DNA of 64,000 nucleotides from Magnetospirillum sp. ME-1 (lineage in GTDB: Bacteria; Pseudomonadota; Alphaproteobacteria; Rhodospirillales; Magnetospirillaceae), in assembly GCF_002105535.1 (NCBI RefSeq), contig NZ_CP015848.1:3018926-3082925 (forward strand), written 5' to 3'. Each line of letters begins with the position of its first letter. Position 1 is the first letter of the stretch. This document shows, in pieces, positions 1 through 64,000 of this stretch. The notes below the pieces were generated by a model. That model saw only the letters and a program-made list of their open reading frames with translations, was not told the DNA's origin and did no database searches. A program made the position numbers and the translations under genes.

Positions 1-871
1 GGCCCGCGACCTGGAGCAGCGGGTGCATGAGCGGACCCGGGAACTGGAGCAGCAGAAGGAAGGGGTGGAGCGGGCCAACGCCGATCTGGAAAAGGCCAAC
101 CGCTTCATTTCCGACGGCATCCGCTACGCCAGCCGCATCCAGACGGCCCTGCTGCCCGACACGGCGGCGCTGGAGGGCGCGGTGGCCGAGTTCACCGTGG
201 GCTGGCGGCCCTTCGACATCGTGGGCGGCGACTATTACTGGACCGGCACTTTCGGCGACAAGACGGTGGTGGCGGTGATGGACTGCACCGGCCATGGCGT
301 GCCGGGTGCCTTCATGACCGCCGTGGTGTCGTCGATTCTGGCCCGCATCCTTCACCATCACGGCCATGACGACCCGGCGGTGATCCTGGCACTGCTCAAT
401 TTCCTGGTGAAGTCGGCGCTGCGCCAGGACCGGGCCGACGCCCCCGCCGACGATGGCCTGGACGCCGCCATCTGCGTCTTCGACCAGGGGCGGAGGATCG
501 CCACCTTCGCCGGCGCCAACCTGCCGCTGATGGTGTGGAGCGACGGCCACATGAAGGTCATCCGGGGCGACCGCCGCAGCCTGGGCTACCGCGACAGCCC
601 GCCCGACGCCACCTTCGCCAGCCACGAGATTCCCATCGTTCCCGGCGCCATCTTCTACCTCTACACCGACGGCCTGATCGACCACATGGGCGGCCCCAGC
701 CACCGGCTGTTCGGCCGCAAAAGGCTGCAGGAGGCGCTGGGCGGCCTCGCCCACCTGCCGCTGGAAGAGCAGAAGGAAAAGCTGTTCGCCACCCTCGATG
801 CCTGGCGCGGCGAGCAGCCCTGCCGCGACGACATGACCTTCATCGCCATCCGCCCGCGGGCCTCCGTCTGA
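1..871 (+). CDS. SpoIIE-type PP2C serine phosphatase, 5' end outside window
   Basis: The reading frame is open from base 2, so only the C-terminal 289 residues are present. The first 35 or so residues are charged and heptad-like (RDLEQR, ELEQQK), as in the coiled coil that follows a HAMP or sensor domain. The rest is a SpoIIE/RsbU phosphatase domain: DIVGGDYYW near residue 70, MDCTGHGVPGAF near residue 93, YTDGLIDHMGG near residue 222 and a closing DDMTF motif; these hold the metal-binding aspartates. Such enzymes dephosphorylate Ser/Thr of anti-anti-sigma (STAS) proteins or other partners. No STAS or anti-sigma gene is seen downstream, so the target is unknown. The next gene follows after 15 nt and may be co-transcribed. 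Confidence 0.88.
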   Translation, partial: ARDLEQRVHERTRELEQQKEGVERANADLEKANRFISDGIRYASRIQTALLPDTAALEGAVAEFTVGWRPFDIVGGDYYWTGTFGDKTVVAVMDCTGHGVPGAFMTAVVSSILARILHHHGHDDPAVILALLNFLVKSALRQDRADAPADDGLDAAICVFDQGRRIATFAGANLPLMVWSDGHMKVIRGDRRSLGYRDSPPDATFASHEIPIVPGAIFYLYTDGLIDHMGGPSHRLFGRKRLQEALGGLAHLPLEEQKEKLFATLDAWRGEQPCRDDMTFIAIRPRASV

Positions 872-886
872 CCGAAGGGGAATCCC

Positions 887-2263
887 ATGCGCCACCTCGT
901 CCCCGCCGTGATCCTGAGCGCGATGCTTCTGGAGCCGGCCTGGGGGGCGGAGCGGCCCTATGCCATCGCCGGCACCGGCCAGACCGGTTGCTATGACGAT
1001 CGCGGCGCGGCACCGTGCCCCGCCGCCAGGGGCGCTCCCTTCTGGGGACAGGACGGCCAGCGGCGTTCGGCTCTGCCGGCCTATCGCGACAATGGCGACG
1101 GAACCGTCACCGATCCCCTGACCGGACTGATGTGGGAGAAGGGATTCCGCAGGCTGGGCTTCGCCGAGGCCGAGGCGGCCGCCGCCGGGGCACGGACCGG
1201 CGGCCATGCCGACTGGCGGGTTCCCACCATCAAGGAACTGTATTCGCTGATCCGCTTCGACGGCTCCACCGGCAGCGCCCGGCCCGAACAGACCGGCGCC
1301 CCCGCCGATGCCCGGCCCTACATCGACACCCGCGCCTTCGCCTTCGAATATCCGGCCCAGGGCCGCTTCATCGACGCCCAGTATCTGACGCGGACCGCCT
1401 ATGTGGGCACGGTGATGGGCGGCGACAGGGCGTTCTTCGGGGTCAATTTCGCCGATGGCCGCATCAAGGGCTATCCCCAGGACGGCGGGCCGGGGCGGCG
1501 GGTGTGGTACGCCCGCTTCGTGCGCGGCAATCCCGATTACGGCCGCAACGACTTCGCCGACAACGGCGACGGCACCATTACCGACCGCGCCACCGGCCTG
1601 ACCTGGACCCAGGCCGACAGCGGCGGCGACGCCTTCCGCCGGGCCATGGCCGGAACCTCGCGGCGGGACGGACGGCTCGACTGGCGCGAGGCCCTGGCCT
1701 TCTGCTCGGGGCTGGATTTCGCCGGTCACGCCGACTGGCGGCTGCCCGACGCCAAGGAGCTTCACTCCATCGTCGATTACACCCGCGCCCCGGACGTCAC
1801 CGGCTCGGCCGCCATCGCTCCGGTCTTCGCCATCACCGCCATCACCGACGACCAGGGAAAGCGCGACTGGCCCTATGCCTGGACCTCCACCACCCATCTG
1901 GACGGGCGGGTGATGGGGGATTTCGCCGTCTACATCGCCTTCGGGCGGGCCGGCGGCTGGATGGGGCGGCGCGGCGGCGGTCCCATGGGCGGTCCCCCGC
2001 CCGAAGGCAGTGGTTTCGGCCCCCCTCCCGGCGGACGCATGGGCGGTCCCCCGCCCGGCGGCGGCTTCGGTCCCCCGCCCGGCGGAGGGTTTGGCCCCCA
2101 GTCCGGCGGGGGCGAGATGCGGCTGCTTGACGTGCACGGCGCCGGTGCCCAGCGCAGCAGCCCGAAAAGCGGCGACGAGTCCCGTCTGCCGCGCGGGGCG
2201 GGGCCTCAGGGCGATGTCTTGCGCATCTACAACACGGCCCGCTGCGTGCGCGGCGGCGGGTGA
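887..2263 (+). CDS. Secreted protein with two DUF1566 domains and Gly/Pro-rich insert
   Basis: A 458-residue protein with a signal peptide (cleavage near the WG-AERP junction, about residue 20). Two DUF1566 units are visible, each opening with D-NGDGT-TD--TGL-W (about residues 66 and 225) and containing HADWR-P---EL (about 108 and 284). DUF1566 is a lectin-like extracytoplasmic fold of uncertain function. Residues about 360-410 are a low-complexity run of GGPPPGG/GFGPPPGG units inserted inside the second domain, before the final YNTARCVRG strand. A good ribosome site (AAGGGG) precedes the ATG. The distance to the upstream phosphatase is 15 nt, suggesting one operon. Binding partner and location (periplasm or surface) cannot be told from the sequence. 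Confidence 0.8.
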   Translation: MRHLVPAVILSAMLLEPAWGAERPYAIAGTGQTGCYDDRGAAPCPAARGAPFWGQDGQRRSALPAYRDNGDGTVTDPLTGLMWEKGFRRLGFAEAEAAAAGARTGGHADWRVPTIKELYSLIRFDGSTGSARPEQTGAPADARPYIDTRAFAFEYPAQGRFIDAQYLTRTAYVGTVMGGDRAFFGVNFADGRIKGYPQDGGPGRRVWYARFVRGNPDYGRNDFADNGDGTITDRATGLTWTQADSGGDAFRRAMAGTSRRDGRLDWREALAFCSGLDFAGHADWRLPDAKELHSIVDYTRAPDVTGSAAIAPVFAITAITDDQGKRDWPYAWTSTTHLDGRVMGDFAVYIAFGRAGGWMGRRGGGPMGGPPPEGSGFGPPPGGRMGGPPPGGGFGPPPGGGFGPQSGGGEMRLLDVHGAGAQRSSPKSGDESRLPRGAGPQGDVLRIYNTARCVRGGG

Positions 2264-2422
2264 TGGCGTGGACGTATTTTGGGGATACATGCCGATTGAC
2301 ACTATGAGCGGCGCATAACACTTTCGCATTGCTTCATCGATGTCGGCTCTATCTCCGAAGGGCGGGAGTTGGAACTTTTCCGATATTGATTCCAAAGAAT
2401 TTTTCGGCTGGGAAGGTCCGCC

Positions 2423-2953
2423 ATGGCCATCGACCGCTCATTGACCAATGTGGAAAGAACCTTCCAGTGGGATGATGTCATCGTCTCCAAGACGGATTTG
2501 ACAGGAAAAATTACCTATGCAAACGATGTCTTCCTGGGCATCAGCGGCTATACCGAGGAAGAGCTTCTTGGCGCCCCCCACTCGATTCTGCGCCATCCGG
2601 GGATGCCGCGCTGCGTCTTCAAGTTCCTGTGGGACCGCATCGCCGATGGCCACGAGGTCTTCGCCTATGTGCTGAACCGGGCCAAAAACGGCGATCATTA
2701 CTGGGTTTTCGCCCACGTCACCCCCTGCTACGACCAGACCGGCAAGATGGTGGGCTACCATTCCAACCGCCGGGTGCCCAAGGCCGAGGCGGTGGCCACG
2801 GTCAAGCCGCTCTACGAGACCCTGCTGGCCATCGAGAACAATGCCGCCGACCGCAAGCAGGGCATGGAGCAGTCCTTCGCCGCCCTGGTCAAGACCATCG
2901 GCGATCTCGGCTTCGACAGCTATGACCGTCTGGTCATGACCATCAGCCGCTAG
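2423..2953 (+). CDS. Stand-alone PAS-domain sensor protein (Aer-like)
   Basis: A 176-residue soluble protein. Residues about 20-125 form a PAS domain of the Aer/FAD-binding type: [12 protein letters not shown], then [10 protein letters not shown], then LRHPGMP, then [15 protein letters not shown]. There is no transmembrane segment, HAMP or output domain; the last 50 residues are helical. It lies 11 nt upstream of a methyl-accepting protein that has membrane segments but no sensor domain, so the pair probably forms one energy/redox receptor split over two polypeptides (inference). GGAAGG precedes the ATG. The 159-bp gap upstream contains a TTGACA hexamer at 2296-2301 but no convincing -10 at normal spacing. 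The true cofactor (FAD, heme or none) is not determined. Confidence 0.85.
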
Positions 2954-2964
2954 GAGAGAACGCC

Positions 2965-4296
2965 ATGTCCAATCCGACGCTGCGTGGCCGCACCAATACC
3001 GCCGCCTTCCTGGTGGGTTCGGCGGTGGCCGTCATCGTGCTGGTGGCCATCGCCGCCATCTGGCGGCTGTTCGCCACCGAGGGCGGCGCGGGTTTCGCCG
3101 GCGGTGCGCTGGTGGTCCTGGGGCTGGCCGGGCTGTTCCTGCTGGTGGTGTCGCTCGCCGCCTTCCGCGAGGTGGGCGCCGTGCTCGGCCTGATCGAGCG
3201 CGGCGCGGCGGTGGCCCACCACGCCGCCCAGGGCGACCTCAACGTCCGGGTGCTGCGCATCGGCCGCAAGGACGAGCTGGGCCGCATGATGAACGGCCTC
3301 AACCACGTGCTCGACCTCACCGAGGAATTCGCCAAGGACACCGGCGCCGCCATGAAGCGGGCCGGCGCCAAGGAATACTTCCGCTACATCCCGGTCCAGG
3401 GATTGCGCGGCGATTACCGCGTCTACGCCGAGATGATCAACAAGGTGCTGGGCGACATGGAGGCCCGCGACCAGGAGACCCGGGCCTTCGAGAAGAACGT
3501 CCACGACATGGTCTCCCAGGTGGCCAGCGCCACCACCGGCATCGGCCGCACCGCCCAGACCATGGCCGGGCGCTCGGAAAGCGCCGGCGGCCGCTCCATC
3601 ACCGTGGGCGAGGCGGCGGACACCACCACCCATCTGGCTTCGGCGGTGTCGGACTCCACCCGCCAGCTGGCCCAGGCCATCAACGAGATCGCCCAGCAGG
3701 TCACCCAATCGGCCTCGGTGGCCCAGACCGCCGTATCCGATATCGGCGAGACCGTGGACCGCATGAACGGACTGGCCGAATCGGTCAGCCAGATCGGCGT
3801 GGTGGTGCAGCTGATCAACGACATCGCGGCGCAGACCAACCTGCTGGCCTTGAACGCCACCATCGAGGCGGCCCGCGCCGGGGAGGCGGGCAAGGGCTTC
3901 GCCGTGGTCGCCAACGAGGTCAAGAACCTCGCCAACCAGACGGCGCGCGCCACCGAGGACATCTCGCGCCAGGTGGGCGCGGTGCAGGACGCGGCGCGCT
4001 CGGCCGCATCGGGCATCGAGGGGGTGGTCGCCACCATCCGCACCATCGACAGCATTTCGGCCGCCATCGCCGGCGCGGTGCAGGAGCAGGAAGCGGTGAC
4101 CCGCGACATCTCGGCCCATATCGACGAGGTGGCGGCCAAGGCCTCGGAAGTGTCCGAGAACGTCGCCCACCTGTCGCAATCCACCGCCCAGGCCTGCGGC
4201 GGCACGGTGCGCGTCATCTGGAGCGCCCGGACGCTGTCCAAGGTGGTCGAGGCCCTCAACGACGAAGTCAACGCCTATGTCAGCAAGGTGCGCTGA
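2965..4296 (+). CDS. Methyl-accepting chemotaxis protein without periplasmic sensor
   Basis: A 443-residue chemoreceptor-like protein. Two hydrophobic segments (about residues 12-32 and 45-65) are joined by a very short loop, so there is no periplasmic ligand-binding domain. A HAMP-like segment follows. The signalling hairpin is recognised from the conserved tip: [24 protein letters not shown] and [14 protein letters not shown] (about residues 287-325). It would signal to CheA/CheW and control flagellar motion. Its sensory input is probably the PAS protein encoded 11 nt upstream. The C-terminus ends with helical sequence and no CheR-docking pentapeptide. It is convergent with the following transporter gene. 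Confidence 0.9.
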
Positions 4297-4321
4297 CCCG
4301 GCATCGCCCTCGATCGCCGGG
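4297..4321. terminator. Hairpin between convergent genes
   Basis: CCCGGCATCG, a CCCT loop, then CGATcGCCGGG with one bulged base make a GC-rich hairpin that begins directly after the chemoreceptor stop codon and ends just before the stop of the convergent transporter gene. It lacks a U-tract on either strand, so it may be a bidirectional terminator or a 3'-end stabiliser. Confidence 0.45.
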
Positions 4322-4323
4322 AC

Positions 4324-5721
4324 TCAGATCCACCCCAACAGCCGCCACCACAGGAAGTCCAGGGGCAGCAGCACCACTATGGTGATGCCGGCCAGCCACA
4401 GGCACAGGGTCTGGGCCGGGCCCAGACGCTCGCCGCCCAGCTGCATGGCCACCACCATGGGGGCCGACTGGTAGGGCAGGATGGGGTTGGAAAAACCCAG
4501 CACCTGGCTCATCAGCACCGCCTCGATGGGTAGGCCAGAGGCCTCGGCCATCTGCCCGGCCATGGGGGTCAGCACCGCCGGCCCGCCGGGCAGGGTGGTG
4601 AAGACGCTGACCACTGTGGACAGCACGGCCAGCGCGGTGAAGTTGGTGGCCTGATGGCCGGGCGCCAGGGGCAGGATGTCGAGGATGGCGCCGGCCAGGC
4701 GCGCGCCCAGTCCCGACTGGTCGACGATGGCGCCCAGCCCCATGATGCCGGCCACGTAGAACATGGAACCGTAATTGATCTGCTCGTTGAAGGCCTTGCG
4801 GTCCACCAGGCCGATGCCGGGCAGCAGCAGCAGGGCGCCGGCCGCCATGCTGACCCAGGCGGGGCTGACATGGTGGAGGAAGTCGGTGGCCCACAGCACC
4901 AGGGCGCCGGCCAGCAGCAGGGACAGCTGCCCTTCCTGGCGCGTCATGGAGCCGAGGTCCCGCCCCGCCGCCTCGGGCTTTGGCGTGTCGGGCCACAGCG
5001 TGACGATCAGCGGAATCATGATGGCGGTCTTCAAGAAACCCAGCACCGGAAAGTGCAGCAGCAGATAGGCGCCGTAGCTGGGCGTGTAGTGCCACAGCGT
5101 CTCGGACGCCCCTACCAGCACCAGATTGGGCAGGTTGGCGGGCAGGACCGCGAAGGTGGGGACGTGGCAGCCGAAGGCGGCGGCCAGCACCACCGCGATG
5201 CGGCCGTTGCTGCCCGGCGCGAAGCCGTAGCGCTCGGCCAGCCCCACGGCGATGGGCATCAAAAGGATGGCGCGGCCCATGGAGGACGGCATCAGGAAGC
5301 CCATGGCGACCCCCACCAGGGTCACGCCGCCGATGATGCCCCAATAGCTGGAGCCGAAGGCGTGGGACAGCCGCGTCCCCAGCCGCTCGCCCAGGCCGGT
5401 GGAGCGCACCGCCACCCCCATCACCAGCCCGCCGAACACCAGCCACAGCGCCGCCGACTGGAAGCCGCCGAACACCACCGAGGACGGAGCCGCCTTCAGC
5501 AGCATGGCCGTGGTGAAGAAGAACACCGCGATGATGGGCTCGGGCATCACCGCCGTGGCCCACAGCCCGATGAACGCCACCGAAAGCCCCAGCACCTTGC
5601 CTTGCGTCCCCGGCAAGGGGTCGAGGACGATGATGGCCGCGCCTGCGATCACCGCGGCCCAGGCCAGGAGGCGGGGTAGCGGAATCGGGAGCAACGGAAG
5701 TCGGGACCGGGACAGGCTCAT
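4324..5721 (-). CDS. SLC13/DASS-family anion transporter
   Basis: A 465-residue integral membrane protein with about 11-12 hydrophobic segments. It resembles the SLC13/CitT divalent anion:sodium symporter group: PSSMGRAILLMP and a later GGPAVLTPMAG followed by NPILPYQSAPMVVA resemble the paired re-entrant substrate loops of the family. The likely substrate is a dicarboxylate, sulfate or related anion; the sequence does not decide which. The ATG at 5721 has GAGGTGG four bases upstream; a GTG one codon earlier is possible. It is divergent from a GntR-family regulator, so the transporter is probably that regulator's target. Confidence 0.82.
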   Translation of the reverse strand: MSLSRSRLPLLPIPLPRLLAWAAVIAGAAIIVLDPLPGTQGKVLGLSVAFIGLWATAVMPEPIIAVFFFTTAMLLKAAPSSVVFGGFQSAALWLVFGGLVMGVAVRSTGLGERLGTRLSHAFGSSYWGIIGGVTLVGVAMGFLMPSSMGRAILLMPIAVGLAERYGFAPGSNGRIAVVLAAAFGCHVPTFAVLPANLPNLVLVGASETLWHYTPSYGAYLLLHFPVLGFLKTAIMIPLIVTLWPDTPKPEAAGRDLGSMTRQEGQLSLLLAGALVLWATDFLHHVSPAWVSMAAGALLLLPGIGLVDRKAFNEQINYGSMFYVAGIMGLGAIVDQSGLGARLAGAILDILPLAPGHQATNFTALAVLSTVVSVFTTLPGGPAVLTPMAGQMAEASGLPIEAVLMSQVLGFSNPILPYQSAPMVVAMQLGGERLGPAQTLCLWLAGITIVVLLPLDFLWWRLLGWI

Positions 5722-5742
5722 CACGCCACCTCGTGTTTCATG

Positions 5743-5757
5743 TTACGTGATACGTTA
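5743..5757. promoter_or_regulatory. Candidate GntR operator
   Basis: TTACGTGATACGTTA is a near-perfect dyad (ACGT-gat-ACGT core) in the 98-bp space between the divergent transporter and GntR genes. Its size and position fit an operator for auto-regulation and control of the transporter. This is inferred from symmetry and position only. Confidence 0.4.
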
Positions 5758-5819
5758 TTCCTGTTTGCCTCCGGAGTCCAGCTTTGGCACACTCGACCGG
5801 GGGGGAGAGGATCGGCCGC

Positions 5820-6461
5820 ATGAAGCTGCACAAGACCAATCTGGCGGAGCAGGCCTATTCGGCGCTGCGCGACATGCTGCTGGGCGGCGAGCGCTTCGCG
5901 CCCGGCGACAAGATCAGCGTCGAGGATCTGGCCCGCCAGCTGGGCGTCAGCCGCTCACCCGTGTGGCAGGCCATCGCCCGGCTGGAAGCCGACGGCATCG
6001 TTGAGGTGCGGCCGCGCCAGGGGGTGTTCTTCGTCGGCTTCGACCTCGAAGGCCTGATGGAGATCATGGAAACCCGCGAGGTGCTCGAAGGCGCCTCGGC
6101 CCGCCTGGCCGCCGAGCGGGCGAGCGCCGGGCAGGTGGCGGAGCTGCGCGCCTCGGTCGAACGCCAGCGGGCCGCCATCCAAGGCGGCGCCCTGGACGAT
6201 TACGCCGCCGAGGCCGCCCGCTTCCACTCCCTGATGGCCCAGGCCGCCGGCAACGCGGTGATGGTCAAGATCATCGAGCGCCTGTGGGCGCGGGCCAAGG
6301 CCATGTGCATCCGCCCCGGCGCCCGCCCGGCGCTGCTGGACGAACGGGTGGACGAGCATGCCCGCATGGTCGAAGCCATCGCCCACCGCGACCCGGACGC
6401 CGCCGAGGCCGAGATCCGCGCCCATATCCGCCGCATCGCCCGTGGGGTGGCGGCGGTCTGA
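5820..6461 (+). CDS. GntR-family (FadR/FCD type) transcriptional regulator
   Basis: A 213-residue regulator. Residues about 8-75 are the GntR winged helix: the AYSALRDMLL start, then the recognition region with VEDLARQLGVSRSPVWQAIARLEADGIV and the wing VRPRQGVFFV. The C-terminal half is an all-helical FCD effector domain (MEIMETREVLEG, later FHSLMAQAAGN and ERVDEHARMVEAI, which supply the metal/acid-binding Asp/His residues of the family). The ATG at 5820 is chosen because GAGAGG lies at normal distance and the fold starts there; an upstream in-frame TTG is less likely. It is expected to bind an organic acid and control the divergent SLC13-type transporter. Confidence 0.88.
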   Translation: MKLHKTNLAEQAYSALRDMLLGGERFAPGDKISVEDLARQLGVSRSPVWQAIARLEADGIVEVRPRQGVFFVGFDLEGLMEIMETREVLEGASARLAAERASAGQVAELRASVERQRAAIQGGALDDYAAEAARFHSLMAQAAGNAVMVKIIERLWARAKAMCIRPGARPALLDERVDEHARMVEAIAHRDPDAAEAEIRAHIRRIARGVAAV

Positions 6462-9443
6462 CTACAGAAGCAATTCGACCCGGGGACCCTTTTCCGGCTT
6501 TTCCACCATGGGGCGGCAGCCGAACAGGCGGCCGGTCTCGACGCCGCCCTTGTCCACCAGCATGTTGCGCACCGCGTCGGTGCGGCGCTGGGCCAGGGCG
6601 GCCAGCATATTGCGGTCGGGCGGGCCGAAGGATTCGGCGCTGCGCTCGAAGCCGACCAGCTGTTCCAGCCTGGACAGCAGCGGCTTTTCCGCCGAGCGGC
6701 GCCGCGCCGCCACCACCGGCCAGTCGCTGTCGTCGGCCTTGCCGCACAGGGTGAGCTTCAGGCCGGGGCGGCCCTTCAGCAGGTCGGCCACTGCCGCCAG
6801 GGTCTTTTCGTGCTCGGGCGCCAGGGTGTCCATGCCGGGGGCAAAGGCCAGCGGCGCCAGGGCCAGATGGGACTTGTCGTCGGCGTCCATGGCCAGCTCG
6901 ATCAGCGCCGCCACCGGAAAGGCCAGCTTCAGCGTGGTCAGCACGGTGGATTTCAGCGCCCCGGCCACCGCCTGGGCCACCGCGTCGCTGATGTCCAGGT
7001 CGGGATTGGCGGTGTCGCCCCGGATGGGCAGGGACAGGCGGATGCGGTCCTCGCCGTCGCGCAGCAGATCCAGCACCGTCTCGATGGGCATGCCGGCCTT
7101 GGCGGCGATGGGGGCGTTGGGATCGGGGGCGGCGATGAACAGGTTGGACAGCGCCACGTCCAGCGCGCCCGACAGCTTGCCCTGGTCGGCGCTTACCCCC
7201 AGCGTGCCGTCGAAATGCCCCGACTGCAGGTTGACGCCCAGCGCCTCGCCCAGATAGGGCGACAGCGGCGGCAGTTCGAAGGCGGTGATCTTGCCGTCCA
7301 CCCGGCCGGACACCTTGTCGGCGAAGGGGCGGATGGTGCCCGAGGCCGCCACCGTGCCGCGTCCCACCCCCGCCTTGACCTCGAACGGGGAATCCCGTTC
7401 GGGGGCGTCGCTGTCCAGATTGCCGACCATGAGCTCCAGCGGCATGACGTCGATGCGCACCGTCTCCGCCATGGTGCGGTCGCGCAGGTTGACGCGGCTG
7501 TCGCCGCCCACGATCAGGCGGCCGACGCGGATGCCGGGCGCGTCCTCGTCCTTGGCGGGCTCCTTGGCCTTCGCCTTGCCTTTGTCCTTGTCCTCGGGGA
7601 TGAAGCCGGTGAAGCCGTCCGGCGTGCGGTTGACGCGGGCCAGCATGCCGTCGATGCGCACCTCGTCCAGGCCCACGTCGCCGTCGGCGTCGCGGGCCGC
7701 CCCGTCCAGGCGCAGGCGTCTGGTCTCCAAACGCCAGTTGTAGCCGCCCTGGCCTTCCTTGCGCAGCGCGTTGATCCCCTCGGCGGACAGGTGGGCGGCG
7801 GAAACCCCGCCGTCCTTGGCCATGCGCAGGCCTTCGGCCTCGATCCTGTCCACGGTGGCGAGATCGACCTTGCGGGCCGAATCCTGCACCGACAATCCCT
7901 CGATGCGGGCCTTGGGCAACTCACCCGACACCGCCTTGCCGAATTCCACCTTTCCCTGGGCTTCGGCGGATTTGAGCGCGGTGCGGATGTCGCCCACCCC
8001 CAGGCGCAGCGGCCCCAGGGCCAGCCGGCCCTCGGCCTTGCCCGCCAGATCGGCGGTGTCCAGGTCGAAGCGTCCGGACCAGTCCAGGGATTCGGGGGTG
8101 GAGTCGTGGCCGGCCGCCTTGATGCGGGCGCCGGTGAGTTTCAGGCCGCCCTGCCAGCCCAGCCGCTTTCCGTCCCAGTCGAAGCGGGCGGCGTCCAGGC
8201 TCAGCCTGGCGGCCGTTCCCTCGCCGCCGTCCCCGTTGCCGGCCAGCTCGGCGCCGTCCAACCGGCCTTCCAGCCCCAGCCTGCCGTCCTGCCAGGACAG
8301 GGATTTGAGGGCAAGCCCCAGCTTGCCGGCCGAGCCGGCGCCACCCGGCGCGGACACGGCCAGGGTTTCGGCTTGCGCGCTGCCGGCCAGTCCCGCCTTG
8401 GCCCCGTCCCAGGACAGGCCCTCCAGGGTCAGGTCCAGCCGTCCGGCGGTGCCCTTGGTGCCGCCGAGGGCGAAATCCGGGGCCTCGGCCCTGACGCGGG
8501 CGTCCAGCTCCACCTTGCCGCCGTCGAGATTCAAGCGGCCCAGGTCCAGGTCCAGACGTCCCCCCCTGACGGCGGCCGGTGCGGTCAGGGCGGGCGAGTC
8601 GACGGCGAGCCGGCCGTTGGCCTTGAGGCGCATTCCCTCGGCCGTCAGGCTGCCTTCGGCGGCAAGGGACGAATCGAGGGTTCCGGCCAGCCCGTCCAGC
8701 CCGGAATGGGCGGCCAGGGCGGCGAAATCGGCCAGGGACAGTCCCTGGGCGTGGGCGGTGACGGCGAAGGACGGCTCGGCGGCGAAGGGGTGGAGCGTGC
8801 CCGACAGCGACAGGGCGGCGCCGTTCAGGCTGCCCTTCAGGGTGAAGGAGACGGCGCGGCCCGGCTGCAGGCTGTTGATGTTCTCCACCAGCAGCCGCTC
8901 CACCGCCATGTCGGCGGTGAAATCGCCGTCGATCACCTTCAGGCGGGAATTGGTCAGTTCCAGCCCGGCCACGTCGATGCCCCAGGGAGGGGATGCATCC
9001 TGGGCCGAGGGGGGCGCCGCCGCCACCGCCAGCGGCAGGCCGTTCAGCACGAAGCCGCCGCTTTCCGCGCGCTTCAGTTCGAGGTCGATGCCCTCGGCCG
9101 CCACCCGGTCCAGCACCAGCCGGCGGTCCAGCAGCGGCCGCCAGCGGAATTTCAGGTCGAAGTCGCGGATGCCCAGCGCCCGGCCCAGGGCGGGCTGGGC
9201 CACCATCTTGCGCACGGTGAGCTGGCCGCCGAACAGCGAGATGTCGGTGTCGTCGATGCTGACCTCGACCATGCCGAGGCCGCGCAGCGCCTTGGCCAAT
9301 CCCCAGCGCAACCCCGCTTCCGGCAGCAGGTCCCAGGCCAGCGTCAGGATCAGGGCGAACAGCCCCGCCACCGCCCCCGTCACATGGCGGCGGCGGATTT
9401 CGTGTCCCCAGACCATTCTGCCGATCACTTTCATGGCTTCCAT
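6462..9443 (-). CDS. DUF748/AsmA-like envelope protein with OmpA-like C-terminus
   Basis: A protein of about 993 residues anchored by one N-terminal transmembrane segment (about residues 20-40) and otherwise extracytoplasmic. The body is a long series of beta-rich repeated units rich in G-L-L-L--L and GKLSGALDVALSNL-type strands, as in DUF748 and AsmA/TamB-like proteins, which are thought to bridge the periplasm or move lipid. The last 130 residues (LAPEHEKTLAAVADLLKGRP, then AQRRTDAVRNMLVDKG) resemble an OmpA-type peptidoglycan-binding domain. A charged lysine-rich insert (KDKGKAKAKEPAKDE) lies near residue 625. Start: ATG at 9443 or 9434; a longer frame to 9497 looks less likely. Its stop codon abuts that of the convergent regulator gene. 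Confidence 0.78.
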   Translation of the reverse strand: MEAMKVIGRMVWGHEIRRRHVTGAVAGLFALILTLAWDLLPEAGLRWGLAKALRGLGMVEVSIDDTDISLFGGQLTVRKMVAQPALGRALGIRDFDLKFRWRPLLDRRLVLDRVAAEGIDLELKRAESGGFVLNGLPLAVAAAPPSAQDASPPWGIDVAGLELTNSRLKVIDGDFTADMAVERLLVENINSLQPGRAVSFTLKGSLNGAALSLSGTLHPFAAEPSFAVTAHAQGLSLADFAALAAHSGLDGLAGTLDSSLAAEGSLTAEGMRLKANGRLAVDSPALTAPAAVRGGRLDLDLGRLNLDGGKVELDARVRAEAPDFALGGTKGTAGRLDLTLEGLSWDGAKAGLAGSAQAETLAVSAPGGAGSAGKLGLALKSLSWQDGRLGLEGRLDGAELAGNGDGGEGTAARLSLDAARFDWDGKRLGWQGGLKLTGARIKAAGHDSTPESLDWSGRFDLDTADLAGKAEGRLALGPLRLGVGDIRTALKSAEAQGKVEFGKAVSGELPKARIEGLSVQDSARKVDLATVDRIEAEGLRMAKDGGVSAAHLSAEGINALRKEGQGGYNWRLETRRLRLDGAARDADGDVGLDEVRIDGMLARVNRTPDGFTGFIPEDKDKGKAKAKEPAKDEDAPGIRVGRLIVGGDSRVNLRDRTMAETVRIDVMPLELMVGNLDSDAPERDSPFEVKAGVGRGTVAASGTIRPFADKVSGRVDGKITAFELPPLSPYLGEALGVNLQSGHFDGTLGVSADQGKLSGALDVALSNLFIAAPDPNAPIAAKAGMPIETVLDLLRDGEDRIRLSLPIRGDTANPDLDISDAVAQAVAGALKSTVLTTLKLAFPVAALIELAMDADDKSHLALAPLAFAPGMDTLAPEHEKTLAAVADLLKGRPGLKLTLCGKADDSDWPVVAARRRSAEKPLLSRLEQLVGFERSAESFGPPDRNMLAALAQRRTDAVRNMLVDKGGVETGRLFGCRPMVEKPEKGPRVELLL

Positions 9444-9526
9444 GATCGGTCGGCGGTGGGAAAAGGCAAGGGGGCAATCCACCAAGCCCCTCGTCAAGCG
9501 TCCGGTTTTTTGCCATGGTGCGGGCC

Positions 9527-10180
9527 ATGAGCGATTCGACCTTCTCCGCTAAGGATCTGGCCTGCGTGCGCGGCGGGCGCGTGGTATTCGCCGGGCTGGG
9601 CTTCACCCTGGCGGCCGGCGGCGGTCTGGTGCTGCTGGGCCCCAACGGGTCGGGCAAGTCCTCGCTGCTGCGCGTGCTGGCCGGGCTCTTGAAGCCGGCC
9701 CACGGCCTCTTGGCCTGGAACGGCGAGGCGGTGGCCGAGGACCCCGAGGCCCATGCGGCCCGCACCCATTATCTCGGCCATCACGACGCGGTGAAGCCGG
9801 TCCTGTCGGTGGCCGAGAACCTGCGCTTCTGGGCCCATCTGCACGATCCCCACGCCGAGCGCGCCGGGCGCGCCGTCGATGCGGCCCTGGCCCGTTTCGG
9901 TCTGGCCCGGCTGGCCACCATTCCCGGCAAGATGCTGTCGGCGGGCCAGAAGCGCCGCACCAACCTGGCCCGCCTGCTGGCCGCCCCCAGCCCGCTGTGG
10001 CTGCTGGACGAGCCCACCACCGCGCTGGACAAGGCCTCCATCAAGGTGCTGGAAAGCGTGCTGGCCGAGCATCGGGCGGCGGGTGGAATGGTCATCTTGT
10101 CCACCCATGCGGATATCCACATGCCGGGGGCGGCCGAACTGCATCTGGACCAATTCGCCGTCGCGGAGGAACTGCCATGA
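9527..10180 (+). CDS. ccmA: Heme exporter ATP-binding subunit CcmA
   Basis: A 217-residue ABC ATPase of System I cytochrome c maturation. It has Walker A GPNGSGKSS (about residue 37), the signature LSAGQKRR (about residue 136) and Walker B LWLLDEPTTALD. With CcmB, and usually CcmC and CcmD, it releases holo-CcmE from the CcmC-heme complex at the inner membrane. It overlaps ccmB by ATGA. An alternative ATG four codons upstream (9515) is possible. It is divergent from the DUF748 gene. The rest of the ccm genes lie on the opposite strand beyond ccmB, so this is a split locus. Confidence 0.94.
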   Translation: MSDSTFSAKDLACVRGGRVVFAGLGFTLAAGGGLVLLGPNGSGKSSLLRVLAGLLKPAHGLLAWNGEAVAEDPEAHAARTHYLGHHDAVKPVLSVAENLRFWAHLHDPHAERAGRAVDAALARFGLARLATIPGKMLSAGQKRRTNLARLLAAPSPLWLLDEPTTALDKASIKVLESVLAEHRAAGGMVILSTHADIHMPGAAELHLDQFAVAEELP

Positions 10181-10842
10181 ACCGCTTTATCGAGGTGGTT
10201 CGCCGCGACCTGCGCCTCGCGCTGCGCCAGGGCTCGGACAGCGTCATGGTGGTGACCTTCTTCGTGCTGACCGTGGTGCTGTTCCCCTTCGGCATCGGGC
10301 CGGAAGCCAACGTGCTGGAGCGCGTCTCGGCCGGCGTGCTGATGGTGACCGCGCTGCTCGCCTCCATGCTGTCGCTGGACCGGCTGTTCCAGGCCGATTA
10401 CGAGGATGGCTCGCTGGAATTGCTGGTGCTGACCCCGGCGCCCTTAGGCGTGGTGGTGGCGGCCAAGATGCTGGCCCACTGGCTGACCACCGGCCTGCCG
10501 CTGATGGTGGCCGCCCCGGTGCTGGCCGTGCTGCTGCACATGCACGAGGATGGCTTCCTCACCCTGCTGGCCGCCATGGCGCTGGGCACCCCGGTGCTGT
10601 CGCTGATCGGCGGCATCGGTGCCGCTTTGGTGCTGGGGGCTCGGCGCGGCGGCGTGCTGCTGTCGCTGCTGATCCTGCCGCTCTACGTGCCGGTGCTGAT
10701 CTTCGGGGTGGGGGCCATCGACGCCGCCGTGCAAGGCATGTCGGCCAAGCCCCACCTGCTGATCCTCTCGGCCATGCTGGCCGCCGCCCTGGTGCTGGCC
10801 CCCTGGGCCAGCGCGGCGGCGCTGCGGCAGGCGTTGGAATAG
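10177..10842 (+). CDS. ccmB: Heme exporter membrane subunit CcmB
   Basis: A 221-residue membrane protein with about six hydrophobic segments, the expected length for CcmB. The cytoplasmic N-terminus has VRRDLRLALRQGSD, typical of the family, followed by FFVLTVVLFPFGIG; the central DRLFQADYEDGSLELL stretch is another family hallmark. It partners CcmA in the ABC complex that frees heme-loaded CcmE. Its start overlaps the ccmA stop by ATGA, which indicates translational coupling. It is convergent with ccmI; two GC-rich hairpins lie in the 72-bp gap. Confidence 0.94.
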   Translation: MNRFIEVVRRDLRLALRQGSDSVMVVTFFVLTVVLFPFGIGPEANVLERVSAGVLMVTALLASMLSLDRLFQADYEDGSLELLVLTPAPLGVVVAAKMLAHWLTTGLPLMVAAPVLAVLLHMHEDGFLTLLAAMALGTPVLSLIGGIGAALVLGARRGGVLLSLLILPLYVPVLIFGVGAIDAAVQGMSAKPHLLILSAMLAAALVLAPWASAAALRQALE

Positions 10843-10853
10843 GGGATAGGTGT

Positions 10854-10894
10854 GTGGGCTTGCCGCCCACGCCCGCCCGGGGCCGTGGGCCCCG
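10854..10894. terminator. Two tandem hairpins between convergent ccmB and ccmI
   Basis: GTGGGC-TTGCC-GCCCAC (10854-10870) is followed by CGGGGCC-GTG-GGCCCCG (10878-10894). Both are perfect short stems in the 72-bp gap between convergent genes. There is no U-tract, so termination activity is an inference; they may only protect the 3' ends of both transcripts. Confidence 0.4.
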
Positions 10895-10914
10895 AACCCC
10901 ATTCGGACTAAAAT

Positions 10915-11748
10915 TCAGCCCCCCAGCTTCGCCATATCCTTTTCCACCTGGGCGCGGGCCGGGGAATCGGCGGGCAGGACCATCAGCAGGCGGTTCCAGC
11001 GGGCCTTGGCGCGGGCGGTTTCGCCCTTCATGGCCGCCGACAGGCCGGTGAAGTACAGGGCGTCGGGCTGGTCGGGGTTGAGCGCCAGCACCTGTTCCAG
11101 CAGCGTGATGGCCTCGGCCGGCAGGGTGTCGCCCTCGGCCTCCTCCAGCAGCATGATGGCGAGTTCAATGCGCGACTGGGTGTCGTCGGGCAGCAGGGTG
11201 ACGGCGTTGCGGTAGGCGTCCTTGGCCTCGTCGGCCAGCCCCAGGGCGCGGTACGAGCGGCCCAGCATGGCCCAGCCCTTGCCGTCGGAGGGGTCTTGGC
11301 GGAGGCGCTCGGCCAGACGGGCGACCATGGCCTGGATGGTGGCGGTCTTTTCCTGCATCTCGGCGATCTGGGCGGCGCGGCCGGCATAGGGGCGGTCGGA
11401 CAGCTCGGGCGCGCCCAGCGGCAGGTAGAGCACCAGGGCCAGCAGGGGCAGCAGCAGGGCGATGACGATGGGGGTTTTCTTGCCGGCCTTGACGGCGGCG
11501 GTCTTCTCGCCCTTTTCCCCCTCGGCGGCGGCCAGCATGCGGCGCTGGATTTCCGTGCGCGCCGCCTCGGCCTGGTCGGCGGTCATCAGGCCGCGCTCCA
11601 CGTCGCGGGCGATTTCGCCCAACTGGTCCTTGTAGACCATCAGGTCGTATTCCGAGCGGGCGGCGGCGGCGGCCGGCGCGGCCAGCAGCGGGCGCAGCAG
11701 CACCAGCAGGGTCAGGGCCACCATGGCGGCGAAGACGATCCAGATCAC
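10915..11748 (-). CDS. ccmI: Cytochrome c maturation protein CcmI (CycH)
   Basis: A 277-residue protein. An N-terminal membrane segment starts at the first residues (MIWIVFAAMVAL), followed by a basic cytoplasmic loop containing YKDQLGEIARDVERGLM (the conserved CcmI segment), a second membrane segment (about residues 93-112), and a periplasmic TPR region with GKGWAMLGRSYRALG and LYFTGLSAAMKGE. CcmI chaperones apocytochrome c and presents it to the CcmF/H ligation complex. It is the last gene of the minus-strand ccm operon, 6 nt after ccmH. Confidence 0.92.
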   Translation of the reverse strand: MIWIVFAAMVALTLLVLLRPLLAAPAAAAARSEYDLMVYKDQLGEIARDVERGLMTADQAEAARTEIQRRMLAAAEGEKGEKTAAVKAGKKTPIVIALLLPLLALVLYLPLGAPELSDRPYAGRAAQIAEMQEKTATIQAMVARLAERLRQDPSDGKGWAMLGRSYRALGLADEAKDAYRNAVTLLPDDTQSRIELAIMLLEEAEGDTLPAEAITLLEQVLALNPDQPDALYFTGLSAAMKGETARAKARWNRLLMVLPADSPARAQVEKDMAKLGG

Positions 11749-11754
11749 CGCACC

Positions 11755-12327
11755 CTACTCCTTCAGCAACGCGTCGAGTTTGCGCCGTTCCTCGGCCGAC
11801 AGCGGCGGCGGCGGGGGCGCCGCCTGTTCCGCCGGGCGGCGGCGGTAGAAGGCCAGCACCGCCCACAGGGCACCGACGAAAAGCGCCAGCGGCCCCAGCC
11901 ACAGGGCCAGGGTCCCGGCCCGGAACGGCGGCTTCAGCAGCACGTAATCGCCATAGCGGTCGACCACGAACTTCTTCACCTGCTCGTCGGAATCGCCCTT
12001 GGCGATGCGCTCGCGGACGATGACGCGCAGATCCTTGGCCAGATCGGCGTCGGAATCGTCGATGGACTGGTTCTGGCAGACCAGGCAGCGCAAATCCTTG
12101 CCCAGTTCGCGGGCACGGTGCTCCTGGGCCGGGTCCTTCAGCATCTCGTCGGGATTGACGGCGAGGGCCGGAGCGGAGAGGAGGAGGAGGGCGACGAGGG
12201 CGGCGGCAACCCACGTGTCATCCCGAGCGAAGCCGAGGGATCTCATTCTGCCCAGATGGTGCAGGATCGGAAGCGGCGTGCCAGGCGGAGATCCCTCACT
12301 GCGTTCGGGATGACAGGTCGGGGTCAT
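11755..12327 (-). CDS. ccmH: Cytochrome c maturation protein CcmH with repeat-derived N-terminus
   Basis: The mature part is ordinary CcmH (CcmL type): VNPDEMLKDP, then LRCLVCQNQS with the CxxC that handles apocytochrome thiols, a C-terminal membrane anchor (ALWLGPLALFVGALWAVL) and a Pro-rich tail. The 5' end is odd. The ATG overlaps the ccmG stop by ATGA as expected, but codons about 5-37 come from a 100-bp interspersed inverted repeat (CHPERSEGSP through GFARDDT) before the signal-peptide core WVAAALVALLLLSAPALA. The repeat is in frame, so the gene remains open. An internal ATG (about codon 28, also in the repeat) would give a shorter, more normal signal peptide. The gene is otherwise intact and presumably functional. 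Confidence 0.92.
   Translation of the reverse strand: MTPTCHPERSEGSPPGTPLPILHHLGRMRSLGFARDDTWVAAALVALLLLSAPALAVNPDEMLKDPAQEHRARELGKDLRCLVCQNQSIDDSDADLAKDLRVIVRERIAKGDSDEQVKKFVVDRYGDYVLLKPPFRAGTLALWLGPLALFVGALWAVLAFYRRRPAEQAAPPPPPLSAEERRKLDALLKE
12216..12315. repeat. Interspersed inverted repeat, family 1 copy A (inside ccmH)
   Basis: A 100-bp imperfect palindrome starts TGTCATCCCGAGCG and ends TCGGGATGACA, with inner arms GAGGGATCT/AGATCCCTC. It lies wholly within the ccmH reading frame just after the start codon and contributes 33 codons (no frameshift, no stop). Four related copies are in this window. Confidence 0.9.
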
Positions 12328-12866
12328 TGCTTCTCCAACTGACGGATGATGGGCAGCAGCGTCCTGGTCCAGATCTCCATGGAGATGGGGCCCACATGCT
12401 TGTAGCGGATGATGCCGGCCTTATCGACGATGAAGCTCTCGGGCGCGCCGGTGACGCCGAAATCCACGGCGGTGCGGCCCGGCGGCGGGTCGACGCCGAC
12501 CCGTTCGTAGGGGTCGCCGTTCTTCTTCAGCCAGGCGGCGCCCAGCACGGGATCGTCGCGCCAGTCCACGGCGTGGATGGGCACGTCGCCGCGGCGCTTG
12601 ATCTCCATCAGGACGGGGTGCTCCTGCACGCAGGAAATGCACCACGAGCCGTAGATGTTGACCAGCGACACCCGGCCCTTCAGCGATTCGGTGGTGAGGC
12701 CCGAATTCTCGCCGCGTCCGGGCAGCGGCGCCAGATTCATCTCCGGGACCGGGCGGTTGATCAGAACCGAGGGGATCTCGCGCGGGTTCAGCGTCAGGCC
12801 CTTCAGGAAGAACAGGGCCAGCACGGTGAACACCACCACGGGAAGGACATAGAGCAGGCGGCGCAT
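12324..12866 (-). CDS. ccmG: Thiol:disulfide oxidoreductase CcmG (DsbE)
   Basis: A 180-residue membrane-anchored thioredoxin-like protein. One N-terminal membrane segment (about residues 5-23) is followed by a periplasmic thioredoxin fold with active site GSWCISC (about residues 80-86) and the family segment TGAPESFIVDK with its cis-proline-region features. CcmG keeps the heme-binding CxxC of apocytochromes c, or CcmH, reduced. The active-site dipeptide I-S between the cysteines differs from the more common P-T/V-P. It sits between ccmF (13 nt upstream) and ccmH (ATGA overlap). Confidence 0.93.
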   Translation of the reverse strand: MRRLLYVLPVVVFTVLALFFLKGLTLNPREIPSVLINRPVPEMNLAPLPGRGENSGLTTESLKGRVSLVNIYGSWCISCVQEHPVLMEIKRRGDVPIHAVDWRDDPVLGAAWLKKNGDPYERVGVDPPPGRTAVDFGVTGAPESFIVDKAGIIRYKHVGPISMEIWTRTLLPIIRQLEKQ

Positions 12867-12879
12867 GGCTCGTCTCTCC

Positions 12880-14859
12880 TCAGGCCTTGGCGGCGGCGTT
12901 GGCGGCCCGCGCCGGCGCGCCGACCCGGTGGCGGCGGTCGGCCAGCGAGATCAGCCCGCCGACGATCAGCAACAGGGCGCCGGCCCACAGCCAGGGAATA
13001 CAGGGGTTGAAGTACAGCCGCGTCACCCAGCCGCCCTTGTTGGGATCGGGGTCGCCGATCACCACGTAAAGGTCGCCGGTTATCCCTGACCGGATGGCCG
13101 CCGTGGTGGTGGGGCGCGGCGGCTGCTTGTACAGGCGCTTTTCCGGGCTCATCACGTCGATGACCGTGCCGCCCCTGGAAATCTCGAAGGTGGCCCGCGT
13201 GGCGGTGTAGTTGGGGCCGGGGACGTCGTCCACCGACTTCAGGGTCACGCCGAAACCGCCCACCGTGACGGTCTCGCCGATCTTCTGGGTCTGGATGTGC
13301 TCGGTGGTCCAGGCCGACGAGGCGGTGAGACCGACGATGAACACCGCCAGCCCGAAATGGGCCAGCACCATGCCCCAGGCGGAATTGGGCAGTTTGGCGG
13401 CGCGCGACAGCGCCTGACCCGGGCGGGTGAACAGGCCGATGCGCTCGGCCAGGTCCCACAGGGTGCCCAGGCCCAGCCAGACGGCGAGCGCGAAGCCGGC
13501 GGCGGTCCACCACGGGCCGGACGAGCCGCCCTGGAGGAACCACACGGCCATGGCCGAACCCAGCGCCAGGGCGCCGATGAACTTCAGGCGGGCCAGCACG
13601 CCGGCCAGATCGCCGCGCTTCCACGACATCATGGGAGCGGCGGCCATCACCAGCACCATGGGGGCCATCAGGGGCAGGAACACCGCGTTGAAGAAGGGCG
13701 GACCCACCGACACCTTGCCGAGGTTGAGAGCGTCGGCGATCAGCGGGTAAAGGGTGCCCAGCAGCACGGTGGCCGCACCGGTGGCCATCAGCACGTTGTT
13801 GAGCAGCAACGCGCCTTCGCGCGAGATGGGCGAGAACAGGCCGCCCATCTTCATGGACGGCGCCCGGGCGGCGTAAAGGGCCAGCGAACCGCCCACCGCG
13901 CCGCACAGCAGCACTAAGATGAACACGCCCCTGGCCGGGTCGGTGGCGAAGGCGTGCACGCTGGTGAGCACGCCCGAACGCACCAGGAAGGTGCCCAACA
14001 GCGACAGGCCGAAGGCGACGATGGCCAAAAGGATGGTCCAGCTCTTCAGCGCGTCGCGCTTTTCCACCACGATGGCGGAGTGCAGCAGGGCGGTGCCGGC
14101 CAGCCAGGGCATGAACGAGGCGTTCTCCACCGGGTCCCAGTACCACCAGCCGCCCCAGCCCAGCGTGTAATAGGCCCACCACGAGCCCAGCACGATGCCG
14201 GCGGTGAGGAACACCCAGGCGGCCAGCGTCCAGGGCCGCACCCAGCGGGCCCAGGCGGCGTCCACCCGGCCTTCCAGCAGGGCGGCGATGGCGAACGAGA
14301 AGGCCATGGAGAAGCCCACATAGCCCAGGTACAGGAAGGGCGGATGGAAGGCCAGGCCCGGGTCCTGCAGCATGGGATTGAGGCCCTGGCCGTTGATGGG
14401 GGGCGGCTCCAGGCGGGCGAAGGGATTGGAGGTGAGCAGGATGAAGGCCAGAAAGCCCACGGCGATCATGGCCTGCACGGCCAGGGCGCGGGACTTCAGG
14501 CCCGGCGGCAGGTTGCGGCCGAACAGGGTCACGGCGAAGCCGAACAGGGCCAGGATGGTGATCCACAAGAGCAGCGAGCCCTCGTGGTTGCCCCACACGC
14601 CCGCCACCTTGTAGAGCATGGGCTTGTCGGTATGGCTGTTCTGGGCGACGTTCATCAGCGAGAAATCGCTGGTGACATAGGCGTTGGTCAGCGCCCCGAA
14701 GGCGATGGCGATGAACAGGAACTGCAGCGTGGCGGCCGAGCCGGCCACGTTCATCCAGGCGGTGTTGCCGCGCCTGGCGCCCATCAGCGGGACAATCGCC
14801 TGCACCAATGCGACGCACAAAGCCAGCACCAGGGCGAAATGGCCGATTTCGGCGATCAT
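12880..14859 (-). CDS. ccmF: Heme lyase subunit CcmF
   Basis: A 659-residue polytopic protein with about 14-15 membrane segments. The tryptophan-rich heme-handling signature of the heme-handling protein family is present (GWGGWWYWDPVENASFMPW, about residues 235-253), plus WGNHEGSLLLW near residue 90 and LNPMLQDPGLAFHPP near residue 137. The periplasmic loop near the C-terminus carries GEVTVGGFGVTL-like strands. CcmF with CcmH/CcmI attaches heme to apocytochrome c. It lies in the minus-strand ccm operon. The gap to ccmE (133 nt) is larger than elsewhere because a repeat element occupies it. Confidence 0.95.
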   Translation of the reverse strand: MIAEIGHFALVLALCVALVQAIVPLMGARRGNTAWMNVAGSAATLQFLFIAIAFGALTNAYVTSDFSLMNVAQNSHTDKPMLYKVAGVWGNHEGSLLLWITILALFGFAVTLFGRNLPPGLKSRALAVQAMIAVGFLAFILLTSNPFARLEPPPINGQGLNPMLQDPGLAFHPPFLYLGYVGFSMAFSFAIAALLEGRVDAAWARWVRPWTLAAWVFLTAGIVLGSWWAYYTLGWGGWWYWDPVENASFMPWLAGTALLHSAIVVEKRDALKSWTILLAIVAFGLSLLGTFLVRSGVLTSVHAFATDPARGVFILVLLCGAVGGSLALYAARAPSMKMGGLFSPISREGALLLNNVLMATGAATVLLGTLYPLIADALNLGKVSVGPPFFNAVFLPLMAPMVLVMAAAPMMSWKRGDLAGVLARLKFIGALALGSAMAVWFLQGGSSGPWWTAAGFALAVWLGLGTLWDLAERIGLFTRPGQALSRAAKLPNSAWGMVLAHFGLAVFIVGLTASSAWTTEHIQTQKIGETVTVGGFGVTLKSVDDVPGPNYTATRATFEISRGGTVIDVMSPEKRLYKQPPRPTTTAAIRSGITGDLYVVIGDPDPNKGGWVTRLYFNPCIPWLWAGALLLIVGGLISLADRRHRVGAPARAANAAAKA

Positions 14860-14872
14860 GAAACCTCTCCAG

Positions 14873-14976
14873 CGTCATTCCCGCGCAGGCGGGAATCCAT
14901 GCGTCCGCAGACAGTATCTATTACGGTTCCCATTCGTCTCGCCCCACCATGGACCCCCGCCTTCGCGGGGGTGACG
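14873..14976. repeat. Interspersed inverted repeat, family 2 (between ccmE and ccmF)
   Basis: A 104-bp element with ends CGTCATTCCCGCGCAGGCGGGAATCCAT and ATGGACCCCCGCCTTCGCGGGGGTGACG. Each end is itself a small hairpin, and the two outer ends are roughly inverted. It fills nearly all the ccmE-ccmF gap inside the operon. The sequence differs from family 1 apart from the outer GTCAT/TGAC bases. Confidence 0.85.
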
Positions 14977-14992
14977 AAAAAGAAAGCGGCCG

Positions 14993-15436
14993 TCACTTCT
15001 GCTGCTTGCCGTCGTTCCACTGGCCGGACTTCTTCAGGGCGTCGGCCACTTCCTTGGGCATGTAGTTCTCGTCGTGCTTGGCCAGCACCTCGGTGGCCTG
15101 GAAATGGCCGCCCTTTTCCATGCGGCCTTCCACCACCACGCCCTGGCCCTCGCGGAACAGGTCGGGCAGCACGCCGGTATAGACCACGGCAATGGCGTTG
15201 GTCACGTCGGTGACCTTGAAGCTGATGGTCTTGCCGTCCTTGACCACGGAATCGTTTTCCACCAATCCGCCGATGCGCATGCGCCGTCCCTCGGGGATGC
15301 GCTGGCTGACGATGTCGGTGGGGGAATAGAAGTAGACCAGGCTGTCGGAGATGGCGGTCAGCACCAGCGCTACCGCGCCGCCCAATGCCGCCATGCCGAG
15401 AAGGACGAAATACAGCCTGCGTTGCTTGCGGGTCAC
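14993..15436 (-). CDS. ccmE: Heme chaperone CcmE
   Basis: A 147-residue periplasmic heme chaperone. It has a basic N-terminus (VTRKQRRLYF), one membrane anchor (about residues 9-29), an OB-fold beta-barrel (RRMRIGGLVENDSVV, VVYTGVLPDLFREGQGVVVEG) and the heme-binding segment LAKHDENYMP, whose histidine bonds heme covalently. The GTG start at 15436 is chosen because it overlaps the ccmD stop by GTGA and gives the normal family length; the frame extends further upstream only through ccmD. It takes heme from CcmC and passes it to CcmF. Confidence 0.94.
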   Translation of the reverse strand: MTRKQRRLYFVLLGMAALGGAVALVLTAISDSLVYFYSPTDIVSQRIPEGRRMRIGGLVENDSVVKDGKTISFKVTDVTNAIAVVYTGVLPDLFREGQGVVVEGRMEKGGHFQATEVLAKHDENYMPKEVADALKKSGQWNDGKQQK

Positions 15437-15630
15437 TCTTCGGTCTCCGAATCCTTGCCCCGGCGGGCGCGGCGGGCCTGCTGCAGCACCTCCAGCTCGG
15501 CCTCGGCCTTGCGGGCCGCGGACAGCGAGAGGATCAGCACCAGGGCCAGCACGACGGCGCCGACTCCGTAGGCGGGCCACACATAGCCGCCATAGCCGCC
15601 CATATGGAGCAAAGCCTGGAAGGATTCCAT
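15433..15630 (-). CDS. ccmD: Small membrane protein CcmD
   Basis: A 65-residue single-pass protein in the expected position between ccmC and ccmE. The N-terminal MGGYGGYVWPAYG motif directly before the membrane segment (VGAVVLALVLILSL) is the CcmD signature; a charged cytoplasmic tail follows. CcmD helps release holo-CcmE from the CcmABC complex. It starts 8 nt after the ccmC stop and overlaps ccmE by GTGA. The open frame continues upstream through ccmC as a shadow, so the ATG at 15630 was chosen from the motif position. Confidence 0.9.
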   Translation of the reverse strand: MESFQALLHMGGYGGYVWPAYGVGAVVLALVLILSLSAARKAEAELEVLQQARRARRGKDSETEE

Positions 15631-15638
15631 GACGTTGG

Positions 15639-16373
15639 TCACTCCCCTTGGGCCGCGGCGTGGATCTGCGCCATGCGGATGACCCGAATTTTCTGCGAAG
15701 CGATCTCGGCGCGGCCCCGAAGGATCAGGATGGAGATCCAATAGGCCTTGAACCCCACCGCCATCAGCAGCAGCGGAATCAGCATGGACGAATCGATGGC
15801 CGGACCGCCCATCTTCACCACCGAGGCCGGTTGGTGCAGCGTGTTCCACCAATCCACCGACCACTTGATCACCGGCACGTTGACGGCGCCCACCAGGGCC
15901 AGGATGGCGGCGGCCTTGTGGCCGCGCTCGGGGTCGTCGAAGGCGTTGACCAGGGCCATGTAGCCGAAATAGAGGAACAGCAGGATCAGCATGCTGGTCA
16001 GCCGGGCGTCCCAGGCCCACCAGGTGCCCCACATGGGCTTGCCCCACAAGGACCCGGTGAGCAGGCACAGGAAGGTGAAGGCGGCGCCCACCGGCGCGGT
16101 GGCCTTGGCCAGCAGATCGGCCAGCGGATGCTTCCAGATCAGCGCCATGGCCGAAAACACCGCCATGGCGGTGTAGCAGAACATGCCCATCCAGGCCGAG
16201 GGCACGTGGACGTACATGATGCGCACGCTTTCACCCTGCTGGTAATCGGCCGGCGAGCCCAGGAGGGCGAAATAGAGCCCCGACCCCAGGCAGAGGATGG
16301 CGATGGCGTTCGACCAGGGCAGAATCACCTTGGCGAGGCGGAGGAAGCGGGCGGGATTGGCGAAGCGATGCAT
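15639..16373 (-). CDS. ccmC: Heme transporter/handling protein CcmC
   Basis: A 244-residue protein with six membrane segments. The Trp-rich signature WGTWWAWDARLTS (about residues 116-128) and conserved periplasmic histidines in YVHVPSAWMG and WNTLHQP are the heme ligands/handling residues of CcmC. It loads heme onto CcmE. The ATG at 16373 is preferred over the longer frame because AAAGGG lies upstream and the protein then starts like the family. It is the first gene of the minus-strand ccm operon; a family 1 repeat sits about 90 bp upstream. Confidence 0.94.
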   Translation of the reverse strand: MHRFANPARFLRLAKVILPWSNAIAILCLGSGLYFALLGSPADYQQGESVRIMYVHVPSAWMGMFCYTAMAVFSAMALIWKHPLADLLAKATAPVGAAFTFLCLLTGSLWGKPMWGTWWAWDARLTSMLILLFLYFGYMALVNAFDDPERGHKAAAILALVGAVNVPVIKWSVDWWNTLHQPASVVKMGGPAIDSSMLIPLLLMAVGFKAYWISILILRGRAEIASQKIRVIRMAQIHAAAQGE

Positions 16374-16459
16374 GGCGCCCTTTCTTAGCGCCGTTCCATT
16401 CGCATTTCCAGCGGAGTCGAACGGGCGGGGCGTGAACAAAAGTTCATGTCGGCCTCAAT

Positions 16460-16534
16460 TGTCATCCCGAGCGAAGCCGGGGGATCTTTCACGCGACGGC
16501 GGCTGAAAGATGCTTCGCATTCGCTCAGCATGAC
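16460..16534. repeat. Interspersed inverted repeat, family 1 copy B
   Basis: A 75-bp element from TGTCATCCCGAGCGAAGCC to GCTCAGCATGAC, with inner arms GATCTTTC/GAAAGATG. It lies in the space between the ccmC start and the 3' end of the upstream minus-strand oxidoreductase gene. It is the shortest and most diverged of the five copies. Confidence 0.85.
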
Positions 16535-16545
16535 GATCGCGGCTC

Positions 16546-18663
16546 CTACACCCTCTCCCCCATGGGCAGCTTGCGGATGCGCTTGCCGCATGCCGCGAAG
16601 ATGGCGTTGGCCAGGGCGGGGGCCAGCGGCGGCACGCCGGGCTCGCCCACCCCCGTGGGGGGCGCCGGCGACGGCACGATGTGAACCTCGACCACCGGCA
16701 TCTCGTCCATGCGAAGGCAGCGGTAGTCGTGGAAGTTGGATTGCTCGGCCCGGCCGTCCTTCAGCGTGATCTCGCCGAACAGGGCGGCGGACAGGGCGAA
16801 GGCGATGCCGCCCTCCATCTGCGCCCGGACCACGTCGGGGGTGACGGCGATGCCGCAATCCACGGCGCAGACCACGCGGTCCACCTTGATGGCGCCGGTG
16901 GGGCCGACGGTCACCTCGACCACCTGGGCGACGAAGGAGTGGAAGCTTTCCTGCACCGCCAGCCCGCGCCCCTTGCCGGCGGGCAGGGGATTGCCCCAGC
17001 CGGCCTTGGCGGCGGCCAGTTCCAGCACGGCGAGATGGCGGGGCTTGTCGGCCAGCAGGGCGCGGCGCAGCTCCAGCGGGTCCTTGGCCCCCGCCTGGGC
17101 CAGTTCGTCCAGAAAGCATTCGGTGGCAAACGCGGTGTGGCTGGACCCCACCGAACGCCACCACAGCACCGGCACCGGCGCCTTGGGCGAGTGCAGCTCC
17201 ACCGCCAGATGGGGGATGGCGTAGGCCAGATTGGCCGCACCCTCCACCGAGACCGGGTCGATGCCGTCCTTGACCATGCCGGCGAAGGGGCCGCCCGCCA
17301 GGATGGACTGGCAGACCAGACGGTGGCGCCAGGCCAGCGGCATGCCGCGCTCGTCGAGCGACGCCTCCAGCCCATGCAGCGCCATGGGACGGTAATACCC
17401 GCCCGTGATGTCGTCTTCGCGGGTCCACATCAGGCGCACCGGGGCATTGGTCGCCTTGGCCACCTCGACGCCTTCGACGATGTAGTCGGACGCCGGGTTG
17501 GCGCGCCGCCCGAAGCTGCCGCCGGCCAGCATGGTGTGGATCTCCACCTGCTCGGGCTTGAGGCCCGCCGCCTTGGCGGCCATGGCCTGATCATGGGTCT
17601 GGAACTGGCAGCCGGCCCAGATTTCGCACTTGGCCGCAGACAGGCGCACCACGCAATTGAGCGGCTCCATGGGGGCGTGGGCCAGATAGGGGAGTTCGTA
17701 GGTGGCGGCCAGGCGCTGGCTCCCCTGGCCGAGGGCCAGGGCGGCATCGCCCTTGGTCGCCGCCGGGCTGCCCGGCTTGGCCAGCAGGGCGGTCCAGTCG
17801 CGGCGCAGGGCTTCGGTGGAGACCCGTTCGGCCGGCTCGGACCAGCGGGCTTTCAAGGCTTCGCGTCCCTTGTGCGCCGCCCAGAAGGAACTGGCCGCCA
17901 CGGCGATGCCCGACGAGATGGGCACCACCGCCATGACGCCCGGCACCGCCAGGGCCGCCTTACGGTCATAAGCCTCGATGCGGGCGCCCCACACCGGCGG
18001 GCGGGCCACCAGAGCGGTGAGCAGGCCGGGCAGGCGGATGTCGGCGCCGAATTTGGCGGTGCCGTCGCTCTTCATCCGGGAATCGGTGCGCTTGACCCCG
18101 GGCTTGCCGATCAGGCGGAAGTCGGCGGGCTGCTTCAAGGGCGGCGCGGCGGGCGGAGCCAGCGTGGCGGCCACCTCCACCAGCTCGCCATAGGAAAGCC
18201 GCCGGCCGCTGGGCGCGTGGACCACGCCGCCGTTGAGGGCGGTCAGGGTGGAGGACTCGGCCCTAAGAATGCGTGACGCCGCCTCCACCAGCATCTCGCG
18301 CGCCGCCGCGCCGGCCAGACGCAGTTGCTGCCAGGAATTGGCGGTGGCGGTCGAGCCGCCGGTCCCCTGGCTGGGTCCCCAGAACAGGTTGTTGTAGCGC
18401 CTGGCATCGGCGGGGGCGAATTCCACCGTCACCTGGGCGGGGTCCACCTCCAGTTCCTCGGCCACCAGCACCGGCAGGCCGGTGGCGACGCCCTGGCCCA
18501 TCTCCAGATGCTTGACCGTCACCGTCACCCGTCCGTCGGGGGCGATGGCGACGAAGGCGTTGATGGCCGCGCCGCCGCCCGATTCCGCCTGGGCGCGGGC
18601 CTCGCCCACCGCCAGGACCAGCCCGGTGCCGGCGGTGACCTTGAGGAAGGTCCGGCGCTTCAT
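16546..18663 (-). CDS. Molybdopterin-binding large subunit, isoquinoline 1-oxidoreductase type
   Basis: A 705-residue xanthine-oxidase-family subunit. It starts with a twin-arginine signal ([12 protein letters not shown]), so export is folded and Tat-dependent. Two aldehyde oxidase/XDH molybdopterin domains follow: [18 protein letters not shown], the [12 protein letters not shown] segment, and the C-terminal [19 protein letters not shown] motif with the catalytic glutamate. Family members oxidise N-heterocycles or aldehydes. The start is the ATG that overlaps the 2Fe-2S subunit stop by ATGA; the open frame further upstream is a shadow. No c-type cytochrome third subunit is adjacent, so the electron acceptor is unknown. 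Substrate not predictable. Confidence 0.87.
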
Positions 18664-19124
18664 GCGCCCCCCCTGAGCCGCCTGGCGGCCAGATGGATGC
18701 CGGCGCGGATGCGCTGGTAGGTGCCGCAGCGGCAGAGATTGCCGCTCATGGCGCTGTCGATGTCGGCATCGCTGGGCTTGGGATTGCGGCGCAGCAGGGC
18801 GCCGGCGCTGATCAACTGGCCCGACTGGCAAAAGCCGCACTGGGGCACGTCCAGTTCGATCCAGGCGGCGCGCAATTGCGCCGCGACGGCGTCGTTCAGG
18901 CCGGACAGGGTGACGATGCGCCGGCCGCTGACCTCGGAGACCGGCAACTGGCAGGCTCTGGCGGGCTCGCCGTCCACCAGGACCGAACAGGCGCCGCACT
19001 GGCCCTGGCCGCAGCCATAGCGCAATGCGGTCAGGCCCAACTGGTCGCGCAGCACCCACAAGAGCGGGGTGTCCGGCTGGGCGTCCACCTTGTGGCGTTC
19101 GCCGTTGACGATGAGGGAATACAT
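18660..19124 (-). CDS. 2Fe-2S small subunit of molybdopterin oxidoreductase
   Basis: A 154-residue protein with two [2Fe-2S] sites typical of the small subunit of isoquinoline 1-oxidoreductase/aldehyde dehydrogenases. The N-terminal plant-type ferredoxin site is [13 protein letters not shown] with a later cysteine in RACQLP; the C-terminal four-helix site is [10 protein letters not shown] with [12 protein letters not shown]. It has no signal peptide and presumably travels with the Tat-signal-bearing large subunit by hitchhiking (known for the family, inferred here). It is the upstream gene of the two-gene operon and is divergent from the SYLF-domain gene. Confidence 0.92.
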
Positions 19125-19202
19125 CGGTCCGTCGCCCTTCCGATTGGAAGCGTTACAGGCTTACCCGCAATGGCGGGGGCGGGCAAGGGTTAACAGAATC
19201 CT

Positions 19203-19218
19203 AACCACGTCCGTGGTT
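19203..19218. promoter_or_regulatory. Perfect palindrome upstream of SYLF gene
   Basis: AACCACG-TC-CGTGGTT is a 16-bp perfect inverted repeat 37 bp before the SYLF-domain start codon and 79 bp before the divergent 2Fe-2S gene. Position and symmetry suggest an operator for a dimeric regulator; which regulator is unknown. Confidence 0.4.
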
Positions 19219-19254
19219 GGAGTGAAGGGGACGCGTTTCTCAACGGAGGCCGAG

Positions 19255-19920
19255 ATGCCGAGACTGATCGCCCTGGTGCTGGCGGCGTTTTTCCTGGCGG
19301 GCCATGCCTCGGCGCAGGTCACCGACCAGACCATGATGGTGGGCAAGGCCGTCACCGTGGTCGAGCGCCTGCGCGCCGATCCCAATTTCAGTTCCCAGAT
19401 GACCAACCTGCTGGGCCGGGCGCGGGCCGTGCTGGTGGTGCCCGATCTGGTCAAGGGCGGGTTCATCCTGGGCGCCCAGTACGGCACCGGCGTGCTGCTG
19501 GCCCGCGACGGAGGGGGGCGCTGGAGCGGTCCGGCCTTCTATTCGGTGGCGGCGGGCAGCGTCGGGCTGCAGATCGGCCTGCAGGACGCCGAGACGGTCT
19601 ACATCATCATGAGCGAGGGCGGCCTGAAGGCGGTGGTCGACAACCAGTTCAAGGCCGGCGCCGAGGCGGGCGTGGCGGTCGCCGTGGTGGGGGCGGGGGC
19701 CTCGGCCAACACCACCACCAATGTGGGCGCCGACATCTACGCCTTTTCGCGCTCGGTCGGCCTTTACGGCGGCGCCACCCTGGACGGCGCCGGCATCCTG
19801 CCCCGGCATTCGTGGAATTCCGCCTATTACGGCGGCAATCCGACGCCCGAGGACATCCTGTTCAGCCGCAGCGTGGATTCGCGTCAGGCCGACCGGTTAA
19901 GGGACATCCTGTCACGCTGA
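19255..19920 (+). CDS. Secreted SYLF (DUF500/Ysc84-like) lipid-binding protein
   Basis: A 221-residue protein with a signal peptide (AGHASA-QV, about residue 21). The remainder is a SYLF domain: RAVLVVPDLVKGGFILGAQYGTGVL, then WSGPAFYSVAAGSVGLQIG, ETVYIIMSEGG and a Gly/Ala-rich segment VAVVGAGASANTTTNVGADIYAFS. SYLF domains bind phosphoinositides/phospholipids in eukaryotes; bacterial versions are periplasmic and little characterised. GGAGGC before the ATG at 19255 selects this start. Its 3' end overlaps the convergent sensor-kinase gene by 9 bp. Confidence 0.85.
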   Translation: MPRLIALVLAAFFLAGHASAQVTDQTMMVGKAVTVVERLRADPNFSSQMTNLLGRARAVLVVPDLVKGGFILGAQYGTGVLLARDGGGRWSGPAFYSVAAGSVGLQIGLQDAETVYIIMSEGGLKAVVDNQFKAGAEAGVAVAVVGAGASANTTTNVGADIYAFSRSVGLYGGATLDGAGILPRHSWNSAYYGGNPTPEDILFSRSVDSRQADRLRDILSR

Positions 19921-21525
19921 CGCGGGCAGGCTCACCGTGAACCTCGCCCCGCCCTCCTCGCGGTTCTCGGCGCGGATGGTTCCGCCGTGGGCTTCGACGA
20001 TCTGGCGCGAGATGGACAGGCCCAGGCCGGAATGGGTGCCGAACTTCTCGCCCTCGGGACGTTCGGAGTAGAAGCGCTCGAACACGGCGTCCAGCTTGCC
20101 TTCGGGAATACCCGGCCCCTGGTCCTCGACGGTGAGGGCGATGCGCCCGTCTTCGCGCCGGGCGGCCAGGGTGATCAGCCCGCCTTCGGGGCTGAACGAC
20201 ACGGCGTTGGAAATCAGGTTGCGCAGCACCTGAACCAGGCGGGATTCGATGCCCTGGACCACCAGGGGGTCGTCCTCGGGCCGCTCCACCTGGAAGCTCA
20301 CCCCCCGGTCTTCACAGGTGCCGCCATAGATCTCGGCCATGGTGTCGAGCATGGCGGCCAGGGTCACCGGACCGGTCTCGGCGCGGCTCATCTCGGCGTC
20401 GACGCGCGACGCATCCGAGATGTCGCTGATCAGCCGGTCGAGCCGCCCCACGTCGTCCAGCACGATGGCCATCAGGCGGGCGCGCTTGTCCGGGTCCTCG
20501 ATGCGGGCCGCCGTTTCCACCGCCGAGCGCAAGGACGTCAGCGGATTCTTGATCTCGTGCGCCACGTCGGCGGCGAAGGCCTCGATGGCGTCCATGCGCC
20601 GCCACAGGGCCTCGGTCATTTCCTTCAAGGCCAGGGACAGCTCGCCGATCTCGTCCTTGCGCCGCGACAGGTCGGGAATGGCGTGGACGCGCCCCTGGCC
20701 GTGGCGCACCCGCTCGGCGGCCAGCGCCAGGCGGCGGATGGGCCGGGCGATGGTGCCGGCCATGTAGAGCGACACGCCGATGGTGAGAGCCAGCGACACG
20801 GCGAAGGCTTCCAGGATGGCGATGCGCACCTGGAACAGCGAGCGGGCGATGTTGGTGCCGTCGGCGGTGATCAGGAGCGCGCCCACCACCTGCTTGTAGC
20901 GCTGTACCGGCACCGCCACCGACAGCATCAGGGTGCCGTTCCGGCGCGAGCGCACCGCCCAGGCGGTCCGGCCGGCCATGGCGGTCATGACTTCCTCGAA
21001 ATCGTCGGCCCGCGCGTTGGGATGCTCGCGGTAAAGCGGCAGGGACTCGTCCCTGGGCATCCAGCGCGACCAGCGGTCCCATTGCCGTGCCAGCCGATCG
21101 CTCCAGTGGGGGGGCGTGGGCGGCGGCAGTTCCTCGATGTAGATGGAGCCCTTGGCGCCGCCCACCACGCGGGAATCGGCGGCCAGCTCGCCCACCGAGC
21201 CGAACAGCCGGGCGCGGAACTTGGCCGGTTCGGACAGGCGGCGGACCATCTGCTGCGCCATGTCGGGGTTGATCTCGAAGAAGCCCGCCTCCTCCTCGAA
21301 CACCGCGCCCTCGCCGATGGCGCCGGCCACCATCTCGGCCTGGGTGCCCAGCCCGTCCAGCTCGGCCCGGATCAGTCCCTGCTTGTAGCGGTCGAGATAG
21401 AACACGCCCACCACCAGCACGATGGGGGCCAGCAGGTTGACCAGCAGGATGCGCCGGGTCAGCGGCGAGGCCAGCAGCCGCCATCGGGGCAGCCGCCGCC
21501 GCCTGGACGGGGGGGGCTCACTCAT
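19912..21525 (-). CDS. chvG: ChvG-like membrane sensor histidine kinase
   Basis: A 537-residue kinase. The membrane segment at about residues 24-44 ([24 protein letters not shown]) and the following [24 protein letters not shown] match the ChvG/ExoS N-terminus. A large periplasmic sensor region follows, then a second membrane segment (about 235-255), HAMP, HisKA with [17 protein letters not shown] (phospho-acceptor His323) and an HATPase domain ending [11 protein letters not shown] and [16 protein letters not shown]. In rhizobia this system senses acid/envelope stress. Its start overlaps the response-regulator stop by 8 bp, so the two are co-transcribed. Orthology to ChvG is inferred from architecture; no hprK/PTS genes follow as they do in rhizobia. 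Confidence 0.85.
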
Positions 21526-22216
21526 CCCGGTAACGGTATCCGACGCCGTACAGGGTTTCGATCTGGGCGAAGTCGTCGTCCACCTCGCGGAACTTCTTGC
21601 GCAGCCGCTTGATGTGGCTGTCGATGGTGCGGTCGTCCACGTAGATGGACTCGCCGTAAGCCGCGTCGATCAGCTGGTCGCGGTTCTTGACGTGGCCGGG
21701 GCGGACGGCCAGCGACTTCAGCAGCAGGAATTCGGTGACGGTGAGGTCCACCGCGCGACCCTTCCAGGTGCAGACGTGGCGGCCGGGGTCGAGCACCAGT
21801 TGGCCCCGCACCAGGGTCTCGCCGCCGGGCTCGGCCGCGCCGGCGGCATTGGCCTCCAGGCGGCGGATCAGGGTGCGGATGCGCTCGATCAGCAGTTTCT
21901 GCGAGAACGGCTTCTTGATGTAGTCGTCGGCGCCCATGCGCAGACCCAGCAGTTCGTCGATCTCGTCATCCTTGGAGGTGAGGAAGATCACCGGAATGGC
22001 CGATTGCTTGCGCAGGCGTTGCAGCAATTCCATGCCGTCCATGCGCGGCATCTTGATGTCGAGCACCGCCAGGTCGGCGGGCTGAGCGGTCAGGCCGCGC
22101 AGGGCCTCGGCCCCGTCGGTGTAGGTGCGCACCTTGAAGCCCTCGGCCTCCAGCGCCATCGAGACCGAGGTCAGGATGTTGCGGTCGTCGTCGACCAGGG
22201 CGATGGTATGGGACAC
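21518..22216 (-). CDS. chvI: ChvI-like OmpR-family response regulator
   Basis: A 232-residue regulator. The receiver starts [20 protein letters not shown] with phospho-acceptor Asp53 in [11 protein letters not shown] and the conserved Lys in YIKKPFS; the winged-helix DNA-binding domain has [13 protein letters not shown] and [12 protein letters not shown], ending with LYGVGYRY. The receiver is strongly ChvI-like. The GTG at 22216 is chosen because AAAGGGG precedes it and the fold starts immediately; the frame is open further upstream only through a family 1 repeat. It pairs with the overlapping sensor kinase gene. Confidence 0.88.
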
Positions 22217-22240
22217 GGCTGAACCCCTTTGCAATTGACC

Positions 22241-22331
22241 TGTCATCCCGAGCGGATGCGAGGGATCTCCGTTTGCTCGGACGGGCCGGAGCAGGAGGAG
22301 ATCCCTCGTCGCCATGCTCCTCGGGATGACA
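22241..22331. repeat. Interspersed inverted repeat, family 1 copy C
   Basis: A 91-bp element from TGTCATCCCGAGCGGATGCGAGGGATCTCC to GGAGATCCCTCGTCGCCATGCTCCTCGGGATGACA. It lies 24 bp upstream of the response-regulator start and about 65 bp before the cobalamin riboswitch. The inner arms GAGGGATCTCC/GGAGATCCCTC are perfect. Confidence 0.9.
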
Positions 22332-22395
22332 TCTGAAGACAAGCCCTGGGAATGGTTTGCATCCCGATCATGGCGAAATTATAGTGCCCGGCGAT

Positions 22396-22587
22396 GGTTC
22401 CCCGCGATCCGAGAGGGCGCGGGGTGAAAATGGGAACGTGGTGCGGCGCCCGAAAAGGGGGCCAATTCCATGACTGCCCCCGCAACTGTAGGCGGAGAGG
22501 TTCCGGCCCTAGAGAGACGCCACTGGCCCGAATATGGGCTGGGAAGGCTAAGCCGGACCCAACGACCCGCGAGTCAGGAGACCTGCC
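22396..22587 (+). ncRNA. Cobalamin (AdoCbl) riboswitch
   Basis: The conserved blocks of the B12 riboswitch are present in order: an opening GGTTCC...GGGAAC stem, GGGCCAATTCCATGACTGCCCCCGCAACTGTA-type core (22460-22490), GCCACTGGCCCGAATATGGGCTGGGAAGGC (about 22518-22550) and the B12 box GCGAGTCAGGAGACCTGCC (22569-22587). It precedes cbiM by 107 nt. In the leader after the B12 box, CGAGAG (22593-22598) can pair with CTCTCG (22669-22674), a possible expression-platform helix near the cbiM ribosome site. It is expected to repress cobalt uptake when cobalamin is plentiful. The whole 22217-22694 gap contains only this element and one repeat. Confidence 0.93.
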
Positions 22588-22694
22588 ATCATCGAGAGTC
22601 GCTTGCGAGCCCGTTCGGCCGGGGTGTGCCGTCGGGTCAGTGTTCCGTTTCGCGGCGACAGGGATTGTCTCTCGACGAACGGAGTCTGTTCATC

Positions 22695-23345
22695 ATGCAT
22701 ATCATGGAAGGGTTCCTTCCCGCCGGCCACGCCGTGGCCTGGACCTGCATTTCCGCCCCCTTCGTGGTGGCCGGCGCGCGCTCGTTGAAGCGCATCCTGG
22801 CCGAACGGCCCGAGGCGCGGCTGAACATCGCGGCGTCGGCCGGCTTCACCTTCGTGCTGTCGGCCCTGAAGCTGCCCAGCGTCACCGGCTCGTGCTCGCA
22901 TCCCACCGGAACGGCGCTGGGCGCCATGCAGTTCGGTCCCGGCATCATGGCGGTGATCGGGGCCATCGTGCTGCTGTTCCAGGGGCTGCTGCTGGCCCAT
23001 GGCGGATTGTCGACCATGGGGGCCAACGTCTTTTCCATGGCCATCGCCGGACCGTGGGTGGCCTATGGCGTGTGGACGCTGGCCGGACGCCTGGGTGCGC
23101 CGGTGGCGGTCGCGGTGTTCCTGTCGGCCTTTCTGGGTGACCTCGCCACCTATGTGGTGACCTCGGCCCAGCTGGCGGCGGCCTTCCCCGATGCCGAAAG
23201 CGGCTTCGTCGGCGCCTTCGCCAAGTTCGGCGGCATCTTCGCCATCACCCAACTGCCCCTGGCGGTGGCCGAGGGACTGGTCACCGTGGTGGTGATGAAC
23301 GCCCTGTCCAGCCGTACCCCGCGCATCGAAGGAGCCAAGGCATGA
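22695..23345 (+). CDS. cbiM: Cobalt ECF transporter substrate-binding subunit CbiM
   Basis: A 216-residue membrane protein. The N-terminus [16 protein letters not shown] is the metal-coordinating start of CbiM (His2 and the amino terminus bind Co2+), so the ATG at 22695 is secure even though the frame is open further upstream through the riboswitch. Typical segments follow: [39 protein letters not shown] and [20 protein letters not shown]. It is controlled by the upstream cobalamin riboswitch and overlaps cbiN by 4 nt. Confidence 0.96.
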
Positions 23346-23614
23346 GCGCGCGCGCCAATACCCTGCTGCTGGGTGCCGCGGCGCTGATCATCGCCGCCCC
23401 GCTGGTCCTCAACCCCGCCGGCCAGTTCGGCGGCACCGACGACGCCGCCAGCCAGGTGGTGGAATCCAGCAATCCCGGCTACGAGAAGTGGACCGCGCCG
23501 TTCTGGCAGCCGTCCAAGGAGATCGAAGGGCTGCTGTTCGCGCTGCAGGCCGCCTTCGGGGCCGGTCTGCTGGGCTATGTCATCGGACGCCGGCACGGCC
23601 GGCGCGACAAGTGA
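23342..23614 (+). CDS. cbiN: Cobalt transporter accessory subunit CbiN
   Basis: A 90-residue protein with two membrane segments (about residues 5-22 and 63-83) enclosing a periplasmic loop: [19 protein letters not shown] then [23 protein letters not shown], the CbiN pattern. It acts with CbiM in cobalt capture. It overlaps both neighbours by 4 nt, consistent with a stoichiometric operon cbiMNQO. Confidence 0.94.
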
Positions 23615-24345
23615 CTCTCGCCATCGACCGTCTGTCCCAGACGGGACCCTGGCGCCGCCGAGCGACCGCCGAAAAGGCGGTGCTCGCTCTCGGTCTCCTG
23701 GTCCTGGCCCTGGCGCTGCCCCCCTTGCCGGGGGCGGCGCTGGTGCTGGTCTGCGCCTGGGCGCTGGCGCTGGTTGCGGCCAAGGTGCCGCCCGGCGACT
23801 GGCTGCGGCTCAACGTCCTTCCGCTGGGCTTCGTGCTGACCGGGGCCGCCGCCCTGGCGGTGGACGTTGATTCCCAGGGGCTGCGTCTGGCCGCCGACCA
23901 GGGGCGGCAGGCCGTCCAGGTGGTGCTGCGGGCGGCGGCTTGCGTGTCCGCCCTGCTGCTGCTGGCCGCCACCACGCCGGCGCCCGATCTGGTGCGCGGC
24001 CTGCGCCGTCTCGGCCTTCCCCCCGAGATCGCCGAGATCATGCTGCTCACCTGGACGTTCGTGTTCCTGCTGCTCGATCAGGCCGCCGCCATCCGCAACG
24101 CGCAGGAGGCTCGCCTGGGCTGGTTCGGGCCGAAGCGGCAGGTGCGGTCGCTGGGCCTGCTGATCGCCCAGTTGCTGCCGCGCGCCATGGAGCGCGCCCG
24201 GCGCCTGGAATTGGGGCTGGCGGCCAGGGGCTTCGACGGCTCGCTGCCCATGCTGTCGGTGGCGCGCCCGGCCTCGGGCCCGGTGCTGGCGCTGATCATA
24301 GGGGGGCTGGCCGCCCTGGCGGGGGTGAGCCTGTGGCTGGGGTGA
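23611..24345 (+). CDS. cbiQ: Cobalt ECF transporter transmembrane subunit CbiQ
   Basis: A 244-residue membrane protein of the ECF T-component family. About five hydrophobic segments surround the coupling-helix motifs typical of CbiQ: LRRLGLPPEIAEIMLLTWTFVFLL and RAMERARRLELGLAARGFDG (the A-R-G signature that contacts the ATPase). The GTG at 23611 overlaps the cbiN stop (GTGA) and gives the family length; a longer frame to 23488 would run back through cbiN. It couples CbiO ATP hydrolysis to CbiM/N. Confidence 0.93.
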   Translation: MTLAIDRLSQTGPWRRRATAEKAVLALGLLVLALALPPLPGAALVLVCAWALALVAAKVPPGDWLRLNVLPLGFVLTGAAALAVDVDSQGLRLAADQGRQAVQVVLRAAACVSALLLLAATTPAPDLVRGLRRLGLPPEIAEIMLLTWTFVFLLLDQAAAIRNAQEARLGWFGPKRQVRSLGLLIAQLLPRAMERARRLELGLAARGFDGSLPMLSVARPASGPVLALIIGGLAALAGVSLWLG

Positions 24346-25136
24346 TCCTCGAGGCCAAGGGCCTCGCCTATGCCTATCCCGGCGGCGTCGCGGCGCTCGC
24401 CGGTCTCGATCTCGCGGTGGAGCGGGGGCGGCGGCTTGCCGTACTCGGCCCCAACGGGGCAGGCAAGACCACGCTTTTGCTGCATCTCAACGGTACCTTG
24501 AAGCCCGCGTCCGGCGAGGTTCACCTGGACGGCCAGTCCATGGGCTATTCCCGCGCTGGCCTGACCGGCTGGCGCAAGAGGGTCGGGCTGGTGCTGCAGG
24601 AGCCCGACGACCAGTTGTTCGCCGCCACCGTGGCCGAGGACGTGTCGTTCGGGCCGCTCAATCTCGGCCTGTCCGAGGCCGAGACCCGGCGGCGGGTGGA
24701 GGCGGCGCTGGACGCGCTGGGCATTCTTGATCTGGCCGAGCGCGCCACCCACATGCTGTCCTTCGGCCAGAAGAAGCGGGTGGCCGTTGCCGGCGCCCTG
24801 GCCATGGAGCCCGAGGTGCTGCTGCTGGACGAGCCGCTGGCCGGCCTCGACCACCAGGGGGGCAAGCGCCTGCTGGCCGCCCTGGACCGTCTGGCCCGGG
24901 CGGGCACCACCCTGGTGTTCACCACCCACGAGGTGGATCTGGCTTACGGCTTCGCCGACCGGGTGGCGCTGTTCCAGGGCGGCAAGGTGATCGCCCAGGG
25001 CGAGGCGGCCCACGTGCTGGCCGACCGCGCGTCCCTGGCGGCCTGCGGGCTGGAGCCGCCCCTGCTGCTGGAACTGGGGGTGCGGACCCGCGAGGAGGCT
25101 CTGGCCTTGATGGGGGTCCGGCGGAAGGTGTATTAG
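24342..25136 (+). CDS. cbiO: Cobalt ECF transporter ATPase CbiO
   Basis: A 264-residue ABC ATPase: Walker A GPNGAGKTT (about residue 37), Q-loop LQEPDDQLF, signature LSFGQKKRVAVAGAL and Walker B VLLLDEPLAGLD. Q-loop and signature forms are those of cobalt/nickel ECF ATPases. The GTG start at 24342 overlaps the cbiQ stop by GTGA. It is the last gene of the riboswitch operon; a rhodanese gene follows after 26 nt on the same strand and could be read through. Confidence 0.94.
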   Translation: MILEAKGLAYAYPGGVAALAGLDLAVERGRRLAVLGPNGAGKTTLLLHLNGTLKPASGEVHLDGQSMGYSRAGLTGWRKRVGLVLQEPDDQLFAATVAEDVSFGPLNLGLSEAETRRRVEAALDALGILDLAERATHMLSFGQKKRVAVAGALAMEPEVLLLDEPLAGLDHQGGKRLLAALDRLARAGTTLVFTTHEVDLAYGFADRVALFQGGKVIAQGEAAHVLADRASLAACGLEPPLLLELGVRTREEALALMGVRRKVY

Positions 25137-25162
25137 CAACACCTCAACAAACGAGGTCTTCC

Positions 25163-25591
25163 ATGCGCATCCTGCTTGCCGCCGCCCTGCTGCTGTCCCT
25201 GGCCTTTCCCGCCCTGGCCGAGATCAAGACCATCTCGGCGCCCGAGGCGTTGCGGGGGGCGAAGACGGGCGAGGTGGTGCTGGTGGATATCCGCCAGCCC
25301 GAGGAATGGAAGCAGACCGGGGTGGCCGAGGGTGCCAGGCTCATTCCCATGCGCCACCCGGAGGGCGGCACCGGCTTCGTGCGCGACCTGCTGGCCGCCG
25401 CCAAGGGGGACCGCAACGCCCCCATCGCGCTCATCTGCCGCACCGGCAACCGCTCGGCCGCCACCGCCAAGGCGCTGGCCGATGCCGGTTTCACCCATAT
25501 CCTCGACGTGTCGGAAGGCATGGCGGGATCGGGTGCCGGGCCGGGCTGGATCCGGCGCGACCTGCCCATGACCCGCTGCCCGGTGTGCTGA
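25163..25591 (+). CDS. Periplasmic rhodanese-like sulfurtransferase
   Basis: A 142-residue protein with a signal peptide (FPALA-EI, about residue 19) and a single rhodanese domain: VVLVDIRQPEEWKQTG, then the active-site loop CRTGNRSA with the catalytic cysteine (about residue 94). The C-terminus ends RDLPMTRCPVC with an extra CxxC that is not part of the rhodanese fold and could bind metal or act as a thiol relay. Export suggests a role in periplasmic sulfur or cyanide chemistry; the substrate is unknown. The AGGTC-type upstream sequence is a modest ribosome site. It lies 26 nt after cbiO. Confidence 0.85.
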   Translation: MRILLAAALLLSLAFPALAEIKTISAPEALRGAKTGEVVLVDIRQPEEWKQTGVAEGARLIPMRHPEGGTGFVRDLLAAAKGDRNAPIALICRTGNRSAATAKALADAGFTHILDVSEGMAGSGAGPGWIRRDLPMTRCPVC

Positions 25592-25686
25592 TTCCCCCTT
25601 AGCAAAAGGCGATAGCTGCCCCATATTACTTTTTTCCTGTCCCCTGGAAGGAATGGCCTTTTGGGGAAGAAGGAAGGGAGGGGATC

Positions 25687-25950
25687 ATGAAAGCATTCAT
25701 CGCCGCCGCGTGCCTTGGACTTCTGGTCGCCGCGCCGGGTGCCGCCTTCGCCGGTGCGGACGACGCCAAGTGGGTCGCCAAGTGCATCAAGGACAATGGT
25801 GACGCCAAGGTGTCCATCGACGTGGTCACCAAGTACTGCACCTGCATGAACAACAAGATGGACGACAACGAGACCCAGTCCATCAGCACCTGGGAGAAGA
25901 CCCACCCCGCCGAGATGAAGGCGTGCGAGGCCGAAGCCGGCTGGAAGTAG
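25687..25950 (+). CDS. Small secreted four-cysteine protein of unknown function
   Basis: An 87-residue product with a clear signal peptide (GAAFA-GA, about residue 23). The mature 64 residues are acidic/lysine-rich and carry four cysteines (KCIKDN, YCTCMNN, KACEAE) in a C-x(16-18)-C-x-C pattern plus a C-terminal cysteine, compatible with two disulfides or a metal site. GGGAGGGG lies directly upstream, a strong ribosome site. A strong intrinsic terminator follows, so it is a monocistronic, probably well-expressed gene. I do not recognise a family. Confidence 0.8.
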   Translation: MKAFIAAACLGLLVAAPGAAFAGADDAKWVAKCIKDNGDAKVSIDVVTKYCTCMNNKMDDNETQSISTWEKTHPAEMKACEAEAGWK

Positions 25951-25969
25951 GCCGGACCATCCTAGGGAC

Positions 25970-25997
25970 AGGGGCGGAGGTCTTCTCCGCCCCTTTT
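25970..25997 (+). terminator. Intrinsic terminator after small secreted protein gene
   Basis: AGGGGCGGAG-GTCTT-CTCCGCCCCT is a perfect 10-bp stem with a 5-nt loop, followed by TTT. It lies 20 bp after the stop codon, and its T-run is on the plus strand. It also separates this gene from the convergent aldolase-SDR gene. Confidence 0.85.
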
Positions 25998-25998
25998 C

Positions 25999-28038
25999 CT
26001 ATCGCAGGGACGCCTCGATGTTGCCGCCGTCCACGGTGACGGTGCAGGCGGTGACCTTGGAGGCCTTGGCCAGCCAGACGAAGGCGTCGGCCACGTCCTC
26101 GGCGGTGACTTCGCGGCCCAGCAGGTTGCCGCCCATGTAGTCCTGCTCCGACAGGCCGCGCGCCGAGGACCGGCTCTTGATCATCTCGTCGGTGAGCAGG
26201 CCGGACCGGATGCGGTCGGCGTTGACGGCGTTGGAGCGGATGCCGTCCCTGCCGTAATCCAGGGCGTATTGCTTCATCAGGAACAGGGTGGCCGCCTTGG
26301 GCAGGCCGTAGGGGCCGAAATTCTTGCCCGGATTGACCGCCTGCTTCGAGGCGTTGAACAGCAGCACGCCGCCGGTGTCCTGGGCCTTGAAGAGGCGCAC
26401 GGCATTTTGCGCCACGCTCTGGTGGCCGAAGAAGTTCAGCTCGAACGAGGCGCGCAGCGTGGAATCCTCCACCTCGCCCACCGGTCCTTGCCAGGCGGCG
26501 CCGGCATTGCTCACCACCACGTCGACGCCGCCGAAGCGCTCGGCCACGCGGTCGAAGGCGGCGCGCACCGATGCCGGGTCGGTGACGTCGCAGGCGATTC
26601 CGATGGCCTTGCCGCCGCAGGCCTTGGCGGCCTTGGCCGCCGCGTCGGAATCGCGGTCGAGCACGGCCACCTCGGCGCCCTCACGCGCAAAGGCCTTGGC
26701 GGTGGCGGCGCCGATGCCGGAGCCGCCGCCGGTGACCACCACCACCTGGCGGGCCAGGGGCTTCTCGGCGGCCTTGCCCAGCTTGGCCTGTTCCAGGGAC
26801 CAGTATTCCAGGTCGAACAGATCGGCCTCGCCCACCGGCTCGAAGCGGCCGATGGCCTCGGCGTCGGTGATGCTTTCCACCGTGTTCACGGCGATGTCGG
26901 CGGCGATGGCGGCGTCCTTGGCGCTTGCTCCGATGCCGAACAGGCCGAGCCCCTGGACCAGCGCGACGCAGGGCTTGGGGTCCAGCTCGGTCTTGACGCC
27001 GCCCAGGCGCTGGTTGTTGCGGCTGAAATAGGCGTGGTAGCGGGCCTCGAACGCCTCGATGGCGGCGCGGGCGGAATCGGCCCACAGATAGAGCTTGCCC
27101 GCCTCGGGGGCCGGCAGCACCACCGGCCAGTTCTTGGTGCGGATGGTGTGGTCGGGGGTGACCACGCCCTGCTGGGAATAGCGCGACACCTCGGCGCCGT
27201 TCACATAGGCGAGGATGGCCGGGCTGGTGCGGAAATCCAGGATGCGGCGCTTGCCCCCGCCTTCCAGCAGGCCGCGCAGGACGGGCGCCACCTCGGCCAG
27301 CGGCGCGACATCCCCGGGCAGGCCCTTGGCGGGAACCAGGGTCTTGCGGCCCTTTTCCAGGCGCTGCTCGGCCAGGGTCACCATCTCGATCATGCGCTCG
27401 TAGGCGGTCCTGGCGTCGTCTCCGAAGGTGAAGATGCCGTGCTTGACCAGGATCAGGCCTTCGACGCCAGGGTCCTGCTCGTAGACCTCGGCCGCCTTCT
27501 TGGCCAGGGCGAAGCCGGGCATGATGTAGGGGACATAGCCCATGCGGGACCCGTAGACCTCGCGGGCCAGGGCTTCGCCGTCGGGCTGGTCCACCAGCGA
27601 CAGCACCGCGGTGGAATGGGTGTGGTCGATGAACTTGTGCGGCAGAAAGCCGTGCAGCAGCGTCTCCACCGACGGGTTGGGCGACGACGAGTTCATCAGG
27701 TTGCCGCGCTGGTAATCCACCATGTCCTCGTCGGAGAGCCGGTCCAGCTTGCGCAGCTTCAAGAGCGGCGCCAGGCGCACGGCGGGCAGGCCGGCCGGCT
27801 CGATGTCGCCCATGTCCCAGCCCGAGCCCTTGACGCACAGAACCTCGACGTCGTCGCCCAGCAGGTCCTTCACCGTGGTCTTGCACGACGTGTTGCCGCC
27901 GCCGTGCAGCACCAGCTTCGGGTCGCCGCCCAGCAGCCGGGTGGTGTAGACCCGAAGCGCCAGATCGCGGTTCACGCCCTGCGGCGCGTACTTGGCGACG
28001 TAGGATTCGGCATCAGCATCGGACCACAGGGATTTCAT
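25999..28038 (-). CDS. Bifunctional class II aldolase / short-chain dehydrogenase (RhaD-like)
   Basis: A 679-residue fusion. Residues about 1-400 are a class II (zinc) aldolase: GGGNTSCKTT, HGFLPHKFIDHTHSTAVLS with zinc-binding histidines, and LVKHGIFTFGDDA. Residues about 425-679 are a classical SDR with VVVTGGGSGIGAATA (NAD(P) binding), NAGAAW, and the catalytic YGLPK, ending TVTVDGGN. The architecture is that of rhamnulose-1-phosphate aldolase/lactaldehyde dehydrogenase fusions of the rhizobial rhamnose pathway. No rhamnose transporter, kinase, mutarotase or regulator is nearby, so another sugar phosphate or aldehyde may be the substrate. Long, intact frame with many conserved motifs. Confidence 0.88.
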   Translation of the reverse strand: MKSLWSDADAESYVAKYAPQGVNRDLALRVYTTRLLGGDPKLVLHGGGNTSCKTTVKDLLGDDVEVLCVKGSGWDMGDIEPAGLPAVRLAPLLKLRKLDRLSDEDMVDYQRGNLMNSSSPNPSVETLLHGFLPHKFIDHTHSTAVLSLVDQPDGEALAREVYGSRMGYVPYIMPGFALAKKAAEVYEQDPGVEGLILVKHGIFTFGDDARTAYERMIEMVTLAEQRLEKGRKTLVPAKGLPGDVAPLAEVAPVLRGLLEGGGKRRILDFRTSPAILAYVNGAEVSRYSQQGVVTPDHTIRTKNWPVVLPAPEAGKLYLWADSARAAIEAFEARYHAYFSRNNQRLGGVKTELDPKPCVALVQGLGLFGIGASAKDAAIAADIAVNTVESITDAEAIGRFEPVGEADLFDLEYWSLEQAKLGKAAEKPLARQVVVVTGGGSGIGAATAKAFAREGAEVAVLDRDSDAAAKAAKACGGKAIGIACDVTDPASVRAAFDRVAERFGGVDVVVSNAGAAWQGPVGEVEDSTLRASFELNFFGHQSVAQNAVRLFKAQDTGGVLLFNASKQAVNPGKNFGPYGLPKAATLFLMKQYALDYGRDGIRSNAVNADRIRSGLLTDEMIKSRSSARGLSEQDYMGGNLLGREVTAEDVADAFVWLAKASKVTACTVTVDGGNIEASLR

Positions 28039-28112
28039 GACGACCTCGGGACAGGGCGAAAGCGGGAGGCGGGATTATTACGCCATGTCCGGGGACGGGG
28101 AAAGAGAAAGGC

Positions 28113-28337
28113 TCAGGCCACCTGAGGGGCGGCGGCGCCGGGGGCATTGCGCCCGCGCAGCCGCCGGATCATCTCCAGCGTCTTGCGGGCCATGTTCACC
28201 GTGATGGTGGCGTGCTGGTCGGGATGCTCCAGAATCACCAGAGCTTCGCCCTCCAACTCATCCAGAATGTCGTCGCCTAGGGTGTCGTGTTCACCACTGG
28301 CGGCCAGATGCCTGCGCATGCCATCCCCGCGGATCAT
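28113..28337 (-). CDS. Small hypothetical protein
   Basis: A 74-residue acidic/basic soluble protein with no signal or membrane segment. It is predicted helical, with EGEALVILEHPDQHATITVNMARKT in the middle and a charged C-terminus (RRLRGRNAPG). The ATG at 28337 has a poorly spaced AAGGA; the internal ATG at 28319 has GGGGA at normal spacing and may be the real start. It lies between the aldolase-SDR gene and the M23 peptidase gene on the same strand. No family recognised; codon use is like its neighbours, so I think it is real. Confidence 0.5.
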   Translation of the reverse strand: MIRGDGMRRHLAASGEHDTLGDDILDELEGEALVILEHPDQHATITVNMARKTLEMIRRLRGRNAPGAAAPQVA

Positions 28338-28362
28338 ATCCTTAGGATGTATGTATCATACC

Positions 28363-28385
28363 AAGGAGTAAAAATACTACTCCTT
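28363..28385. repeat. Perfect AT-rich hairpin over the M23 gene stop codon
   Basis: AAGGAGTA-AAAATAC-TACTCCTT is an 8-bp perfect stem with a 7-nt loop. It overlaps the stop codon of the M23 peptidase gene and sits 26 bp before the start of the small downstream gene. A short direct repeat ATACCAAGG occurs on both sides (28358 and 28401). It is not a normal terminator (no T-run) and could be a regulatory or processing hairpin. Confidence 0.55.
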
Positions 28386-29249
28386 TATCTCGCTCCTTAT
28401 ACCAAGGTATGAGTCACGAAGGGCGGCATCCGCCGTCTCCGGGTCGAGCCGGACATCCAGCCAGGATATGCCCCAGTGAAGGTGGGCGCCGGTGGCCAGT
28501 CCGGTGGCGCCGACGGCGCCGATCAGGTCACCCCGCCGCACGGCGGTTCCGGCGGCGACGTCCATTCGCGACAGGTGGGCGTAGCTGGAGATCAGGCCCA
28601 GCCCATGGTCGATCATCACCGTGCGTCCCGTCAGGAACAGGTCGGGGGCGGCCAGCACCACCGTGCCATCGGCGCAGGCGTGGACCGGGGCACCGGCGGG
28701 GGCGGCGATGTCCAGGCCGGAATGGGGGGCGCCGCCGATGCCGTTATAGACCCGCTGGCTGCCGAACACGCCCGAGACCTTGCCGTCGGAGGGGCGCAGC
28801 AGACCGTCGCCTCCCTGGATGCGCGGCTCCAGGGTGACGCGGGCGCGGATGGCGCGGACCATCTCGGTCTCGGACTTAAGGCGGGCCAGGGAGGCGGCGT
28901 CGGGCTCGGTCTTTTCGCGCGGCAGGCCTTCGATGCGCTGGACCGGCCAGTCGCGGCGCGACACCGCCAGGGCGCGATTCTCCTCGCCCCCGTCGGGCAG
29001 GGTGACCCGCAGCTCGGCCACGGGGCCGTAATCCCGCCCGAAGCCCAGCAGGAAGCGGCCTTGGGCATCCACCGGCACGGAACGGCCGTCGAGTTCCACC
29101 CGCGCGCCAGGCGCCGTGCGGCCCAGCATCAGTCCGCCCTGTTCCGCATGGCCCGACAGGCCGGTTTCGGCCGCTGCCGCCCCCACCCAGGCGAAGCCGA
29201 CCAGGATCAGGGCGAGGCGGCTATTTCGGCGCCCACATGATGGTGGCAT
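28377..29249 (-). CDS. Secreted M23 (LytM) metallopeptidase
   Basis: A 290-residue protein with an N-terminal signal sequence (about residues 10-27, AAAAETG). A beta-rich domain (about 35-90, GARVELDGRSVPVDAQGRF) resembles an Ig/PEGA-like module. The C-terminal M23 domain has GGAPHSGLDIAAP (zinc ligands His and Asp), then GLISSYAHLSRM and GAHLHWGISW with the HxH motif, so the catalytic residues are intact, unlike EnvC-type activators. It probably cuts peptidoglycan cross-bridges. Its 5' end overlaps the 3' end of the upstream single-TM gene by 29 nt, so the two form one operon. Confidence 0.87.
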   Translation of the reverse strand: MPPSCGRRNSRLALILVGFAWVGAAAAETGLSGHAEQGGLMLGRTAPGARVELDGRSVPVDAQGRFLLGFGRDYGPVAELRVTLPDGGEENRALAVSRRDWPVQRIEGLPREKTEPDAASLARLKSETEMVRAIRARVTLEPRIQGGDGLLRPSDGKVSGVFGSQRVYNGIGGAPHSGLDIAAPAGAPVHACADGTVVLAAPDLFLTGRTVMIDHGLGLISSYAHLSRMDVAAGTAVRRGDLIGAVGATGLATGAHLHWGISWLDVRLDPETADAALRDSYLGIRSEIKE

Positions 29250-29997
29250 CGCCGCCGCTCTCCTTGTTGCACAATTCGGTGATGATGGCCGACGAGACGC
29301 GGGTGGGGGTGACGCCGTTGACGGACAAGAGTCCCTTCTTCACCAGCTTCATGCCGGACGCCGAGCAGATGCGCGGCGGCACCCGCTCGGCGATCACCAC
29401 CGGAACGCCGTTCATGGAGGTGACGCGGATCGCGCCGCCGAACATGTGCGACGGCGGCGCGTTGCCCTGGGAGGATTCGATCATCATGGCGACGAAGCGG
29501 TCGGTTTCGGACCCGGTGTTCTCCACCGGCTCGTGCGACCGGCTCCACAGGATATAGCCGCCGATGGCGAGCGTCACGGCCAGCAACGCCGCCCCGGCGA
29601 TCATCGGGGTCCGGCTTTCCTTGCCGGAATCGTGGAGATGGGCATGGAACTTGCCGTCCTTGGACTGGGCCCAATTGTCGGTGGCCGAGCGCGGCAGGCG
29701 CTGCTCCTTGGCGGCGCGCAGCACCTCGATGCAGCCGCGCGCCGCCGAGCGCATCTCGTTGCGGTGGACTTCGGGGGTGTGGCCGGGCTTGACGGCGGCG
29801 ACGACCTCACTGGCCCGGCGGCGGAGCGCATTGCGCAATTCCCGGTCATAGGGGCGGCGCAGCATCAGGTCCAGCGCCAGGATGGTCAGCTGTTCCAGCC
29901 TGGCCGGGTCCTTGACGCCGGGCAATTTCAGAATAAGCGCCTGGAACAGGGCTTCCTGCTCCTCGGTGGTCGCCGGCTTCTCCACGGGATGATCCAT
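29221..29997 (-). CDS. Single-TM protein of unknown function upstream of M23 peptidase
   Basis: A 258-residue protein. Residues 1-120 are cytoplasmic, helical and charged (RPYDRELRNALRRRASEV); one membrane segment follows (about residues 135-155, IAGAALLAVTLAIGGYILWS); the last 100 residues are extracytoplasmic with two cysteines (RICSASG, ELCNKES). The ATG at 29997 has AGGA at normal distance; an ATG seven codons earlier is weaker. It overlaps the downstream M23 gene by 29 nt, so it may control or anchor that peptidase. It is divergent from the large flavoprotein gene. No family recognised. Confidence 0.7.
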   Translation of the reverse strand: MDHPVEKPATTEEQEALFQALILKLPGVKDPARLEQLTILALDLMLRRPYDRELRNALRRRASEVVAAVKPGHTPEVHRNEMRSAARGCIEVLRAAKEQRLPRSATDNWAQSKDGKFHAHLHDSGKESRTPMIAGAALLAVTLAIGGYILWSRSHEPVENTGSETDRFVAMMIESSQGNAPPSHMFGGAIRVTSMNGVPVVIAERVPPRICSASGMKLVKKGLLSVNGVTPTRVSSAIITELCNKESGGDATIMWAPK

Positions 29998-30066
29998 CCT
30001 GTCCGTCCTGCAACCCACTCCCCAGGTGAATGCTAGCCTTACCCGCGTTAATGAGCCGTTACCTCA

Positions 30067-30096
30067 ATTCACCACAAAAAATTTGTCGTTGTGAAT
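30067..30096. promoter_or_regulatory. Nested palindrome in AT-rich divergent promoter region
   Basis: ATTCAC-c-ACAAA-aaa-TTTGT-cgtt-GTGAAT is a 30-bp nested inverted repeat in a markedly AT-rich pocket between the single-TM gene and the flavoprotein gene. It is a candidate operator for one or both divergent genes; it is not an FNR consensus (TTGAT-N4-ATCAA). Confidence 0.5.
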
Positions 30097-30163
30097 AATT
30101 CTACACAATGCCATATGAGGTTGATGGGTGGGGGTATCCGCTGATCTCGAGGCATTTCAAACG

Positions 30164-33100
30164 ATGAGTGTGGACATGACGCATCCGGCCCTTGGGCATG
30201 GCCTTTCCTTCGACGACCTGTACCGCCGTTCCGGCCTGGAGCGGGTGGACGGCGCCTTTCTCGCCGCCCTGGCCGCCGCCGACCCGGTCCTGGCCGGGCG
30301 GCTGAAGGCCGCCCGCGCCGACGCGGATGCGCTTGGTCCTAAGGAGGAGGCGGCGCTGCTGGTGGAACTGGCGCCCCATCTGGATGACTTCCTGGCCGAG
30401 CTGTTCGCCATCCGCACCGCCGTCGCCGAGCTCAAGGCCCGCCAGGACTCTCTCGCGCCGCTCTATCAGGCCAAGCGCCTGTTCGTGCAGCGCCGGGCCT
30501 TGAAGGAGATCAAGCCCGACGAGGCCGCCACCCTGGACGCCCGCGCCCTGGAGATGGAATACGCGCTGAAAGTGGGCGAGCAATTCTCGGAAGCCGGCTT
30601 CGCCCGGCGCGTGCTGGCCTGGATGGACGACGAGGCCGCCCATGCCGAGGAACTGAAGCTGGCCGTGCGTCTGGCCGCCGCCAAGGTGGCCGCCAACGAC
30701 GGCGCCCATCACCCCCAGGGCATCCTGTTCAAGGTGCCGGCCAAGCACGATCCCCTGCATCAGGTGCCGGTGGTCAGGGGCGAGCTGTGCGGCGTGCCCA
30801 CCCTGGAATTCGAAGCCGGTCGTCTGCGCCGGCGCGAGGGGTTCAACCTCACCGATGCCGGCACCGATCTGGCCGGCGCGCTGGACGAGATCAATTACTG
30901 CATCCTCTGCCACCACCAGGGCCGTGATTCCTGCTCCAAGGGCATGAAGGACAAAAAGACCGGTGAGACGCAGAAGAACGCGCTGGGCGTCGCCATGGAG
31001 GGCTGCCCGCTCGAGGAGAAGATCTCCGAGATGCACGAGGCCAAGGCCGCCGGCCACGCCTTGGCGGCGCTGGCCATCATCGCCGTGGACAATCCCATGG
31101 CGGCGGGCACCGGGCACCGCATCTGCAACGACTGCATGACCGCCTGCGTCTACCAGAACCAGAACCGCGACCCCGTCAACGTGCCCGAGGCCGAGACCCG
31201 GACTCTGAAGGACGTGCTGGAACTGCCCTGGGGCTTCGAGATCTATTCCCTGCTGACCCGCTGGAACCCGGTCAATCTGCGCCGCCCGCTGCCCCGTCCT
31301 GATTCGGGGCGCAAGGTGCTGGTGGTGGGCATGGGCCCGGCCGGCTATACCCTCGCGCACCACCTGATGCAGGACGGCCACCATGTGGTGGCGGTGGACG
31401 GGCTGAAGATCGAGCCGCTGGCCGCCGACCTGTCGGGCGTCGACGCTTTCGGCAAGCGCGTTCCCTTCCGTCCCGTCCGCGACATCCGTTCTCTGTGGCA
31501 GCCCCTGGGCGAGCGGGTGATGGGCGGCTTCGGCGGCGTGGCCGAGTACGGCATCACGGTGCGCTGGGACAAGAACTTTCTCGACGTCATCCGCCTGCTT
31601 CTGGAACGCCGTTCGGAATTCGCCCTGTTCGGCGGCGTGCGCTTCGGCGGCAACCTGACCCTGGACGAGGCGTTCGATCTGGGCTTCGACCACGTGGCCC
31701 TGGCCACGGGGGCGGGCAAGCCCACCATCCTCGACATGCCGGGAGGGCTGGCCAAGGGCGTGCGCCAGGCGTCGGACTTCCTGATGGCCCTGCAGCTGAC
31801 CGGCGCGGCCCGGCCGGGCACCCTGGCCAGCCTGCAGCTCCGGCTGCCGGTGGTGGTGATCGGCGGCGGCCTGACCGCCATCGACACCTGCACCGAGGCC
31901 CTGGCCTATTACCCCGTCCAGGTGGAAAAGTTCCTGTCCCGCCACGAGCAGCTGGTGGCCGAAAGGGGCGAGCACGCGGTGCGCGTCCACTGGTCGGAAG
32001 AAGACCACGAGATCGCCGACGAGTTCATCGCTCATGCCGAGGCCATCCGCGCCGAGCGCCGGGCGGCGAGCGCCGAGGGGCGCGCGCCCCGCATCCTCGA
32101 ACTGCTGCAATCCTGGGGCGGGGCCACCGTGGCCTATCGCCGGGGCTTGACCGACAGCCCGGCCTACCGCAACCACGAGGAAATCTCCAAGGCGCTGGAG
32201 GAAGGCATCCGCTTCCTCGAGGGCATGACCCCGGTGGCGGTGGAGACCGACGATTTCGGCTCGGCCCACGGCGTGCAGTTCAAGGATCGGGACGGCCAGC
32301 CCCATCGCCTGCCGGCCCGTGCCGTGCTGGTGGCGGCGGGCACCGTGCCCAACACCACGCCGGCGCGCGAGGCCAAGGGCATCCATCTGGACGGCAAGTA
32401 CTTCCAGGCCATGGACGAGGAGGGCAACCTCGTGACGCCGGAACGCCGCACCAAGCCGGGCGACGTCCATGTGCTGATGCATATCGACGGCCACGACCGC
32501 ACGGTCAGCTTCTTCGGCGACCTGCATCCGTCCTATGCCGGCAACGTGGTTTCGGCCATGGCGTCGGCCAAGCAGGGCCATCCGGTGGTGACGCGCGCCA
32601 TGGCGCGCCGCCCCGCCAATCCGGTGCCGGCGGCCCAGCTGTTCGCCACCCTCAATGACCGCCTGCGCGCCCGGGTCCATGCGGTCAACCGCCTGACGCC
32701 CACCATCATCGAGGTGGTGATCAAGGCGCCGGCGGCCGCCAACGCCTTCAAGCCCGGCCAGTTCTTCCGCCTGCAGAATTTCGAGATGCTGGCCGCCAAG
32801 GTGGGCAACACCTCGCTGGCCATGGAAGGCCTGGCGCTGACGGGGGCCTGGGTGGACAAGGACCAGGGTCTGGTCGGGCTGATCGTCCTCGAGATGGGCG
32901 GATCAAGCGATCTGTGCGCCCACCTCACCCCCGGCGAGCCGGTGGTCCTGATGGGGCCGACCGGCGCGCCCACCCATGTCTGCGGCTCGGAGACCGTGCT
33001 GCTGGCCGGCGGGGGCTTAGGCAACGCCGTGCTGTTCTCCATCGGAGCGGCCTTCCGCGCCAGGGGCTCCAAGGTGCTGTATTTCGCCGGCTACAAGAAC

Positions 33101-33634
33101 CCCCATGACCGCTTCAAGGTGGCCGATATCGAGGCCGCCGCCGATGTGGTGGTGTGGTGCGTGGACGGCGGCGAATCCTTCGCTCCCGACCGTCCCCAGG
33201 ACCGCGCCTTCGTCGGCAACATCGTCGAGGCCATGGTGGCCTATGGCGAGGGCCGCCTGGGCGAGCAGACCATCCCCATCACCGACGTGGACCGCATCAT
33301 CGCCATCGGCTCGGACCGCATGATGGCGGCGGTGGCCAAGGCCCGCCACGACCGCCTCGCCCCCTTCCTCAAGCGCGAGCATCAGGGCATCGGCTCCATC
33401 AACTCGCCCATGCAATGCATGCTGAAGGAGGTCTGCGCCCAGTGCCTGCAAAAGCACAAGGACCCGGTCACCGGCGAGGAGAAGGTGGTGTTCACCTGCT
33501 TCGACCAGGACCAGCCCTTGGACAAGGTGGACTTCACCAGCCTGGCCGAGCGCCTGGGCCAGAACTCGGTGTGGGAGAAGCTGTCCAAGGCGTGGATCGA
33601 CCGCTCCTTGCGGCAGGCGGGCCTGCGCCGCTAG
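30164..33634 (+). CDS. Large iron-sulfur flavoprotein: GltD/NfnB-like plus PyrK/NfnA-like fusion
   Basis: An 1156-residue cytoplasmic oxidoreductase. Residues 1-240: helical region of no recognised family. About 240-330: cysteine array YCILCHHQGRDSC, EGCPLEEKI and CNDCMTACVYQ, laid out like the two [4Fe-4S] sites of the GltD/NfnB N-terminus. About 380-820: two-dinucleotide-binding flavoprotein, with VLVVGMGPAGYT (FAD) and VVVIGGGLTAIDTCTEA (NAD(P)). About 835-1075: ferredoxin-reductase module with FKPGQFFRLQ and VLLAGGGLGNAV. About 1080-1125: CMLKEVCAQC plus a later Cys, a PyrK/NfnA-like [2Fe-2S] site. Start: ATG at 30164 (GAGGC upstream); a GTG 12 codons earlier is possible. NAD(P)H-ferredoxin transhydrogenase or electron bifurcation is suggested by architecture but not proven. 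Confidence 0.8.
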   Translation: MSVDMTHPALGHGLSFDDLYRRSGLERVDGAFLAALAAADPVLAGRLKAARADADALGPKEEAALLVELAPHLDDFLAELFAIRTAVAELKARQDSLAPLYQAKRLFVQRRALKEIKPDEAATLDARALEMEYALKVGEQFSEAGFARRVLAWMDDEAAHAEELKLAVRLAAAKVAANDGAHHPQGILFKVPAKHDPLHQVPVVRGELCGVPTLEFEAGRLRRREGFNLTDAGTDLAGALDEINYCILCHHQGRDSCSKGMKDKKTGETQKNALGVAMEGCPLEEKISEMHEAKAAGHALAALAIIAVDNPMAAGTGHRICNDCMTACVYQNQNRDPVNVPEAETRTLKDVLELPWGFEIYSLLTRWNPVNLRRPLPRPDSGRKVLVVGMGPAGYTLAHHLMQDGHHVVAVDGLKIEPLAADLSGVDAFGKRVPFRPVRDIRSLWQPLGERVMGGFGGVAEYGITVRWDKNFLDVIRLLLERRSEFALFGGVRFGGNLTLDEAFDLGFDHVALATGAGKPTILDMPGGLAKGVRQASDFLMALQLTGAARPGTLASLQLRLPVVVIGGGLTAIDTCTEALAYYPVQVEKFLSRHEQLVAERGEHAVRVHWSEEDHEIADEFIAHAEAIRAERRAASAEGRAPRILELLQSWGGATVAYRRGLTDSPAYRNHEEISKALEEGIRFLEGMTPVAVETDDFGSAHGVQFKDRDGQPHRLPARAVLVAAGTVPNTTPAREAKGIHLDGKYFQAMDEEGNLVTPERRTKPGDVHVLMHIDGHDRTVSFFGDLHPSYAGNVVSAMASAKQGHPVVTRAMARRPANPVPAAQLFATLNDRLRARVHAVNRLTPTIIEVVIKAPAAANAFKPGQFFRLQNFEMLAAKVGNTSLAMEGLALTGAWVDKDQGLVGLIVLEMGGSSDLCAHLTPGEPVVLMGPTGAPTHVCGSETVLLAGGGLGNAVLFSIGAAFRARGSKVLYFAGYKNPHDRFKVADIEAAADVVVWCVDGGESFAPDRPQDRAFVGNIVEAMVAYGEGRLGEQTIPITDVDRIIAIGSDRMMAAVAKARHDRLAPFLKREHQGIGSINSPMQCMLKEVCAQCLQKHKDPVTGEEKVVFTCFDQDQPLDKVDFTSLAERLGQNSVWEKLSKAWIDRSLRQAGLRR

Positions 33635-34551
33635 TTCAGGGCCAGATGGAGCGCGCCGCGCAGGGCAATTCCCGCCAGGGAGCCCAGCACGGCGGGCTTC
33701 CACACCCGGGCCGTCCGGGGGCCGGCGGCCATCAGGACCGCCACCCCCGGAAAGTCCAGGGGATGGATCAGGATGCCGGCCCAGGCGTTGAGCTGGGCGG
33801 CCGACAGATGGCCGGTGCGCGCCAGTTCGTCCACGATGCCCAGCATGGCGGTGCCGCCGGCCAGATACTTGGTGACGGCGGGCAGGATCAGATCGGGATC
33901 GATGAAGGGCAAAGCATTGGTCAGCGCCTGGATGGCGCCGGCCTGCCTGAGCGCGGTGACCACGGTCAGCGACACCACCAGCATGGGAATGGCGCTGATG
34001 GCGATGCGGAAGGCCTCGGCGCCCGCCCGGTTGATGACGTCGACCACGCCCTTGGCGTTCTCGGCCACCGGGTGCTTCAGCGTCTCGTCCAGCACCTGTT
34101 CCTCGGCCGACAGGCCGCGCCCCGCCACGTGGTAGGCGATGGTGGCGGCCAGCAACCCGCCCAGCAGCGAAACGCCCAGCACCGGCACCACGGAGAGGCC
34201 CAGGGCCCCTAAGGGAAAGGCGGCGTTGGCCTGGGCCATGGCCAGCACCATGGCGAAGGCGGCGGCGAGATGGCGGTCCGAGGTGCCGCGTTGCTCCATC
34301 ATGGCCAGCGTGGCGGCGGGGGCCGCGAAGCTGACGAAGCTCACCTGGATGGCGGCGAAGGTGGCCAGCCCGGTCAGGCCGAAGGGGCGCAGGATGGGGG
34401 TAAGCTTTCCCACCAGCCAGTCCAGCACTCCCCAGGCCTCCAGCAGCCGCATCATGGACAGCATCACCACCATGATGGGCAGCAGCACGAACAGCGACAG
34501 CTCGATGGCCGAGCGCCCGGCGGGCAGGACGATGGTGATCAGGGTGTTCAT
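33631..34551 (-). CDS. Nucleoside-recognition (Gate) domain membrane protein
   Basis: A 306-residue membrane protein with about eight hydrophobic segments. It resembles the nucleoside recognition/SpmA-SpmB/YjiH group: an N-terminal PAGRSAIELSLFVLLPIMVVMLSMMRLLEAWGVLDWL, then QVSFVSFAAPAATLAMM, and a second half with FRIAISAIPMLVVSLTVVTALR and YLAGGTAMLGIVDELA. The transported substrate is not known. Its stop codon shares the palindrome CTAG (33631-33634) with the stop of the convergent flavoprotein gene. It lies directly downstream of mutS on the same strand order but with its own 74-bp upstream gap. Confidence 0.75.
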   Translation of the reverse strand: MNTLITIVLPAGRSAIELSLFVLLPIMVVMLSMMRLLEAWGVLDWLVGKLTPILRPFGLTGLATFAAIQVSFVSFAAPAATLAMMEQRGTSDRHLAAAFAMVLAMAQANAAFPLGALGLSVVPVLGVSLLGGLLAATIAYHVAGRGLSAEEQVLDETLKHPVAENAKGVVDVINRAGAEAFRIAISAIPMLVVSLTVVTALRQAGAIQALTNALPFIDPDLILPAVTKYLAGGTAMLGIVDELARTGHLSAAQLNAWAGILIHPLDFPGVAVLMAAGPRTARVWKPAVLGSLAGIALRGALHLALN

Positions 34552-34625
34552 GGGCCGTCTGTCATTACCTGCGCGATGTTCCAGCCGGGAGGATGCGTCG
34601 TCGGCAAGTGGTATGACAAGTTCGT

Positions 34626-37313
34626 TTAAAGCATGCGCCTAAGCTCGTAGATCAGGTCTAATGCCTGACGTGCCGTCAGATCGTCGGGATTGACGGCCCG
34701 AAGCGCCTCCTCCACCGCGGAAACCTGCGGAGCCGCCGCCACGGCGGCCGGTTTCGGCTTGGCCAGCGCTGCGAACAGCGGCAGGTCGTCGGCCAGCCGC
34801 GCCATGCCCGACGCCTGATCCGACTTCTCCAGGATGCCCAGCACCTCCTCGGCGCGGCCCACCACGGCGGGCGGCAATCCGGCCAGCCGCGCCACGTGGA
34901 TGCCGTAGGAGCGGTCGGCGGCTCCCGCCCCCACCTCGTGCAGGAACACCACGTCGCCCTGCCATTCCTTGACCCGCATCATGTGGCACGACAGCGCGGC
35001 GAGGCGCGACGTGAGGCGGGTCAGCTCGTGGTAATGGGTGGCGAACAGGGCGCGGCAGCGGTTGACCTCGTGCAGGTGCTCGACCACCGCCCAGGCGATG
35101 GACAACCCGTCGAAGGTGGCGGTGCCGCGCCCGATCTCGTCCAGGATGACCAGGGCGCGAGGACCCGCCTGATTGAGGATGGCGGCGGTCTCCACCATCT
35201 CGACCATGAAGGTGGATCGCCCGCGCGCCAGATCGTCGGCGGCGCCGACGCGGGAAAACAGCCGGTCGACCACGCCCATATGGACGGATTCGGCGGGCAC
35301 GAACGAGCCCATCTGGGCCAGGATGGCGATCACCGCGTTCTGGCGCAGGAAGGTGGACTTACCCGCCATGTTGGGGCCGGTGACCAGCCACAGGCGCTGC
35401 TGGTCGGCCAGATCGCAGTCGTTGGCGACGAAGGGGCCGGAACTGGCGGCGGCCAGCGCCGCCTCCACCACCGGATGGCGGCCGCCTTGGATGTCGAAGG
35501 CGGTGCTGTCGTCGATTTTCGGCCGCGACCAGCGAGACGACGACGCCATCTCGCCCAGCGCGGCGGCGCAGTCCAGACCGGCCAGTGCCGACGCCGCCAG
35601 GGCGATTTCGGCGGCCCGCGCCGTGACCTCGGCGATCAACTCGGCCAGCAGCTCCATCTCCAGCGCCAGGGCGCGGTCGGCGGCGCCCGTGATCCTGCCC
35701 GCCAGCTCGATCAGTTCGGTGGTGGTGTAGCGCGCCGCGTTGGCCATGGTCTGGCGGTGGATGTAGCCCTCGCCCAGGCGGTCGGCCTGCTTGGACGGCA
35801 CCTCGATGTGGTGGCCGATGATGTTGTTGTGGCGGATCTTCAGCGAGGTGATGCCGGTTTCGTCCTGATAGCGCTTTTCCAGGCGCATCATCACGCCGGC
35901 GCTCTCGGACTTTAAGGATTTCAGCTCGTCCAGGCCCTCGTGGAACCCTTGGGCGATGAAGCCGCCGTCGCGGGCATTGAGCGGCAGATCGGCGCTGAGG
36001 GCGCGGGCCAGCCGATCCACCAACGAGGAATGCTCGCCCAACTCGCGGGCATGCTGGTTGATGCCCGGCGGCGTGTCCAGATGGGCCTGGGTGACCAGAG
36101 TGCGCAGATTGGGAATCTCGGCCAGGGCGTCCCTGACATTGGCGAGATCGCGTGGCCCGCCGCGTCCCAGGGACAGGCGCGACAGCGCCCGCTCCACGTC
36201 GGGGCAGCGCTTCAGCGTCTCGCGCAATTCGGCCCGCACGCTTTCGTGCTCGACGAAGAAGCCCACCATGTCGAGCCGCCATTCGATGGCCTGGGGATCG
36301 GTGAGCGGCGCGGCCAGCCATGCGGCCAGAAGCCGCGCTCCCGCACCCGTCACCGTGCGGTCGATGGTGGCGAGAAGCGAGCCCCGCCGCTCACCCGTCA
36401 GGGTCTCGGCCAGCTCCAGGTTGCGCCGCGTCGCCGCGTCGATCTCCATCACCGCGCCCTCGGCCAGGCGCTTCGGCGACGACAGGCGGGGCAGCTTGCC
36501 CTTTTGCGTCAGCTCGACGTAATCCACCAGGGCGCCGCCGGCGGCCAGTTCGGGGCGGGTGAAGGCGCCGAAGCCGTCCAGGGCGCCGACCCCGTACAGC
36601 GTCTCCAGCCGGCGCCTGGCATTCTCGGAATCGAAGCGGGCGGTGGGCAGCGGCGACAGCACGTTGCGCCACTCGGCCCATACGTCGTGGAACTCGGCAT
36701 TGCCCAGCAGGCGGTCCGAGACCAGCAGCTCGCCGGGGCTAAGCCGCGCCAGGGCGGCCGACAGGGTCTTGGGGTTGATGGCTTGCATGGCGAAGTCGCC
36801 GGTGGAGACATCGACCCAGGCCAGCCCCAGGCTCCCTTGCGCCTCGGCCACCGCCGCCAGGTAATTGTGGGACCGGGCGTCGAGCAGGGTGTCCTCGGTC
36901 AGCGTGCCCGCCGTGATGACGCGCACCACGTCGCGGGCCACCACCGATTTCGAGCCGCGCTTCTTGGCCTCGGCCGGGTCTTCCATCTGCTCGCCGATGG
37001 CCACCTTGAAGCCGGACCGCACCAGCTTGGCGAGATAGGCCTCGTAGGCCCGGACCGGCACGCCGCACATGGCGATGTCCTCGCCCGCATGCTTGCCCCG
37101 CTTGGTCAGCGCGATGTCCAGCGCCGCCGAGGCCTTAACCGCGTCGTCGAAGAACAGCTCGTAGAAATCGCCCATGCGGTAGAACAGCAGGCAATCGGGA
37201 TGAGCCCGCTTGATGGCCAGGTACTGGGCCATCATGGGCGTGGCGTCATCAGGGATGGCGGGAAGGTCTGCGGTCACGGGCTGGTCGGGGGCTGAATGGA
37301 AACGACCGGGCAC
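34626..37313 (-). CDS. mutS: DNA mismatch repair protein MutS
   Basis: An 895-residue MutS. The N-terminal mismatch-recognition motif is [11 protein letters not shown] (Phe-x-Glu, about residues 47-57) after [10 protein letters not shown]. The connector, lever and clamp regions follow, then the ATPase domain with Walker [11 protein letters not shown] (about residue 643), [12 protein letters not shown] and the H-T-H tail [10 protein letters not shown]. Full length compared with the usual 850-900. It recognises base mismatches and recruits MutL. The exact start is uncertain within the first 27 residues. It is divergent from the glycine-rich hypothetical gene. Confidence 0.97.
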
Positions 37314-37414
37314 AGTATCACGGGCGTGTCATGGTTCAAGGCCCTGAGCCCCCCTTTGCAGACTCCCGCTTTGGGCGCACAATGGGATCATCAGGCCGAC
37401 ACGAGGAGAATCCC

Positions 37415-37942
37415 ATGACAGCCGCCCTTGCCCCCCGCACCGGTGCCCTTCGCGAAGTGGTGGGTACCTTCGCCGACCGCAGCCATTTCGAGGCCGCGGT
37501 CTCCGCCTTGCTGGCCGAAGGCTTCGGTCGCGACAAGCTGTCGGTTCTCACCTCCCACGATTCGCTCGACGCCGCCGAGGGACCGGCGGGGGCCAAGGCG
37601 CGCAAGTGGCGCGACGGCCTGGTCGCCGTGATGGGCGAGCTGAAATTCGAAGGCCCCCTGGTGGCCGCCGGGCTGATCGCCCTGGCCGCCGGACCGGTGG
37701 GCGCGGTGATCGCCGGGCTGGTGGCGGCCGGGGTCGGCGGCGTGGCGCTCAAGGAGGTGCTGGACGAAGTGGCGGCCATTCCCGATTCCGACGATTTCGT
37801 CCGGGCCCTGGCGGCGGGCAGCGTGGTCTTGTGGGTCAGCACCGATTCGCCCGCCGAGGAAGCCAAGGCCCGCGCCCTGCTGGACGCCGCCGGCGGCGCC
37901 AACATCCATATCTTCGAGCGCGCCAAGGGAACCCGCCATTAG
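37415..37942 (+). CDS. Hypothetical protein with Gly/Ala-rich hydrophobic centre
   Basis: A 175-residue protein. The N-terminal 50 residues (VVGTFADRSHFEAAVSALLAEGFGRDKLSVL) resemble the alpha/beta start of general-stress GsiB/YflT-like proteins that precede a glycine-zipper segment. Residues about 80-115 are a Gly/Ala-rich hydrophobic stretch (VAAGLIALAAGPVGAVIAGLVAAG) that may insert in a membrane. The C-terminus (GSVVLWVSTDSPAEEAKARALLDAAGG) is another alpha/beta unit. The ATG at 37415 is preferred because AGGAGA lies at correct spacing; an upstream in-frame ATG (37331) lacks a site. Function unknown; a stress or detoxification role is only a guess. Confidence 0.7.
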   Translation: MTAALAPRTGALREVVGTFADRSHFEAAVSALLAEGFGRDKLSVLTSHDSLDAAEGPAGAKARKWRDGLVAVMGELKFEGPLVAAGLIALAAGPVGAVIAGLVAAGVGGVALKEVLDEVAAIPDSDDFVRALAAGSVVLWVSTDSPAEEAKARALLDAAGGANIHIFERAKGTRH

Positions 37943-38048
37943 CGGAAATCCGGGGGCTGACGGGCGCCGGCCCGCCGCGCTTCAATGCACGACCCGGACG
38001 GGGCGAGCCAACGCCCCGCCGGCTGATTCAACAGGGAAGTGAGATCAC

Positions 38049-40349
<2,301 letters not shown>

Positions 40350-40361
40350 TCGGGAGCGGTC

Positions 40362-41768
40362 GTGAACCGGGGGACGGTCACCGGCGGCCGCGTCCTGCTG
40401 TTCGCCCTGTTCCTGTCCAGCCCCACCGCCATCATGCTGGTGGTGCTGGCCGGGGCGGGGCGTCTGGACGTGTGGCCGGCGCTGGGCACCTGGGTGGTGG
40501 TGACCTCGCTGCTGCTGCCCCTGGTGCGCTCGCATCTGGGCGAGCTGTCGGGGCTGGCCAATTGGGTGCGCAGTCTGGCCCATGGCGGCGACATCGCCAG
40601 CGCTCCGGCCAAGGACGGGGTGGCGCTGGCCGAGATCGCGGCGTCCGTGGCGGCGCTGCGCCGGCTGTGGCAGCAGCGCTCCAACGAACTGGCCGAGACG
40701 GCGCGCTGGAACGCCTCTTTGCTGGAGAACCTGCCGGACCCGCTGCTGCTGCTGGATTCGGCCCGCCGGGTGGTCCGCGCCAACCGGGCCGCCACCCGCC
40801 TGTTCGGCCGCGATCCGGCGGGGGCCGATCTCGCCGCCGTGCTGCGCGACCCGGGCGTCACCGAGGCGGTGCAGGCGGTGCTGTCGGGGGCGGCGGCGTC
40901 GCGCGACTGCGAATTCACCCAGGCCATTCCGGTGGAGCGCACCTTCGCCGCCCGCGTCGACCGCCTGGACGGCCAGCCCGCCTTCGAGGCGGCCATCGCG
41001 CTGCTCACCCTGCACGAGCTGACCGCCATCCGGGCCATGGAGCGCATGCGCGCCGATTTCGTCGCCAATGCCAGTCACGAGCTGAGGACGCCGCTGGCGG
41101 CGCTGTCCGGCTTCATCGAGACGTTGCAGGGCCCGGCCCGGGATGACGAGGAGGCGCGCGAGAAGTTCCTCGGCATCATGGCCGAGCAATCGGGCCGTAT
41201 GAGCCGGCTGGTGGCCGATCTTCTGTCGCTGTCGCGCATCGAGCTGAACGAGCACTCTGCGCCCAGCGAGACGGTGGACCTTGCCCGGCTGGTCACCAGC
41301 GCCGCCGAGGCGCTGAAACCCCTGGCCAATCCGCGCGGCATGGAGCTGGCGCTCGACATCGCGCCGGACCTGCCCCAGGTGACCGGCCAGCCCGACGAAC
41401 TGGCCCAGCTGCTGCAGAACCTGATGGACAATGCCGTCAAGTACGGCAATGACGGCACCTCGGTCGAGGTGACCCTGGCCCTGGCCGAGACCCTGCCGCC
41501 GGGGGCCGGCGCCGCCTTGCGTTCGGGGCCGGTGGTGCGCCTGGCGGTCCGGGACCACGGCGAGGGCATCGCGCCGGAGCATCTGCCCCGCCTCACCGAG
41601 CGCTTCTACCGGGTGGACACGGCGCGCTCGCGCAAGATGGGCGGCACCGGGCTGGGGCTGGCCATCGTCAAGCACATCGTCAACCGCCATCGCGGCCTGC
41701 TCACCATCGACAGCCGGGTGGGCGAGGGGACGACCTTCACCGTCTGGCTGCCGGCCGCGCTACCTTGA
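40362..41768 (+). CDS. phoR: PhoR-like sensor histidine kinase
   Basis: A 468-residue kinase. Two N-terminal membrane segments (about residues 9-29 and 34-52) have almost no periplasmic loop, as in PhoR. A PAS-like domain follows (NASLLENLPDPLLLLDSARRVVRAN), then HisKA with NASHELRTPLAAL (phospho-acceptor His239) and an HATPase domain with NLMDNAVKYGN and GTGLGLAIVKHIVNRHRG. PhoR senses phosphate through Pst/PhoU in other bacteria; neither pst nor phoB is in this window, so the name rests on architecture. It uses a GTG start (GGGAGC upstream) and overlaps the convergent Bcr gene by 32 bp at its 3' end. Confidence 0.85.
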   Translation: MNRGTVTGGRVLLFALFLSSPTAIMLVVLAGAGRLDVWPALGTWVVVTSLLLPLVRSHLGELSGLANWVRSLAHGGDIASAPAKDGVALAEIAASVAALRRLWQQRSNELAETARWNASLLENLPDPLLLLDSARRVVRANRAATRLFGRDPAGADLAAVLRDPGVTEAVQAVLSGAAASRDCEFTQAIPVERTFAARVDRLDGQPAFEAAIALLTLHELTAIRAMERMRADFVANASHELRTPLAALSGFIETLQGPARDDEEAREKFLGIMAEQSGRMSRLVADLLSLSRIELNEHSAPSETVDLARLVTSAAEALKPLANPRGMELALDIAPDLPQVTGQPDELAQLLQNLMDNAVKYGNDGTSVEVTLALAETLPPGAGAALRSGPVVRLAVRDHGEGIAPEHLPRLTERFYRVDTARSRKMGGTGLGLAIVKHIVNRHRGLLTIDSRVGEGTTFTVWLPAALP

Positions 41769-42963
41769 GATAGACCAGCAGCGAGACCAACCCCATCACC
41801 GCCATCATGGCGGCCAGCGGCCGGGCCGAGCCGTCGTAGAGCGCGCCCACCAGCCAGCCGGCCGAGGCGCCGCCGCCCATCTGGATGAAGCCCATGGCCG
41901 ACGAGGCCGCACCCGCCATGCTCGGAAAAGGGGCGATGGCCCCGGCGGTGGCGTTGGGCAGCACCAGGGCGCAGGAGGCGAAGAAGGCCATCACCGAGCC
42001 CATGATCAGGGCGATGCCCTCCAGCCCGCCCGGCCTGGCCACACCCGACCACACCAGCCCGGCCAGGACAAAGCCCGCCAGGGTGCAGCCGATGGTGCCG
42101 GCGAACACCATGCGCTCGATGCCGAAGCGATGGGTCAGCCTGGCGCCGGCGAAGCCGCCCACCAGATAGCCCCCCGAGGCGAAGGCGAAGGCCAGGCCGA
42201 ACTGGCTGGGCTGCATGCCCATGACGTCGATCAGCACGAAGCTCGACGCCGAGATGAAGCTGAACAGCCCGCCGAACGCCGCCGTCATGGTCAGCACATA
42301 GCCGAGGAACAGGCGGTGGGTCAGCAACTGGCGGTAATTCTCGGCCATGCGACCCAAATCCAGGGCCTGCGGGTCCTTGTGGGCGTTGGTTTCGGCCAGC
42401 ATCCGCCAGACCATCACCAGCAGGCCCACGCCGAATAGGGCCAGCAGCACGAAATTGGAGCGCCAGCCGAACGCCGTGTGGAACCAGCCGCCGATGGTGG
42501 GCGCCACCAAAGGCGCAAGGGCCATGGCGCTGGCCATGTAGCTCATCACCTTGGCCGCCTGCTCGCGGGCGAACAGGTCGCGCACCACGGCGCGGCCCAG
42601 AACGGGGCCGCAGCAGGCGCCCACCGCCTGGAAGAACCGTCCGACGATCAGCGCCTCGATGCTGGGGGCGAAGACGCAGTAAATGCTGGCCGTCACATAG
42701 ATGACGATGCCGCTGAGAATCAGCGGACGCCGGCCGAAACGGTCGGACAGCGGCCCGTAGACCAGCTGCATCACCGCGAAGCCGCCGACGAAGGCCGACA
42801 GCGTCATCTGCACCATGGGGGTGGTGGTGGCGAGGTCGCGGGCCATGTCGGGCAGCGAGGCGAGGTAGAGATCGGTGCAGACCGGCCCGAAGGCCACCAG
42901 CAGGGTCAACAGCACCGCGATCCGTCGCGATGGGGTCACATTACTCAACAGCGCCCCCTGCAA
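41737..42963 (-). CDS. Bcr/CflA-type MFS drug-resistance transporter
   Basis: A transporter of about 400 residues with 12 membrane segments. The N-terminal family pattern is clear: FGPVCTDLYLASLPDMARDL, then QLVYGPLSDRFGRRPLILSG (MFS motif A) and AVGACCGPVLGRAVVRDLF (motif C-like), as in Bcr/CflA exporters of bicyclomycin or chloramphenicol-type compounds. The start is uncertain: TTG at 42963 begins at the edge of a family 1 repeat, while GTG at 42939 gives the core protein. The real substrate is unknown. It overlaps the convergent kinase gene by 32 bp. Confidence 0.88.
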   Translation of the reverse strand: MQGALLSNVTPSRRIAVLLTLLVAFGPVCTDLYLASLPDMARDLATTTPMVQMTLSAFVGGFAVMQLVYGPLSDRFGRRPLILSGIVIYVTASIYCVFAPSIEALIVGRFFQAVGACCGPVLGRAVVRDLFAREQAAKVMSYMASAMALAPLVAPTIGGWFHTAFGWRSNFVLLALFGVGLLVMVWRMLAETNAHKDPQALDLGRMAENYRQLLTHRLFLGYVLTMTAAFGGLFSFISASSFVLIDVMGMQPSQFGLAFAFASGGYLVGGFAGARLTHRFGIERMVFAGTIGCTLAGFVLAGLVWSGVARPGGLEGIALIMGSVMAFFASCALVLPNATAGAIAPFPSMAGAASSAMGFIQMGGGASAGWLVGALYDGSARPLAAMMAVMGLVSLLVYLKVARPAARR

Positions 42964-42968
42964 AACGC

Positions 42969-43072
42969 GTCATCCCGACGACCATCGGGAGGAGGGATCC
43001 CGTCCTGCTCCGGCCTTTGCGAAATGGAACCGGCATTCCAGGCGGAGATTCCTCGCATGCGCTCGGAATGAC
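42969..43072. repeat. Interspersed inverted repeat, family 1 copy D
   Basis: A 104-bp element from GTCATCCCGACGACCATCGGGAGGAGGGATCC to GGAGATTCCTCGCATGCGCTCGGAATGAC. It lies directly upstream of the Bcr-type gene, 17 bp after the stop of the upstream YgjP-like gene, both on the minus strand. Confidence 0.85.
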
Positions 43073-43089
43073 AACGGGGACGGGTGGCA

Positions 43090-43794
43090 TCACGCCGCTC
43101 CCCCGTAACGGTGCAATTGCGGTCCATGGCGTTTCAGCCAGGACCGCGGCGTTTCGATATCGCCCACTAATCCCTCGACCAGGGCCCAAAACTCAGGGCC
43201 ATGGTTCATCTCGGCCAGATGGGCCACCTCGTGGGCGGCGACGTAGCGGCCGACGAAATCGGGCGCCATCACCAGCCGCCAGGAATAGGACAGATCGCCC
43301 CGGGTGGTGCAGCTGCCCCAGCGCGACGTGGTGTCACGCACCGCGACCCGGCCGACCTTGCGCCCCAGGCGGGCGGCCAGGTCGCGGGAATGGTGGGCCA
43401 TCACCACCCGGGCCTCGCCCCGCAGGAACTCCTCCACCCGGCGGGGCAGATGCTCGGCGCGGCCCGAGACGTGGATCACCCCTTCCTCCGCCCACACGCC
43501 GCGGCGGGCCTGGGGCTCGTGGCGGATGGCATGGGCCAGTCCCAGCAGCGGCACCTCGGCCCCGTGGGCGAAGGGGATGGCGCCCGGCATCACCGCCAGC
43601 CGGCTGGCGATCCAGTCGCTCTGGCGCTGGGCGAAGCGCTCGGCTTCCCGCTCCGGGACGCCGTCGGGCAGCACCACCACCACCGATCCCCCGGTGGGGT
43701 CGAGCCGCAAACTCATGTTGCGCGCCCGGCCCGACCGCTTGACGGTGACGGGCAGCGAGCGCCCGTCGAGGTGGAGGCGAAACGCGTTAGCCAT
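43090..43794 (-). CDS. YgjP/SprT-like zinc metalloprotease (DUF45)
   Basis: A 234-residue soluble protein. The first 90 residues are beta-rich ([26 protein letters not shown]). The catalytic zinc motif is [16 protein letters not shown] (HExxH plus a downstream His), preceded by [25 protein letters not shown], the YgjP/WSS-like WGSC signature. No transmembrane segments. Such proteins are predicted single-stranded-DNA- or protein-crosslink-related proteases, but bacterial members lack firm assignments. It is divergent from cobQ with 85 bp between the starts. Confidence 0.87.
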
Positions 43795-43879
43795 GGCCCG
43801 TCATATCGTGCCGGGCGGGGCGGAGACAACCCTCGGTCTCGCCTTGCCCCCATGCGCATGGTCTGCGACAGTCGCCCCC

Positions 43880-45328
43880 ATGAGCAAGACACCCGCCCTG
43901 ATGCTGCAAGGCACCGGCTCCGACGTGGGCAAATCGCTGCTGGCCGCCGGGCTGTGCCGGCTGTTCGCCCGCAGGGGCATGCGCGCCCTGCCGTTCAAGC
44001 CGCAGAACATGTCCAACAACGCCGCCGTCACGGCCGACGGCGGCGAGATCGGCCGCGCCCAGGCGCTGCAGGCCAGGGCGGCGGGGGTGGAGCCCTGCTC
44101 CGACATGAACCCGGTGCTGTTGAAGCCGCAAAGCGACGTGGGCTCACAGGTGGTGGTCCAAGGCAAAGTGGTGGCCAACGCCACGGCGCGCGACTACCAC
44201 GCGCTGAAACCCACCCTGCTGCCCCGGGTGCTGGAAAGCTACGCCCGCCTCGCCGCGCGGGCCGACGTCATGGTGGTGGAAGGGGCCGGCAGCGCGGCCG
44301 AGGTGAATTTGCGCGCCGCCGACATCGCCAATATGGGCTTCGCCGAGGCCGCCGATCTGCCCGTCGTGCTGGTGGCCGACATCGACCGGGGCGGCGTGAT
44401 CGCCAGCGTCGTCGGCACCTGGGCCATCCTGCCCGACGCCGAACGGGCGAGACTGAAGGGCTACGTCATCAACCGCTTTCGCGGCGACCCGGCCCTGTTC
44501 ACCCCGGCGCTCGGCATCATCCGGGACAAGACCGGGCTGGAGTGTCTGGGCGTCGTTCCCTGGTTCGCCGAGGCCGCCCGCCTGCCCGCCGAGGATTCAG
44601 CTTCACTCGGCAAGGGGCGTGCCGGGGGCGGTGGTTTGAAGATCGCGGTGCCGCGCCTGTCGCGCATCGCCAATTTCGACGATTTCGATCCGCTGGCCGC
44701 CGAGCCGGGCGTCAGCCTCGACATGGTGGAACCGGGCCGTCCGCTTCCCCTCGATTGCGACCTCATCATCCTGCCCGGCTCGAAATCCACCATCGCCGAT
44801 CTGGATTTCTTAAGGGCGCAAGGCTGGGACATCGACATCCTGGCCCATGCGCGGCGCGGCGGCCGGGTGCTGGGCATCTGCGCCGGCTTCCAGATGCTGG
44901 GCCGGACCGTCGCCGATCCCCTGGGCGTCGAAGGCCCGGCGGGCGGTGTGGCCGCCGGTCTCGGCCTGCTCGACGTGGAGACCGTCATGGAAGGGGACAA
45001 GGTGCTCTGCCGCGCCTGTGGCTCCGATGCATCGGGTCATGCGGTCGAAGGCTACGAGATGCATATGGGCCGCACCACCGGCCCCGACACGGCGCGCCCC
45101 TTCCTTTCCCTGGAAGGACGCCCCGACGGCGCGGTCTCGGCGGATGGGCGGATCATGGGCTGCTACCTGCACGGCCTGTTCGCCGCCGATTCCTTCCGCG
45201 CCGCCCTGCTGGGCTCCGATAGCGGGCTGGAATACGAACCCATGGTGGACGCCGTGCTCGAGCGTCTCGCCGACCATCTGGAAACCCATCTGGACATGGG
45301 GCGGATCAGGGCGCTGTCAGGCCTGTAG
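43880..45328 (+). CDS. cobQ: Cobyric acid synthase CobQ/CbiP
   Basis: A 482-residue amidotransferase. The N-terminal ATP-binding domain starts [21 protein letters not shown] with [13 protein letters not shown]; the C-terminal glutaminase domain has [12 protein letters not shown] (catalytic Cys) and CYLHGLF (His). It amidates four carboxylates of the corrin ring (b, d, e, g) with glutamine. The ATG at 43880 is the first start that keeps the fold; the frame is open upstream only as a shadow of the neighbouring gene. Its 3' end overlaps the convergent cobD/cbiB gene by 12 bp. Confidence 0.95.
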
Positions 45329-46312
45329 CCACAGCAGGAAGATCACCAGACCGGCCTGGATCAGGCAGGCGACGGTATAGAGGTGCAGCGCCCGGTGGAT
45401 GTCGGAGATTTCCGCCCGCGCCCTTCCCGATCCGATCCACTTCTCGTTCACCACCAGGCCGGGATACTTGCGCGGGCCGCCCAGGGCCAGGTCCAGGGCG
45501 CCGGCGGCGGCCGCCTCGGGCCAGCCGGAATTGGGCGAGCGGTGGTGGCCCGAATCCCGCAGCATGGTGACCAGGGCGCTCCACGGACGGCCCTTAGGGA
45601 TAAAGGGCGCGGCCAGGACCAGCAGCAATCCGGCGAGGCGGGCGGGAACGAGATTCAGCAGGTCGTCAAGCCGCGCCGAGGCCATGCCGAACTCCCGGTA
45701 CTTGTCGTTCAGGTGGCCGATCATGGAATCGGCGGTGTTGACCGTCTTGTAGAGGATCAGGCCGGGCAGGCCGAGCAGCGCGTACCAGAACACCGGCGCC
45801 ACCACGCCATCGGCGAAATTCTCGGCCAGGCTCTCGATGGCGGCGCGGACCACGCCGTGGGAGTCGAGGCTTTGCGGATCGCGGCCGACGATGCGCGACA
45901 CGGCGTAGCGCCCGGCTTCCAGCCCGCTGTCCTTCAGGGCCACCGCCACGTCGTGCACATGCTCGAACAGCGAGCGCTGGGCGATCAGGGTGGCGGCGAC
46001 GAAGACTTCGAACAGCCAGGCATGGGGCAGGGTGCGGGCCAGGAACGCGATCACCGCGCCCACCGCCAGCGCCCCCAGGGCCAGGCCCAGTGCCACCAGG
46101 ATTCCCCGGCGGCGGCGGTCGGACTCCGAGCGCTCCGGCCGGTTGAGGCGGTGGTCGAGCTCGCCGATGAAACGGCCGATCAGCACCACCGGATGAGGCA
46201 ACAGGCGAAACAGCGGCCCCATCTCGCCCAGCGCCGCGTCCAGGGCGATGGCCATGAACAGCAGCATCATGCCGTCGGGGGCGTGGGTCGATTGGGTGAA
46301 CAGCGGAAACAT
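45317..46312 (-). CDS. cobD: Adenosylcobinamide-phosphate synthase CobD/CbiB
   Basis: A membrane protein of about 331 residues with four to five hydrophobic segments. Family motifs: [84 protein letters not shown], and [23 protein letters not shown]. It attaches aminopropanol phosphate to adenosylcobyric acid. The start may be the ATG at codon 15-16 rather than 46312, since the family N-terminus is near [14 protein letters not shown]. It is divergent from cbiX. Confidence 0.94.
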
Positions 46313-46458
46313 GGCCGCCAGGATGGGCGGGCGGCATGGGGCTCGTCAACCGGCATGATTTGGCTGGAATCGCTCGGCGCGTCGCGCCTATAGTCCGCCT
46401 TCAAACCGGCCGGAGGCATGGACCAGCCGGGCGGCTCGAAGGCAAGGACCAGGGCGAG

Positions 46459-47445
46459 ATGAGCGAAAAGATCGGTGTGATGTTGTGCGGCCATGGCAGC
46501 CGCGACGTGGATGCCATCCGGGAATTCCAGGCGCTGGCCGGCCATCTGGCCCAAAGGCTGCCGCAATACGAGGTGGATTCGGGCTTTCTCGAATTCGCCA
46601 AGCCCATCATCCGCACCGGCCTCGATGCCTTGAAGGCCAAGGGCGTGTCGCGCATCCTGGCGGTGCCGGGCATGCTGTTCGCCGCCGGCCACGTCAAGAA
46701 CGACCTGCCGTGGGAGATCAACTCCTTCGCCGCCGAGAATCCCGGTCTGCCCATCACCTTCGGGCGCGAACTGGCCATCGACACCAAGCTGCTGGCTGCC
46801 GCCCGCGCCCGCATCGAGGAGGCCGAGGCCGCCTCGGCCACGGGCGTCGAGCGCAAGGACACCTTGCTGCTGGTGGTGGGGCGCGGCACCAACGACCCCG
46901 ACGCCAATTCCAATATCGCCAAGGTGGCGCGCATGCTGTGGGAAGGCATGGGCTTCGGCTGGGCCGAGATCGCCTTTTCCGGCGTGGCCTATCCCCTGGT
47001 GGACGAGGCTTTGGCGCGGGTGACCCGGCTGGGCTACAAGCGGGTCATCGTCTTCCCCTATTTCCTGTTCACCGGCATCCTGGTCAAGCGCATCTACGAG
47101 TGGACCGATCAGGCCGCCAGCGCCCATCCCGGCGTGGAATTCGTCAAGGCCCCCTATCTCAACGACCATCCCCTGGTGGTGGACAGCTTCGTCGAGCGGG
47201 TGGGCGAGATTCTTGACGGCTCGCCCGCCATGAACTGCTCCTTGTGCAAATACCGCGAACAGGTGGTGGGCTACGAGGCTTCGGTGGGCGCGGTGCAGGC
47301 CGGGCATCACCACCATGTGCGCGGCATCGGTACCGACGCCGATCATCACCATGACCATGGACACCACCATGACCACGGTCATGACCATGGACATCACCAC
47401 GATCATGGTCACGGGCACGCCTATCGTCCCCATCGCCACGGCTGA
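46459..47445 (+). CDS. cbiX: Sirohydrochlorin cobaltochelatase CbiX with metal-binding tail
   Basis: A 328-residue long-form CbiX, two chelatase halves: MLCGHGSRDVDA with the metal His, RILAVPGMLFAAGHVKNDLP, then LLLVVGRGTNDPDANSNI and VIVFPYFLFTGILVKRIYEW. After residue 255 comes MNCSLCKYREQVVGYE (the MXCXXC iron-sulfur-type motif of long CbiX) and then an extreme His/Asp/Gly tail (about 25 His in the last 55 residues) likely to store cobalt. It inserts Co2+ into sirohydrochlorin, the first step of the early-cobalt route. The ATG at 46459 follows AGGGCGAG; the longer frame has no site. A TATAGT hexamer at 46389 is a possible -10. Confidence 0.95.
   Translation: MSEKIGVMLCGHGSRDVDAIREFQALAGHLAQRLPQYEVDSGFLEFAKPIIRTGLDALKAKGVSRILAVPGMLFAAGHVKNDLPWEINSFAAENPGLPITFGRELAIDTKLLAAARARIEEAEAASATGVERKDTLLLVVGRGTNDPDANSNIAKVARMLWEGMGFGWAEIAFSGVAYPLVDEALARVTRLGYKRVIVFPYFLFTGILVKRIYEWTDQAASAHPGVEFVKAPYLNDHPLVVDSFVERVGEILDGSPAMNCSLCKYREQVVGYEASVGAVQAGHHHHVRGIGTDADHHHDHGHHHDHGHDHGHHHDHGHGHAYRPHRHG
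47341..47418 (+). repeat. CAT/CAC-rich tandem repeat encoding the CbiX His tail
   Basis: The units CATGACCATGGACACCAC and CATGACCACGG recur three to four times with small changes, each encoding H-D-H-G-H/H-D-H-G. The coding phase is kept throughout. Length changes in multiples of 18-30 bp would alter the metal-binding tail without breaking the frame. Confidence 0.75.
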
Positions 47446-47454
47446 GGCCGCGCC

Positions 47455-48072
47455 GTGACCGCCTGGATCAGTGACCCCGCCGCCATCTACGCCGAAAGCT
47501 TCGCCACCATAAGGGCCGAGGCCGATCTGGGGCGCATGCCCGCCGATCTGGCCGATCTGGCGGTGCGCGTCATCCATGCCTGCGGCATGACCGACATCGC
47601 CGCCGATCTGGCGTGGAGCGGCGGCGCGGGGCTGGCCGGCGCCGGCGCCTTGAAATCGGGTGCGCCCATCCTGGTGGACGCCGAGATGGTGGCCCACGGC
47701 ATCATCCGCCGCAATCTGCCCGCCGCCAACGACGTGGTCTGCACCCTGAACGAGGTCACCCAGGCCGACGCCAAGGCGGCCGGGACCACCCGCTCGGCGC
47801 TGGCGGTGGAAAAGTGGCTGCCTCGGCTGGAGGGCGCGGTGGTGGCCATCGGCAACGCGCCCACCGCCCTGTTCCGGCTGCTGGAACTGATCCAAGGCGG
47901 CGCGCCCCGTCCCGCTTTGATCCTGGGCTTCGCCGTCGGCTTCGTCGGCGCGGTGGAAAGCAAGGAGGCGCTCATCGCGTCGGGTCTTCCCCATGTGGCG
48001 CTGCGGGGCCGTCGCGGCGGCAGCGCCATGGCGGCCGCCGCGATCAACGCCCTGGCGGGGGGCTTGAAATGA
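47455..48072 (+). CDS. cobH: Precorrin-8X methylmutase CobH/CbiC
   Basis: A 205-residue enzyme of the expected length. Motifs: DPAAIYAESFATIRAE, then RVIHACGMTDIAADL with the catalytic His, and GAPILVDAEMV, PTALFRLLELI, GFAVGFVGAVESKEAL and RGGSAMAAAAINALA. It moves the methyl group from C11 to C12, giving hydrogenobyrinate/cobyrinate. It uses a GTG start 9 nt after the cbiX stop, so the two are co-transcribed. A family 1 repeat separates it from cobL. Confidence 0.95.
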   Translation: MTAWISDPAAIYAESFATIRAEADLGRMPADLADLAVRVIHACGMTDIAADLAWSGGAGLAGAGALKSGAPILVDAEMVAHGIIRRNLPAANDVVCTLNEVTQADAKAAGTTRSALAVEKWLPRLEGAVVAIGNAPTALFRLLELIQGGAPRPALILGFAVGFVGAVESKEALIASGLPHVALRGRRGGSAMAAAAINALAGGLK

Positions 48073-48084
48073 GCTTTTCCGCCC

Positions 48085-48189
48085 TGTCATCCCGAGCATG
48101 GCGAGGGATCTCCGCTTGGCGCGGCGGCGCCAATATCGAAAAGCCGTGCCAGGATGAGATCCCTCCTCCCGTTGGTCGTCGGGATGACA
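48085..48189. repeat. Interspersed inverted repeat, family 1 copy E
   Basis: A 105-bp element from TGTCATCCCGAGCATGGCGAGGGATCTCC to GAGATCCCTCCTCCCGTTGGTCGTCGGGATGACA, sitting between cobH and cobL inside what would otherwise be a tight cob operon. It ends 16 bp before the cobL ATG. Confidence 0.9.
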
Positions 48190-48205
48190 CGCTTTGGGGG
48201 CTGTC

Positions 48206-49381
48206 ATGATCACCGTGGTCGGCATCGGCGAGGACGGTCTGGACGGGCTGTCGCCCGCCGCCCGCGCCGTGATCGGCGGGGCCGAGGTGCTGGTGGGCGG
48301 GTCGCGCCATCTGGCCATGGTGCCGGCAAATGGGGGCGAGCGGCTGGAATGGGCCTCGCCCTTCGCCGCCAGCCGTCCCTTGCTGGAGGCCAGGGCGGAT
48401 AAGCGTCTGGTGGTGCTGGCCAGCGGCGAGCCCCTGTGGTTCGGGGCCGCCGCCACCCTGGCCGGCTGGTTCGGGGCCGGGGCCATCTCCGTCATCCCCC
48501 ATCCCGGCGCCTTTTCCCTGGCGGCGGCCCGGCTGGGCTGGGCCATGCAGGATTGCCTGTTCCTCACCATTCACGGCCGTCCCATCGAGAACCTGCTGCT
48601 GCATCCGGCGCCGGGGCGCAAACTGCTGATCCTGGCCGAGGACCGCACCAGTCCGGCCCAGGTGGCGGCGCTGCTGGAGGCCCACGGTTACGGCCCCAGC
48701 CGGGTCTTGGTGCTGGAAAACCTGGGCGGGCCCGACGAGCGGATCACCGATGCGGCGGGGTGCGCCTCGGACCTCAACGTGGTGGCGGTGGAGTGCGTTG
48801 CCGAGCGCGGAGCCCGGCTGCTGTCTTCGGTTCCCGGCCTGCCCGACCATTCCTTCGAGCATGACGGCCAGCTGACCAAGCGCGACATCCGCGCCGCGAC
48901 GCTGGCCGCCCTGGCGCCTTTGCCCGGACAGGTGCTGTGGGACGTGGGCGCAGGCTGCGGCTCCATCGCCATCGAGTGGATGCGGGCCGGCGGGCGCGCC
49001 GTGGCCATCGAAAGCAAGCCCGAGCGCCTGGAGCGCATCGCGCGCAACGCGGCCCGGCTCGGCGTTCCGGGCCTCGAGATCGTCGCCGGGCGGGCGCCTG
49101 ACGCCCTGCCGCTGGATCGCGAGCCGCCCGACGCCATCTTCGTCGGCGGCGGCGTGTCCGAGGCCGGCCTTCTGGACATCTGCTGGTCGGTCCTGGGGCG
49201 CGGCGGGCGGCTGGTGGCCAATGCGGTGACCATGGAGGGCGAGGAAGCCCTGGTGGCCCTGTACGGCCTGCACGGCGGCGAGATGACCCGGATTTCCGTC
49301 TCCCACCTCGACCGGGTGGGCGGCTTCCACGCCTGGCATCCGGCCATGCCGGTCACCCGTTACGTGGGGTGGAAGACGTGA
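48206..49381 (+). CDS. cobL: Precorrin-6Y C5,15-methyltransferase CobL (CbiE-CbiT fusion)
   Basis: A 391-residue two-domain enzyme. Residues 1-200 are the CbiE tetrapyrrole methylase (ITVVGIGEDGLDGLSPAARAV, LASGEPLWFGA); residues 210-391 are CbiT, a SAM methyltransferase and decarboxylase (QVLWDVGAGCGSIAIEWMRA, then AIFVGGGVSEAG). It methylates C5 and C15 and decarboxylates the ring C side chain. The ATG at 48206 is the domain start. It overlaps cobI by GTGA. Confidence 0.95.
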   Translation: MITVVGIGEDGLDGLSPAARAVIGGAEVLVGGSRHLAMVPANGGERLEWASPFAASRPLLEARADKRLVVLASGEPLWFGAAATLAGWFGAGAISVIPHPGAFSLAAARLGWAMQDCLFLTIHGRPIENLLLHPAPGRKLLILAEDRTSPAQVAALLEAHGYGPSRVLVLENLGGPDERITDAAGCASDLNVVAVECVAERGARLLSSVPGLPDHSFEHDGQLTKRDIRAATLAALAPLPGQVLWDVGAGCGSIAIEWMRAGGRAVAIESKPERLERIARNAARLGVPGLEIVAGRAPDALPLDREPPDAIFVGGGVSEAGLLDICWSVLGRGGRLVANAVTMEGEEALVALYGLHGGEMTRISVSHLDRVGGFHAWHPAMPVTRYVGWKT

Positions 49382-50076
49382 CCGCCACCCTCTACGGCAT
49401 CGGCATCGGCCCCGGCGACGCCGAGCTTCTGACGCTCAAGGCGGTACGCCTGATCCGTGAAACGCCGGTGCTGGCCTGGCCGGCGCCGCTGGACGGCGAG
49501 GGGCTGGCGCGCACCATCGCGGCGCCCCACATTCCGCCGGGCAAGGACGAGATCGCCATCCGCATGGGCTTCACCGTCGACCGGGCGGGGACCGAGGCCG
49601 CCTACGACCGGGCGGCGGACGCGATCGCCGCTCATCTGGACGCGGGGCGCGACGTGGCCGTGCTGTGCGAGGGCGACCCGTTCTTCTTCGGCTCGTTCAT
49701 CTATCTGTTCGCCCGCCTGTCACCGCGCTTCGCGGTCGAGGTGGTGCCGGGCGTCTCCTCCATCATGGCGGCCAGCGCCGACCTTCATGCGCCGCTGTGC
49801 GCCTGGGACGACGGGGTGGCCATCATCCCCGCCACCCGGTCGGAAGCCGAGATCGAGGCGGCGCTGGCGGCAAGCGACGCCGCCGTGATCATGAAGATCG
49901 GACGCCACCTGCCCAAGGTCAAAGCCGTGCTGCGGCGCCTGGGCCTGTGGGAAAGCGCCCGCATCATCGAGCGGGTCGGCTTGCCGGGCCGCAGGGTCCA
50001 CGATGTCGCCACCGTCACCGAGCTTCCCTATTTCTCCCTGATCCTGGTTCACCGCAGAGGAAACGCATGGCTTTGA
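49378..50076 (+). CDS. cobI: Precorrin-2 C20-methyltransferase CobI/CbiL
   Basis: A 232-residue tetrapyrrole methylase with the signature GIGIGPGDAELLTLKAVRLI at the start, VLCEGDPFFFGSFIYL in the middle and VVPGVSSIMAASA. It adds the C20 methyl group. The GTG at 49378 overlaps the cobL stop (GTGA); a GTG three codons earlier is also open. Its stop overlaps the start of the next gene by 10 nt. Confidence 0.94.
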   Translation: MTATLYGIGIGPGDAELLTLKAVRLIRETPVLAWPAPLDGEGLARTIAAPHIPPGKDEIAIRMGFTVDRAGTEAAYDRAADAIAAHLDAGRDVAVLCEGDPFFFGSFIYLFARLSPRFAVEVVPGVSSIMAASADLHAPLCAWDDGVAIIPATRSEAEIEAALAASDAAVIMKIGRHLPKVKAVLRRLGLWESARIIERVGLPGRRVHDVATVTELPYFSLILVHRRGNAWL

Positions 50077-51860
50077 ACATCGCCCTGGTGGTGGTCACCC
50101 CCGCCGGTCTGGAAACCGCCCGCGCGCTTCAGGCCCTGCTGCCCGGCGCCTCCATTCACGGTCTGGTCGGCCGGGTGGAGGGCGAGGTGGGCTTCCAGGA
50201 CACCAGCGCCCATCTGCGCGCCCTGTTCGCCGCCCGCACGCCCATCGTCGGCATCTGCGCCGCCGGCATCCTGATCCGCGCCCTGGGGCCGGTGCTGGGC
50301 GACAAGCTGGCCGAGCCGCCGGTCCTGGCGGTGGGAATCGACGGCTCGTCGGTGGTGCCGCTGCTGGGCGGCCATCACGGGGCCAACGCCCTGGCCCGCC
50401 AGATCGCCGAAGGGCTGGGCATCCGACCGGCGCTGACCACCGCCGGCGAACTGGCCCTGGGCGTGGCGCTGGACGATCCGCCGCCCGGCTGGAAGGTGGG
50501 CAATCCGGCGGCCGTGAAATCGGTGACCGCCGCCCTGCTGGCCGAGGAGGCGGTGGCGCTGGAGGTGGAATCCGGCGATGCCGATTGGCTGCGTGGCGTG
50601 CCTTTCGCCGAGGAAGCCGAATACGCCGTCCGCATTACCGACCGGTCGGTCGAGGCTGACGACCACGAACTGGTGCTGCATCCCCCCACCCTGGCGTTGG
50701 GGGTGGGCTGCGAGCGGGGCGCTCCGGCCGCCGAACTGATCCGTCTGGTCCGCGACGTGCTGGCCCAGGAGGCGCTGTCGCCCCAATCCATCGCCTGCGT
50801 CGCCAGCATCGATCTCAAGGCCGACGAGGCGGCGGTGCATGAACTGGCCGCCGATTTGGGCGTGCCCGCCCGCTTCTTCACGCCGGCCGAGCTGGAGGCC
50901 GAAGTCGGCCGTCTCGTCAATCCCTCCGAGGTGGTGTTCGCCGAGACCGGCTGCCACGGCGTGTCGGAAGGCGCCGCCCTGGCGGTTGCCGGTGGCGACG
51001 GCGTCCTGATCGTTCCCAAGGTCAAGGGGGCGCGCACCACCATGGCCCTGGCCCGCGCGCCGCACGCCATCGCGGCGGACGCCAAGGGCCGCGCGCGGGG
51101 CAGGCTGTTCGTGGTCGGCATCGGCCCCGGCACGCCGCAATGGCGCTCACCGGAGGCCTCGGCCGCCATCGAGGCCAGCAGCGATCTGGTGGGCTATGGC
51201 CTCTATCTCGACCTGCTGGGCCACGCGGCAACGGCCAAGGAGCGGCACGAAAGCGCGCTGGGCGCCGAGGAAGCCCGCGCCGCCAAGGCGCTGGATCTGG
51301 CCGCCGAGGGACGCACCGTCAGCCTGGTGTGTTCCGGCGATCCCGGCATCTACGCCCTGGCCACCCTGGTGTTCGAGCTGCTGGACCGCCGGAAGCGCGC
51401 CGACTGGAACCGGGTCGAGGTCACCGTGGTTCCCGGCATCTCGGCGCTGCAGGCGGCCGCCGCCCGGGCCGGTGCCCCGGTCAACCACGATTTCTGCACC
51501 ATCTCGCTGTCCGATCTGCTGACGCCCTGGGAAAGCATCGAGACGCGGCTGAAGGCCGCCGCCATGGCCGATTTCGTGGTGTGCTTCTACAACCCCGTCT
51601 CGCAGCGCCGCCGCGACCAGCTGCCGCGGGCCCGCGACATCCTGCTTTCGGGCCGCGGTCCCGACACGCCCGTCATCCTGGCCCGCCAGTTGGGCCGTCC
51701 CGGCGAGACGGTGGACGTGATCCGCCTGGCCGATCTCGACGCCGACAAGGTGGACATGCTGACCATGGTGGTGGTGGGATCAAGCGAGACCCGCAGCTTC
51801 GCCGCCGGACAGAACACCTGGACCTATACGCCGCGCGGCTACGGCAAGAAGATGGTTTAA
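50067..51860 (+). CDS. CbiG-CobJ fusion: cobalt-precorrin-5A hydrolase / C17-methyltransferase
   Basis: A 597-residue fusion. Residues about 1-335 are CbiG (VVVTPAGLETARALQ, VGICAAGILIRALGPVLGDKL, LGGHHGANALARQIAE, HELAADLGVPARFFTPAEL, ETGCHGVSEGAAL), which opens the delta-lactone and releases the two-carbon unit in the oxygen-independent route. Residues about 345-597 are CobJ/CbiH (LFVVGIGPGTPQWRSPEA, VGYGLYLDLLG, LVCSGDPGIYALA, VVPGISALQAAAA), the ring-contracting C17 methyltransferase. The ATG at 50067 gives the CbiG start and overlaps cobI. Presence of CbiG argues against the CobG (O2-dependent) route. Confidence 0.94.
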   Translation: MALNIALVVVTPAGLETARALQALLPGASIHGLVGRVEGEVGFQDTSAHLRALFAARTPIVGICAAGILIRALGPVLGDKLAEPPVLAVGIDGSSVVPLLGGHHGANALARQIAEGLGIRPALTTAGELALGVALDDPPPGWKVGNPAAVKSVTAALLAEEAVALEVESGDADWLRGVPFAEEAEYAVRITDRSVEADDHELVLHPPTLALGVGCERGAPAAELIRLVRDVLAQEALSPQSIACVASIDLKADEAAVHELAADLGVPARFFTPAELEAEVGRLVNPSEVVFAETGCHGVSEGAALAVAGGDGVLIVPKVKGARTTMALARAPHAIAADAKGRARGRLFVVGIGPGTPQWRSPEASAAIEASSDLVGYGLYLDLLGHAATAKERHESALGAEEARAAKALDLAAEGRTVSLVCSGDPGIYALATLVFELLDRRKRADWNRVEVTVVPGISALQAAAARAGAPVNHDFCTISLSDLLTPWESIETRLKAAAMADFVVCFYNPVSQRRRDQLPRARDILLSGRGPDTPVILARQLGRPGETVDVIRLADLDADKVDMLTMVVVGSSETRSFAAGQNTWTYTPRGYGKKMV

Positions 51861-51933
51861 AGCGGGGGGTTTGTTGCCGCTCGCGATCGTCGTATTATTT
51901 CTTTCGTCACGGTCATAGCCGTCCGAGGGAAAA

Positions 51934-53391
51934 ATGCGCCGCTCCGTCACTCTGCTTGCCGCCCTGCTGGCCTCGACCCTGCTCTCCTCGTGCCAGGTGA
52001 CGCCGGGCACCGGCAAGACCAACTTCAACATGCTGTCCTCCGAGGACGAGCAGAAGATGGGCGCCGAGGCCCATCCCGACATCTTGAAGCAGTTCGGCGG
52101 CGCCTATGACGATCCCAAGATCCAGGCCTATGTGGCGGGCATCGGCAAACGTCTGGTCGGCAATACCGAAACCCCCAAGGACCCCTTCCGCTTCACCGTG
52201 CTGAACAGCAACGTGGTCAACGCCTTCGCCCTGCCGGGCGGCTATGTCTACGTGTCGCGCGGCCTGATGGCGCTGGCCGACGACGAGGCGGAGCTGGCCG
52301 GCGTGGTGGGTCACGAGATCGGCCACGTCACCGGGCGGCACACGGCGCTGCGCCACAGCCAGGCCATGGCCGCCAACGTCGCCACCGGCGTGCTGGGGGT
52401 GGTGGTCGGCGTGCTGACCGGCGTGTCGGGGGCGGGCGACATCGCCCAATTGGGCGCGGCCGCCTATCTTCAGGGCTATTCCCGCGACCAGGAGAGCGAG
52501 GCCGACCAGCTGGGCATCCGCTACATGGCGGTCAGCGGCTGGAATCCCGACAACATGGCCAGCTTCCTGGCCAAGCTGCGCGATCACGCCCGGCTCGAGG
52601 CGGTGCTGGCCGGGCGCTCCCCCGACGAGGTGGACGAGACCTCGCTGTTCGCCAGCCATCCCCGCACCATCGACCGTGTGCGCGATGCCGCCGCCGCCGT
52701 CAAGGCGGGCGACCACAAGGGCGCGGTGGGACGCGAGCAGTATCTCGCCCATCTGGAAGGCCTGCTGGTGGGCGACGATCCCGACGAGGGTGTGGTCCGG
52801 GGCCGCGTCTTCGCCCATGCCGGGCTGGGCATCCGCTACGAGGTGCCGGCCGGGTTTCGCCTGATCAACAGCCCCAAGGCGGTGATGGCGGCCCATTCCG
52901 ACGGCTCGCTGATCCGCTTCGACATGGGGGCCGAGGCCCATGGCGACATGACCAATTACCTGCAGACCCAATGGGCCAAGGGGGCGCGGCTCTCAGGGAT
53001 CGAGGCGCTGGAGATCAACGGCATGCCGGCGGCCACGGGGATGACCAAGCTCAGCACCAACAAGGGCACCATGGACGCCCGCCTGCTGGCGGTGAAGAAC
53101 GGCAAGCAGACCTATCGCTTCCTCTATCTGACGCCGCCCAACCTGACCAGTGCCCACGCCCAGGAGTTCAAGACCTCGGGCCTGTCCCTCCGGAAGATGA
53201 CCGAGGCGGAAAAGTCCGCCATGAAGCCCCTGAAGCTGAAGATCATCACCGCCAAGGCCGGCGACACGGTGGAGAAGCTGGCCGAGCAGCTGCCCTATGA
53301 CGACCACAAGCTGGAGCGTTTCCGCGTGCTCAACGGCCTCGAGCCCAACGAGGCCATCAAGCCGGGCCAGAAGCTGAAGATGGTTATCTGA
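51934..53391 (+). CDS. M48-family zinc metalloprotease lipoprotein with LysM domain
   Basis: A 485-residue lipoprotein: the signal ends with lipobox LLSSC (Cys about residue 23). The M48 catalytic domain has VVNAFALPGGYVYVSRGLM and HEIGHVTGRH (HExxH) with the third ligand in QESEADQLG. Residues about 270-430 form an extra beta-rich domain, and the last 50 residues (KAGDTVEKLAEQLPYDDHKLERFRVLNGL) are a LysM peptidoglycan-binding unit. It resembles BepA/YfgC- and LoiP-type outer-membrane quality-control proteases. GAGGGAAAA precedes the ATG. The stop overlaps the convergent rppH by 8 bp. Confidence 0.9.
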   Translation: MRRSVTLLAALLASTLLSSCQVTPGTGKTNFNMLSSEDEQKMGAEAHPDILKQFGGAYDDPKIQAYVAGIGKRLVGNTETPKDPFRFTVLNSNVVNAFALPGGYVYVSRGLMALADDEAELAGVVGHEIGHVTGRHTALRHSQAMAANVATGVLGVVVGVLTGVSGAGDIAQLGAAAYLQGYSRDQESEADQLGIRYMAVSGWNPDNMASFLAKLRDHARLEAVLAGRSPDEVDETSLFASHPRTIDRVRDAAAAVKAGDHKGAVGREQYLAHLEGLLVGDDPDEGVVRGRVFAHAGLGIRYEVPAGFRLINSPKAVMAAHSDGSLIRFDMGAEAHGDMTNYLQTQWAKGARLSGIEALEINGMPAATGMTKLSTNKGTMDARLLAVKNGKQTYRFLYLTPPNLTSAHAQEFKTSGLSLRKMTEAEKSAMKPLKLKIITAKAGDTVEKLAEQLPYDDHKLERFRVLNGLEPNEAIKPGQKLKMVI

Positions 53392-53896
53392 GGGGGAAGG
53401 TCCGCGCCACCGGCAGGAACTCGGCGACCACCTGATCGTAGAGGGCGCGCTTGAAGGGGATGATCAGCCCCGGCACCTCGTCCAGGTTCATCCAGCGCCA
53501 GCGCGCGAATTCCGGGTGCTCGGTCTCGAGATTGATGTCGGCATCGGTCCCGGTGAAGCGGGCGCAGAACCATTTCTGGGTCTGGCCGCGGAAACGGCCC
53601 TTCCAGCTTTTATCGGCGATCTCGGGCGGCAGGTCGTAGGAGATCCATCCCCGGCTTTCGGCGATGATCTCGGCCTTGTTCGTGCCGATTTCCTCTTCCA
53701 TCTCGCGCAGCGCCGTGGCGCGCGGGTCCTCGCCCTCGTCGATGCCGCCCTGGGGGAACTGCCAGGCGGAGCCGGGCGTGTCGATGCGCTGGGCGACGAA
53801 GGCCAGCCCCTGGTCGTTCAGCAGCACCAGCCCGATGCCGGGGCGGTAGGGGCGCTGGTCGTAAGGCAGGAGGGGGGCCTTGTGCTTCTTGCTCAT
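53384..53896 (-). CDS. rppH: RNA pyrophosphohydrolase RppH (Nudix)
   Basis: A 170-residue Nudix hydrolase. The Nudix box is GGIDEGEDPRATALREMEEEIG (residues about 51-72), and the RppH/IalA pattern is seen in YRPGIGLVLLNDQGLAFVAQRID and GSAWQFPQGG. It removes pyrophosphate from 5'-triphosphate mRNAs to start decay. The ATG at 53896 overlaps the upstream gene's stop by ATGA; the longer frame upstream is a shadow of that gene. Confidence 0.93.
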   Translation of the reverse strand: MSKKHKAPLLPYDQRPYRPGIGLVLLNDQGLAFVAQRIDTPGSAWQFPQGGIDEGEDPRATALREMEEEIGTNKAEIIAESRGWISYDLPPEIADKSWKGRFRGQTQKWFCARFTGTDADINLETEHPEFARWRWMNLDEVPGLIIPFKRALYDQVVAEFLPVARTFPLR

Positions 53897-55317
53897 GACT
53901 TTCCGGGGGCGGGCGGGGGCTGGACCAGGGTGGAAACCGGCACGATCACCAGCTTCTGTCCGTCGAAATCGTTGAGCCAGGGCAGCAGCCGGTCGAAGGA
54001 CAGCGGCCGGGGATTGATCACCACCAGGGCTTTGCCCTTGGTGCGCGCCGCGATGGAGACCTGATTGAGGCGCATCTCGATGGCTTCGCGGAACAGGTCG
54101 GCATCGGCCACCGCCGTCACCGGGGCGATGGCCGGAATGCGGTCGGCGGGCGCGGAACCCGGCCCCACGTAGAGCAGGCCGTGGTCGCGCAGCTTGCCCA
54201 GGGTCTGGACGATCTGTTCGCTGGCGGCGAACTTGTCGCCCAGGGAGATCACGCCGGTATAGCCGCCGGCCCGGGTCATCACCCCTTCCAGGCGGGCCAG
54301 ATTGGTCTCGGGCGGCACCGCGTTGGTCATGCCCAGCGGGCCGGGATCGCGGGGCTGGGCGCCGCTGGACTCGGCGGGCAGCACCATCATCACCTCGTGG
54401 CCGTAATCGCGGGCCTTCTTCACCCATTTGTCCAGGCTCTGGGCATAGGGGCTGAAGGCCAGCGTCACCTCGGGTGGCAGCTTGGCGATGGCGGCTTCGG
54501 TGGCGTTCTTGTCCAGGCCCATGTCCATCACCACCACCGCCACCTTGCCGCGGTCGGCGGGGCCCGACCACGGGCGGGCATAGACCTGCCAGGGCTGTTT
54601 CCCATCGGGGCCGGGGGCGGGAATGTCGCCCAGCGCGGTCTTCTTCGCCAGTTCCTTGACCGGCGCGGCGGGCAGCGCCTTGACCTCGCCCTTCAAGGCC
54701 GGCAGGGCCTCGTAGCTGGGGGGCTTGTCGGCGTTGCGGGGATTGGGCTGGGTGGGGATGCCCGAGGAATCCACCGCCGGCGGCGGCTTGGGCGCGAAGG
54801 CCTTGGAGACCGGCGATTCCGGCTCGGCCACGTAATCACCGGGCGGCAGGGCCGCCATCTTCGTCTCGGGCTTCGTCTCGGGCTTGGCCTCGGCGGCGGC
54901 GGGCGGCGGCGCCTTTTCCGGCGCGATGGCCGGCGGCAGGGAATCGGGCGATGGCGTGTCGTCGGGGACCGCCTTCAGCATCTCGCCGGCGGGCTTTTCC
55001 GCGCCGGGCGCCACCGGCGGAGTCAGCAGGCCGCCCCCGGCCCCCGGCTTGGCCGTCTCGCCCCGTCCGGGCAGTTCGAAGGACAGCTTGGGCGGGTTCT
55101 CGCCCACATCCATCAGGCCGATCAGGTCGCGGGCCTGGTAGGCGGTGAACAGATAGGCCACACCGCCCAGCCCGCCGCCCGCCAGGAGAATTCCCAGGCC
55201 GATCAGGATCGGCTTGAGGTTCAGCGGCTTGCGTTCGGGCTTGATCTCCTCGACGACGATCTCGGGAACCGGCTCGTCGTCCAGTTCCTCGAGATCGAAG
55301 TGGGTGTCTGCGGCCAT
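53893..55317 (-). CDS. Divergent polysaccharide deacetylase family protein (YibQ)
   Basis: A 474-residue protein: a cytoplasmic acidic N-terminus (residues 1-35), one membrane segment (about 37-57, ILIGLGILLAGGGLGGVAYLF), a Pro/Ala/Lys-rich linker of about 160 residues, and a C-terminal divergent polysaccharide deacetylase (DUF610) domain with KVAVVVMDMGLDKNATEAAIAKLP, FSPYAQSLDKWVKKAR and GALVVINPRP-like strands. In other bacteria this gene accompanies envC and ctp-type genes; its activity on the envelope is unproven. It lies between ctpA and rppH, tightly packed. Confidence 0.88.
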   Translation of the reverse strand: MAADTHFDLEELDDEPVPEIVVEEIKPERKPLNLKPILIGLGILLAGGGLGGVAYLFTAYQARDLIGLMDVGENPPKLSFELPGRGETAKPGAGGGLLTPPVAPGAEKPAGEMLKAVPDDTPSPDSLPPAIAPEKAPPPAAAEAKPETKPETKMAALPPGDYVAEPESPVSKAFAPKPPPAVDSSGIPTQPNPRNADKPPSYEALPALKGEVKALPAAPVKELAKKTALGDIPAPGPDGKQPWQVYARPWSGPADRGKVAVVVMDMGLDKNATEAAIAKLPPEVTLAFSPYAQSLDKWVKKARDYGHEVMMVLPAESSGAQPRDPGPLGMTNAVPPETNLARLEGVMTRAGGYTGVISLGDKFAASEQIVQTLGKLRDHGLLYVGPGSAPADRIPAIAPVTAVADADLFREAIEMRLNQVSIAARTKGKALVVINPRPLSFDRLLPWLNDFDGQKLVIVPVSTLVQPPPAPGKS

Positions 55318-55338
55318 GGATGCGGACCCGTGCCCCGC

Positions 55339-56712
55339 TTACCGCTGGGCCGGGCGATAGAGCGACAGGCCGCGCAGCAGATCCAGGGCCCGGGCCAGCT
55401 GGTAGTCCTGGGCCGGGTCGCCCAGCTTGATGGGGGCCGGCGCCTCGGCCTTGCCGCCTTCACCCTTGGGCTCGGGGGCCTTGGACTCAGGCGCCGGGGC
55501 CTTGGGCTCGGCGGCGGGCTTGGGCTCCTTGGATTCGGGCTTGGCCTTGTCGCCGTTGGGATTGGGCAGGGCCTTGCGCAAGCTGGCCTCGGAGCGGCGC
55601 TCCACGGCGGCGCCGGCGATGGGCTCCACCTTGGATTGGGCGGCCTTGATGTCGGGCTCGATGCCCACCGCCTGGATGGAGCGGCCCGACGGCGTGTAGT
55701 AGCGGGCCGTGGTCAGGCGCAGCGAGCCGTGGCCGTGCAGGGGCATCAGGGTCTGCACCGAGCCCTTGCCGAACGAGCGGGTGCCCAGCAGCACGGCGCG
55801 CTTGTGGTCCTGCAGCGCGCCGGCGACGATTTCCGAGGCCGAGGCCGAACCGTCGTTGATCAGCACCACCAGCGGCAACCCGTCGGCGATGTCGCCGGGG
55901 CGCGCATTGAAGCGCTGGGTATCCTCGGGACGGCGCGAGCGGGTCGACACGATCTCGCCCTTGTCCAGGAAGTCGTCGGACACCGCCACCGCCTGGTCCA
56001 GCAGGCCGCCGGGATTGTTGCGCAGGTCGATGACGAAGCCGGTCGGCGTCTTGCCGATGTCCTTCTTCAGCTGACCCATGATGCGCACCAGATCGGCGTG
56101 GGTGGTGGCGCTGAACTGCGAGATGCGGATATAGCCGATATCGCCGTGGGTCTGGCCCTTGACGGTCTGCACCTTGATGACCGCGCGGGTCAGCTTGATG
56201 TCGAAGGGCTGCTCCACGCCCGAACGGCGCACGGTCAGCTTGATGTCGGTGTTGACGGTGCCGCGCATGCGGTCCACCGCTTCCGACAGCGACAGGCCCT
56301 GGACCGGCTCGCCGTCCAGGTGGGTGACGAAGTCGCCGGGCTGCATGCCGGCGCGGTAGGCCGGCGTGTCGTCGATGGGCGAGACCACCTTGACCCAGCC
56401 GTTCTCCATGGTCACTTCCAGGCCCAGCCCGCCGAACTCGCCACGGGTCTGGATGTCCATGTCCTTGGAGTTCTTGGGGTTGAGGTAGGCCGAGTGGGGG
56501 TCGAGCGAGGCCAGCATGCCGTTCAGGGCGGCCTCGATCAGCTCCTCGTCATTGACGGGTTCCACATACTCGCTGCGGACCTTTTCCAGCACTTCGCCGA
56601 ACAGGTCGAGAAGCTTGTAGGTTTCCTTGCGCTCGGCGGCGGAAACGGGGGTGAGGGCGGTCGTCGACAGCAGGGCGAAGCTGCCCGCCGCGATCAGAAT
56701 CTTGCGAATCAT
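55339..56712 (-). CDS. ctpA: Carboxy-terminal processing protease CtpA (S41)
   Basis: A 457-residue periplasmic protease with signal peptide (about residue 25). A PDZ domain (LGLEVTMENGWVKVVSPIDDTPAYRAGMQPGDFVTHLDGE) precedes the S41 core with the Ser-Lys dyad: NDGSASASEIVAGAL (Ser) and GTRSFGKGSVQT (Lys). The last 80 residues are Lys/Pro/Glu-rich low complexity (PEPKAPAPESKAPEPK), unlike many homologues. CtpA trims periplasmic and membrane proteins, often including peptidoglycan hydrolases. Its start overlaps the envC stop by 4 nt, so the protease and the amidase activator are made together. Confidence 0.93.
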   Translation of the reverse strand: MIRKILIAAGSFALLSTTALTPVSAAERKETYKLLDLFGEVLEKVRSEYVEPVNDEELIEAALNGMLASLDPHSAYLNPKNSKDMDIQTRGEFGGLGLEVTMENGWVKVVSPIDDTPAYRAGMQPGDFVTHLDGEPVQGLSLSEAVDRMRGTVNTDIKLTVRRSGVEQPFDIKLTRAVIKVQTVKGQTHGDIGYIRISQFSATTHADLVRIMGQLKKDIGKTPTGFVIDLRNNPGGLLDQAVAVSDDFLDKGEIVSTRSRRPEDTQRFNARPGDIADGLPLVVLINDGSASASEIVAGALQDHKRAVLLGTRSFGKGSVQTLMPLHGHGSLRLTTARYYTPSGRSIQAVGIEPDIKAAQSKVEPIAGAAVERRSEASLRKALPNPNGDKAKPESKEPKPAAEPKAPAPESKAPEPKGEGGKAEAPAPIKLGDPAQDYQLARALDLLRGLSLYRPAQR

Positions 56713-58226
56713 CCACTAGCCTTACTTTTTTGTGCCATGAGCCAAGGCAACGGGTTGACCGGCTGGCCATTGCGGCGCAGCTCTACATATAGGTTGGGCT
56801 TGCTGTCGTCCTGCCCCATGACGCCGACGGGCTCGCCCGTCAACAGCTTCTGGCCGACCGCGCAATCGATCTGCGCCATTCCCGCCAGCAGGGTATGATA
56901 GCCCTCGCTGTGTTCGATGATCAAGAGAAGGCCGTAACCCCTGAACGGACCAGCAAAAGCCACGTGTCCGTCATAGGGCGCGATCACTTGCGCCGCCTTG
57001 CGGGTGTTGATGGTGATGCCTTTGGAGACGTGGCCGACGTCGTTGGGCTGGCCGTAGGTTTCGACCACCCGGCCGCGGGCAGGATAGGGCAGCCGCCCCT
57101 GGGCCTGGCTGAACGGTCTGTCGTTTTTGACCGGGCGGGTGGCGGCGGCTTCGCGCGACGCCACCTCGGCCTCGTGGGCGGCCTTTTCGGCGGCCAGCTG
57201 CTTTTCCTTGGCCTCGGCCTGGGCCTTCAGCTCGGCTTCCTGGGCGGCCCTGGCGGCGGCCTCCTGGCGGGCTCTCGCCTCGGCGGCGGCCTGCTGGGCG
57301 GCCTTGCTGGCCTCCTCGTCGCGGGCCTTGGCTTCGGCCACGGCCTGCTGCGCCGCCTTTTGCGCCGCCAGCTCGGCGTCGCGGGCGGCTTTCTGGGCGG
57401 CCAGCTCGGCGTCGCGGGCGATGCGCCGCGCCGTGGCCTCGGTCTCGCGGGCCAGCTTTTCCGCGGCGGCCTTGGCGGCGGCCTCGGCCAGCCGGCGCTC
57501 GCGCTCCTGGTCCAGGCGCGACAGCAGATCGCGCAGATCCTCGGCCTGGCTGCCCAGATCCTGCAGACGGGCCTCGAGCGCGCGGCGTTCCTGCTCGGTG
57601 GCGTTCTGCACCTGGAACTTGCGTTCGAACATGTCCTTGATGCGGACATGCTCGCGCTCCAGCGAGCCCGTGGTGGTGGCGATCAGCTTGCGCTGCTCGC
57701 TGATTTCGGTGCGCAGCTTGGCGACGCCGTCGATCTCGACGCGCAGGTCGCGGGCCGATTGCTCGATCTGGGGCACGGCGGCGCGCAGCAGGATGGCCGA
57801 GCGCACGGTGTCGGCGGGGCTTTGCGGCTGGGCGATCAGGGCCTCGGTGGGGCGCCAGGCCAGGCGCTGGAGCGCGGTGAGCACGCCGACCATCTGGCGC
57901 GAGCGGCGCTCCAGCGCGTCCGAGCGGCTGACTTCCCGCTTGCGCAGGTCCTCCAGCTGGGTTTCCAGCTCGGACAGCAGGTCCTCGCTCTCCTGGGCGG
58001 CACGGGCGGCCTTGACCATGTCGGCACGCAGCCGCACCGTCTCGGCCGACAGTTCCTCGGCCTTGCGCCGCACGTCCTCGTGCGCGGCGCGCGAGCGCTC
58101 CAGCTGGCCTTCCAGTTCACGCAGGCGCTCGCCGGCATCCACCGGGCGGTCCCAGGTGGCGAAAGCGGGCGCCGCCCCGGCCAGGAGCAGCGCCGTTGCG
58201 AAGAGGGCTCCCTTAACCCGCCGCAC
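56709..58226 (-). CDS. envC: EnvC-like murein hydrolase activator with degenerate LytM domain
   Basis: A 505-residue protein with signal peptide (APAFA-TW, about residue 23). A long coiled coil (about 30-370) is extremely Ala/Glu/Lys-rich and contains near-identical units RDAELAAQKAA in tandem. The C-terminal M23/LytM fold (about 385-500: GRVVETYGQPNDVGHVSKGITI, LLIIEHSEGYHTLLAGM, NLYVELRRNGQPVNP) lacks the zinc ligands, with S-K-G in place of H-x3-D and Y-V-E in place of HxH. This is the pattern of amidase activators such as EnvC, not active peptidases. Its start overlaps the gpmI stop by 14 nt. Confidence 0.9.
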   Translation of the reverse strand: MRRVKGALFATALLLAGAAPAFATWDRPVDAGERLRELEGQLERSRAAHEDVRRKAEELSAETVRLRADMVKAARAAQESEDLLSELETQLEDLRKREVSRSDALERRSRQMVGVLTALQRLAWRPTEALIAQPQSPADTVRSAILLRAAVPQIEQSARDLRVEIDGVAKLRTEISEQRKLIATTTGSLEREHVRIKDMFERKFQVQNATEQERRALEARLQDLGSQAEDLRDLLSRLDQERERRLAEAAAKAAAEKLARETEATARRIARDAELAAQKAARDAELAAQKAAQQAVAEAKARDEEASKAAQQAAAEARARQEAAARAAQEAELKAQAEAKEKQLAAEKAAHEAEVASREAAATRPVKNDRPFSQAQGRLPYPARGRVVETYGQPNDVGHVSKGITINTRKAAQVIAPYDGHVAFAGPFRGYGLLLIIEHSEGYHTLLAGMAQIDCAVGQKLLTGEPVGVMGQDDSKPNLYVELRRNGQPVNPLPWLMAQKSKASG

Positions 58227-59775
58227 GGAGGGTCTGGCGAAGCAGGGATTGCCCGCTCATCTCGGCCGGCTGGGCAAGACCCAGCAGGGCCAGCAGGGTG
58301 GGCGCCACGTCGGCCAGCCGGCCGTCGCCGATGGAGGTCACGCCGGCGGGCGGGGCGACCAGCACGGCGGGCACCGGGCCGGTGGTGTGGGCGGTATGGG
58401 GCTCGCCGGTGGCGGGGTCCTTCATCTGCTCGGCGTTGCCGTGGTCGGCGGTGACCAGCATGGTGCCGCCCGCCTTGGTCACGGCGGCCTCCAGCCTGCC
58501 TAGGCATGCGTCCACGGTCTGCGCCGCCGTGATGGCGGCCGTCATGAAGCCGGTATGGCCGACCATGTCGCCGTTGGCGTAGTTGACGACGATGACGTCG
58601 AAGGTGCCGGCCTCGATGGCGGCCACCAGTTTGTCGGTGACCTCGACCGCGCTCATCTCGGGCTGCAGGTCGTAGGTGGCGACCTTGGGGCTGGGAACCA
58701 GGATGCGCTCCTCGCCGGGATATACCGTTTCCTCGCCGCCGTTGAAGAAGAAGGTGACGTGGGCGTACTTCTCGGTCTCGGCGATGCGCAACTGGGTGAG
58801 GCCGGCGCGGCTCAACACCTCGCCCAGGATGTTGGACAGCGTCTCGGGCCCGAACAGGGTGTCGAGGAAGGCGTTCAAATCCTTGGAATACTCGGTGAGG
58901 CCCAGGCGGGCGGCGAACGCCACCTGGCGGGCGCGGGCGAAGCCGTCGAAGGCCGGGTTGACCAGGCAGTCGAGAATCTCGCGCGCCCGGTCGGCGCGGA
59001 AATTGCCCATCAGCAGGCCGTCGCCGTCCTTCATGCCCTGGTACGGGCCGATCACGGCGGGCAGCATGAACTCGTCGGTCTTGGACTCGGCATAGGAGGC
59101 GGCGATGGCCGCCAGCGGATCGGCGGCCGTCACGCCCTTGGCCTCGACCAGGGCGTTCCAGGCGAGCGAGACGCGGTCCCAGCGCTTGTCGCGGTCCATG
59201 GCGTAATAGCGGCCCGATACGGTGGCGACCTGGACATCATGGCCGGCGACGTCGGCCAGGAAGCGCTCCATGAAGCCCTTGGCGCTGGACGGCGGGGTGT
59301 CGCGGCCATCGAGGAAGGCGTGGACCTTCACGGGCACGCCGGCATCGGCGATGGTCCGCGCCAGGGCGGCCAGATGGTCCTGGTGGGAATGCACGCCGCC
59401 CGGGCTCAACAGCCCCATCAGGTGCATGGCGCCGCCCTTGGCCTTGACGGCGGCGATGGCCCTGGTCAGCACCGGATTGGCGGCCAGCGAGCCGTCGGCC
59501 ACGGCGGCATCGATGCGCGGCAGGTCCTGCATCACCACCCGTCCGGCCCCCAGATTCATGTGGCCCACCTCGGAATTGCCCATCTGGCCATCGGGCAGTC
59601 CCACCTGCAGCCCCGAACTGTGCAGCAGGGCATGGGGATAGCGGCCGAGGAAGCGGTCCCAGTTTGGGGTGTCGGCCTGGGCGATGGCGTTGTCGGCGGC
59701 GTCTTCGCGCCAGCCCCAGCCGTCCAGGATGCACAGAACGACGGGACGGGGGCGGCGGGGGGCGGCGGAGGGCAT
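58213..59775 (-). CDS. gpmI: 2,3-bisphosphoglycerate-independent phosphoglycerate mutase
   Basis: A 520-residue GpmI. Motifs: VVLCILDGWGWRE (first metal site), DGQMGNSEVGHMNLGAG with the phospho-acceptor serine, and VTADHGNAEQM near the C-terminus. It interconverts 3- and 2-phosphoglycerate with bound manganese. The ATG at 59775 is used because the family starts here; the frame extends 15 codons upstream. Its 3' end overlaps envC, an arrangement in which central metabolism and cell-wall remodelling share a transcript. Confidence 0.95.
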   Translation of the reverse strand: MPSAAPRRPRPVVLCILDGWGWREDAADNAIAQADTPNWDRFLGRYPHALLHSSGLQVGLPDGQMGNSEVGHMNLGAGRVVMQDLPRIDAAVADGSLAANPVLTRAIAAVKAKGGAMHLMGLLSPGGVHSHQDHLAALARTIADAGVPVKVHAFLDGRDTPPSSAKGFMERFLADVAGHDVQVATVSGRYYAMDRDKRWDRVSLAWNALVEAKGVTAADPLAAIAASYAESKTDEFMLPAVIGPYQGMKDGDGLLMGNFRADRAREILDCLVNPAFDGFARARQVAFAARLGLTEYSKDLNAFLDTLFGPETLSNILGEVLSRAGLTQLRIAETEKYAHVTFFFNGGEETVYPGEERILVPSPKVATYDLQPEMSAVEVTDKLVAAIEAGTFDVIVVNYANGDMVGHTGFMTAAITAAQTVDACLGRLEAAVTKAGGTMLVTADHGNAEQMKDPATGEPHTAHTTGPVPAVLVAPPAGVTSIGDGRLADVAPTLLALLGLAQPAEMSGQSLLRQTLRAAG

Positions 59776-59850
59776 GGTGTTCGAGCCTGTTATGACGAAG
59801 GTGGGGCGGCTGGCCCGCACCTTATACGTAATCGGCCTTTTCCGCCAGTT

Positions 59851-60846
59851 CTAGGCTGCGGGAAGCCTTTGCCGCAGGGGGGCGGGCAGCGTCGTGAGAA
59901 CCAGGCGGCGCACGTGATGCCAGAAGGCCGACAGGCTGAGCAGCAGCGAGCCCACCACCAGGGCGGTGAGCGCGAAGGCCTCGGCCGAGGAACCGGCGGC
60001 CTCGAACAGGGTGGTGGCGGCGTACAGCACATAGGCCAGCGCCGAGACCAGCAGGGCCCGGCGGTCCACCGCCAGGGCGACGATGGCCAGCACCAGATAG
60101 ACGGCCACCGCTCCGGCTGCGCCGGCCACGCCGCTGCCGCCGCCCAGGGCCGAGAACACCGGATGGACGATCATGGGCGCGGCGGCCAGATGCAGCCAGA
60201 ACGCCACGTCGGACCGGCGGGTCTTGCGCGCCAGATCGCCGGCATCCCACTTGAGCGCCAGGGCGAACAGGGCCAGCCCGGCGACAAAGACCAGGGGCAG
60301 GACGAAATCGCGGAGCGCCGGAACCAGGGCGAGGCCGAGCGCCAGCAGGGCACCGGCGGCGCTTCCGGCTCCGGCGGCGATGGTGATGGGGACCATGAAG
60401 CGCTTCCAATGGCCCCAGGCGGCCAGGGCGGCGATGGCGGCCGAGGCGGCGACGCCGTAACCACCCCGGGCGAAGTCGTCCACCCCCACCACGCCCAGCC
60501 CGGCGGAGAACACCCCGTAGACGAAGGCCAGCAGCAAGGCGAGGCTGGGCAGGGCCATGCGGCGCTTGCGGGTGAAGTACTCGGCGAAGGCCCACGAGGC
60601 CACGGCCACCGAGGCGCCGCCAAGGATCGGGCTGATCTTGCCCGCCAGCCAGCCCAGCGCCGAGAGCAGCAGCACGGCGGCGATGGTGACGAAGATGTCG
60701 TTGAAGCTGGTGACGAGGCGCACGCTCTCCTCGTCCGCCTCGTGGGCCGACTGCCGCCGGGCGACGAAGGCGCGGAAGGCTGTCGCAGCATCGCGGCTGA
60801 GGATGCCTTCCCCTACGGCCGCGTCGAGATCGTCATCGGTGTACAT
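59851..60846 (-). CDS. Multi-pass membrane protein, DUF2157-like
   Basis: A 331-residue protein. The first 50 residues are cytoplasmic and helical (TDDDLDAAVGEGILSRDAATAFRAF), a DUF2157-type start; ten or so hydrophobic segments follow, separated by short loops. No catalytic motif is seen. AAGGGAT lies upstream of the ATG at 60846. It lies 26 nt after a hypothetical gene on the same strand. Function unknown. Confidence 0.7.
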   Translation of the reverse strand: MYTDDDLDAAVGEGILSRDAATAFRAFVARRQSAHEADEESVRLVTSFNDIFVTIAAVLLLSALGWLAGKISPILGGASVAVASWAFAEYFTRKRRMALPSLALLLAFVYGVFSAGLGVVGVDDFARGGYGVAASAAIAALAAWGHWKRFMVPITIAAGAGSAAGALLALGLALVPALRDFVLPLVFVAGLALFALALKWDAGDLARKTRRSDVAFWLHLAAAPMIVHPVFSALGGGSGVAGAAGAVAVYLVLAIVALAVDRRALLVSALAYVLYAATTLFEAAGSSAEAFALTALVVGSLLLSLSAFWHHVRRLVLTTLPAPLRQRLPAA

Positions 60847-60872
60847 GGGAGATCCCTTCGCCTTTTCTTTCC

Positions 60873-61463
60873 TTAGCGCCAGCCCACTTCGCGGGCCAGG
60901 GCTTCCAGCACCGAGGAGGAGGCTTCCCATTCCTCGGGCGGGGGCGCGCCGTCGGACTGGGCGGCGGCGCGCGCCGTGGCGATGGTTTCGGCCAAGGGGG
61001 CCAGACCCACGGCGGCGCGGCGGGCATCGACCTCGGCTTCGTCCTCGATGGGGAGCGGCGAGAGCTTGCCGTTCCGCCAGTCCAGCTGGGTGCCGAATTT
61101 CTGCGGGCGGCCTTCCAGCGCCCGGATGCGGTCTTCCAGCATGGCGGCGTGACGCCGGGGCACCTCGTCGCGGTTGGCGGCGGATTTCAGCAATCCTAAG
61201 CAGCGGCGCATGAAGCTGGGCCGCGATACGGCGTGCATGGACACCAGCCAGGCGGCCTCGGCTCCGTCGGGACCGGCGGCATCGGCGGTGGGCCAGCCCT
61301 CGTCGTCGACGATCAGTTCCAGCTCGCGGGCATTGGCTTCGTGCAGGCGGCGCAGTTGCGGCGGATACCCGCCCACCGGCTCGCCCGATTGCAGCAATTC
61401 ATGGCGCAACGCCTGCTCGGCGTCCTTCAACGCCAGTAAGCGGTGGCGGAAATGTCCGGCCAA
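60873..61463 (-). CDS. Hypothetical soluble protein (DUF6624-like)
   Basis: A 196-residue soluble protein with a distinctive pattern: DDEGWPTADAAG, then AAWLVSMHAVSRPSFMRRCL, RHAAMLEDRIRALEGRPQKFGTQLDW and PLPIEDEAEVDARRAAVGLAPLAE. This spacing of W-P, AAWL--HA, DR---G-PQ-(F/Y)GTQ and PIED--VD-RR--GL matches the DUF6624 family as I know it; function unknown. Immediately upstream of the multi-pass protein gene and probably co-transcribed with it. A family 3 repeat lies upstream. Confidence 0.75.
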   Translation of the reverse strand: MAGHFRHRLLALKDAEQALRHELLQSGEPVGGYPPQLRRLHEANARELELIVDDEGWPTADAAGPDGAEAAWLVSMHAVSRPSFMRRCLGLLKSAANRDEVPRRHAAMLEDRIRALEGRPQKFGTQLDWRNGKLSPLPIEDEAEVDARRAAVGLAPLAETIATARAAAQSDGAPPPEEWEASSSVLEALAREVGWR

Positions 61464-61564
61464 GGGCGGCGCTCCACAAGGGGTAAGACCAGTGCGACGC
61501 CCAGGCAGATATTCGATTTATGGGGCGAGATCAACAAATTGCTGGTCGCTACCATCCCATTGGC

Positions 61565-61624
61565 CGTCATGGCCGGGCTTGACCCGTCCATCCATGGACC
61601 CCCGGGTCAAGCCCGGGGGTGACG
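61565..61624. repeat. Interspersed inverted repeat, family 3
   Basis: A 60-bp element CGTCATGGCCGGGCTTGACCCGTCCATCCATGGA followed by CCCCCGGGTCAAGCCCGGGGGTGACG; the arms GGGCTTGACCCG and CGGGTCAAGCCC are perfect inverses. It lies in the 176-bp gap before the mcd 3' end. Related in ends to families 1 and 2 but with a different core. Confidence 0.85.
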
Positions 61625-61639
61625 ACGGAATGAGTGGGG

Positions 61640-63298
61640 TCAGTCGCGGGCGCCCGACAGCAGGCCGCGGGCGATGACCTGGGCCTGGATCTCGGCGGCG
61701 CCCTCGAAGATGTTGAGGATGCGGGCGTCGCACAGGATGCGCGAGATGGGGTATTCCTCGGCATAGCCGTTGCCGCCGTGCACCTGCAGCGCATTGTCGG
61801 CGTTGGCCCAGGCGACGCGGGCGGCGAGCAGCTTGGCCATGCCGGCCTCGATGTCGCAGCGGTGCCCCTCGTCCTTCTCGCGGGCCGAGAAGTAGGTCAG
61901 CTGGCGGGCGACCATGGTCTCGACCGCCATCCAGGCGATCTTGCCGCCGACGCGGGGGAACTCGTAGATGGGCTTGCCGAACTGGACGCGCTCGTTGGCA
62001 TACTTCAGGCCCACTTCCATGGCGCACTGGGCGACGCCCACGGCGCGGGCCGCGGTCTGGATGCGGGCCGATTCGAAGGTTTCCATCAGCTGCTTGAAGC
62101 CCTGGCCCTCGACACCGCCCAGCAGGTTGGCGGCGGGAACCTTGAAGCCGTCGAAGCCCAGCTCGTATTCCTTCATGCCGCGATAGCCCAGCACCCTGAT
62201 CTCGCCGCCGGTCATGCCCTCGGCCGGGAAGGGATTGTCTTCCGTGCCGCGCGGCTTGGGCGCGATCAGCATGGACAGGCCCTTCCAATCCTTGGTGTTG
62301 GGATCGGTGCGGGTGAGCAGGGTCATCACGTCGGTGCGGGCCGCGTGGGTGATCCAGGTCTTGTTGCCGGTGACCACATACTCGTCACCCTGTTTGACGG
62401 CGCGGGTGCGAAGCGAGCCTAAGTCGGAGCCGGTATTGGGCTCGGTGAACACGGCGGTGGGCAGGATCTCGCCCGACGCGATCTTGGGCAGCCAGTACTG
62501 CTTCTGCTCCTCGGTACCGCCGAGGCGGATCAGCTCGCCGGCGATCTCGGAGCGGGTGCCCAGGCTGCCCACGCCGATATAGCCGCGCGACAGCTCTTCC
62601 GTCACCACGCACATGGACATCTTGCCCAGGCCCAGGCCGCCGTATTCCTCGGGCAGGGTCAGGCCGAACACGCCCATCTCGGCCACGTGGTCCACCACCT
62701 CGATGGGGATCAGCTCGTCTTTCAGGTGCCATTCGTGGGCGTGGGGGATGACCTCGTTCTCGGCGAACGAGCGGAACTGGTCGCGGATGAGGACCAGGGT
62801 CTCGTCCTCCAGGCCCGGCTCGCCGAAATGGTGGCCGTCGCGGATCAGCTCGGCGATGCGGGTGCGCACGGCCGACGTGCAGCCGGCGCGGCGGAAGGTG
62901 GAGGTGGCGTCGTTGGAGAACTCGTGCACGGCCTTGGCGTCGAGGCCCAGATCGCCGGGACGCACCATCTCGCCCTGGCTCATGGGAATGCCGCCGTAGA
63001 TCTGGGCGGTGTATTCGCCGAACGCCGCCTGGAGCATCAGGGTTTCCAGTTCGCCCAGCTTGCCCTCGCCCGATAGGCGCTTGGCCCAGCCCAGCATCTG
63101 CTGCAGGGCGGCGACGTAAGTGGCCAGCCAGGCATAGCCGTGGGCGGCGGTCTGGTTGGCGTCGAACAGGGCGCCGTTGACCTTGCCGTCCTTGCTGACC
63201 ATGGCGGTGACATTGGCCTTGGCGGCCAGCCGCAGCTTGTCGAGCACCGCGACGGCGGACTCGCAGGTGGGGATCAGATCGGGAAGCAGGATGGTCAT
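61640..63298 (-). CDS. mcd: Methylsuccinyl-CoA dehydrogenase (Mcd)
   Basis: A 552-residue acyl-CoA dehydrogenase with an unusual N-terminal domain of about 150 residues (ESAVAVLDKLRLAAKANVTAM, GYAWLATYVAALQQMLGWAKRL), as in (2S)-methylsuccinyl-CoA dehydrogenase. The core has EEYGGLGLGKMSMCVVTEELSRGYI, TGNKTWITHAARTD and the C-terminal NIFEGAAEIQAQVIARGLL with the catalytic glutamate. It oxidises methylsuccinyl-CoA to mesaconyl-CoA in the ethylmalonyl-CoA pathway. The ATG at 63298 is right because the frame further upstream translates a terminator hairpin. It lies downstream of ccr, whose pairing supports the assignment. Confidence 0.88.
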   Translation of the reverse strand: MTILLPDLIPTCESAVAVLDKLRLAAKANVTAMVSKDGKVNGALFDANQTAAHGYAWLATYVAALQQMLGWAKRLSGEGKLGELETLMLQAAFGEYTAQIYGGIPMSQGEMVRPGDLGLDAKAVHEFSNDATSTFRRAGCTSAVRTRIAELIRDGHHFGEPGLEDETLVLIRDQFRSFAENEVIPHAHEWHLKDELIPIEVVDHVAEMGVFGLTLPEEYGGLGLGKMSMCVVTEELSRGYIGVGSLGTRSEIAGELIRLGGTEEQKQYWLPKIASGEILPTAVFTEPNTGSDLGSLRTRAVKQGDEYVVTGNKTWITHAARTDVMTLLTRTDPNTKDWKGLSMLIAPKPRGTEDNPFPAEGMTGGEIRVLGYRGMKEYELGFDGFKVPAANLLGGVEGQGFKQLMETFESARIQTAARAVGVAQCAMEVGLKYANERVQFGKPIYEFPRVGGKIAWMAVETMVARQLTYFSAREKDEGHRCDIEAGMAKLLAARVAWANADNALQVHGGNGYAEEYPISRILCDARILNIFEGAAEIQAQVIARGLLSGARD

Positions 63299-63328
63299 GG
63301 CGGCGTCCTTAAAGAACGATTGGAAATG

Positions 63329-63363
63329 AAAAAAACCCTCTCCCGGCGTGGGGAGAGGGTTTT
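63329..63363 (-). terminator. Intrinsic terminator after ccr
   Basis: On the minus strand AAAACCCTCTCCC-CACGCC-GGGAGAGGGTTTT is a perfect 13-bp stem with a 6-nt loop and a run of seven T. It follows the ccr stop codon by 10 bp and lies 31 bp before the mcd start, so ccr transcription should end here or partly read into mcd. Confidence 0.92.
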
Positions 63364-63373
63364 CACTCAAGGT

Positions 63374-64000
63374 TTAGCCCTCGATGCAATCCTCGACGGT
63401 GTAGCGGCCGGGCTTCAGGGCCTGGACCAGCACCGCCATGTTGCCGGGCTTGTGCTCGTTACGCAGCATCTTCATGTGGGCCAGCGGGATGTCGTCCCAC
63501 GAATAGACCTCGGACATGCAAGGATCGATGCGGCGCTCGATGACCAGCTGGTTGGCCTGGGCCGACTGCAGCAGGTTGGCGAAGTGGCTGCCCTGGATGC
63601 GCTTCTGGCGCATCCACACGAAGCGGGCGTCGAAGGTCAGGTTGTAGCCGGTGGTGCCGGCGCAGAACACGACCATGCCGCCGCGCTTCACCACGTTGCA
63701 CGATACCGGGAAGGTGGATTCGCCGGGATGCTCGAACACGAAGTCGACGTCGTTGCCCTTGCCGGTGATGTCCCAGATGGCCTTGCCGAACTCGCGGGTC
63801 TTCTTCATGTAGTCGGAGAAGGCCTTGGGGTCGCCGTCCACGTCGGGCAACTGGCCCCAGCAGTCGAAGTTCTTGCGGTTGATGACGCCCTTGGCGCCCA
63901 GGCCGAGGACGAATTCGCGCTTGTCCTCTTCCGAGATCACGCCGATGGCGTTGGCGCCCGACACGGCGATCAGCTGGATGGCCATGGAGCCCAGGCCGCC
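63374..64000 (-). CDS. ccr: Crotonyl-CoA carboxylase/reductase C-terminal part, truncated by window edge
   Basis: The last 208 residues of a zinc-less medium-chain dehydrogenase/reductase. The nucleotide-binding region (GGLGSMAIQLIAVSGANAIGVIS), FEHPGESTFPVSCNVVKRGGMVVFCAGTTGYN and RQKRIQGSHFANLLQ with AHMKMLRNEHKPGNMAVLV are typical of Ccr. It reductively carboxylates crotonyl-CoA to ethylmalonyl-CoA with NADPH and CO2. The 5' part lies outside the window. It is followed by a strong terminator and then mcd. Confidence 0.93.
   Translation of the reverse strand, partial: GGLGSMAIQLIAVSGANAIGVISEEDKREFVLGLGAKGVINRKNFDCWGQLPDVDGDPKAFSDYMKKTREFGKAIWDITGKGNDVDFVFEHPGESTFPVSCNVVKRGGMVVFCAGTTGYNLTFDARFVWMRQKRIQGSHFANLLQSAQANQLVIERRIDPCMSEVYSWDDIPLAHMKMLRNEHKPGNMAVLVQALKPGRYTVEDCIEG

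Follow-up and report, generated by a model that had tools for sequence, protein, structure and literature searches.

A REP dimer at the start of ccmH in Paramagnetospirillum, probably read as part of the CcmH signal peptide

The ccmH start and its repeat

The window analysed here, a stretch of 64,000 nucleotides from a Paramagnetospirillum genome (G000; other G numbers denote comparison genomes and L numbers loci), contains a ccm operon in the order ccmC-E-F-G-H-I, in which ccmC and ccmE are named by their position. The features around the start of ccmH are the following.

10915-11748, minus strand: ccmI (TPR_CcmH_CycH by Pfam), 3' neighbour of ccmH
11755-12327, minus strand: ccmH (CcmH family; Pfam and ORF list), 190 aa when translated from the upstream ATG
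12178-12210, minus strand: hydrophobic core of the putative signal peptide (VAAALVALLLL)
12216-12315, minus strand: 100-bp REP dimer of family 1, a loop flanked by two hairpin units whose tags point outward; open in the ccmH frame
12216-12242, plus strand: REP unit B, in inverted orientation; tag TGTC, stem ATCCC/GGGAT, one additional base; the complementary strand codes RSLGFARDD
12244-12246, minus strand: inner ATG in the ccmH frame, bordering the right arm and 12 codons ahead of the core
12290-12315, minus strand: REP unit A, the one nearer the 5' end of the mRNA; tag TGTC, stem ATCCC/GGGAT, then GA facing GA, AC/GT pairs and a GCA loop; would code CHPERSEGS
12325-12327, minus strand: upstream ccmH start codon ATG, GGAG 5 nt upstream
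12324-12866, minus strand: ccmG (Redoxin by Pfam), 5' neighbour, overlapping ccmH
12880-14859, minus strand: ccmF (CcmF_C by Pfam)

The ccmH product carries the CcmH domain (PF03918, E 1.8e-53, residues 45-188 in a Pfam search) with a CxxC motif in LRCLVCQ, which places it in the CcmH family. As the initial annotation had noted, its upstream ATG shares bases with the TGA of ccmG in an ATGA overlap. The hydrophobic core and an ALA-V site are both visible in the sequence and suggest a putative cleavable Sec signal peptide. The upstream start lies 39 codons before the core; among 43 loci of a sample of the class, the median distance from the core to the nearest in-frame start is 3 codons. The 39-residue n-region has four basic and four acidic residues and a DD close to the core, a composition unusual for a Sec signal that speaks against so long an n-region.

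The annotation had placed an inverted repeat in frame right after the start codon, over 12216-12327. A repeat of 100 bp does lie in frame close to the start, but it covers only 12216-12315; the other 12 nt (12316-12327) are four codons, MTPT, that separate it from the start. The ccmH frame is open across the whole repeat (MTPTCHPERSEGSPPGTPLPILHHLGRMRSLGFARDDTWVAAALVALLLLSAPALA), and RSLGFARDD, from unit B, forms the part of the n-region that adjoins the core. The repeat thus supplies the n-region as had been proposed, since translation from either start includes its right arm. The predicted mRNA hairpin also stands, the repeat region having a fold z-score of -3.79 with none of 200 shuffles equally stable.

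This element is no chance palindrome but one of many. Family 1 copies lie at no fewer than 64 places in G000 (61 in 60 fetched stretches and 3 in the window), and a BLAST search of the repeat against its own genome returned at least 73 matches, with 40 of 142 candidates scored and palindromes matching both strands. A 26-nt unit pattern with up to three mismatches matched 37 times in G000 and not once when read backwards; the counts were 25 in G009, 13 in G013, 7 each in G010 and G003, 3 each in G014 and G005, 2 in G012 and 1 in G016, with no match in the remaining 8 of the 17 genomes of the genus. Such dispersal within one genome is characteristic of REPs, as is a hairpin unit, here with a stem of five pairs behind a GTC tag, then GA facing GA, two further pairs and a loop of three bases. 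The spacing of this design fits 61 sites (the 60 fetched stretches and the window), 33 of which have at least four of the five stem pairs; the two inner pairs are also present in 31 of these 33, and 25 of the 31 have a GNA loop. The sequence GCGNAGC is an unusually stable DNA mini-hairpin. Stems among the 33 sites are ATCCT/AGGAT (15), ATCCC/GGGAT (13), ATTCC/GGAAT (4) and one other, shuffled sequence giving none; the three named stems vary on both sides, that is, by compensatory changes. Units pair head to head into dimers, and a strict pattern, which missed 34 of the 61 sources, yielded 29 dimers of 76-108 nt in G000.

A rough GC3 criterion assigns only 4 of the 61 places to an open frame that looks coding. 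Three of the G000 copies (L163, L170 and L188) are apparently in frame near the N-terminus of an ORF, with 390-408 codons following, and are candidates for further REP-coded N-termini; a fourth apparent in-frame copy (L165) is followed by only 45 codons. Elsewhere in the window, family 1 dimers lie at 16460-16535 and 22241-22331, and an inverted 96-nt pair (42961-43056 and 48101-48196, 77% complementary) has a family 1 unit match at about 48085-48110.

Among the 37 units of G000 the tag is TGTC in 35, CGTC in one and GGTC in one; the ccmH copy of G009 has CGTC. Family 1 resembles the CGTC-tagged REPs (PMC3733652; Di Nocera et al., 2013) in tag, stem, dimer form and position. It differs from them in its mostly TGTC tag, in its inner part (GA facing GA, followed by two pairs and a GNA loop) and in what comes after the stem, mostly GGGATCTC or GGATCTC in the listed copies judged by eye, with CTC in place of a CCA tail. 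The main text of that paper makes no mention of Magnetospirillum. A GTAG REP with a RAYT transposase was rejected: the units are GTC-tagged, and PF01797 (Y1_Tnp) was not found in G000, though it was in 4 of the 17 genus genomes (G010, G007, G014 and G013). Rfam gave nothing for 11500-13000 up to E 1.

Repeats at ccmH starts in other bacteria and the choice of start codon

Palindromes that are multi-copy in their own genome also stand at the ccmH start of P. kuznetsovii (at least 83 matches), Reyranella L075 (at least 80), the alpha proteobacterium AAP38 (at least 89) and Agrobacterium rosae (at least 78), with 40 candidates scored in each search and each palindrome matching about twice. The multi-copy statement covers these four and does not extend to L050, L096, L097, L104, L107, L111, L115, L203 or other inserts of the Reyranella group. 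In cross-checks, the Reyranella repeat had no match in G061 and G062, that of AAP38 none in G060 and that of A. rosae none in G061; the P. kuznetsovii repeat had none in G000 but 4 in G009 and 8 in G003. The Reyranella repeat has the design of family 1 (GAGCGCAGCGA core), and the other three look different.

How special a target ccmH is can be judged from three samples. The mixed set comprised 94 loci, less the duplicates L124 and L126, with inverted repeats counted at a score of at least 13; its 80 named loci were the best matches of a scan in which two of the patterns came from the repeat region, which introduces a mild bias. Here a repeat precedes ccmH in 10 of 92 loci (5/57 after ccmG, 5/35 after ccmF), the G009 and G013 inserts having fallen below the threshold and outside these ten. 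The other junctions gave 7/78 (E|F), 1/55 (F|G) and 2/56 (H|I, three repeats), 12 repeats lay inside ccmE, F, H or I, and the total came to 76 across all 94 loci, compared with 24 when each locus was shuffled once. In the Reyranella genus sample (41 genomes, 33 with a match) a strong palindrome stands before ccmH in 11 of 30 loci, compared with 8/30 at F|G and 3/29 at H|I, with repeats inside ccmI in 8 loci and inside ccmH in 3; the shuffles held 8 repeats in all. One locus of this sample, L207, has a very long inverted repeat with 101-nt arms directly before the ccmH core. In the class sample (82 of 104 genomes with a match; 70 loci of 68 genomes taken, the 14 weakest genomes left out) only 2 of 67 readable loci have a strong repeat before ccmH, one of them G000, so that the arrangement is rare; a stricter reading rule, under which 43 of 69 loci were readable, found no such repeat. 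The ccmH junction is thus the most often targeted in the mixed set, with E|F, and F|G in Reyranella, close behind, and a unique hot spot at ccmH is weakened as an explanation, other junctions of the operon being struck nearly as often.

Turnover of repeats at the junctions of the ccm operon is also common within Paramagnetospirillum, to judge from the differences between species. By eye, the palindromes 5' of ccmC and between ccmE and ccmF vary among seven species, being of family 1, of a GCGGGACGCCCGCG type, of a CGTCACCCCCGCG type, or absent; 5' of ccmC, G013 retains only GGGATGACA. At that place G000 has its 16460-16535 dimer, directly 5' of ccmC, and G016 another palindrome, G013 holding the remnant. 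The ccmE/ccmF gap of the window (14860-14992) holds a different palindromic repeat (CGTCACCCCCGCGAAGG..GCGGGAATGACG), of which a similar one occurs in G012, with other palindromes there in G009, G013 and G010. The ccmG/ccmH junction stands apart, as there is no room between the genes.

What such a repeat does to the start of CcmH can be read from a few loci. Among those with strong palindromes, L075, L203 and L107 have no in-frame start between repeat and core. L203 has no start before the mature part, and L107, with an ATG inside the core, is uncertain. Reyranella L075 reads MTLCRPERSEGPSASTSRCWAPRSFAALRTT and then the core; no ATG, GTG or TTG lies between repeat and core, and a GTG that is the second core codon would leave no n-region. 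The L075 repeat is therefore almost certainly translated. Its relative L197, whose protein is 87% identical to that of L075/L196 (L075 and L196 are from the same genome), has in-frame stops in the loop, and an ATG ahead of its right arm yields MRSFAALRTT followed by the core, so that it must start inside the repeat and use only the right arm. Taken together, the reading frames of L075 and L197 imply that a long n-region and an internal start both occur in nature, the right arm being the n-region in both Reyranella cases. A. rosae and P. kuznetsovii were not counted as proven repeat-coded cases: the A. rosae repeat directly adjoins an ATG that is likely the native one (MREVF; compare locus L117 of A. 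tumefaciens), and in P. kuznetsovii an ATG (MRRVL) follows the repeat. At both ccmH starts the repeats may be extragenic.

Both starts are open in G000. The same element stands at the same place, with the same 100-nt length, in 3 of the 17 genus genomes, G000, G013 and G009, and in all three a GGAG lies 5 nt before the upstream ATG. Before the inner ATG there is none in G000 and G013, which weighs against its use; G009 has one 4 nt upstream, which favours it. Predicted mRNA pairing fails to tell the two starts apart and so does not favour the upstream one (mean unpaired 0.43, 0.35 and 0.39 at the upstream start and 0.34, 0.36 and 0.30 at the inner one in G000, G013 and G009). The main alternative is then that CcmH starts at 12244-12246, with the left unit and loop as an untranslated spacer behind ccmG and the right arm (MRSLGFARDD) as the whole n-region. 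It would give a shorter n-region of 12 codons, L197 is forced to start in this way, and many N-terminal REPs may be extragenic according to PMC3733652. On the other side, an ATG at this place, on one or the other arm, is found in 16 of the 29 listed dimers and need not have been selected, and the loop has no indel across the three carrier species, although the other listed dimers range from 76 to 108 nt. We regard an inner start as a real possibility, clearly the lesser one, and consider that G000 ccmH probably initiates at the upstream ATG.

History of the element within Paramagnetospirillum

No insert was found at the ccmH start of G016, G010, G005, G012, G008, G007 and G002. Comparison of the ccmH 5' ends of relatives, which the annotation had proposed as a check, thus found ordinary short n-regions free of the repeat, those of G016, G010 and G005 being of MKRL/MRRL type directly after ATGA. 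The n-regions of G011 and G003 are long, yet no palindrome at their ccmH start exceeds shuffles, and the two do not count as proven cases. Relative to the repeat-free G010 (ATGAGGCGG), the insertion in G009 amounts to 108 nt (the 100-nt repeat plus 8) and keeps the frame. An assembly artefact, named beforehand as what could overturn the reading, is ruled out by the presence of the insert in three genomes.

On a tree of six ccm proteins from 14 of the 17 genomes, G016 is the sister of G000 (support 1.0), G010 comes next (0.99), and G009 has G005 as its sister (0.99); G013 is placed with a support of 0.56. The carriers are not monophyletic, so that either losses or separate gains are needed. G000 and G016, sisters here with a 4-fold divergence of 124/1015, have 37 and 1 unit matches, respectively: the family has grown fast or been purged.

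Between G000 and G013 the elements share 91% identity as a whole and 80% in the loop, above all 378 pairs of the 28 other listed G000 copies, which indicates that their insert is one event. Their loops differ at 8 of 37 positions (0.22), about the neutral level of the 4-fold sites of the six ccm genes (183/968, 0.19), so that the insertion appears about as old as the split of the two species. On the ccm protein tree the element would then probably have been lost in G016 and G010. That the 5' end of ccmH reached G000 by recent transfer is not favoured; vertical descent fits the G000/G013 loop divergence better. In the flanks, G000 is closer to G016 than to G013 in most windows; directly after the repeat it matches G016 at 104 of 117 positions and G013 at 105 of 117.

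The G009 insert may belong to the same event or to a separate one. It shares 85% and 81% identity with the elements of G000 and G013; 12 and 88 of the 378 copy pairs reach its loop identities (0.72 and 0.65), and its loop differs at 13 and 17 of 37 positions from the other two carriers, which exceeds neutral divergence and leaves room for an independent origin. Separate insertions in G000/G013 and in G009, at an insertion hot spot rather than by one old event, would also agree with the lack of monophyly, with the richness of the carriers in units (37, 25 and 13, against 1, 7 and 3 in their non-carrier neighbours) and with the other repeats that occupy the same gene start in other lineages. Nevertheless, the G000-G013 identity makes those two one event, position and length are equal in all three carriers, and the control junctions are targeted nearly as often; we consider separate insertions the less likely course.

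The arms have changed far less than the loops: of 63 arm positions, 1 differs between G000 and G013, and 4 and 5 separate these two from G009, while loop differences across carriers are 0.22-0.46 and 4-fold sites 0.18-0.19. In Reyranella L196/L197, likewise, the arms are identical over 29 nt per side and the loops hardly alignable. Selection on the hairpin or gene conversion among copies would each explain this. A hairpin role is possible, and with the fold z-score these patterns could point to a hairpin that tunes CcmH relative to CcmG at the coupled junction. This seems doubtful, as gene conversion, or separate insertions of the same consensus, would yield the same pattern, the element was seemingly lost in G016 and G010, and most members of the genus are without it. 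Equally improbable in our view is the idea that REPs act as portable start-plus-n-region cassettes at overlapping junctions, their arms (a hydrophilic, arginine-bearing n-region, often with an ATG) repeatedly rebuilding signal peptides like that of CcmH and the hairpin arms then being kept because they set ccmG/ccmH translational coupling.

A REP probably tolerated in an expendable n-region

The account that we favour, with some reservation, is that a REP dimer inserted at the ccmG/ccmH junction in an ancestor and is read through from the coupled ATG as the n-region of CcmH. REPs reportedly favour the space just behind a stop codon and, since the two genes overlap as ATGA, the space behind the ccmG stop is the start of ccmH. 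A small non-autonomous palindromic repeat, TGTC-tagged and close to the CGTC REP super-family, would have entered this junction in the ancestor of several Paramagnetospirillum species. The net insertion being a multiple of three, ribosomes from the coupled ATG would run through the repeat into the core, and CcmH would have an n-region of about 39 residues in place of a few. As this would be removed with the signal peptide, mature CcmH would be unchanged. The account is supported by the copy number of the repeat, the orthology of the G013 element, the near relatives without the insert, the open frame, the intact mature domain, the recurrence at this gene start in other genera and the case of Reyranella L075, whose CcmH can plausibly be made by read-through alone. 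We infer that the upstream ATG is used in this strain, that CcmH is exported and cleaved, and that the element brings no benefit.

The annotation had gone further and called the repeat exapted. Nothing that we observed goes beyond tolerance: the loop drifts about neutrally, 6 of the 8 codons changed between G000 and G013 alter the amino acid, and the element seems to be gone from two relatives. Given the intact mature domain, the drifting loop and the mixed charges of the n-region, we take the element for a case of REP turnover where the junction offers no spare space, one that an expendable n-region tolerates.

Intragenic REPs are a known kind. Some CGTC-tagged REPs lie inside ORFs, many of those N-terminally, and the Rickettsia palindromic elements (RPE) are palindromes inserted in frame in protein genes, N-termini decorated by RPE-1 being expressed in vivo in conorii, according to PMC3733652. 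The ccmH repeat resembles the RPE in lying in frame in a protein gene; as described there, however, RPE are scattered over many unrelated proteins, whereas here one gene start is struck by several repeat families in different genera. The long signal sequences of autotransporters (PMC2805444) are not known to stem from repeats, unlike the CcmH extension, a mobile palindrome with a drifting loop. In the open PMC literature we found neither recurrent capture of repeats by the CcmH signal peptide, nor the repeat sequence or the HPERSEG peptide, nor REPs in Magnetospirillum.

For CcmH start sites in REP-rich genomes, the longest open frame is an unreliable guide. As the same gene start has been struck in several genera by different repeats, natural pairs are available, Reyranella L196/L197 and Paramagnetospirillum G000/G016, which bear on the choice of start, on the export of a long n-region and on the effect of a hairpin on protein ratios. 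The case shows that a mobile palindrome can find room in a protein where its residues vanish after export, namely in the n-region of a signal peptide that is cleaved.
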